A stretch of DNA of 34,570 nucleotides, taken from NCBI GenBank assembly GCA_012520815.1, contig JAAYNM010000024.1, positions 1 to 34,570 on the forward strand, in the 5' to 3' direction. Positions 1-34,570 of the stretch are shown here, piece after piece. The notes below the pieces were generated by a model that had not been told where the DNA came from, ran no database searches, and saw only the letters and a program-made list of their open reading frames with translations. The position numbers and the translations under genes are program-made. Positions within the stretch are counted from its first letter, which is position 1, and each line of letters starts with the position of its first letter. This stretch comes from Clostridiales bacterium. Lineage in GTDB: Bacteria; Bacillota; Clostridia; Lachnospirales; Lachnospiraceae.

Positions 1-203
1 GCTTCTGTTTTTATATTCTGTAAAATGCAATTAGAAAATAAATTTGAAATTTAAAAACTTACAAGTTTCTAGAAATTGGGTAACTCTACTATCTAATTAG
101 GTACGAGTTTCGCAATTATCTATTTTATGTGATATTTTTATTGAAATATCTTTTATTCATTTATTGTTTCTATTTTAGATACATTATCCCACACAATATA
201 TTT
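1..203. other. AT-rich non-coding stretch
   Basis: This is the region downstream of the nitroreductase gene, up to the window edge. I see no open frame of useful length, no RNA gene and no strong terminator. A small palindrome AAACTTACAAGTTT lies near 53-66 and could form a weak hairpin, but no T-tract supports it as a terminator. Confidence 0.5.
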
Positions 204-746
204 TTATTTGTATGCAAGCAACGTTTCAACTTCTTTCCTCTTTGGCGCATCTGGTATTTCTACTGGATGTCCAATAGCTATAATTGCTGAAACAGACTGT
301 TCTTCTGGAATGTTTAGAACTTCTGCTACATTTTCTTCATCATAAATACCCATAATAACTGTTCCAAGTCCCAAGGTATGTGCTGCCAAACACAGTGTTT
401 GTGCTGCTATTCCAGCATCAAATGACTGCCAATGTGTTTCTTTACTTGTTGTGAATGAACCATCTCTTTCATATCCTGAGCGAGAATTAACAGTTGTTAA
501 TATTATTATTGCCGGCGCACCTAAAATGGTATTTTCATTACCTTTGTGATTCATCATACATTCTTTTGCTATTTTTTCTTTTATTTCTTCATCCAATACC
601 ACTGTATATCTACTTGTTTGTGAGTTTTTCCAACTTGGTGCAAATGAAGATAATGCAATCAATTCTTCAAATTCTTCTTTTGTTACTTTATCATTAGTAA
701 ATTTTCTTATACTTCTTCTTGTTTTAATACATTCCTTTGCTTCCAT
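204..746 (-). CDS. Nitroreductase family protein
   Basis: This is a 180-residue FMN-dependent nitroreductase-like flavoprotein, probably cytoplasmic, using NAD(P)H to reduce nitro-compounds, quinones or a similar substrate that cannot be read from sequence. The N-terminal RRSIRKF motif (about residues 10-16) is the usual phosphate-contacting segment of the FMN site, followed by FAPSWKNSQ. A second family block, LGLGTVIMG with IPEEQ and IAIGHP, lies in the C-terminal half. The length is typical of short clostridial members. The start codon follows a purine-rich AGTGAGAG. It is transcribed away from the MocR regulator at 1023, and the region between them carries a pair of direct repeats, so control by that regulator is plausible. 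The family call is firm; the substrate is unknown. Confidence 0.88.
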   Translation of the reverse strand: MEAKECIKTRRSIRKFTNDKVTKEEFEELIALSSFAPSWKNSQTSRYTVVLDEEIKEKIAKECMMNHKGNENTILGAPAIIILTTVNSRSGYERDGSFTTSKETHWQSFDAGIAAQTLCLAAHTLGLGTVIMGIYDEENVAEVLNIPEEQSVSAIIAIGHPVEIPDAPKRKEVETLLAYK

Positions 747-791
747 GATATTCTCTCACTTTAATATATTTCTTATTTATGAATTGTAATA

Positions 792-822
792 TCTACCATA
801 ATATGTACATATTCTACCATAA
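792..822. promoter_or_regulatory. Paired direct repeats, candidate MocR operator
   Basis: The 10-bp sequence TCTACCATAA occurs twice (792-801 and 813-822), spaced 21 bp start to start, about two helix turns. Between and overlapping them is the palindrome AATATGTACATATT (800-813). Directly repeated sites are typical of MocR/GabR-type regulators, and the ACCA core resembles what I recall of GabR sites. A possible minus-strand -10 (TACAAT, 783-788) with a poor -35 lies beside the repeats, which would suit an activated nitroreductase promoter. Binding is inferred. Confidence 0.45.
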
Positions 823-924
823 AATAAGCGCTAGTACAACTACTAGATTTACCATTTTCTACATTTTTTACTTTTTTCCCATTATCCTCTCTAACCCAAC
901 AACCAGCAAGTTTCCCCATATATA

Positions 925-953
925 TTTACTTTTAAATATCAATACATTATAAT
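925..953 (+). promoter_or_regulatory. Promoter of the MocR regulator
   Basis: A -35-like TTTACT (925-930) and a perfect -10 TATAAT (948-953) are separated by 17 bp. Transcription would begin near 960, leaving a leader of about 60 nt that contains the hairpin at 977-1000. Confidence 0.6.
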
Positions 954-976
954 CGAATCTGAATATATTAAAATAT

Positions 977-1000
977 CCATTTTGAACATATTCAAAATGG
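977..1000 (+). promoter_or_regulatory. Inverted repeat in the MocR leader
   Basis: The arms CCATTTTGAA (977-986) and TTCAAAATGG (991-1000) are a perfect 10-bp inverted repeat around CATA. It sits between the likely transcription start and the ribosome binding site (AGGAGAT, near 1006-1012). It could be an autoregulatory operator or an RNA hairpin affecting translation; it has no T-tract, so it is not a normal terminator. Confidence 0.5.
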
Positions 1001-1022
1001 TCAGATAGGAGATACTGATATA

Positions 1023-2420
1023 ATGCTAACATACTCATTTACTGATTTAGGCTCTGATTCATTATATGAACATTTATATAAATGCATAAAAAAAGATATT
1101 TTGCAAAGAAATATATGCGCAGGGTATAAACTCCCTTCTAAAAGAAGTTTCTCTAAAAATCTAGGCGTTAGTACAATTACCGTAGAAAATGCTTATTCAC
1201 AACTAATCGCAGAAGGCTATATTTATTCTATCCCTAAAAAGGGATATTTTGTTAACGATATTAAGACTATACCCACTGAGCAGCTACCCGCATTCACTAC
1301 CCAACACATCAAAACGGACGCCGAGAATCCTTCTTTTCTTGCTGATTTTACAAGCAATCAAACCTGCTCGGAAAATTTCCCTTTTTCCATTTGGTCGAAG
1401 ATTATCCGCGAACTTTTATGTGGTAATCAGGCTAGTCTTATGATAAATCCACCCTGTGGTGGAATATTAGAGCTTCGTAGTTCCATTTCCAAACATTTAG
1501 AGGCTTTTCATGGATTGCAAGTATTACCTGAACAAATAATTATTGGTGCTGGTACTGAATACCTATACAGCCTTATAATTCAACTTTTAGGACTAGATAA
1601 AAAATATGCCATAGAAGATCCTGGATACAGCAAAATTTCTAAAATATACCAAAGTTATCACGTATCATGCTCACATATTCCACTAGATAGTATGGGTGTC
1701 AATGTCTATGAATTGGAAAATCAAGGAATTGATGTAGTCCACATCTCCCCTTCTCATCATTTTCCAACTGGTATTGTTATGCCGATTAGTAGACGTTATG
1801 AACTTCTAAGCTGGGCAACGAAATCTGATTCTCGATATATTATTGAGGATGATTATGATAGTGAATTTCGCCTTACAGGTCAGCCAATTCCCACATTGCA
1901 AAGCATTGATGTTTTAGATAGGGTTATTTATATAAATACATTTACTAAGACTTTGGCATCCACAGTTCGTATAAGCTATATGGTTCTTCCCAAAAGACTA
2001 GTTAATGAATTCTATTCTAAACTTTCTTTTTATTCATGTACCGTATCTAACTTTGAACAATACACTCTTGCACACTTTATTGAACAGGGTTATTTTGAAA
2101 AACACATTAATAGAATGCGCAATTACTATCATAATAAAAGGGATCTGTTGCTTTCATATATAGAAAAAAGCCCACTATCCTCCAGGGTATCCATCTACGC
2201 TGAGGATGCAGGCTTACATTTTCTTATGAAAATTGATTCTACACTTAATGATAATGAAATATGTATGAGGGCTAGACAAGTTGGAATCAATGTATCTTCA
2301 CTCTCTCAATACTACGTAGTTCCGCCAGAAAGTGCTACTCACACCTTCGTTATAAACTACTCATCTATAGATGAATCTGTTATGGAGGAGGCTATTGAGA
2401 GATTTTATCACTGCATATAG
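1023..2420 (+). CDS. MocR/GabR-type regulator (GntR HTH plus aminotransferase fold)
   Basis: This 465-residue protein has an N-terminal GntR winged helix (about residues 10-76, with LPSKRSFSKNLGVS and VENAYSQLIAEGYI) joined to a fold-type I aminotransferase-like domain (about 110-465). Family marks in the second domain are GAGTEYL, the IIEDDYDSEF block that contacts the PLP ring (about 273-282) and the PLP-binding lysine in NTFTKTLAST (Lys309). The lysine is present, so PLP binding is expected. Such proteins act as PLP-responsive regulators rather than enzymes, commonly of pyridoxal, GABA or taurine metabolism. No pdxST or gab genes are adjacent; the divergent neighbour is a nitroreductase. 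The start follows AGGAGAT. The family is clear; the regulated pathway is unknown. Confidence 0.9.
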   Translation: MLTYSFTDLGSDSLYEHLYKCIKKDILQRNICAGYKLPSKRSFSKNLGVSTITVENAYSQLIAEGYIYSIPKKGYFVNDIKTIPTEQLPAFTTQHIKTDAENPSFLADFTSNQTCSENFPFSIWSKIIRELLCGNQASLMINPPCGGILELRSSISKHLEAFHGLQVLPEQIIIGAGTEYLYSLIIQLLGLDKKYAIEDPGYSKISKIYQSYHVSCSHIPLDSMGVNVYELENQGIDVVHISPSHHFPTGIVMPISRRYELLSWATKSDSRYIIEDDYDSEFRLTGQPIPTLQSIDVLDRVIYINTFTKTLASTVRISYMVLPKRLVNEFYSKLSFYSCTVSNFEQYTLAHFIEQGYFEKHINRMRNYYHNKRDLLLSYIEKSPLSSRVSIYAEDAGLHFLMKIDSTLNDNEICMRARQVGINVSSLSQYYVVPPESATHTFVINYSSIDESVMEEAIERFYHCI

Positions 2421-2480
2421 TTAATTACGGTTTTGTTCTATCCACGATACAGCAAAGTCCACAATATCTCTTTGCTTCAT
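2421..2480 (-). CDS. Possible 19-codon ORF or gene remnant
   Basis: A 19-residue frame (MKQRDIVDFAVSWIEQNRN) exactly fills the space between the MocR stop codon and a point seven bases beyond the yolD-like stop. Its composition looks protein-like (an amphipathic helix). The ribosome binding site is weak. It could be a microprotein co-transcribed with the polymerase pair, the tail of a lost gene, or chance. I do not recognise it. Confidence 0.25.
   Translation of the reverse strand: MKQRDIVDFAVSWIEQNRN
2451..2476. terminator. Weak hairpin between convergent genes
   Basis: AGCAAAG (2451-2457) and CTTTGCT (2470-2476) form a perfect 7-bp inverted repeat around a 12-nt loop between the convergent MocR and yolD-like genes. 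No strong T-tract follows on either strand. The sequence also lies inside the 19-codon frame. Confidence 0.3.
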
Positions 2481-2485
2481 TAACG

Positions 2486-2956
2486 TTACAATTCTATTTC
2501 TTCTCCTGTAATAGCATATATATCATCGAAGAATATTCTTTTTTCTACAATCTGAATAATTCTCGATACCACGTTTAGTTTTGCCACCATCCCAGTAAAC
2601 TGAATATATTCACCTTTTTCATCTATATTTTTGTTGTCACCCTGAAAATACACTACTGTAATAATAGGATGTTTCTTTTGTAGTAATAAATTATTAATTT
2701 TATTTAGCTGCATATCCAGAAATTCTTTTGTCTCCTCTGATAATTCGATTTTATCAACAACTATCCTTTGTTTTGCTTCAATAGCTTTCTCATATCCTTT
2801 TAATGTAGCACACGGTGCAAATATTTTTGCTCTGTTTTGAATAGACATTCTCGGATGTTTGATAGTATCTGCATTCTTTAATGGATATTCCATATTTATA
2901 ATGTCATCATATTTATGACTGACCAATTCATTTAATGATACTGGATTTTTTACCAT
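2486..2956 (-). CDS. YolD-like protein, partner of the Y-family polymerase
   Basis: This 156-residue protein lies nine bases after the polymerase gene, with a clear ribosome binding site (AGGAGAAAAAC) in the gap, so the two form an operon. It matches the YolD-like family as I recall it: a short N-terminal segment with KHPRMSIQNRAKIFAPCATLKGYEKAI, then a compact domain with VVYFQGDNK and IQFTGMVAKLNVVSRIIQI. In Bacillus the pairing of YolD-like proteins with UvrX/YqjW-type polymerases is common, and a helper role in translesion synthesis has been proposed but not settled. No catalytic motif or membrane segment is visible. Confidence 0.72.
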   Translation of the reverse strand: MVKNPVSLNELVSHKYDDIINMEYPLKNADTIKHPRMSIQNRAKIFAPCATLKGYEKAIEAKQRIVVDKIELSEETKEFLDMQLNKINNLLLQKKHPIITVVYFQGDNKNIDEKGEYIQFTGMVAKLNVVSRIIQIVEKRIFFDDIYAITGEEIEL

Positions 2957-2965
2957 GTTTTTCTC

Positions 2966-4393
2966 CTAAGCTTTATGTCCACCAATTTGGTTATTTCTTT
3001 CTATGCTTGTTGCACCTTCCTCTAGATTCATCCCTTTTAAGATGGAGTTTTTTCCAAATTTCTTTTTTATATCAATAATAGCCTCCTGCATTTTTCGCTC
3101 TCTAGCAAGTTGAGCAGGATCAGTAAATAAATCCAACTGCTCGTAAGCCTCTTCCACAAGATTATTAGCGCAAATTTCAATTTTTCTCACCATTAAATCC
3201 CTTGAAACTATTTCATCAAATAGTTTCATAACACCTGTCATTATTTTTTTGGTGCTACTAGTAGTTGTACCAAGATTGCAGGTTCCATTAGCTGGTTTAG
3301 AAACAGTCCTTCCATAATGGTCATAAGTCACCATGCCCTTGTATTTGCCCCCATCAACATTACATCTATCATATACAATTGTAAGTGTAATACTATCTGT
3401 TACCAAACCTCTATCCACCATATCTAAAACAAGTAAATCTGTCATCTCCTGCACAATAATCCTTGTTTTTTTGTAGTCATATGGCGATTGTAAAACTTGT
3501 CCCGAGGAAAGGCTGTTTGTGGTAGGCTTGTATGATTTAATGTCTGCTATACTACAAGGTTCATATCCCCATGCATGATCAATTAATAATTCTGCATCAA
3601 CACCTAATATTTTATAAAAAAGCTCTGGATTTACCACTGATGTTCTTGCTATATCTCCCATAGTGTACATCCCACTTTTTTCAAGTCTCTTCGCTATTCC
3701 ACTTCCTACTCTCCAAAAATCGGTAATAGGTCTATGGTCCCATAATTTTTTTCTGTATGTCTCTTCATCAAGCATAGCTATACGTACTCCGTCTTTATCT
3801 GGGGTAACGTGCTTCGCAACCATGTCCATAGCTATTTTACTCAAATACAAGTTAGTTCCTATCCCCGCTGTAGCTGTAATACCAGTTGTAGATAGCACAT
3901 CATGTATCATTTCCACTGCCAAATCATGGGCGGATATTTGATAAAGTTTTAGATAATTTGTTACATCTATAAAACATTCATCTACACTATAAACATGAAT
4001 ATCTTCTGGACTAACATATTTAAGATATATTTCATAGATATTTGAAGAGACTTCCATGTACTTTGCCATCTGAGGAGGAGCTATAATATACTCCACATCC
4101 TCACCTGTTTGCTGCTTTATTTCTTTTAATCTTTGTTGTACTTCAAACAATCTCGCTCTTCCAGATATTTTATATTCCTTAAGAGATGGTGAAACAGCAA
4201 GACAAATTGTCTTTTCTGTCCGGGAAGGATCGGCTACCACAAGATTTGTTGTCATAGGATTTAATCCCCTTGCTACACATTCCACAGAAGCATAGAAGGA
4301 TTTTAAATCTATAGCGATATATATATGTTCTTTTACATTTATATAATTATTTATGCTGTTTTCCTTTTCTCTCATCAAGGACATATCTTTCAT
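2966..4393 (-). CDS. Y-family DNA polymerase (UmuC/UvrX-like)
   Basis: This 475-residue protein is a translesion DNA polymerase acting at damaged DNA. The palm carries both metal-binding acidic blocks: IAIDLKSFYASVE (Asp29) and YSVDECFIDVT (Asp138-Glu139). DHRPITDFWRVGSGIAKRLEKSG (about 225-247) is the helix-hairpin-helix thumb region, and the rest is the little-finger domain. The form and the YolD-like partner point to the UvrX/YqjW branch rather than the shorter DinB. The first ATG is used because AGGAAG lies seven bases before it; later Met codons (4, 7) are possible. Such genes are often LexA-controlled, but I see no GAAC-N4-GTTC box upstream; a different palindrome lies at 4478-4490. Confidence 0.88.
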   Translation of the reverse strand: MKDMSLMREKENSINNYINVKEHIYIAIDLKSFYASVECVARGLNPMTTNLVVADPSRTEKTICLAVSPSLKEYKISGRARLFEVQQRLKEIKQQTGEDVEYIIAPPQMAKYMEVSSNIYEIYLKYVSPEDIHVYSVDECFIDVTNYLKLYQISAHDLAVEMIHDVLSTTGITATAGIGTNLYLSKIAMDMVAKHVTPDKDGVRIAMLDEETYRKKLWDHRPITDFWRVGSGIAKRLEKSGMYTMGDIARTSVVNPELFYKILGVDAELLIDHAWGYEPCSIADIKSYKPTTNSLSSGQVLQSPYDYKKTRIIVQEMTDLLVLDMVDRGLVTDSITLTIVYDRCNVDGGKYKGMVTYDHYGRTVSKPANGTCNLGTTTSSTKKIMTGVMKLFDEIVSRDLMVRKIEICANNLVEEAYEQLDLFTDPAQLARERKMQEAIIDIKKKFGKNSILKGMNLEEGATSIERNNQIGGHKA

Positions 4394-4477
4394 CTTCTAT
4401 GCTTCCTTTCATAATATAGTTAATATCTATTTATAATTAATAATACCATATTTTCTTAAATAAACCGTTTTTCTCCT

Positions 4478-4490
4478 GATGTGTCACATC
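4478..4490. promoter_or_regulatory. Palindrome upstream of the polymerase gene
   Basis: GATGTGTCACATC is a perfect 13-bp palindrome about 85 bp before the polymerase start codon. It is not a canonical Gram-positive SOS box. It could be an operator for another regulator or chance; no second copy was noticed in the window. Confidence 0.3.
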
Positions 4491-4503
4491 CATCTTAAAT
4501 AAA

Positions 4504-4584
4504 AAGATTGGAGGAATTGAACCTCCTCCAAAAGTTAAATCTAAAATCTAACAATTGAGCGGTTGGTTTAATTCCTCCGATCCT
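4504..4584. promoter_or_regulatory. Structured intergenic element with 20-bp imperfect arms
   Basis: Arms at 4504-4523 and 4565-4584 are inverted copies matching at 17 of 20 positions. On the plus strand two of the three differences become G-U pairs. The inner side of the left arm also pairs with the adjacent 4524-4531 to form a terminator hairpin. On the minus strand the upstream arm could therefore compete with the terminator for the same partner. Part of it mimics a tRNA T-arm (GGAGG-TTCAATT-CCTCC) but no acceptor stem fits, so I do not call a tRNA. Confidence 0.45.
4508..4531 (-). terminator. Rho-independent terminator after the chemoreceptor
   Basis: On the minus strand TTGGAGGA and TCCTCCAA form an 8-bp perfect stem with an 8-nt loop, followed immediately by TCTTTTTATTT. 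It lies about 130 bp after the chemoreceptor stop codon and before the polymerase gene. Confidence 0.7.
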
Positions 4585-4661
4585 AATATTAAACTATGGA
4601 AGTATTCTACAATACTATGTTTTGCAATACCAATTCCTGGGGCAAAAACTTTTTTTATATA

Positions 4662-6413
4662 TTAGAATTCTTTAAACACATCAATTCCCTGCTGTAATGT
4701 ACCAGCAATTTCCTGATTCATCTGCATACGATCATTAATCTTCTCCATATCAAGAACAAGCTGCTGAGTACTTTCGGCTGCTCCTGTAACACCTTTAGCA
4801 CCTTCTTCAATAGCGTGTGTAATGGTAACAATAGATTCAACGATTTCTTCCATTTCCTTCTTGAGTTTATCAGTCTTTTCATTAAACTCGTTCATTACAT
4901 TTTCAATATAAGATGCATTTTGCTTGTATTCTACACCGCTTTCAACGAAGTCTGCAAATTCTGGTAATATCGAATCATTCATATACTCAACCAGATTATT
5001 GGCATTACCCGAAAGATTATGCACCGCATTTGTAACAATACTGTTGATATTTTGAATTCTATTTGCTGTCTCGCGGCTTGAATCTGCTAACTGTCTGATT
5101 TCATCGGCAACTACTGCAAATCCTTTTCCTGCCTCTCCTGCTCTAGCTGCCTCAATAGATGCATTAAGAGCGAGTAAGTTTGTTTGACTTGAAATATTCA
5201 AAATTTCATTGGTAAGTTCATTGACTTGGTCAACGCTCTTACTTTCTTCTATTGCTTTATTTAATACATTAAGGATGTTTTCAACTTTAATACTAGTCTC
5301 TTCCATATTTGACTGAGCATCTTTTTCCATCTTTTCAGCATGTTGTTTCATTTGTTTGGTGTATTCATTAATCTCATCAGACTTTTCAGCTATAATATCA
5401 ACATCTGTACGAACAGATATTGTATTTTCATTAATATCTCCTGCTGAATTTCCTACCTCCTGCATAGTAGCAGCAAGTTCTTCTGTAACTGCTGAAAGAT
5501 CACTAGCACTTTCATTGGATGTAATAACGCTTTCTTGAACTTCTGCAACAACTGTCTCCATATGACGGGTATTTTCAATAATCATCTTAAGAATTGTTTG
5601 CAACTTATCCATAAAAATATTGAATCCATGACCAAGATCTGCAATTTCTGAGATAGATACAATACTTACTCTCTTTGTAAGATCGCCCTGACCCTCATCA
5701 ATGTGGGTGATAATATCTCTAATTTCTTTATTTGTACGTGTAATCGGCTGAATAAGGAATTTAATTACACAGATAAATGTTGCTAGTAATGCTACATTAA
5801 ATATCACTATATAAACTACACTACCGATTATGGCTGATTTATATACTGTGGATAATTCATCTCTTGCTTCGGCCGCACCCGCATTTGCATTTGCAGTCAT
5901 CTTGTCAATTTGTGTTTGAATAGTATTACTATATTCTGCAATTGGTCCATTTGCTATAGCATAGGCCGATGCATTATCACCATTTGCACTAAATGCCATA
6001 AGACTTGCAATTTCATACTTCATATCTTTGTAGTTTTTTAATAACTTCTCAAAGGCTGTTTTATCTTCTTCACGTAGTAAACCTTCATCTTGATATGTAT
6101 TAAGGGCGGCTTCTAAATTCTCTTCATCTTCTCTGATTTTATCAACTAACTCTATAAGAGTATTTATGTCTGTTGCAATAATATGAGATAACGCATCAGT
6201 ATGTATTTCCTGAGTTCCCTCTTGAATCTTCGCAAGTTGAGTAATACTCATCATATACTCATCTGCAATCTCACTCGCATTTGAATTTACAGATCTAATG
6301 TTATTTATAGCAACTAGGTTGGAAATAACAGCTACAATACCTAATATTGTAATAGGAATGAGAATGAGCGTCTTGATTCCAATACGTTTATTTTTCTTCT
6401 TTTTATTTTTCAT
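4662..6413 (-). CDS. Methyl-accepting chemotaxis protein
   Basis: This 583-residue transmembrane chemoreceptor has a short basic N-terminus, a first membrane helix (about residues 11-33), an external helical sensor of about 155 residues resembling a four-helix bundle, a second membrane helix (about 192-218), a HAMP segment beginning at [14 protein letters not shown], and a cytoplasmic signalling coiled coil. The hairpin tip is well conserved: [37 protein letters not shown] is recognisable in part as the CheA/CheW-contacting region. There is no C-terminal CheR/CheB tether pentapeptide. Its start lies 11 bp after the stop of the solute-binding lipoprotein, with GAGGAG overlapping that stop, so the two are co-translated. 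This suggests that it reads the occupancy of that binding protein. Its ligand is unknown. Confidence 0.93.
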
Positions 6414-6424
6414 GGTTTCTCCTC

Positions 6425-7690
6425 CTAATTCACTGCGGAAGCTGTAATACCCGCAACAAGATTATCCATTAATTCTTGAAGTGGCACTCCGTTTGGATTA
6501 CCAGCTGCTATTATATCTGCAAATTCCACACATGCACCCCAATAGCTATTTCCAACTCTTTGAAGAGTTCCATATTTACTCTGAGAAATAACTGCCTGAA
6601 TAGCAGGCACTTGTTTAACTGCTTCAGATGCAGCAGCTTTTATATTGGAAGGTCCCTGATTTTTAACTTCAAAACGTAATGTTTGATTCTGCTCATTTGT
6701 CAACCAACTTGCAAGTTTCTGGGCCCATTCTACATTTTCTGAGTAAGAATTTACACCCATCATCTTGTATCCTGTAAATGATGCCATTTGAATCTGCTTT
6801 TCATTAACTGTGTATGATGGCAGTTTACATGCACCATAATCTTCGCCCCAGGCTTCTTTTATAGCAACTGCATTCCAAACGCCACTAATACCTGCTATAA
6901 TTTCGCCTGATTTAGTACCTTCTACAAATTCTGTATCAGGCTGTGCTACAAAGGCTGGGTTAGTTGTAATATCAAGTAATCCCTGTGCTATCATAACACC
7001 TGTTACACTTCCTGCTGTAGTATTCCAATTACAGCTATTGGTTACACCATCATCATTCAATCCAAACTTTAATCCTGTATTACCAAAGAATGAATATAAA
7101 TACCATCCTGAACTAAACTCCATAGATACCTTTTTATTAGCTGCATTTGCTGCTGCCAAAAGTTTATCCATTGTCATTACATCTGCTTCCGTAAGATAAC
7201 GCTTATCATAGTATAGGAAGTATCCGTTGTCAGCTGTGTATGGATATGCATATAGAACATTCTTATATGATGCTGCTGAAACTGCATCTTCTAAATTTGC
7301 AGCCTTAACTTCATCTGCATCTTCCACTGGTACTAAAGCTCCTGCAGCAACCATACTAAGCAACTGATCATCTGGTATAGTAAATACATCTGCTCCGTTA
7401 TGTATATCTCCCAATAATATAGTCTTTGTCTCTGATTCATTTTGCTCAGCTACCACAATGTCAAAATCTGCTTGCCCCGCATAATTTTGTTTAAAGCTTT
7501 CAGTCATCTGATTCATAAGCGCTATATTATCTGGATCTGCCCATACGGTCAGTTCAACCTTCCCGGAAACTGTCTTGTCCTCCTGAATTGATTTTTTTTC
7601 TTCATTTTCAATACTATCATCACAGCCTGCTAATGAAGCTGTTAAAAGTGTACCTATAAGAGCCGCTGCAATTATTTTTTTTCTCTTCAT
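6425..7690 (-). CDS. Extracellular solute-binding lipoprotein
   Basis: This 421-residue protein has a lipoprotein signal peptide ending in the lipobox LAGC (Cys23), then a family 1 (maltose/oligosaccharide-type) substrate-binding fold: [40 protein letters not shown], and a C-terminal half with [15 protein letters not shown]. These proteins normally deliver sugars to an ABC importer, but no permease or ATPase gene lies nearby. Instead a chemoreceptor follows 11 bp downstream. It probably captures a ligand at the outer face of the membrane and presents it to the receptor. The start follows AAAGGAGCAAGTC. A strong promoter lies at 7799-7827. The ligand class (sugar) is inferred from the family only. 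Confidence 0.88.
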
Positions 7691-7725
7691 GACTTGCTCC
7701 TTTCTATATTTGAGAAAAGTTTCTT

Positions 7726-7761
7726 AAAAATCATATCCATGCAAAAAGGGCTATGATTTTT
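7726..7761 (-). promoter_or_regulatory. Leader inverted repeat before the lipoprotein gene
   Basis: AAAAATCATA (7726-7735) and TATGATTTTT (7752-7761) are perfect 10-bp arms around a 16-nt loop in the untranslated leader, between the promoter and the start codon. It may be an RNA stability or control hairpin. I checked for a GEMM (c-di-GMP) riboswitch core and did not find one. Confidence 0.4.
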
Positions 7762-7798
7762 ATTTTTTATGAACTTTTTTACGTTTTATTTTACAGAT

Positions 7799-7827
7799 AT
7801 TATACTTTATTTTTCGAACTTTTACAA
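7799..7827 (-). promoter_or_regulatory. Promoter of the lipoprotein-chemoreceptor operon
   Basis: On the minus strand, -35 TTGTAA (7822-7827) and a perfect -10 TATAAT (7799-7804) are separated by exactly 17 bp. This is a vegetative sigma-type promoter, not a flagellar sigma-28 one. Confidence 0.75.
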
Positions 7828-7840
7828 CACATATTGTGTT
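7826..7840. promoter_or_regulatory. Palindrome abutting the -35 box
   Basis: AACACATATTGTGTT is a perfect inverted repeat (6-bp arms, 3-bp centre) touching the upstream edge of the -35 element. The position suits an activator or repressor; the protein is unknown. Confidence 0.4.
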
Positions 7841-7900
7841 TTGATATATAATTTACATGGGACTAAAATATGGAAATTATCCACTTAATTTATCATTTTA

Positions 7901-7930
7901 TTCACATAAAAAGCCATCTTATGCTATAAT
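7901..7930 (+). promoter_or_regulatory. Promoter of the AAA+ ATPase gene
   Basis: TTCACA (7901-7906) and TATAAT (7925-7930) with an 18-bp spacer. The leader of about 65 nt ends in AAAGGAGAAA just before the start codon. The 312-bp stretch 7691-8002 otherwise holds only the divergent promoter and its repeats. Confidence 0.6.
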
Positions 7931-8002
7931 GAGCCTATATGCTATTGATTTATTAAAAATAACTAAAGATTATTAATATTTAAATATAAAGGAGAAAAAC
8001 TA

Positions 8003-9493
8003 ATGCCAGTATTCGATTTTGCTAATTCCCCAAACGAAACAACAACTCATGAATGTACCTACACTACATTCTCTTCTAATAAACCCTCTGCCTCACCTAG
8101 CGACCCAATTTTAGTAATCGACAACCATCATAAAAACTGGAATCATCACTCTCGTGGTATGTTTACAAATTTCGTAAAGAGAACTTCCTTTGAATTCAGT
8201 GAAGAAAATGAAACCATAAGTGCTGATATTACTAAAGTAGATTCACGCTTTGTTAGCCTTCTTAAATGGTTAGGCGAAAATCATATTAATGTACGTCTCT
8301 CAGGTGAAAACACTAGTGAAGGATATGCAGTATATAAAATCCAAGAAACCTCATTGGGCAGTGGGAATAAACTCTCTGCGGAGGATGGTTTTCTTCAATT
8401 TATGATGGATAGGTTATTTGTTAGTAGTTCACCTAATGACGAAGTTGATGAGGAGGATGAAGATCTTGCTGAAGTTGGGGATAGCATGAAACTTACCAGT
8501 CTGCAAAGTATCAAGGATTTTATGACCTGTGCAGGCAAAACCCTGCCTGCTAACATCAGACTTTGGGCTAGAAGAAATCTGGCAGTTGCCCGTTCTTCCG
8601 AAGTGACACCTGAGGAACGACGCCATGCCCAGCGTGCTCTTTCCATTATGATGAATATACAATGGAAAAGTAATTACTTTGAATCCATTGATCCTGTTGA
8701 AGCCCGTAGAATTTTAGATGAAGAACTATATGGTATGGAACGTGTAAAGCAGAGAATTATTGAGACTATTATCCAGATTAACCGTACTCATTCACTCCCT
8801 GCCTATGGTCTACTTTTAGTGGGTCCCGCCGGAACAGGTAAATCCCAAATTGCTTATGCCGTTGCTCGTATCCTAAAATTACCATGGACTACTCTAGATA
8901 TGAGTTCTATTAATGATCCTGAACAGTTAACTGGTAGTTCACGTATATATTCTAATGCCAAACCTGGAATTATAATGGAAGCTTTTTCAATGGCAGGAGA
9001 ATCCAATCTTGTATTTATTATCAATGAGTTAGATAAAGCATCCTCTGGAAAAGGTAATGGTAATCCAGCAGATGTACTCCTCACACTTCTTGACAATCTC
9101 GGCTTTACCGATAATTATATCGAATGTATGGTTCCTAGCGTAGGTGTTTATCCTATCGCAACTGCAAATGATAAAGATCAGATAAGCGCACCTTTAATGT
9201 CCCGTTTTGCAGTTATTGACATACCAGACTATACTTTTGAAGAAAAGAAAATAATCTTCTCTAAATTCGCTATGCCTAAGGTTCTTAGACGTATGGGACT
9301 TAAGGAAGATGAATGTGTTATTACGTCTGAGGCTGTAGATGCCGTTATTGAAAAATACTCTAACACCACTGGCATCCGTGCTTTAGAACAAGCTGCTGAA
9401 CATATGGCTGCCAATGCCCTATATCAAATAGAAGTCAATCACATATCAAAAGTGATTTTCGATGCCAAAATGGTGAGTGACCTACTAGCATAA
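8003..9493 (+). CDS. Lon-like AAA+ ATPase without protease domain
   Basis: This 496-residue protein carries one AAA+ module at about residues 235-480: ELYGMERVKQRIIE (the Lon-type lead-in), Walker A GPAGTGKS (274-281), Walker B region FIINELDK (338-345), sensor 1 ATAND (Asn389), a candidate arginine finger in MSRF (Arg401) and sensor 2 GIRALEQ (Arg459). The Lon peptidase domain with its Ser-Lys dyad is absent. The Walker B aspartate position is Asn341, with Glu342 kept. The first 230 residues match nothing I recognise; they are Ser/Thr-rich at the start and contain an acidic run (about 147-156). The gene stands alone between its own promoter and a terminator. A remodelling or chaperone role is inferred; the client is unknown. 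Confidence 0.8.
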   Translation: MPVFDFANSPNETTTHECTYTTFSSNKPSASPSDPILVIDNHHKNWNHHSRGMFTNFVKRTSFEFSEENETISADITKVDSRFVSLLKWLGENHINVRLSGENTSEGYAVYKIQETSLGSGNKLSAEDGFLQFMMDRLFVSSSPNDEVDEEDEDLAEVGDSMKLTSLQSIKDFMTCAGKTLPANIRLWARRNLAVARSSEVTPEERRHAQRALSIMMNIQWKSNYFESIDPVEARRILDEELYGMERVKQRIIETIIQINRTHSLPAYGLLLVGPAGTGKSQIAYAVARILKLPWTTLDMSSINDPEQLTGSSRIYSNAKPGIIMEAFSMAGESNLVFIINELDKASSGKGNGNPADVLLTLLDNLGFTDNYIECMVPSVGVYPIATANDKDQISAPLMSRFAVIDIPDYTFEEKKIIFSKFAMPKVLRRMGLKEDECVITSEAVDAVIEKYSNTTGIRALEQAAEHMAANALYQIEVNHISKVIFDAKMVSDLLA

Positions 9494-9495
9494 TA

Positions 9496-9515
9496 TAATG
9501 AGCGCAAGCTAGCCT
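9496..9515. repeat. Possible copy of a dispersed short motif
   Basis: ATATAATGAGCGCAAGCTAG, just after the AAA+ gene stop, closely matches ATATACTGAGCGCAAGTGAG on the minus strand just after the patatin gene (about 14016-14035). Three mismatches in 20 bases. Two copies only; it may be a worn dispersed element. Confidence 0.3.
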
Positions 9516-9528
9516 GGTAAAATTTAAT

Positions 9529-9560
9529 AGAGTCATATTGGCAATTGCCATTATGACTCT
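9529..9560 (-). terminator. Near-perfect 32-bp palindrome between convergent genes
   Basis: The 32 bp read almost the same on both strands, with a single mismatched pair and essentially no loop around the central GGCAATTGCC. On the minus strand it is followed by ATTAAATTTTA. It lies between the converging AAA+ and asparagine synthetase genes and most likely ends transcripts from both. Confidence 0.6.
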
Positions 9561-9657
9561 CTAAATAAAATTCTAATCCTCTTGTTTGTAGCCAGTCCAC
9601 TATGTCTTTGCATTTCTGCCTTACTTCTTCCTGTACAAATATATACACGATGACCAT
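9559..9657 (-). pseudogene. Possible truncated gene start after asnB
   Basis: A minus-strand frame opens at 9657, seven bases after the asnB stop, with AGGGGG a few bases before its ATG. About 33 codons look protein-like (MVIVYIFVQEEV, then CKDIVDWLQTRGLEFYLE), resembling the first beta-alpha-beta of a thioredoxin-like or Rossmann-like protein. The frame then runs into the 32-bp palindrome and the antisense of the AAA+ gene, closing at 9439 (72 codons in all). It may be a decayed N-terminal remnant or a real small gene. I do not recognise the family. Confidence 0.25.
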
Positions 9658-9664
9658 TTTCCCC

Positions 9665-11515
9665 CTAGTAGGCAATATTTCCGTTAAAATATACATCGTA
9701 CCATACGAGGAATACGTATATTGCCCATATCTTACGACAATTATCGACTTTACCCTCTCTATGATCTTCTAATAGTTTAACGATATCCTTTGTTTCAAAA
9801 AAGTTTTTTGCATCTTTGCTTTCAAACATTTCTTTGACTTTGTTATAGTATTTGTCTTCCTTTAGCCAAACACGGATTGGCACAGGAAATCCTAATTTCT
9901 TTTTATTTGCAGTAGCCTCTGGCAGATGACGCTTTGCTGCCAATCTAAATGCAAATTTTGTTGCCTTTTTATTGCATCTGTAATTAATTGGCATCTTTTT
10001 AGTGTATTCAAATACTCTTCTATCAAGAAATGGTACTCTTGACTCAAGAGAATGAGCCATACTCATTTTATCAGCCTTAAGTAAAATATCACCCTGAAGC
10101 CAAAAATTGATATCAATATATTGCATCTTGGCAATATCATTCATCTTACCACAACGTTTATAACACTCACTTACTATGTCCTTCGGAGCTTTATGAGTAA
10201 GTTTTGTATTAAGTAACTGCTCTCTTTCTGCTACTGAAAAAAGATTTGCATTGCCAATAAATCGTTCTTCCACAGATTTACTTCCACGTATAATAAAGTT
10301 CTTACCCTTAAAGTTTGGCAATTTATTTGCTAGTGCTGCTATAGGTTTCTTTATAAATCTAGGAACAAATCTAAAACCTCTAAGTGAAATTGGCTCGTGA
10401 TAAATATTGTACCCTCCAAAAAATTCATCTGCACCTTCGCCCGACAACACTACTTTTAATTGCTCTGCTGCCAACTGGTCCACAAAATAAAGGGCTATAC
10501 ATGAAGGATCTGCTAATGGCTCATCCATGTAATACATAACCTTTGAAATAACATCAAAATATTCATCACTTCCAATGTTTTTACTATAATTTTCTTTTTT
10601 AATTTCCTCTGTTAAACTCTTCGCATATCCAATCTCGTTATATTTACTGTTTTTATCTAAAAACCCTACAGTAAATGTCTTCGTTCCTGGAAATTCTGAA
10701 ACTACGTAACTAGAATCAACGCCAGAGGATAATAACGAACCAACCTCAACGTCAGCTATCATATGAGCATCCACTGTTTCATGAACTAGTTCCTCTATAT
10801 CTGCTATTGTATCCTCAAGAGATACTTCGCTAGTTTTCTTAGGTTCCATAGCTGGATCAAAATATCTATGAATATCCAATTGACCATCCTTATAAATCAT
10901 ATAGTGACCTGCAGGTAACTTATAAATACCTTTAAAAAATGTTTCTGGAAGAACTGAGTATTGGAAACTCATATACTGCTCCAGTGCCTCTTCATTAACT
11001 TCTTTTTTTATTCCTGGGAATTCCAATATACTCTTTATTTCAGATCCGAAAACTAAATTTGAACCAGTATTTGTATAATAAAATGGCTTTATTCCAAAAA
11101 AATCTCTTGCTCCAAACATAAGTTTTTTCTTAGAATCATAAATCATAAATGCAAACATCCCACGGAGCTTGTACAATATGTCTATGCCATATTCTTCATA
11201 TCCATGGATAAGACACTCAGTATCTGAGTTATTCGCGAATTCATGACCTTTCTCAATAAGTTCTTTCCTAATATCCAAATGATTGTAGATTTCACCATTG
11301 AATATGATAGCCACATCGTTAGTTTCATTAAACATCGGCTGTGATCCATTATCCAAATCTATAATACTCAGTCTCCTAAATCCTAATGCAACATCAGCAT
11401 CAGTAAACAAGCCCTCTTGATCCGGACCTCTATGGGCAATCTTATCAGTCATTTTCTTTAAAATTTCTTTTTTATCTCCATCAACATCACCTGTATATCC
11501 AGCAAAACCACACAT
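9665..11515 (-). CDS. asnB: Class II glutamine amidotransferase, asparagine synthetase family
   Basis: The 616-residue protein transfers glutamine amide nitrogen to a carboxylate with ATP. I place the start at 11515 rather than 14 codons earlier, because the mature enzyme must expose Cys2 (MCGFAGYTG) and AAAGGA lies upstream of this ATG. The glutaminase domain spans about 1-200 (HRGPDQEG, FNGEIYNH, SDTECLIHGYEEYG, MFAFMIYD), the synthetase domain follows with the pyrophosphate-binding SSGVDSS (263-269) and GEGADEFFGGY. It lies directly downstream of murE and dapF. In Bacillus subtilis and Lactobacillus plantarum, AsnB-family enzymes amidate meso-DAP in peptidoglycan, so this one may do the same; free asparagine synthesis remains possible. 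The family is certain, the acceptor is not. Confidence 0.9.
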   Translation of the reverse strand: MCGFAGYTGDVDGDKKEILKKMTDKIAHRGPDQEGLFTDADVALGFRRLSIIDLDNGSQPMFNETNDVAIIFNGEIYNHLDIRKELIEKGHEFANNSDTECLIHGYEEYGIDILYKLRGMFAFMIYDSKKKLMFGARDFFGIKPFYYTNTGSNLVFGSEIKSILEFPGIKKEVNEEALEQYMSFQYSVLPETFFKGIYKLPAGHYMIYKDGQLDIHRYFDPAMEPKKTSEVSLEDTIADIEELVHETVDAHMIADVEVGSLLSSGVDSSYVVSEFPGTKTFTVGFLDKNSKYNEIGYAKSLTEEIKKENYSKNIGSDEYFDVISKVMYYMDEPLADPSCIALYFVDQLAAEQLKVVLSGEGADEFFGGYNIYHEPISLRGFRFVPRFIKKPIAALANKLPNFKGKNFIIRGSKSVEERFIGNANLFSVAEREQLLNTKLTHKAPKDIVSECYKRCGKMNDIAKMQYIDINFWLQGDILLKADKMSMAHSLESRVPFLDRRVFEYTKKMPINYRCNKKATKFAFRLAAKRHLPEATANKKKLGFPVPIRVWLKEDKYYNKVKEMFESKDAKNFFETKDIVKLLEDHREGKVDNCRKIWAIYVFLVWYDVYFNGNIAY

Positions 11516-11597
11516 ATTTTTGATCCTTTCCAAATAATACCTTTTCTTAAAATACAATACTATTTTCTAAAAACAAAGTCTAGTACTATATATAAAT

Positions 11598-13070
11598 TTA
11601 TAAAATATTAAGTTTTTTCTTCACATCTAAAATAATATCTCGCTCATCCATTGGATATTTAACGCCACATATTTCCTGATAATCTTCATGTCCTTTACCT
11701 GCAAGAATGATTACATCGCCTTCTTCTCCATTAGATATTACATACTCAATAGCTTCTCTTCTATCTGGAATAGTAACATACTTTCCGGGTCCTGTCTTCA
11801 CACCAGTAATAACGTCAGCAATAATATCTTCTGGTTTTTCATTACGTGGATTATCTGATGTTACTACTGTAAGGTCAGATAGCTTGGATGAAATTTCACC
11901 CATCTCAAATCTCCTGTTTCGGTCTCTATTACCACCACACCCAAATAATGTAACAATACGTTTAGGATTGTATTCCCTAATAGTCTTAAGTAAACTCTCA
12001 AGACTCATTGCATTGTGGGCGTAATCTATCATAAGCGTATAATTATCCTTTACTGGGATAATTTCTACACGACCCTTAACACGAATATCTGACAACACAC
12101 TCTCTATAAGTTTTACATCATCTGTAAAGTGTAAACATACTGCTATAGCAGTGAGTGAATTATACACACTGAATCTACCTGGTATATCAATTTCCACTGG
12201 TATATTGATTTTTCCCGATAAATCATATGCAATACCTAATGTCTTAGGCTTTGTAAATAATCTAATATTATTGGCCTTTAAATCAGCATCATTTTCTATT
12301 GCAAATGTTTCAATATCACACTGCGCCATATGGATTATTTCTTTTGCATAAGCATCATCACCATTTATTATTCCATGCTTACACTGTTTAAATAACATCT
12401 CTTTACATTTTAAGTAATCATCAAAATCTTTATGCTCATTCGGTCCTATATGGTCCTTAGAAATATTTGTAAAGATACCATAATCAAATACAAAGCCTGC
12501 AACTCTATGAAGCATTAATCCCTGAGATGACACTTCCATAACTACGCATTTACAACCATCTTCAACCATCTTAGCAAAAGATTCCTGAACCACGTATGAT
12601 TCTGGAGTAGTATTACAGGATGGAATTCTACTATCTCCAATTATAGTTTCAATAGTTCCAATTAATCCTGTCTTTATGCCTATCTTATCTAGAATAGATT
12701 TTATCATATATGTAGTTGTAGTCTTCCCTTTAGTACCGGTAATACCAATGGTTGTAAGTTTTTTTGCTGGATGATTAAAATATGCTGCAGCCATGCATCC
12801 TAGCGCTTTTCTCGTATTATCCACTCTTATAATAGTGGTATTTCCGACTAAATCCAGAGATATGTCTTTTTCTACAACAATTGCCACAGCTCCTGCTGCC
12901 ACTACATCACTTACATAATCGTGGGCATCTCTAATCGCACCACTTATACATACAAAAACATCACCTGATGTAACTTTTCTAGAGTCGTACACCAGATGAC
13001 TAATTTCTATATCTTCATTTCCAAAAACAATTTTATAATCAATATCCTCTAATAATTTAGTTAATTTCAT
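11598..13070 (-). CDS. murE: UDP-MurNAc-tripeptide synthetase, meso-DAP adding
   Basis: This 490-residue cytoplasmic ligase adds the third stem-peptide residue to UDP-MurNAc-L-Ala-D-Glu. The order of domains is: an N-terminal UDP-binding domain (LVYDSRKVTSGDVFVCISG), a central ATPase with the P-loop GITGTKGKTTT (about 109-119), CNTTPES and EVSSQGL substrate blocks, and a C-terminal domain with DYAHN and the DNPRNEKPEDI motif. The DNPR form marks meso-DAP rather than lysine specificity in this family. The gene begins 15 bp after dapF, which makes the amino acid it uses. The length agrees with known MurE proteins. It is probably in one transcript with dapF and asnB. Confidence 0.95.
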   Translation of the reverse strand: MKLTKLLEDIDYKIVFGNEDIEISHLVYDSRKVTSGDVFVCISGAIRDAHDYVSDVVAAGAVAIVVEKDISLDLVGNTTIIRVDNTRKALGCMAAAYFNHPAKKLTTIGITGTKGKTTTTYMIKSILDKIGIKTGLIGTIETIIGDSRIPSCNTTPESYVVQESFAKMVEDGCKCVVMEVSSQGLMLHRVAGFVFDYGIFTNISKDHIGPNEHKDFDDYLKCKEMLFKQCKHGIINGDDAYAKEIIHMAQCDIETFAIENDADLKANNIRLFTKPKTLGIAYDLSGKINIPVEIDIPGRFSVYNSLTAIAVCLHFTDDVKLIESVLSDIRVKGRVEIIPVKDNYTLMIDYAHNAMSLESLLKTIREYNPKRIVTLFGCGGNRDRNRRFEMGEISSKLSDLTVVTSDNPRNEKPEDIIADVITGVKTGPGKYVTIPDRREAIEYVISNGEEGDVIILAGKGHEDYQEICGVKYPMDERDIILDVKKKLNIL

Positions 13071-13085
13071 AAAAGAGCCTTTCTT

Positions 13086-13922
13086 TCAATAAAATTCGCC
13101 TGTACAAACTGTTACAGCAGGTCCTGTCATAAAAACAGTGTTTTCATTTTTATCATACTTTATCTTCAAATCTCCACCTAACAAATGTACTATTACTTCA
13201 TCATCAGTAAGGTTATTGAGTATACAAGCAACAACACTTGCACATGCTCCTGTTCCGCACGCCCATGTTTCCCCAGAACCACGTTCCCATACTCTCATAT
13301 TTATTTCATTACGAGATACTATTTGAACGAATTCAGTATTTACTTGTTCTGGAAACATTTCATGTTTTTCAAAATAGCTTCCCAACTCAGTCAATTTCAA
13401 ACTTCTTGTATCATCTACAAAAGTTATGCAATGAGGGTTTCCCATCGAAACACAAGTGACAAAATATTCTTTTCCTGCCACATCAATTTTTTTGTTTATT
13501 ATTGTGTCCTCACCATCTGGTGAAATAGCAGGTATATCACATGATTTTATAATAGGAGCTCCCATATCTACTTTAACAGTATCCACGACACCATCTTTAA
13601 TGTTTAAATCTAGTGTTTTAACGCCAGATAGGGTTTCTACTGTAATTGTCGTTTTATCAGTCATTTTATTATCATAAACGTATTTAGCTACGCAACGAAT
13701 TCCATTACCACACATCTTGCCTTCTGAACCATCGGCATTGTACATAGACATCCTGAAATCAGCCACCGAAGATGGTCTAATAAGAATGAGTCCATCTGAA
13801 CCTATGCCAAAATGTCTGTCGCTTACTCGGATGGATAATTCTTTCGGATGGTCAACTATCTCTTCAAAACAATTTATATAAATATAATCATTTCCACAAC
13901 CATGCATCTTAGTAAACTTCAT
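13086..13922 (-). CDS. dapF: Diaminopimelate epimerase
   Basis: This 278-residue cytoplasmic enzyme converts LL-DAP to meso-DAP, the last step before MurE. Both catalytic cysteines are present: Cys71 in KMCGNGIRC and Cys222 in GETWACGTGACA. The N-terminal MKFTKMHGCGNDYIYI and GSDGLILI are family hallmarks. It is normal in length. A strong AAAGGAGGTAGATGG precedes the start. It sits between the patatin gene, separated by a hairpin-containing gap of 128 bp, and murE, 15 bp away. Confidence 0.96.
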   Translation of the reverse strand: MKFTKMHGCGNDYIYINCFEEIVDHPKELSIRVSDRHFGIGSDGLILIRPSSVADFRMSMYNADGSEGKMCGNGIRCVAKYVYDNKMTDKTTITVETLSGVKTLDLNIKDGVVDTVKVDMGAPIIKSCDIPAISPDGEDTIINKKIDVAGKEYFVTCVSMGNPHCITFVDDTRSLKLTELGSYFEKHEMFPEQVNTEFVQIVSRNEINMRVWERGSGETWACGTGACASVVACILNNLTDDEVIVHLLGGDLKIKYDKNENTVFMTGPAVTVCTGEFY

Positions 13923-13987
13923 TCCATCTACCTCCTTTAGATAAAAATCACAGTGTAGTATGTCACCGCTCTTAACTTTCGCCGTTC

Positions 13988-14015
13988 GTCTCGAACAAGC
14001 GCTGCTTGTTCAGAC
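13988..14015 (-). terminator. Hairpin between patatin and dapF genes
   Basis: On the minus strand GTCT-GAACAAGC, a 3-nt loop and GCTTGTTC-(G)-AGAC form a 12-bp stem with one bulged base. It is GC-richer than the surroundings and has no T-tract after it. It could be a processing or attenuation hairpin or part of a dispersed repeat rather than a true terminator. Confidence 0.4.
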
Positions 14016-14050
14016 TCACTTGCGCTCAGTATATCACAATGGTATTATGT

Positions 14051-14914
14051 TTACAAATTCAAATACTTTTTCATTGCCTCGTATGAATTCTTTGCATCCC
14101 TATAACCTTGCTCATACAAAGCCTTTAGTTTTTCCGAATCGGTCTCTAATCTTCCAACGGTTATTTCCTCACTTGGTCGAATTACAAATACATTGCCTGC
14201 TTTTTCCATCTTACGCAACTGACGTAGTGTTTTATTATAATTCACATGGCGTTTTGCTACTGCGTGAACAAGCTTTGGATACTTTCTATAAACAAACTTC
14301 ATCATAGGGAGAAGCTTATTTGGTTCTTTTCGATAATTAACATCTCTGGTTAATATAACGACGATTTTGCTATTTCCATCTTCTAATGCTTTTGCAACAG
14401 GAATAGAATCCGTTACACCGCCATCTAGATATTCCTCATCACCAATTTTAACGCTCTTTGATATCAAAGGTAATGAGCTACTAGCCCAAATATAATCCAT
14501 ATCTTTTTTCATATTTTCAACTTTCAAATACTCTGCTTCACCTGTTCGAATATTTGTAGCCACTGCATAAAAATTGGATTTTGTTCTTTGATATTCAATA
14601 TAATCATATGGTAAAATTCTGTTTGGTAGTTCTTGTAATGTAAATTCCTTATTAAAATAATTGCCCGTAGTTATATAACTGTGTAGACCAGCGTATCGCC
14701 TATCATGGGCATAGTTTATATTAATATTATATGATCTTCCCTTTTGTTTTGATAAATAATTACAGCAATTACAGGCACCCGCAGATACTGCATAACAATT
14801 CTTAAAATATAAGTCTATATCAATTAGAAAGTCTAAAACACCAGCAGTATATGAGCCTCTCATACCACCACCTTCAAGAACTAATGCTCCATCGTATAAT
14901 TTTGTAAATTCCAT
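14051..14914 (-). CDS. Patatin-like phospholipase family protein
   Basis: This 287-residue protein is a predicted serine acyl hydrolase of the bacterial patatin (YjjU/RssA-like) type. The oxyanion-hole motif LEGGGMRGSYTAG lies at about 13-25, the nucleophile Ser44 in AVSAGACN, and the catalytic aspartate Asp164 in YLDGGVTDS. The first Gly of the usual GxSxG elbow is Ala42, which is a mild departure. No signal peptide or membrane helix is seen. Its ATG immediately abuts the TAA stop of the LacI-type regulator, so translation is coupled (ribosome binding site AGGTAG). The lipid substrate is unknown. Confidence 0.87.
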   Translation of the reverse strand: MEFTKLYDGALVLEGGGMRGSYTAGVLDFLIDIDLYFKNCYAVSAGACNCCNYLSKQKGRSYNININYAHDRRYAGLHSYITTGNYFNKEFTLQELPNRILPYDYIEYQRTKSNFYAVATNIRTGEAEYLKVENMKKDMDYIWASSSLPLISKSVKIGDEEYLDGGVTDSIPVAKALEDGNSKIVVILTRDVNYRKEPNKLLPMMKFVYRKYPKLVHAVAKRHVNYNKTLRQLRKMEKAGNVFVIRPSEEITVGRLETDSEKLKALYEQGYRDAKNSYEAMKKYLNL

Positions 14915-15964
14915 TTAGCTACCTCTTTTTTTTATTGCTCTAGTGGATTCACCCTCAACTATAGTACCCTCAAAAACCATATGTTTATTTACGCCAGAAC
15001 CTTTAATCAATCTAAAAAGTTGATATATTGTCTCTCTTGCCATATCTTCTACTGGCTGTTTTACAGTTGTGATTGAAGGGATATAATATCTTGCAATATC
15101 CAAACCATCAAACCCTACAACACTAATATCTTGCGGAACCCTAATCCCCTCTTCAGTTAATGCTTTGATTGCACCTATTGCCATTCTATCTGAAATTGCA
15201 AAAATTGCTGTGAAATCTTTATGTGATGCTATAAGTTTCTTTGCCAATTTGTATCCATTTTCCATAGAGAATAAATCTCCATCACTCTTTGAGTCTGAAT
15301 AAATGATAAGATTTCTTTTCATTGGGATATTATGATTTTTAAATGCCTGCTGGTAACCCTTCAATCTCAAATAACCAACACCTAAATCCTCTTTTTTTGC
15401 TTGTAACATTGCAATCCTTTTATGTCCATTTTCAATTAAGTATTCAGTCATTCTGCAACTTTCTGCAACATCATCCACAGAAATTGCAGAATAAATATTC
15501 CCATCAATAGATGTATTTGGTGCAATAGTACTAAGTACATACGGTACTGTCAGCTCCTTAAGTCTTTCCTCTGTATGCGTAAAAATACCTCCAAGAAAAA
15601 CAATACCTTTAATTTTTTGCTCTCTAATAATCTCAGATGCTACCACTGTCTCATCCTCGTCGAATCCTACCTTTTTTAAAATAAAGGCGTAATCTTTGGA
15701 TAATATTTCACTTTGGATGATATCTATCATCTGATGGAATATGGGATTGGCAATACCCTTTATAAGTACTGCAATCGTATTGGTTTCTGTCTTTTTCAGA
15801 TTCCTTGCACTGTTATTTGGAATATACTGCCTCTCAGATATCTTATCCAAAATTAACTGCTTGGTCTGCGGGTTTATATCCGGATGATTATTTATTGCTC
15901 TCGATACTGTGCTGACACCCACACCACACTCTCTAGCAATATCCTTAATTGTATATTTACCCAT
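14915..15964 (-). CDS. LacI-family transcriptional regulator
   Basis: The 349-residue repressor has an N-terminal LacI helix-turn-helix (YTIKDIARECGVGVSTVSRAINN, about 4-26, followed by NPQTKQLILDKISERQYIPN) and a periplasmic-binding-protein-like effector domain (about 60-345; TIAVLIKGIANPIFHQMIDII, AIFAISDRMAIGAIKALTEEGIRVPQDISVVGFDGLD in parts). It lies between malQ, which has a LacI-type operator near its promoter, and a patatin gene that it overlaps functionally by abutting codons. The likely job is control of alpha-glucan use (MalR-like), with a sugar effector. Self-regulation is possible. The target assignment is inference. Confidence 0.92.
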   Translation of the reverse strand: MGKYTIKDIARECGVGVSTVSRAINNHPDINPQTKQLILDKISERQYIPNNSARNLKKTETNTIAVLIKGIANPIFHQMIDIIQSEILSKDYAFILKKVGFDEDETVVASEIIREQKIKGIVFLGGIFTHTEERLKELTVPYVLSTIAPNTSIDGNIYSAISVDDVAESCRMTEYLIENGHKRIAMLQAKKEDLGVGYLRLKGYQQAFKNHNIPMKRNLIIYSDSKSDGDLFSMENGYKLAKKLIASHKDFTAIFAISDRMAIGAIKALTEEGIRVPQDISVVGFDGLDIARYYIPSITTVKQPVEDMARETIYQLFRLIKGSGVNKHMVFEGTIVEGESTRAIKKRGS

Positions 15965-16070
15965 ATAAAACCTTCTCCCTTTTATATGATTTGTCTTCTA
16001 CTATTTAATGTCGCTACTGTTATTATATTAGTTTTTATTTGCTGCCATATGCCTTTTGTATATACGAAAT

Positions 16071-16094
16071 CAACGACGCCATTAGACGCCGTTG
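16071..16094 (-). terminator. Terminator-like hairpin after malQ
   Basis: On the minus strand CAACGGCGTC and GGCGTCGTTG form a 10-bp stem, including two G-U pairs, with a 4-nt TAAT loop. It starts 14 bases after the malQ stop codon. The trailing ATTTCG is a weak T-tract, so some read-through into the LacI-type gene is possible. Confidence 0.55.
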
Positions 16095-16107
16095 AATAAA
16101 GCTTCTG

Positions 16108-17610
16108 CTATTTTCTACCACTAATGCATGCAAGATAATCTAGTTTTTCAATTATTTCGTCACTAAATGCGCCTTCTCTAATTCTCCACTTCCAGTTATT
16201 ACCTACTGTGGATGGTATATTAATTCTTGCCTCACTTGAAAGACCTAATATATCCTGAATTGGAATAATGCAATAATCTGCAACGCTTGTCATACATGAT
16301 GTAATGAATTTCCAGTGAATATCCTCAACTGCTTCAAGTGGTTCTTCCACATCACAATCAAGTCCAAGATAAGCGATGATACCCTTTCTATCTTTTTCAG
16401 ATTGAGTAGCAAGCCATCCCTTAATGGAATCATTATCATGTGTTCCTGTGTAAACCAAACAATTTGTTGGATAGTTGTGTGGAAGATATTCACTATCAAC
16501 ATTTGTTTCACCAAATGCAAACTGTAATATCTTCATCCCTGGATATCCGGTTTTCTTTAATAAATCTCTTACGGAATCTGTAAGGAAGCCTAAATCTTCT
16601 GCGATAATATTCATATCGCCAAACTCTTTATTCAATGCATCAAATAAATCATAACCAGGTCCTTTTACCCAAGCACCTACTCGTGCATTTTTATGTCCAA
16701 ATGGAATAGTATAATATTCATCAAATCCTCTAAAATGATCAATTCTCACCATATCATAAAGTGCTGAACAAGTTCCTATTCTCTCTTTCCACCATGTATA
16801 TCCTGTTTTCTTATGGTAGTCCCATGTGTATAAAGGATTACCCCATAACTGACCATCATCACTGAATGCATCTGGAGGACATCCTGCAACTTTGATAGGC
16901 ACAAGCTTGTCATCTAAAAGGAATAATTCTGGATTTTTCCATACATCCGCACTATCGTAAGCTACATAGATTGGAATATCTCCTATAATTTTCACACCCT
17001 TTTTATTGGCATATTCCTTAAGGGCATACCACTGCTTATAGAATTCATACTGAATAAAGCAATAGAAATCTACTTCATCCTTATATTTCTTCAAGTACTT
17101 AGCCATAGCTTCTGGCTTTCTAAATTTGATGTCATCATCCCATTCAATGAAACTCTTTCCATCGTATGATGACTTAACTGCCATAAACAATGCATAATCA
17201 GCGAGCCATGCTTCTTGATCTTTAACAAATTTCTTAAAATCTGGGTCTGAAGTAATGTTACTATTCTTAAATGCAATTCTATAGATTTCATATCTACCAT
17301 TGTACATTTTTTCATAGTCAATATACTCTGAATTATCACCTAAATCATATTTGGCACATTCCTTTTTGGTTATGTATCCTTCCTTGATAAGTTCCTTTAT
17401 TGAAACAAAATAAGGATTACCTGCAAATGTAGAAAATGACTGATATGGCGAATCTCCATAACTTGTATGGCCTAAAGGCAATATCTGCCAGTATTGTTGT
17501 CCTGCCTTTACTAAATCGTCTACAAACTTATAGGCACATTCATCAAAACATCCAATACCATATTCTGATGGCAAACTGGATATAGGCATTAAAATACCAC
17601 ATGCTCTCAT
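16108..17610 (-). CDS. malQ: 4-alpha-glucanotransferase (GH77)
   Basis: This 500-residue cytoplasmic amylomaltase transfers alpha-1,4-glucan segments between maltodextrins. The conserved GH77 blocks are all there: an N-terminal MPISSLPSEYGIGCFD and ILPLGHTSYGDSPYQSFS, GCPPDAFSDDGQLWGNPLY, the nucleophile block VRIDHFRGF, the acid/base block AEDLGF, and the transition-state aspartate in TGTHDNDS. The length is typical of the short bacterial form. Start: GAGGAATGAGAA before ATG. It has its own promoter with a LacI-type operator downstream of the transcription start, and is followed by a LacI-family gene. Confidence 0.96.
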   Translation of the reverse strand: MRACGILMPISSLPSEYGIGCFDECAYKFVDDLVKAGQQYWQILPLGHTSYGDSPYQSFSTFAGNPYFVSIKELIKEGYITKKECAKYDLGDNSEYIDYEKMYNGRYEIYRIAFKNSNITSDPDFKKFVKDQEAWLADYALFMAVKSSYDGKSFIEWDDDIKFRKPEAMAKYLKKYKDEVDFYCFIQYEFYKQWYALKEYANKKGVKIIGDIPIYVAYDSADVWKNPELFLLDDKLVPIKVAGCPPDAFSDDGQLWGNPLYTWDYHKKTGYTWWKERIGTCSALYDMVRIDHFRGFDEYYTIPFGHKNARVGAWVKGPGYDLFDALNKEFGDMNIIAEDLGFLTDSVRDLLKKTGYPGMKILQFAFGETNVDSEYLPHNYPTNCLVYTGTHDNDSIKGWLATQSEKDRKGIIAYLGLDCDVEEPLEAVEDIHWKFITSCMTSVADYCIIPIQDILGLSSEARINIPSTVGNNWKWRIREGAFSDEIIEKLDYLACISGRK

Positions 17611-17667
17611 TTCTCATTCCTCGTCTTTCTTATTTTTATGTTAAATTATTCTTACGAATCTTTGTAC

Positions 17668-17691
17668 GGAAACGTTTTCGGTATCGTTTCC
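17668..17691. promoter_or_regulatory. LacI-type operator of malQ
   Basis: GGAAACG (17668-17674) and CGTTTCC (17685-17691) are perfect arms; inside the left half GGAAACGTTTTC is itself a near-palindrome around ACGT, the usual LacI/MalR/CcpA core. It lies just downstream of the predicted malQ transcription start, a roadblock position. The adjacent LacI-family protein or CcpA may bind it. Confidence 0.65.
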
Positions 17692-17702
17692 AATCTAGAA
17701 AA

Positions 17703-17731
17703 AGTGTACCATATAAATATACTAATTGCAA
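17703..17731 (-). promoter_or_regulatory. malQ promoter
   Basis: On the minus strand, -35 TTGCAA (17726-17731) and -10 TACACT (17703-17708) with a 17-bp spacer. The transcript would begin near 17696, close to the operator edge. Confidence 0.6.
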
Positions 17732-17762
17732 TTATTTTTATTACAAAAAAGTGCCAAAAATG

Positions 17763-17791
17763 TTGAATAAAAACACACTTTGAAGTAAAAT
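17763..17791 (+). promoter_or_regulatory. Promoter of the GH25 gene
   Basis: TTGAAT (17763-17768) and TAAAAT (17786-17791) are separated by 17 bp, about 30 bp before the start codon. A GAGGAG ribosome binding site follows near 17808. Confidence 0.5.
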
Positions 17792-17821
17792 GAAAAACAT
17801 ATTATATGAGGAGATACTAAT

Positions 17822-19858
17822 ATGAAAAAAAAGTTAAAAATGTATTTTTATAGATTCACATCAAAAATTACAGATTCCATAAATAAAATCAAACCAAAAG
17901 TCAAATCTCTCTTTACAGGTCCATATGCAGGACTTCTTTCAATGGCGGGAGTGACCATTATTATAGCTATTATTTATATGTGTATAAATATTTTTTCTAA
18001 TTCTTCTAACCAAGGCGATGAACCTGCAACTATAGAGGCTGTTGCCATGGTTGAATCTGAAAGTACTACTAAAGAAGAACCCACGACAATTGATAAAGAA
18101 ACCACCACAATTGATAAAGAAACCACCACAGTTTCGACAGAAGAAACTACCACGGAGGCTGTTGAAATTATAGATATAAATGACATCCCTATTGCTGCTG
18201 GTGATTTATCCACCCCAAAAGAGCGTAATGGTGCCCTAGATGCTAATGAACCTTCCCCTCCAATGGTTACCCCTGCCATTTCCTTTTCTCCATCAAACTA
18301 CTCGACAATCTCATACGGAATTGATGTTTCAAAATGGCAAGGAAATATTAATTGGAGCAAAGTAAAGGCGGCAGGCTATAAATTCGTTTTTATTAAAGTT
18401 TGTGGACGAGCCACTTTATCCGGTGAATTATACTTAGATACTAAATACAAAGAAAACATTGAGGGTGCATTAGCTGCTGGCCTAGATGTTGGCGTTTACG
18501 TTTTCTCTCAGGCTATTAATACTCGAGAAGCCCTAGAAGAGGCTTCGCTCATTGTGAATTGCGTGAAAAATTACAATATTAATCTGCCTATTGTATTTGA
18601 TTGGGAAACAGGATTTTATTCAGGCGGACGACCATATCGCTCCAATGGTGCCAAACTATCCAATGCACAGATGACTTCCATCGTAAATACATTTATAAAC
18701 GCAGTAGAAAGCCAAGGATACGAAGCAATGATATATGGAAATCCATATGATCTCTCCCTTTTTGATGTAAATTCAGTTGCGAAAAATCATAAGATTTGGC
18801 TCGCAAGATATTGGTCATATTACAGAAATAATGATAACTACTACATACCCGGAAATCAAACCCCTGAGACTACATTCCCATATCAAGTTTGGCAATACAA
18901 AGATACTGGTATAGTTCCTGGCATAAGCGAAAAAGTGGATATGAATGTTGCCTTTATAACTGATTCTATGAAAATACATTCAAATCACTCTAGTTTAACC
19001 ATAAAAAGGGGTGAAAACTTTAATCCGCTTTCTGGTCTAACTGCTACAAATTCAGCGGGACAAGATGTCTCAAATAAAATTACATACAAAATAATTGCTT
19101 CTAATGGTCAAGAGATTGCTTTGAACACAGCTATAAATTCATATGGTACATATACAATAAAATATACCATTTCCGATTTCACTTCCACATCCGCGTGTTG
19201 TACTACAAGCTTAATTGTAGGAAGTGACCCCATTATAAAGCTAGCATCACGTTCCCTTTCATTTTTTGATTCTAGCGACGCTTCTCTAACTGCATACGAT
19301 TTAGCCCTTACACTTCAAAACGAAATTGATTCCAATGTCATTTCTGTTTTAGATTGTAACAATAAAAATATTACATCATCTTTGGCTGTTACCTATCCTT
19401 CCCCTATGTATCTTATGAACGAAAACGGAAAGGATGTCCTAAAAAACAACATAAGTAGCACTACTGTGTTACGCCCCGGTGTATATACTCTAATTTACAA
19501 TGTTCAGGACTCATATGGTTTTAAAGCACAGGAGAAATTTTCTCTAAATATTATTTCGTTGATAAATAAACAACTTGAATATTCCATTGATGTGGCTAAA
19601 TCCATTGATTTTTCCACAATATTAGAAAACGATTTAAAAAACAACATACGCCCCGCTTCATCTATTGTCACAATAAAATACGATGAGTCTCTAAAAAATA
19701 CATTGATCAACGGTGGTTTCAATGCCGATGATGAATTTACAGTTACATACACTATAAATGGTTTAGATGAAGCACTACATTACAAAAGTTGCACTATTAA
19801 GATAAAGGCTTCCCTTCCAAAAGAGACAACTAGTGGAGAAACTTCTAGTGAAAACTAA
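17822..19858 (+). CDS. Membrane-anchored GH25 muramidase with C-terminal Ig-like region
   Basis: This 678-residue surface protein has a basic cytoplasmic N-terminus, one membrane helix (about 35-58), a Thr/Glu-rich linker with two repeats (about 78-118), and a GH25 lysozyme domain from about 165 to 385. The GH25 acidic residues are Asp168 in YGIDVSKWQG and Asp260/Glu262 in IVFDWETG. It should cleave the MurNAc-GlcNAc bond of peptidoglycan outside the cell while tethered to the membrane. The last 290 residues look like two or three beta-rich Ig-like modules, and the tail is again Thr/Ser/Glu-rich. There is no choline-binding or SH3 repeat. It may act in wall remodelling; it is not phage-associated here. 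Confidence 0.88.
   Translation: MKKKLKMYFYRFTSKITDSINKIKPKVKSLFTGPYAGLLSMAGVTIIIAIIYMCINIFSNSSNQGDEPATIEAVAMVESESTTKEEPTTIDKETTTIDKETTTVSTEETTTEAVEIIDINDIPIAAGDLSTPKERNGALDANEPSPPMVTPAISFSPSNYSTISYGIDVSKWQGNINWSKVKAAGYKFVFIKVCGRATLSGELYLDTKYKENIEGALAAGLDVGVYVFSQAINTREALEEASLIVNCVKNYNINLPIVFDWETGFYSGGRPYRSNGAKLSNAQMTSIVNTFINAVESQGYEAMIYGNPYDLSLFDVNSVAKNHKIWLARYWSYYRNNDNYYIPGNQTPETTFPYQVWQYKDTGIVPGISEKVDMNVAFITDSMKIHSNHSSLTIKRGENFNPLSGLTATNSAGQDVSNKITYKIIASNGQEIALNTAINSYGTYTIKYTISDFTSTSACCTTSLIVGSDPIIKLASRSLSFFDSSDASLTAYDLALTLQNEIDSNVISVLDCNNKNITSSLAVTYPSPMYLMNENGKDVLKNNISSTTVLRPGVYTLIYNVQDSYGFKAQEKFSLNIISLINKQLEYSIDVAKSIDFSTILENDLKNNIRPASSIVTIKYDESLKNTLINGGFNADDEFTVTYTINGLDEALHYKSCTIKIKASLPKETTSGETSSEN
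18086..18127 (+). repeat. Two 21-bp tandem repeats in the GH25 linker
   Basis: The unit ACAATTGATAAAGAAACCACC is repeated exactly (18086-18106 and 18107-18127). Each encodes seven linker residues (TTIDKET type), so copy-number change would alter linker length without a frameshift. Confidence 0.85.
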
Positions 19859-19894
19859 GAATCCAATTAAGAAGAAAAAAATTAACAAAAAATC

Positions 19895-19940
19895 AAGAAC
19901 TGGTGTATATTAAGTTTTCACCTAATATACACCAGTTCTT
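19895..19940. terminator. Bidirectional terminator between GH25 and sufB-like genes
   Basis: Arms at 19895-19912 and 19923-19940 form a perfect 18-bp stem with a 10-nt loop, between convergent genes. On the minus strand the run TTGATTTTTTG follows, so it is strongest for the suf transcript. Confidence 0.85.
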
Positions 19941-19967
19941 CATTCTAACTATGCTTTATTGAATTGT

Positions 19968-20885
19968 CTATCTCAAAAATCCATTTACAATCTGAGCCTC
20001 TGCTTCTTCCTCTGTAAGTCCTAAAGTCATAAGCTTTATTATCTGCTCTCCGGCTATCTTTCCAATAGCAGCCTCATGAATAAGTTCTGCATCTACACAG
20101 TTAGCATTAATCTCACGAATTGCGCTGATTTTAGCATTATCCATTATAATCGCATCGCATTCTGAATGTCCGGCACATTTATTGTTTCCGTTTATTTTAG
20201 CAAGAAATATCTGTTTTGAGTTATCCTTTGCTACTGACCTTGATACGACATTAGTACTAGAGCCTTCACCATCAAGATCGATTTCAAATGCTGTCTTTGC
20301 ATACTGATTACCATGAGTCATAAGTTTTTCATTTATTACTAACTTAGCCCCCTTCATCAGCTTTCCTTTTGTCATTCTATCTGTAGAATCAATTCCACGA
20401 ATTTGAACTGTCTCTAGTTCCATATAACTATTTTCGCCCAGTTCTATCTCAGTAGTTGGGTTCATCATTCTCTCGCCCTTACCATCACCAGATCCATAAT
20501 GCTTCTCAACATATTTGACTTTTGAGTTTTTTCCTACAAAAAATCTATGGATTCCATCATGTTTGGAGGCTTCATCTCCACCATTATGAATGCCACAACC
20601 TGCGACAATAACCACGTCGCAATCGTCTCCAACATAAAAGTCGTTATATACCATTTCTTTTAAGCCACTTTGGCTTAAAACCACAGGGATGTGTACACTT
20701 TCATGCTTTGTTCCTGGTTTTATCATTATATCAATACCTGACTTATCCTCTTTTGTTACAATATCAATATTGGCTGTGGTATTTCTAGCTGCCATCCCAC
20801 CGTTAGCTCTGATATTATACGCTCCAGATGGAACTTCATGTAACCCAGCGATTTGTTCAAGTAATGTCTTCTGTATTTCATCCAT
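19968..20885 (-). CDS. SufB/SufD-family Fe-S assembly scaffold (short form)
   Basis: This 305-residue protein is a SufB/SufD-type beta-helix scaffold subunit, about two thirds the size of SufB in E. coli. It shows the core pattern (VVLSQSGLKEMVYNDFYVGDDCDVVIVAG, HDGIHRFFVGKNSKVKYVEKHYG) and the C-terminal block NANCVDAELIHEAAIGKIAGEQI, with Cys, Glu and His where cluster ligands are expected. It starts 11 bp after sufC. A two-gene SufC-SufB set without SufS, SufU or SufD is the minimal form described as SMS in archaea and some clostridia. The cysteine desulfurase, if used, lies elsewhere. Whether it assembles bulk Fe-S clusters is inferred. Confidence 0.85.
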   Translation of the reverse strand: MDEIQKTLLEQIAGLHEVPSGAYNIRANGGMAARNTTANIDIVTKEDKSGIDIMIKPGTKHESVHIPVVLSQSGLKEMVYNDFYVGDDCDVVIVAGCGIHNGGDEASKHDGIHRFFVGKNSKVKYVEKHYGSGDGKGERMMNPTTEIELGENSYMELETVQIRGIDSTDRMTKGKLMKGAKLVINEKLMTHGNQYAKTAFEIDLDGEGSSTNVVSRSVAKDNSKQIFLAKINGNNKCAGHSECDAIIMDNAKISAIREINANCVDAELIHEAAIGKIAGEQIIKLMTLGLTEEEAEAQIVNGFLR

Positions 20886-20896
20886 GTTAATGCCTC

Positions 20897-21652
20897 CTAC
20901 TCTTCTTCACTGTGAAATTTACAGCCTTCTGTTCCTCTGCGCAATAGAGAGGCACCGTCTACACCATTTAAAAGCATCGGTAAAACTTCTTCGCTCTTAC
21001 CCACCGTTTCAATATTTCCACCTGAAATAACTATGATTTCATCTGCAATATTAAGTATTCTTTCTTGATGTGAGATAATAATGATGGATTTTTGATTTTC
21101 CTTATGCATTTTTTCAAATACTTTTATTAAGTTTTTGAAACTCCAAAGATCAATTCCTGCCTCTGGTTCATCAAATACTGAAAGTTCAGTATTTCTTGCA
21201 ATAATAGTCGCTATCTCTATCCTCTTTAACTCACCACCTGATAAACTGGAATCAACATCTCTATTTATATAATCTCTGGCACAAAGACCTACCTCTGATA
21301 AGAAGTCACAGGCACTAGACACAGAAATATTTTCACCTGAGGCCAACTTAACTAGGTCTTTAACCTTTATTCCTTTAAATCTTACTGGTTGTTGAAATGC
21401 ATAGCTAATTCCCATCTTGGCACGTTGTGTAATAGACATATCTGTAATATCTTCACCATTAAATAGAATTTTTCCGCTAGTTGGTTTTTCAATACCTACG
21501 ATCAACTTTGCAAGTGTGGACTTTCCTCCACCATTTGGACCCGTTATAGCTACAAATTTCTTATCATCTATCTTTAAATTTATATGTTTAATAATTTCTT
21601 TTGTCCCTGAAATATCTTCTACTTCAAAAGAAACATCAATTAACTCAAGCAT
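20897..21652 (-). CDS. sufC: SufC ATPase of the Fe-S assembly complex
   Basis: This 251-residue ABC-type ATPase is soluble and drives conformational change in the SufB partner. It has Walker A GPNGGGKST (about 39-47), a Q-loop region AFQQPVRFKGIKV, the ABC signature LSGGELKR, Walker B FDEPEAGIDLW and the switch histidine in IISHQERIL. The DEPEAGIDLW block and the presence of a SufB/D gene directly downstream separate it from transporters. The start follows AAAGGAGGAACA. A promoter with a palindrome in its spacer lies at 21683-21711. Confidence 0.93.
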   Translation of the reverse strand: MLELIDVSFEVEDISGTKEIIKHINLKIDDKKFVAITGPNGGGKSTLAKLIVGIEKPTSGKILFNGEDITDMSITQRAKMGISYAFQQPVRFKGIKVKDLVKLASGENISVSSACDFLSEVGLCARDYINRDVDSSLSGGELKRIEIATIIARNTELSVFDEPEAGIDLWSFKNLIKVFEKMHKENQKSIIIISHQERILNIADEIIVISGGNIETVGKSEEVLPMLLNGVDGASLLRRGTEGCKFHSEEE

Positions 21653-21682
21653 ATTGTTCCTCCTTTGTTTTTCTTGAATGTA

Positions 21683-21711
21683 ATAATAGCATAACTTAAA
21701 AAAAGTTACAA
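21683..21711 (-). promoter_or_regulatory. suf promoter with spacer palindrome
   Basis: On the minus strand, -35 TTGTAA (21706-21711) and -10 TATTAT (21683-21688) with 17 bp between. The spacer is almost filled by the perfect palindrome TAACTT-N5-AAGTTA (21692-21708), placed to block RNA polymerase. An Fe-S or redox sensing repressor is a natural guess, but none is encoded here. Confidence 0.6.
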
Positions 21712-21756
21712 CTTGTTTAGATCCATTTTCTTTTTAGACAGTAGATTTAATATACT

Positions 21757-22776
21757 TTAGAAGCCTTTATACTCATACTCCAATTTTCCATCACTATATG
21801 TAAATCTAGAGACAGCTCCATTTATCATAGTCATTTGAGGTGGTTTATGCCCAATATCAGCCCCAAATATAACTGGAACTTCTAGGGATTCAAGTACCAT
21901 CATAGCTGCCTCATCGAATTCTGTTTCTGTAAATTTTTCATAAAACATTTCTCTACCAAATACTATACCTGTAGTATTTTCAAACCATCCCATTTCTTTA
22001 AGTTTCCACATATTTCGAACTATTCCCTCCGAATTATTGGCAAAACTTTCAAAATACCACACAATGCCATCCGACTTATACTTTTCAATAAATTCCCTTA
22101 CTAATGCATATTTTGTTCCAGCCATATCCATCACTACATCCAGACATCCACCAATTAATCTGCCAGAAAAATCAGCGCTCTCTTTTCCACCATTGTATAT
22201 TTTTAGTTCAACCTTTTCATCATTCTCATATCCTTCCAGACCTGTTACCTTATCCTTAAACATTGACTCATAAAAGTCAAAATTATGTTGAATAATATTT
22301 TCTCCTTGAATTATCTTTAAGTTATTGCATACAGATTCATGCCACTCCTCCATACCATAATCACCAAAATTGTTGCCATATACTGTTGCTATATCACAAA
22401 GTAATGGAATATTAAATACGAGCCCAGTATTGTCGGAATATCCCTGAATCCATTTAGGGTTATGCCTTATCACGTCAAAATCCAAGTAGGGTAGAATTTC
22501 CATCAAATAATCTCCCCCCTTTGCGGATACAATATACTTAACCTTTTTGTCCGCAATGAGTTCCATAAATTGTTTTGCTCTTTCTCTAGCGCTTCCACTA
22601 CGTCCTTTGCTATCATTTTGGAATACATTTGGGGTAAAAATAAACTCGTACCCCAGTTCATTCAGCTTTTTCTTTGCATTTAAGAACCTGATTCTATCCG
22701 TCTGCTTTTCTACACCACCTGATGGGGCTGTTACACCTATAGTATCACCTTTTTTAATATAATCTGGTATTATCAT
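21757..22776 (-). CDS. S66-family peptidase (LD-carboxypeptidase/MccF-like)
   Basis: This 339-residue serine peptidase belongs to the S66 family, which includes muropeptide LD-carboxypeptidase LdcA and the microcin C immunity protein MccF. Family marks: GDTIGVTAPSGG at the N-terminus, the nucleophile in IQGYSDNTGL, a glutamate in WYFESFANNSE and the histidine in DIGHKPPQMTMINGA. There is no signal peptide, so it is cytoplasmic, suiting peptide recycling or detoxification. Its start overlaps the addA stop by four bases (ATGA), so it is translationally coupled to the repair pair. LdcA and MccF types cannot be told apart here. Confidence 0.88.
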   Translation of the reverse strand: MIIPDYIKKGDTIGVTAPSGGVEKQTDRIRFLNAKKKLNELGYEFIFTPNVFQNDSKGRSGSARERAKQFMELIADKKVKYIVSAKGGDYLMEILPYLDFDVIRHNPKWIQGYSDNTGLVFNIPLLCDIATVYGNNFGDYGMEEWHESVCNNLKIIQGENIIQHNFDFYESMFKDKVTGLEGYENDEKVELKIYNGGKESADFSGRLIGGCLDVVMDMAGTKYALVREFIEKYKSDGIVWYFESFANNSEGIVRNMWKLKEMGWFENTTGIVFGREMFYEKFTETEFDEAAMMVLESLEVPVIFGADIGHKPPQMTMINGAVSRFTYSDGKLEYEYKGF

Positions 22777-25700
22777 CCTTCTATTACCAATTCCTTTCCG
22801 TGTTTTGTGGAATAAATTATCAATTCTGCAACTTCGCTTCCAAGGCTCCTTTCTACCGCCTCCTTGTAAAGAATCAGCTGCGTCTTGTATCTTAAATCAA
22901 GGTCAATAATGTTATCTATATTATCAGTTTTATAATCTACTACTACCATCTTGCCATTTTCTTCAAAACAGGCATCTATAATACCTTGTACTAAAACAAG
23001 TTCGTTACTATTATTTTCCTTCCAAATATCTGAGGCTTTAACACCCATAACAAACTGTTTTTCTCTATACAGTTTATTATTTAAAAAAGCCTCTTTCATT
23101 CTTTTGCCAATATTTGATTGCAAAAATGTAAATATTTTGCTCCCACTTACAAGTTCAATAGCTTCTCTACTAATTTTAGCTGATAACACCATATTTTCCA
23201 TCATATTTCTTACATCATAAATATCATTTACCTCTATGCTGTAATCTATAAGCTCAAATACCCTATGGTATGCTGTACCTCTAAGAGCACCTTGATTTTC
23301 CTGTGTTTCCTGAAGGAAATTTGGCATATCTCCTACGTTTTTATCTAGCGTTTTGGCTTCTACGGTTTCAATTGATATTGTTTCATTGGCAGGTGTCCCG
23401 ATTTCTACCCTTTCATCCCGAGATTGTGTCTCAATAATGGTTGGTACTTGTAGTTCATCTTGCCTATCCACATCATGGGAACTCATAATCATATTTGCGT
23501 GCTTCACATCAGATACACTTACTTTTGACTTCAGTGTAGTATCCTCTGCAAATTTGTAAGTAAACTTCAACTTGTTTCTTACATTTTCTACATTGGCATA
23601 ATCTACATTCTTCTCACACCAATTGGACAAAATACTTTTATTATTTAAATCTAGGGCTTTTCTCGTAAGACTAGAATATACAACATCACAACTATTTATT
23701 ATCATAAAAGAAATATCCGCTGGTCTATCATATATGTCGCTTAGCATTAGCGGTTGTTTGTCAATACTTATAAGGTGTTTTGCAAAACTTTTATGTCGTA
23801 TTAATGCCTGAATAATCCAACCAATATAGTTGTTTGATTTTTTCAATGCATATGCAGGAATTCTTTCATTCATTTCTTCAAATGTATCATAGTTTTTTTC
23901 TATAATTTGACTAATATTGCCACACCCTGTTACTACAACTTTTTCTCTAGCTCTTGTGAGCGCTACATATAGAACTCTCATTTCCTCTGCAAGATTTTCA
24001 CAAGTAATCTGGCTTATAATAGCATTTCTAATCATTGTCTTATATTTTAATCTTTTTTCATTATCTACATAGTCAATGCCCACTCCCATCTCTGGGTGTA
24101 TCACTATCTTTCCCTTTACGTCATTGGCATTAAATTGCTTACATGTTTCGGAAAGGAATACCACTGGAAATTCTAAGCCTTTTGATTTGTGAATAGTCAT
24201 AAGTCTAACACAATCTTCACCACCGTCTACGTCCAGAGCTTCACCTTGATCTATATTATATTTTTGTATTTTCTCAATATATCTTACAAAACTAAACAAA
24301 CCTGAAAAGCTGGTATTTTCGTACTTTACAGCCTTATCAAGCAACATTTCCACATTTGCAATTCTTTTATTGCCCAAAGGCATTGCTAATATGTATTCTC
24401 TAAATCCCGTCGTGTCCATACAAATATTTATTAGATCATATATGGACGTATATGGTACCATTTCTCTGAATCCCTCTAAATCCGACAAGAATTTTGCAAC
24501 TTTTCCTTCATATATTCCATGGTAATCTAAAACTGCATTATAAAAATTACCTTTTTTGCCTATACGAATATCGCTTAATTCGTTTTCATTAAATTCATAT
24601 ACATTCTTCAATACACTAACAAGAGCTATGTCTTGGAGAGGATTATCAATTATACTTAGGAAATTCAAGATAGTCTTTACCTCAAATGCATCAAAATATC
24701 CAGTTGATGAAAGGCTTTTAACCGGTATACCTCTTTCCCAAAATACTTCTGGGATATTTTCTCCCAGTCCATTCATACTACGAAGAATAATTGCTATATC
24801 TGAATACCTAACACATCGTAACCTACCAGTATTTTTATCTGTAATTTGAAGCGGGGCATCCCCCTCTACCATCTTCTTTATTCTATCTGCAATAACTACT
24901 GCCTCTAATTGCTGCTTTGTTTTTGCGGTATCTTCATCATCTCCATCACCTAGTTCCTCGCCGTTATCCATATAGTATGTACTCGAACCTTCACTTTTCT
25001 TGTTTGTATCAACAACTATAATTTCTGTACTATAATCCTCTCCATTATCATCCTGCAAAAAACCTGGGTGTAATGCATTATCCTCATCGTAGTCAATATT
25101 TCCAAAATCAGTATGCATAGTTTGTGAAAAAATTAAATTAGAAAATTCAAGCACTTCATGCCGACTTCTAAAGTTCTTACTTAAACTAATACGTATCTCG
25201 TCACTACTATCATTAGTAGGATACGATGCGTATTTTTCTAAAAACATTTCCGGCTTTGCTTGTCTGAATTTGTAGATACTCTGCTTTACATCACCTACCA
25301 TAAAAATATTGTTTCTACCTATTTGTTTTGCGGATACAGCATTTAAAATGTATTCCTGAACATAGTTACTATCCTGATATTCATCAATCATTATCTCCAC
25401 AAAATCTCGAGATATTTCCTTTGCTGTATCTGTTGGATAATATTTCCCATCTTCTTCGCGCACTAAAATCTCTAGAGCAAAATGTTCTATATCATTAAAA
25501 TCTACAATATTCTTCTCTCTTTTTATTTTTGAAAACCTTTCAAGAAAGTCAGTCGCAAGTTTTATAAGCATTTTAATTTCTGTACCACATTTATTGATAT
25601 AGTCTATCTCATCTTCTAAATTTTCTCTCATACAAAATACACGTAATTTTTCAAAGGTTTTTTTATATAAAGTTCTAATATCTATAACTTTTTTCTTTAG

Positions 25701-26579
25701 TTTCTCGTCCACACCTTCTTTTTTTGACACTCTTTTTAAATTACTAGGTTTTTCATACTCTTTAAATAGCCTGCAAATGTCTAAGAAATCTTTTGCATTC
25801 AAGACATCAGTAGCAAACTTGTGATCCCGCAACAAAGCTTCCAAATACGGCTTAGGACCATTTTCATCCTCAGCATATTCTATCGCTTTAAATAACTGAT
25901 TTTTTTCTCTATTGATTGAGTCTTTTATATCCCCAACAATGTTCTTAAACCATCTGAAATTGTAGATATTCTCTTTCGTTACATCCGTATAATTATCCGC
26001 AAGACCCTCTATCCACTTCCTGGGAAAAGGATTACTCATCGAAAAACTATAAAGCTGCAACACCACTCCCTCTATAGCAGAACCGCCCCTCTTATCAAGG
26101 TAATTCTCTATAAAATCGAGAAACTCATCTTCACCTTCCTCATAATATTCTGAGATCATTTCACTAACCACATCTGACATAATAAGTTCTAGTTCATCCT
26201 TATTCGCAATTCTAAAACCAGGGTCTATATTAATTTCACTGAAATGCTCTCTTAAAATCGAAAGGCAAAAACTATCAATAGTAGTTATCTTTGCATTTTG
26301 GATATATGTAAGTTGCTTTTGTAAATGTTCATTTTCTGTATCGACAGCCGCTAATTTAACCAACTCCTGCATAACTCTTTCTCTCATCTCTGAGGCTGCA
26401 GCATTAGTAAATGTAACAACTAATAGTTTATCTACATCAATAGGGTTTTTTTCATCTGTAACCATCTTTATGATACGTTGAACCAAAACTGCAGTTTTTC
26501 CTGATCCAGCTGCCGCAGAAACTAGTATATTTTTGTCTCTTACATCTATAACTTTTTGTTGTTCTTTTGTCCATGCCAT
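22773..26579 (-). CDS. addA: ATP-dependent helicase/nuclease subunit A
   Basis: This subunit (1268 residues from my start) is the UvrD-type helicase and nuclease of the AddAB double-strand break resection complex. It has the Q-motif WTKEQQKVID, Walker A SAAAGSGKT (21-29), FTNAAASEMRER, the motif II region MIDEYQDSN, GDVKQSIYKFR, MTIHKSKGLEFPVVFL, YVALTRAREK and a C-terminal RecB-type nuclease ending in VVDYKTDN. I choose the start at 26579 (MAWTKEQQ) over an ATG seven codons upstream, because AGGAGG, lying inside the addB tail, is spaced correctly for it. The length suits Firmicute AddA. It is coupled to addB and to the S66 peptidase. Confidence 0.96.
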   Translation of the reverse strand: MAWTKEQQKVIDVRDKNILVSAAAGSGKTAVLVQRIIKMVTDEKNPIDVDKLLVVTFTNAAASEMRERVMQELVKLAAVDTENEHLQKQLTYIQNAKITTIDSFCLSILREHFSEINIDPGFRIANKDELELIMSDVVSEMISEYYEEGEDEFLDFIENYLDKRGGSAIEGVVLQLYSFSMSNPFPRKWIEGLADNYTDVTKENIYNFRWFKNIVGDIKDSINREKNQLFKAIEYAEDENGPKPYLEALLRDHKFATDVLNAKDFLDICRLFKEYEKPSNLKRVSKKEGVDEKLKKKVIDIRTLYKKTFEKLRVFCMRENLEDEIDYINKCGTEIKMLIKLATDFLERFSKIKREKNIVDFNDIEHFALEILVREEDGKYYPTDTAKEISRDFVEIMIDEYQDSNYVQEYILNAVSAKQIGRNNIFMVGDVKQSIYKFRQAKPEMFLEKYASYPTNDSSDEIRISLSKNFRSRHEVLEFSNLIFSQTMHTDFGNIDYDEDNALHPGFLQDDNGEDYSTEIIVVDTNKKSEGSSTYYMDNGEELGDGDDEDTAKTKQQLEAVVIADRIKKMVEGDAPLQITDKNTGRLRCVRYSDIAIILRSMNGLGENIPEVFWERGIPVKSLSSTGYFDAFEVKTILNFLSIIDNPLQDIALVSVLKNVYEFNENELSDIRIGKKGNFYNAVLDYHGIYEGKVAKFLSDLEGFREMVPYTSIYDLINICMDTTGFREYILAMPLGNKRIANVEMLLDKAVKYENTSFSGLFSFVRYIEKIQKYNIDQGEALDVDGGEDCVRLMTIHKSKGLEFPVVFLSETCKQFNANDVKGKIVIHPEMGVGIDYVDNEKRLKYKTMIRNAIISQITCENLAEEMRVLYVALTRAREKVVVTGCGNISQIIEKNYDTFEEMNERIPAYALKKSNNYIGWIIQALIRHKSFAKHLISIDKQPLMLSDIYDRPADISFMIINSCDVVYSSLTRKALDLNNKSILSNWCEKNVDYANVENVRNKLKFTYKFAEDTTLKSKVSVSDVKHANMIMSSHDVDRQDELQVPTIIETQSRDERVEIGTPANETISIETVEAKTLDKNVGDMPNFLQETQENQGALRGTAYHRVFELIDYSIEVNDIYDVRNMMENMVLSAKISREAIELVSGSKIFTFLQSNIGKRMKEAFLNNKLYREKQFVMGVKASDIWKENNSNELVLVQGIIDACFEENGKMVVVDYKTDNIDNIIDLDLRYKTQLILYKEAVERSLGSEVAELIIYSTKHGKELVIEG

Positions 26580-26580
26580 A

Positions 26581-29500
26581 CTATTCCTCCTCATTTCCAT
26601 CTTCAGACTCTTCCGATTCAGAGAGCGTAATTTCTTGGTTAAGTGTTTTAGCTAGTTGATTCAATTCTTCTCTACTACTTCCTGGAAATCTATTGAATCT
26701 ATTGCCAAATTCTCTAGTATTAAAATTACAAATTGATTTGTAATTACAATATTCACAAGGAGTTTTTCCATTAAACTTAAAAGGTTTAATATCAATATTG
26801 CCCTCCACAATTTCTTTTGAAAATTCTTCCGATTTCTTTTTCACCACATCAATGATATGCTGGAAATTTATGCAGGATCCAACCCCTGATGACTTTGAAA
26901 GTTGTAATGCACTATTTACATTTTTTACATTAATATCTGCAACGTGAGATTTTTTATTTTTCCCATTTTCCAAGGTCTTATCAATATTTTCTATAACCTC
27001 TGAGCGACTGTTTACAAAACCCGTCATAGAAAATTGTTCAAGCATCTTTTCATTGTATATTTCATCATTTTCGTAAGATATATCATAATCCAAAATCGGA
27101 TCCTTTATATTAAAATAAAACACTGCTCCAGGTTCAACTCGCTTTCCAGGATGTGCTTGCTTTTCTCTTTTAATCACTGAATCCATATAGAACATAAGCT
27201 GTATTTTCAATCCATTTACAGTCTCGCTAATATCAAATTTAGTATTACCTGACTTATAGTCGATGATTTTTACAAAAATTGTTCCATCTAAATCTAATGT
27301 ATCAACTCTATCAATTCGTCCACTTTCTGTAGAAAGTTCAAACTCCTTTGGACTAAATCCACCACGTCTTAGATGTTCCACTATAGCCCATGCTGCCTTA
27401 TCTGCCACCTTTTCACACTTATGCATCAAGAATCTGTTTCTTCCTGTTGAAAACATAATATCATTACTATATTCTTCTGCAACCTTCTCTAGACACTCCT
27501 TAACTATAGCCTTTCTTTCATCATCCTTTAGTGTATCTATATTTATATCTTTACCCAATCTCTTAGTGAATAATTCTATGCTTTTATGATAAATATTACC
27601 TACATCCGTAGCCTGTAATTCATAAACCTGCCTTTCTGCCAGAGCCAACCCATAATTTATAAAATGGGCATATGCACATGCCGCATATTTTTCAAGACGA
27701 GTTGCACTAAAAACAGTCGCATCGGAATATAAAACCTTTGCAACTTCACTATCTAGAGTTTTTTCCGTGTTTATAAAGAACGCTCCACTTATAGCCTTTT
27801 TTAACTTTTTCTTAAATTTTGGATTAACACTATAGTAGTCCAAAAGTTCCTTTAATGACTTGTCAAATTTTTCACTCCCAAAATCTGTGAGCCTTGTTGC
27901 CAGCATATTAAATACTGATATTTCATTGCTCATATTTTCTAGTTTTTCTAATTTTTTTGTATTACCAATCACATCTTTTGTAAATAAATCAATCATATTA
28001 CTAATCAAATAAGATGGTCGAAGTGCACTTCCGTCCACACTACGTTCTGAATATGATAAGAATATTTTACTAGACGGCTTCGTAAGTGATAGATATAGGT
28101 AAAATTTTTGCTCAAATGAAGCTTCTCTAGTTGTCGGGGATAAATTAATATCCAAATTATTAAGAAGGAGTCTATCATTTTGGGACAAAAGGCCACTCCT
28201 AGCCCCATGTTTAGGTATTATTCCATCATTAACACCCATAATAAACAGCACCTTTATTTCTGAAAGTCTTGTTCGCTCTATATCTCCAATGATTATTTGA
28301 TCTACAATCAATGGAATAAGTCCTACTTTAATCTCTTCAAATCCAGCTTCCAAAAGTTTGCAGTACTCAGATAAACTTACAGTTTCATCCCCAAGGATCA
28401 TGACTAACTTATCAAATAGCTCCATAGTAAGTTTATACACCTGACTATATTCCAATTTTAAAGATGGCATATTTTTGTTTTCAAAATCCCTAGCATATTC
28501 CTCAAGCTTCTTCTTTAGGTCCATCTGTCTAATATAATAAAATAGTGCAGTTGTAACTTCACGGATAGTCTTATTTTTTATATCCTCTTCTAATCTAAAG
28601 ATAGGCCCTATGAACTTTTGCCTTGCGACATTGCAAATCGCAAGATTTTCTTCATTTTGTCCTCTATACAATTTTGTAAATTCTTTTGCATATCTCCTCT
28701 TACTCTTTATTCCCAATGCCAGTACATAGTTATCTAGTGCATCTATTTCCTCTCTGGTCAAATCGGTCATATAACAACGCAGAAACTTAAATACACTATC
28801 ATAAGAGTAATTATTCACAATGATATCTAATGCACCCATAACTGTTGTAATAAATGGATTTCTTGTAATACTCCTTTTACTATCCACAAAGTGTGGCATT
28901 TCTGCAAGGGTCATCTGCATATCTACAGCTTTAATACAATTATCATCCCCAGAAATCACGGCAAAGTCTCTGAATCTTAAATTAGAATCTTCATGCATCA
29001 TATTGGAAATGATTTCTGTTACGATTCTTCCTTCGCTTGCAGGTGTTACAGTCTTATAAACTCTAATGTTTTCCTGTTTTTTAGTATATACATCTGCTTT
29101 ATTTCTAAAGATATTTCTTTCAATAAATGCAATCTCTGGATTATCTTTGTGACGTCCCACCTGACTATTATCAATCAAGACACTCTCTTTAATACAAATT
29201 CGTCTGTCATTGGCATATGCAACCAGTTGATTTACCGTATCTTTTGACATTTTAAACAGTTCTTGTTCCCTAACCTGTTCAAATCCTGTAATATTCATCT
29301 TTCTTGCCTGTTCTACTGGCAATGTTAGTGCCACTTTAACATCTACCCCATATTCCATAAGCAATGATATTAGCCTATATTGTATAGGAGTGAATCCTGT
29401 GAAACCATCGAGAACAATCTCACTACACTTTATAATATTAGATATTGGAATTTGCTTGCATAATTCTTCTAACACTTCCTCCTTTGTTATGTATTTCACA

Positions 29501-30042
29501 TTTCCATCTGTCATATCCAAAATATACTTCCTAAAGGCATCATAAATGAGCATCAAATCACCAAGTTTTGTTTTAGTCATCTCATGCCCTTCTATTTTTC
29601 CAATAATATCTCCCAAGTCATCTGCATTAATTCCATACTGATATAGCTCTGATATTGCCGACTTTATTTCCTCAATAAATCCACCCATATTGGATTTATT
29701 TTGAAATATTTTTAATGAACTTTTATTGTTTTCAATAACCTTTCTAAGTATCAAGGTCTTTCCTGTATCATCTAATATTTTCAGACCATCTATACCAAGT
29801 TCCTCAAATACTCTAAATGCAAGTCTATTAAATGATAATATATCAACATTCATAACCCCACTTCTACCGTAGAGATTTTGTTGCATATATACCATCTTTT
29901 TTTGAGTTTCTAAGGTAAACTGCTCTGGTACAAGGTAAATAAAATTTTTGGTATTATCTTTATAAATGCTATGTAACATTGTCTCACAAAGAAAATGAGA
30001 CTTCCCGCTTCCCGCCGCTCCAAATATAAACTGTAATGCCAT
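26581..30042 (-). CDS. addB: ATP-dependent helicase/nuclease subunit B
   Basis: This 1153-residue partner of AddA has a degenerate helicase core with an intact N-terminal P-loop GAAGSGKS (8-15), and a C-terminal RecB-type nuclease with IIDYKSGNTKF. The Fe-S cluster ligands that staple the nuclease are present: an upstream cysteine in YAACAYAHF and the terminal CEYCNYKSIC set. AddB recognises Chi in Bacillus, but the Chi form used here cannot be read from this gene. The acidic C-terminus (SEESEDGNEEE) contains the ribosome binding site for addA. It is the first gene of the addB-addA-peptidase set. Confidence 0.95.
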   Translation of the reverse strand: MALQFIFGAAGSGKSHFLCETMLHSIYKDNTKNFIYLVPEQFTLETQKKMVYMQQNLYGRSGVMNVDILSFNRLAFRVFEELGIDGLKILDDTGKTLILRKVIENNKSSLKIFQNKSNMGGFIEEIKSAISELYQYGINADDLGDIIGKIEGHEMTKTKLGDLMLIYDAFRKYILDMTDGNVKYITKEEVLEELCKQIPISNIIKCSEIVLDGFTGFTPIQYRLISLLMEYGVDVKVALTLPVEQARKMNITGFEQVREQELFKMSKDTVNQLVAYANDRRICIKESVLIDNSQVGRHKDNPEIAFIERNIFRNKADVYTKKQENIRVYKTVTPASEGRIVTEIISNMMHEDSNLRFRDFAVISGDDNCIKAVDMQMTLAEMPHFVDSKRSITRNPFITTVMGALDIIVNNYSYDSVFKFLRCYMTDLTREEIDALDNYVLALGIKSKRRYAKEFTKLYRGQNEENLAICNVARQKFIGPIFRLEEDIKNKTIREVTTALFYYIRQMDLKKKLEEYARDFENKNMPSLKLEYSQVYKLTMELFDKLVMILGDETVSLSEYCKLLEAGFEEIKVGLIPLIVDQIIIGDIERTRLSEIKVLFIMGVNDGIIPKHGARSGLLSQNDRLLLNNLDINLSPTTREASFEQKFYLYLSLTKPSSKIFLSYSERSVDGSALRPSYLISNMIDLFTKDVIGNTKKLEKLENMSNEISVFNMLATRLTDFGSEKFDKSLKELLDYYSVNPKFKKKLKKAISGAFFINTEKTLDSEVAKVLYSDATVFSATRLEKYAACAYAHFINYGLALAERQVYELQATDVGNIYHKSIELFTKRLGKDINIDTLKDDERKAIVKECLEKVAEEYSNDIMFSTGRNRFLMHKCEKVADKAAWAIVEHLRRGGFSPKEFELSTESGRIDRVDTLDLDGTIFVKIIDYKSGNTKFDISETVNGLKIQLMFYMDSVIKREKQAHPGKRVEPGAVFYFNIKDPILDYDISYENDEIYNEKMLEQFSMTGFVNSRSEVIENIDKTLENGKNKKSHVADINVKNVNSALQLSKSSGVGSCINFQHIIDVVKKKSEEFSKEIVEGNIDIKPFKFNGKTPCEYCNYKSICNFNTREFGNRFNRFPGSSREELNQLAKTLNQEITLSESEESEDGNEEE

Positions 30043-30085
30043 TTCACACCTCTTGCTGTATACTTTTTTTCCAGTTGCATATGAT

Positions 30086-30115
30086 AATATATAAATAACT
30101 TCAAAATGATGTCAC
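30086..30115 (-). promoter_or_regulatory. Candidate addBA promoter
   Basis: On the minus strand, -35 GTGACA (30110-30115) and -10 TATATT (30086-30091) with an 18-bp spacer, about 45 bp before the addB start codon. Confidence 0.45.
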
Positions 30116-30138
30116 CACAACATAAATATTTACAGAAA

Positions 30139-30163
30139 TTCCCACTTCGTTTTGAAGCGGGAA
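30139..30163 (-). terminator. Terminator-like hairpin after nadE
   Basis: On the minus strand TTCCCGCTTC and GAAGTGGGAA form a 10-bp stem with one G-U pair and a 5-nt loop, followed by TTTCTGTAAATATTT. It separates nadE from the addB promoter. Confidence 0.6.
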
Positions 30164-30220
30164 CTTCCTTTAGATTATGAGTAATCTTAGTTTATTTTAA
30201 AAAACAAAGTACAATTAATC

Positions 30221-32143
30221 TTAACCTATCTCATCAAGTTCCTTTTGCCATAATGTAGAACAAGCATCTGATGGCATTCTTAAATCACCTCTTGGTGAAA
30301 CCGCTACAGAACCAACTTTTGGTCCGTCTGGTAGACAAGAACGCTTAAACTGTTGAGAAAAGAATCTTCTATAAAATACTTTTAACCATTTAAGGATAGT
30401 TGCATCATCATATATTCCTGCGAAAGCATTTTGTGCTAAGAAGTATACCTTTTTAGGTCTATATCCAAATCTCAAAATATAATATAAGAAGAAATCATGT
30501 AGTTCATATGGTCCTACAAAATCCTCTGTCTTCTGTGATATTTTACCATTTTTGGGTGGGAGCAATTCAGGACTTACAGGTGTATCTAAAATATCCAATA
30601 AAGTATTTTTTAATTTCTCTACACCACATGTATCTGCATAAAACTTTACTAAGTGTCGTACAAGCGTCTTTGGAACTGATACATTGACACCATACATTGA
30701 CATATGATCCCCGTTGTATGTTGCCCAACCTAATGCTAATTCAGACATATCACCTGTCCCAATAACCAAACCATTATATTTATTGGCAATGTCCATCAAA
30801 AGCAACGTTCTCTGCCTTGCCTGAGAGTTTTCATAAGTTACATCATGAACATTTTTGTCATGTCCTATGTCATCAAAATGGCGTAAAACAGCTTCTGCTA
30901 TAGAAATTTCCTTTAATGTTGCCCCTATACATTCGATAAGTTTTATGGCATTTTGATATGTTCTATCTGTTGTTCCAAAACCTGGCATAGTCACTGCAAT
31001 AATATTTTCGGGCGCTATATCAAGCATATCAAATGCTCTTTTTATAACTAGTAATGCAAGGGTTGAATCCAATCCTCCTGAAATGCCAATAACTGCACTC
31101 TTTGCGGATGTATGTTCCAAACGTTTCTTCAATCCTAATGCCTGAATATTAAAAATCTCCTCACATCTGGCAAATCTCAATACCTCGTTACTTGGAACAA
31201 ATGGAGCCTTATCTATTTGTCTGGTAAGTAAAGTATCATTATTATTAATTTCAAATTCCACCTGTACATATTCGTCTAAAACAGCAATAGACGGTCCTAT
31301 AAATGTGGACATCCTTCTTCTTTCACTATCTATTCTATCTAAATCAACTTCACTATAAACTGATTGATTATTAAATCTAAGTGATTCTCCAAGTACACTA
31401 CCATTTTCAGCAATAATATTATGACCGCTAAATACTAAATCCGTACTTGATTCCCCTTCTCCTGCAGATGCATAAATATATCCACAAACTAATCTTGCTG
31501 ACTGACCTTTGATTAAATCTCTTCTATATACATCTTTACCTGTTGTCTCATCACTGGCAGATAAATTGCAGATCAACGTGGCACCTGCCATAGCATGGGA
31601 GATGCTAGGAGGCATTGGAACCCACAAATCTTCACATATCTCTACTGCAATACTAAGACCTTCTACATCCACGCATTTAAAGAGAATATTTGTTCCAAAT
31701 GGTACACTCACTCCACCAAAATTCGCTAAAACCACTCCACTTTCTCCCTTAGTAAAATGCCTAGCTTCATAAAATTCCGAATAATTTGGAATGTTTGCCT
31801 TTGGGATAATACCTAAAATTTCACCATTGTTTATGACAACTGCTACATTATACAATTTCCCTTGCCATGCAAATGGTAATCCCACCATAACTACCATATC
31901 CTTGCACCTTGTATGGTTTGCTATTTTCATTGTTGCCTCAATAGCCGCATCAAGCATAACTCTTTGTAAAAAAAGGTCACTGCATGTATATCCCGTAATA
32001 CACAATTCCGGAAAAACGGCTATTTTGGCCTTATTATCCTCTGCTTCATCTATTAATTCTATAATTCTATCTGCATTATATTCACAATCTGCCACTTTAA
32101 TCTTAGGAGTCAATGCTGCTACTTTAATATATCCGTAATCCAT
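30221..32143 (-). CDS. nadE: Glutamine-dependent NAD+ synthetase
   Basis: This 640-residue two-domain enzyme makes NAD+ from deamido-NAD+ using ATP and ammonia released from glutamine. The N-terminal nitrilase-like glutaminase carries Glu46 (FPELCITGY), Lys115 (IPKANIPNY) and Cys170 (VEICEDLW). The C-terminal synthetase has the pyrophosphate loop ISGGLDST (near residue 350), GTGDMSELALGW and NVSVPKTLVRHLV. The fused form removes the need for free ammonia. It appears to be monocistronic, with a hairpin after it. No NAD precursor genes are adjacent. Confidence 0.95.
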   Translation of the reverse strand: MDYGYIKVAALTPKIKVADCEYNADRIIELIDEAEDNKAKIAVFPELCITGYTCSDLFLQRVMLDAAIEATMKIANHTRCKDMVVMVGLPFAWQGKLYNVAVVINNGEILGIIPKANIPNYSEFYEARHFTKGESGVVLANFGGVSVPFGTNILFKCVDVEGLSIAVEICEDLWVPMPPSISHAMAGATLICNLSASDETTGKDVYRRDLIKGQSARLVCGYIYASAGEGESSTDLVFSGHNIIAENGSVLGESLRFNNQSVYSEVDLDRIDSERRRMSTFIGPSIAVLDEYVQVEFEINNNDTLLTRQIDKAPFVPSNEVLRFARCEEIFNIQALGLKKRLEHTSAKSAVIGISGGLDSTLALLVIKRAFDMLDIAPENIIAVTMPGFGTTDRTYQNAIKLIECIGATLKEISIAEAVLRHFDDIGHDKNVHDVTYENSQARQRTLLLMDIANKYNGLVIGTGDMSELALGWATYNGDHMSMYGVNVSVPKTLVRHLVKFYADTCGVEKLKNTLLDILDTPVSPELLPPKNGKISQKTEDFVGPYELHDFFLYYILRFGYRPKKVYFLAQNAFAGIYDDATILKWLKVFYRRFFSQQFKRSCLPDGPKVGSVAVSPRGDLRMPSDACSTLWQKELDEIG

Positions 32144-32518
32144 TTTTCCACTTTTAACCTTTCCTAATCCTTAGAATACTTGAATACAAAATATCCACTT
32201 TTATTTATTTGTTATACCACAGGATTCACTTTTTTTCCACTTAAACATATTATATACAAAAACAAAGTGGTAGTTTTACAAGAAATGAGCATATCAACGT
32301 AAAGAAACGCTAGAATCGGCATTTACCGAAACTAGCGTTTCTTTATCAGAGACTTATTTTACAGCCCCTTTCATTATTTCCTATTTTGTTTCATGAATAT
32401 AAAATACGAATCCGTTTCTTCCTGCCGGTATGCAGGCTTCTAGTAATGTCTTATATATTTTCTACAGGAATCCAGATTTCACAATTCATGTTTGCAAAGC
32501 GGCTGTGATTTTCTATTT
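32144..32518. other. 375-bp gap with terminator and gene remnant
   Basis: This gap holds a strong hairpin (32301-32344), a short CCTGC/GCAGG repeat at 32421-32436 and a possible C-terminal gene remnant (32451-32522). The nadE promoter must lie in its first part: TATAAT- and TATAAC-like hexamers are present, but I cannot pair them with a good -35. Confidence 0.5.
32301..32344. terminator. Strong hairpin between dehydrogenase and nadE genes
   Basis: AAAGAAACGCTAG (32301-32313) and CTAGCGTTTCTTT (32332-32344) form a perfect 13-bp stem, with a short inner TCGG/CCGA pairing in the 18-nt loop. The T-rich 3' arm serves as part of the U-tract. It insulates nadE from the right-hand block. Confidence 0.7.
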
Positions 32519-32522
32519 TTAC
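32451..32522 (-). pseudogene. Possible remnant of a GyrI-like effector-binding domain
   Basis: A minus-strand frame starting at the dehydrogenase stop encodes 23 residues ending IENHSRFANMNCEIWIPVENI and a stop (quoted here in part as NCEIWIPVE). The pattern CEIWIPV near a C-terminus is what I remember for GyrI/AraC effector-binding domains. There is no start codon in a sensible place and the dehydrogenase gene abuts it, as if the rest was replaced. Short, so uncertain. Confidence 0.3.
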
Positions 32523-33469
32523 TTATTGTATTTATAAAAACCTTCGCCGGAGCTTTGACCCAGCTTGCCTTCATCAATATATTTTTTCAGCATTGCCGAC
32601 ATTCCTTTAAAATTGTATGGTGCAAGGAAAGACGGTAGCTTGACATACATTTGCACAATGTTATATGCCGTTGTCAACCCGACAGTATCCAAGATTTGGA
32701 ACGGCCCTTTAGGTGCGCCGGTTCCCAGCGTCCACGCCTTATCAATGCTTTCCGGATCCGATACACCGTTAACGTAAAGGTCCATACCGGAAAACAATAG
32801 CGGTACAAGCATTGAGTTTAACAGATATCCTGATTTTTCCTTATGTACCGGTAATGGAAGCATGCGAATTTCCTTGGCAAACTCCATAATCCTATCAAAG
32901 TATGCTTTGTCAGTCTTTGCATGTGCCATCACCTCTGTCATATTATTCTTCCAGATAGAGTTGGCAAAATGAAAAGAAAGGAACTTTTCCGGTCTTCCTG
33001 TGTACTTAGCAAACTTCGAAGGTAGCAGTGTAGAGGAATTTGTCACCACGATTGCTTTCTCAGGCAATACAGGTGCAAGCTTTTTATAGAATGCAATCTT
33101 TTCATCTACATTCTCAGCCATAGACTCGATAACCAAATCAGCATCGCCAAAGGCTTTATTCCAATCCAGCTCCAGTTTTAAGTTTTTGTATGCAGTCTCT
33201 ACTTTTGCAAGGCAGGCTTCCATATCAAAGGTTTCATAATCGGCAATCCCGCGTGCCCAGTTCTCCGGCGTCTGTCCCTCTGGTGTAGCCATTTGGCGAA
33301 TTGTGTCCAAATACACCTCTTTCAAATTGTCAATCTTGGGCTGAGTACGGGTAATACTCCCCTCGCTTCGCAACCAGATTGTAACGTTGAAACCGCAGTA
33401 TGCCGCCTGAAAGGCAATTTGGCTACCTAAAACGCCGCCACCAGCAACCACCACATTCTTAATCTCCAT
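32519..33469 (-). CDS. 3-hydroxyacyl-CoA dehydrogenase family protein
   Basis: This 316-residue protein has an N-terminal NAD-binding Rossmann fold (VVVAGGGVLGSQIAFQAAY, about 6-24) and a C-terminal helical domain. The catalytic His lies in LSFHFANSIWKNNMTEVM with the partner Glu in MTEVM; the usual HFxNP is HFANS, a form I recall from lactobacilli. It would interconvert 3-hydroxyacyl- and 3-ketoacyl-CoA. No thiolase, crotonase or acyl-CoA dehydrogenase is beside it, so a butyrate-pathway role is not supported by context. Base composition is clearly GC-richer than the rest of the window, hinting at transfer. Start: AAGGAGGACTTAATA before ATG. Confidence 0.87.
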   Translation of the reverse strand: MEIKNVVVAGGGVLGSQIAFQAAYCGFNVTIWLRSEGSITRTQPKIDNLKEVYLDTIRQMATPEGQTPENWARGIADYETFDMEACLAKVETAYKNLKLELDWNKAFGDADLVIESMAENVDEKIAFYKKLAPVLPEKAIVVTNSSTLLPSKFAKYTGRPEKFLSFHFANSIWKNNMTEVMAHAKTDKAYFDRIMEFAKEIRMLPLPVHKEKSGYLLNSMLVPLLFSGMDLYVNGVSDPESIDKAWTLGTGAPKGPFQILDTVGLTTAYNIVQMYVKLPSFLAPYNFKGMSAMLKKYIDEGKLGQSSGEGFYKYNK

Positions 33470-33519
33470 TATTAAGTCCTCCTTCTATCTATGATTTAAC
33501 GTTTCCGATTGTAATCATA

Positions 33520-33633
33520 TTAACACAAATTAGACTTAATCACAATGTTTTTATTGGTCAAGAATACAACAAAGGCCATAAGAATAAAGTCAATCAAACC
33601 GGTAATAAAAAGACCATAATATTTGATTTTCAT
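33520..33633 (-). CDS. Candidate 37-residue membrane microprotein
   Basis: A short frame starts with MKIKYYGLFITGLIDFILMA, continues with FVVFLTNKN and ends IKSNLC. It has one hydrophobic helix of about 20 residues with a basic N-terminus, and AGAGG lies eight bases before the ATG. It ends 50 bp before the dehydrogenase start on the same strand, so they may be co-transcribed. No family is recognised. Too short for usual gene callers; could be chance in AT-rich DNA, though start, RBS and membrane helix agree. Confidence 0.45.
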   Translation of the reverse strand: MKIKYYGLFITGLIDFILMAFVVFLTNKNIVIKSNLC

Positions 33634-33675
33634 AATGTACCTCTTTCTAAATACCTTTCATCCTGTCGTTTAAAA

Positions 33676-33752
33676 TTCTGCATAGTACCTCATTCTAAAA
33701 AAGATTTCCGAACCGGATAACAGCTTAATAAAGAGTATCGGAAATTGCAGAA
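33676..33752. promoter_or_regulatory. Nested inverted repeats upstream of nagB
   Basis: Outer arms TTCTGCA (33676-33682) and TGCAGAA (33746-33752) enclose inner arms ATTTCCGA (33704-33711) and TCGGAAAT (33738-33745). The right arms are contiguous while the left arms are 21 nt apart. The block ends 10 bp before the nagB -35, suitable for regulator binding. Confidence 0.4.
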
Positions 33753-33761
33753 CTTTATTGC

Positions 33762-33790
33762 TTGATTGTGATTACCCTAAATGCTATGAT
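33762..33790 (+). promoter_or_regulatory. nagB promoter
   Basis: TTGATT (33762-33767) and TATGAT (33785-33790) with a 17-bp spacer; transcription would begin near 33797, giving a leader of about 45 nt. Confidence 0.65.
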
Positions 33791-33842
33791 ACAAATAAGT
33801 CGAGTCACTAAAATATTAATGATATAGAAAGGCATGATATTT

Positions 33843-34570
33843 ATGAGAATTATTGAAGCTAAAGATTATCAGGATATGAGCAGAAAGGCGGCTAATATTA
33901 TTTCAGCCCAAGTTATTCTAGAGCCCACTTCTGTGTTAGGTCTGGCAACAGGATCCACTCCAGTTGATGTATATAAGCAATTGATTGAATGGTATAAAAA
34001 GGGAGATATTGACTTTTCCAAAGTTCGCACAGTGAATCTTGATGAATATAAAGGACTCTCTCAGGACAATCCTCAAAGCTATTACTATTTTATGTATGAA
34101 AACTTCTTCAAACATATCAATATTGATTTACAGAATGTGTATATTCCCAATGGTCTTGAAGAAGATATAGAAAAGGAATGTGCGCGATATGACAATATTA
34201 TAACCTCTCTCGGAGGTGTAGATTTACAACTGCTTGGTTTAGGCAACAATGGGCATATCGGATTTAACGAACCCAGTGGGAACTTCCAACAAACAACGCA
34301 TTGTGTTGAGTTGACACAAAGTACCATTGATGCCAACTCCCGCTTCTTTGAGAACTATGATGAAATTCCTAGGCGTGCCTATACTATGGGGATCGGCGAT
34401 ATTATAAGCGCAGGCAAAATTCTTTTGATCGTTAGCGGAAAAGGAAAGGCTCAGATACTTAAAGAAGTGATTGAAGGTCCCATTCTTCCGTCAGTTCCTG
34501 CTTCCATCCTTAAGCTTCATCAGGATGTAATTGTTATTGCCGACCAAGAAGCCCTTTCTCTATTAACCAA
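33843..34570 (+). CDS. nagB: Glucosamine-6-phosphate deaminase (3' end cut by window)
   Basis: The frame runs open from 33843 to the window end (242 codons), nearly the full length of the family. It converts glucosamine-6-phosphate to fructose-6-phosphate and ammonia, feeding amino-sugar carbon from wall recycling or chitin into glycolysis. Visible motifs: GLATGSTPVDVY (phosphate loop), NLDEYKGL (catalytic Asp), and GLGNNGHIGFNEPSG (catalytic His and Glu); the Asn in place of the E. coli Asp141 occurs in Firmicute forms. The start is chosen over an in-frame ATG at 33834 because AGAAAGG (33826-33832) is correctly spaced only for 33843. It diverges from the microprotein and dehydrogenase. Confidence 0.93.
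   Translation, partial: MRIIEAKDYQDMSRKAANIISAQVILEPTSVLGLATGSTPVDVYKQLIEWYKKGDIDFSKVRTVNLDEYKGLSQDNPQSYYYFMYENFFKHINIDLQNVYIPNGLEEDIEKECARYDNIITSLGGVDLQLLGLGNNGHIGFNEPSGNFQQTTHCVELTQSTIDANSRFFENYDEIPRRAYTMGIGDIISAGKILLIVSGKGKAQILKEVIEGPILPSVPASILKLHQDVIVIADQEALSLLT

Follow-up and report, generated by a model that had tools for sequence, protein, structure and literature searches.

AAA+ motors are routinely disabled by changing the Walker B aspartate, and nevertheless an asparagine has been fixed by evolution at this position in the family of proteins described here. What kind of machine, then, is encoded at positions 8003 to 9493 of the window, by which we mean the whole 34,570-nucleotide stretch of Lachnospiraceae DNA that was analysed? 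The question reaches beyond a single locus: the family is present in over a quarter of the sampled Lachnospiraceae genomes, providing a natural experiment on the need for the Asp and on how a degradation machine might turn into a remodelling one. An answer would assign a function to a family carried by the common gut genera Blautia, Roseburia and Coprococcus; word searches of open-access papers returned no literature on such a family, and it has no name of its own in the protein-family libraries that we searched. The explanation that we favour, at a probability of roughly 55%, is that the protein is a LonA-derived, protease-free remodelling ATPase, likely hexameric, that acts on a dedicated client by means of Asn341-based ATP hydrolysis.

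The gene and its transcription signals

The gene at 8003..9493 is complete and encodes, from an ATG start, a protease-less LonA-type AAA+ protein of 496 amino acids (all coordinates refer to the forward strand of the window). The start at 8003 is backed by a ribosome-binding-site-like AAAGGAG and by the N-terminal peptide MPVFDF (residues 1-6; 8003..8020), which is found at the N-terminus of nearly all orthologues and at which most homologues begin. The upstream neighbour is divergent and the downstream one, separated from the ORF by 171 bp and located on the opposite strand, is convergent; therefore, the gene is probably transcribed alone. A candidate sigma-A-like promoter, TTCACA-18-TATAAT with an extended -10, lies at 7901..7930 and agrees with the consensus at 11 of 12 positions, in a search that relied on consensus match only and that found 17 sites where 8.7 were expected in shuffles. 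By eye, extended -10-like boxes were also seen upstream of many of 81 family genes, in about 110 bases for each, and no CIRCE-like repeat was seen in these same regions; on this ground we rejected heat-shock control of the family.

Domain organization

From its N-terminus, the protein has an unrecognised domain, then a helical segment and an AAA+ module, both of the LonA type, and finally a Lon lid, at which it stops. The LonA model TIGR00763 covers residues 181-478 with 181.6 bits, the alignment ending at model position 566 of 795, and this score falls far below the full-Lon cut-off of 608.05 because the N-domain and the peptidase are missing. The best PDB sequence match is B. subtilis Lon (3m6a; E 2.8e-40). 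Structure prediction of the full-length protein gave a model of very low confidence for the AAA+ region (mean pLDDT 56.5). The Lon-type helical lid spans residues 408-496, the end of the protein (9224..9490), and its model aligns with 4git over 88 residues (VIA-align Z 14.8, rmsd 1.6). The ORF terminates at this lid with no Ser-Lys peptidase domain, and a Pfam scan of the protein up to E=1 returned no Lon peptidase family, in agreement with the initial annotation of this stretch, which had been made from the sequence alone and had reported the peptidase domain as absent.

The same annotation described residues 1-230 as matching nothing recognisable, a description that holds for about residues 1-163 but not for about residues 164-230, which align with the helical segment of LonA. 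This segment (residues about 165-230; 8495..8692) corresponds to the LonA helices that precede the AAA+ module, the alignment beginning at residue 181 with TIGR00763 and at residue 163/164 with PDB Lon chains, and a model of residues 1-230, built from 78 rows with a mean pLDDT of 71.4, places helices at 167-180, 183-197 and 203-217. At the opposite end, residues 1-20 comprise the short conserved peptide and a linker. Divergent short members retain MPVFDF (mean pLDDT 54 for residues 1-10) as approximately [VI]F[DE][FW], again followed by a variable linker, and the peptide looks like a docking motif for a partner. The acidic run that had been pointed out in the N-terminal part is present as well, at about residues 148-157, in a linker that varies in sequence and length (residues about 145-158; 8435..8476; pLDDT <50).

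Between these linkers lies the N-terminal domain proper (residues about 45-140; 8135..8422), modelled as strands 49-54, 62-66 and 71-80, a helix at 81-92, strands 96-104 and 107-115, and a helix at 130-140. This beta-beta-beta-alpha-beta-beta-alpha order is the element order of an OB fold. VIA-align comparison with the model returned mostly SilF, SSB, LEF-3, CipA and RecG, structures that we take to be OB folds, with a weak best Z of 4.6, and Foldseek against BFVD and PDB gave nothing significant (no E below 0.2). Rows for the Hsp70 lid (Z 6.5) in the fold comparison were discounted as helical-bundle similarity. An OB-like fold is thus weakly suggested by the model. At the sequence level, neither Pfam, searched with residues 1-230, nor PDB, searched with a 24-row profile of the N-domain, produced any match up to E=10, be it to a Lon substrate-binding domain or otherwise. 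Scans with the N-domains of 24 members gave scattered single matches with no Lon domain among them, and the one NCBIfam match of the N-domain, FosG (E 0.016), was far below its cut-off.

The Walker B asparagine

The Lon-like AAA+ core that had been proposed for this protein was confirmed by alignment, in the form of Walker A GPAGTGKS with K280 (residues 274-281; 8822..8845), sensor 1 Asn389 (9167..9169), the candidate arginine finger Arg401 in the LonA 'LLDR' column (9203..9205) and sensor-2 Arg459 within the lid (codon 9377-9379). The pore-loop-1 tyrosine, Y316, is also kept. The Walker B motif, VFIINELDK (residues 337-345; 9011..9037), carries Asn341 in place of Asp and retains the catalytic Glu342. 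K280 and N341 are separated by 60 residues, which is the spacing between the Walker A Lys and the Walker B Asp given for LonA in part of PMC9569914, and therefore N341 occupies the Walker B Asp column, as had been claimed.

Asn is found in column 341 in 98 of 98 homologues and in the window protein, in an alignment of 101 rows in which WINDOW, L001 and L032 are one and the same protein and from which 11 matches below 500 bits, true Lons, were excluded. All 20 divergent members, of which 14 are long forms, have the equivalent Asn. Among the distinct AAA+ stretches from family ORFs in the fetched loci, those of the divergent long forms (546-724 aa) included, 133 of 133 read N-E-L-D-K; one further cut frame, L135, is without the Walker B motif. 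No homologue with Asp at 341 was encountered among these stretches, and Asp-Glu occupies Walker B in 11 of 11 true Lons. For Asn341, 56 of the 98 homologues use AAT and the other 42 use AAC, indicating that the residue is retained while the DNA drifts. In addition, E342, N389, R401 and R459 are invariant in every row of the 98-homologue alignment, and K280 in 40/40 rows of a separate alignment, which argues against a decaying site. The evidence is strong both for the domain anatomy and for the Asn being fixed among the family members sampled.

What would such a site do? The magnesium ion is kept in place by the Walker B Asp, either through direct contact or via the water shell of the ion, as described in part of PMC3940203. 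Mutation of this Asp usually hampers hydrolysis and spares nucleotide binding and assembly, and an excerpt of PMC6344862 gives the hampering of hydrolysis by designed changes in other AAA+ proteins as the general case. In tobacco Rubisco activase (PDB 3t15; CLFINDLDAG), too, this Walker B position is occupied by Asn, an analogy that is limited in that its FINDLDAG, set against FIINELDK, differs at the second position also (Asp in the activase, Glu in the family). Rubisco activase is an established ATPase, and therefore Asn alone is no sign of a dead site. Slow ATP hydrolysis by the family protein, as suggested in the initial annotation, is possible, although the catalytic Glu, the sensors and the Arg finger are all invariant.

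Distribution and diversity of the family

A search of 397 genomes of the Lachnospiraceae, to which the window belongs, with a profile of the N-domain gave 112 genomes positive for the family. A class-level draw yielded 6 positives among 391 genomes, five of them Lachnospiraceae and one (G757) from outside, and a phylum-level draw 2 among 299, both Lachnospiraceae; the three draws overlap. The family is restricted mainly to Lachnospiraceae and is nearly absent elsewhere. Close homologues occur in Blautia, Roseburia, Coprococcus, Enterocloster and others, several genomes carry two copies, and occurrence within the genus is patchy, with a full-length match in 5 of 8 genomes, that of the window included.

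In the long forms of 546-724 aa, found in other Lachnospiraceae (loci L148, L150-L152, L154-L158, L160-L162, L164 and L165), the shared N-domain and AAA+ module are preceded by additional N-terminal sequence and by linkers. In a tree of 38 AAA+ rows, midpoint-rooted for drawing and so giving no direction of change, a very long branch, with support of 100/100, lies between the family and five Lons. The long forms are scattered over several places in this tree, which therefore does not support a single long-form clade. Extended from the window protein to all its relatives, our reading becomes more tentative, at slightly less than even odds: the family would be a LonA-derived clade of non-proteolytic motors of the Lachnospiraceae, in short and long architectures, with the Asn as its fixed, functional hallmark, hydrolysis that is tuned or altered with respect to magnesium, and a dedicated client bound by an OB-like N-domain. 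If true, Rubisco activase would have a natural counterpart in this clade.

Two irregular loci were seen. G249:C6:85225-85914 holds a family frame cut to 366 aa, and G357:C91:18873-19182 holds short broken family fragments in a genome that also has an intact copy.

Genomic context

The family has no operon partners. Among 97 loci, 80 of which included flanks of at most 6 kb per side, with the others, at only about 1.5 kb, contributing little, no conserved neighbour was found: no non-family cluster went beyond 23/97, and offsets were scattered. Likewise, nothing common occurred at a fixed position beside the family gene in 20 divergent loci. At one locus only (L152:5466-7867), two genes downstream of a long-form gene resembled, by eye, a TelA/XpaC-type pair.

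We also considered two cellular roles that were then rejected. A role in sporulation does not fit the occurrence of spoIVA, which is about as frequent in family-positive genomes (26 of 40) as in family-negative ones (27 of 40), according to a tally made by eye over 80 genomes, with G166, one of the positives, being a partial match below the cut-off. The window genome has no spoIVA. A role in defence was dismissed in view of PADLOC matches to AAA+ parts only, the best being DolB (1.5e-9). This genome (G000; Lachnospiraceae, 1.8 Mb, 99% complete) lacks a full Lon protease as well.

Proposed mechanism and alternatives

We envisage a stand-alone AAA+ ATPase that is related to the LonA motor, and most likely derived from it, in which the Lon substrate-binding N-domain has been replaced by a small, possibly OB-like beta-barrel. 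The protein would most likely form a Lon-like hexameric ring and, given its intact Walker A and sensors, would bind ATP, which by analogy with Rubisco activase it may hydrolyse with Asn341 replacing Asp in the magnesium shell. A dedicated client would be engaged via the N-domain, pulled on through the pore-loop tyrosine Y316, and then released or remodelled, not degraded. Derivation from LonA, activity, ring and client are the parts of this model that we infer, and no client, partner or phenotype came out of the analysis. The ATP-binding remodelling factor suggested in the initial annotation would fit this anatomy and is to that extent partly supported.

The strongest competitor to this model is a switch that binds ATP but does not turn it over: Asn341 would prevent all or almost all hydrolysis, and the ring, stabilised by ATP, would hold on to a partner as a scaffold or sensor. 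Such a switch is favoured by the complete fixation of the Asn in our sample and by the usual outcome of Walker B Asp mutation, which affects hydrolysis and not nucleotide binding or assembly (as put in part of PMC6344862), yet Glu342, sensors 1 and 2 and Arg401, needless for a hydrolysis-dead scaffold, are invariant, and Rubisco activase carries Asn at the same position; we regard the switch as unlikely, though worth serious attention. Retention of the Lon motor with its pore-loop-1 tyrosine would equally suit the unfoldase half of a two-part protease, feeding clients to a peptidase encoded elsewhere. This is improbable, since the C-terminus ends at the lid, the absence of a conserved neighbour in 97 loci means that there is no peptidase neighbour, and the family shows no association with Lon.

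The relationship of the core to LonA could also be taken to indicate a regulatory paralogue that mixes into Lon hexamers. Lon, however, is missing in 23 of 112 family-positive genomes, a share similar to that in negatives (52 of 285; Fisher p=0.67), and no full Lon protease was found in the window genome, which is one of those positives; therefore, the family protein is not a Lon subunit, and we give this largely refuted explanation very little weight. Least credible of all is a decaying Lon remnant, a pseudogene-like local variant, to which the absent peptidase domain and the altered Walker B might point. It is refuted by conservation, given that ORFs are intact, the Asn is fixed, and, of 18 other genomes with a full-length match, 17 show 69-80% identity over the whole protein and the remaining one 64%.

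Relation to known AAA+ systems

The family resembles LonA (TIGR00763; MEROPS S16 LonA) in its AAA+ module, lid and preceding helical segment, and in its 60-residue spacing, sensors and Arg finger. It differs from LonA in having neither a peptidase domain nor a recognised Lon N-domain, in the Asn that stands for the Walker B Asp, and in a three-residue deletion after 'LLTLLD', where LonA has PEQ, GEQ or SEQ. With Rubisco activase (PDB 3t15, 3zw6), it shares Asn at the first acidic position of Walker B and would also share the character of a protease-free AAA+ remodeller; the activase is not among the best 60 of 103 PDB matches to this protein. PAN and ARC/Mpa are AAA+ rings with OB domains, and the possible OB-like domain ahead of the AAA+ module recalls them, inasmuch as the weak OB assignment allows, whereas the core of the family is of the LonA type. 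The domain order of PAN and ARC/Mpa also differs from that of the family. Finally, the firmicute LonBA (B. subtilis LonB) is likewise a Lon variant, which PMC9569914 reports only from Firmicutes, but it retains the peptidase domain and has a Walker A Lys-Walker B Asp spacing of 82 residues, compared with 60 in the family.

A look for phage origin led to PHROG 15585, which matches the Lon core of the protein. The edge of one IMG/VR viral contig (L168:2-724) encodes the C-terminal part of a family member in which NELDK is kept, and this piece may be a provirus border or mis-sorted host DNA.
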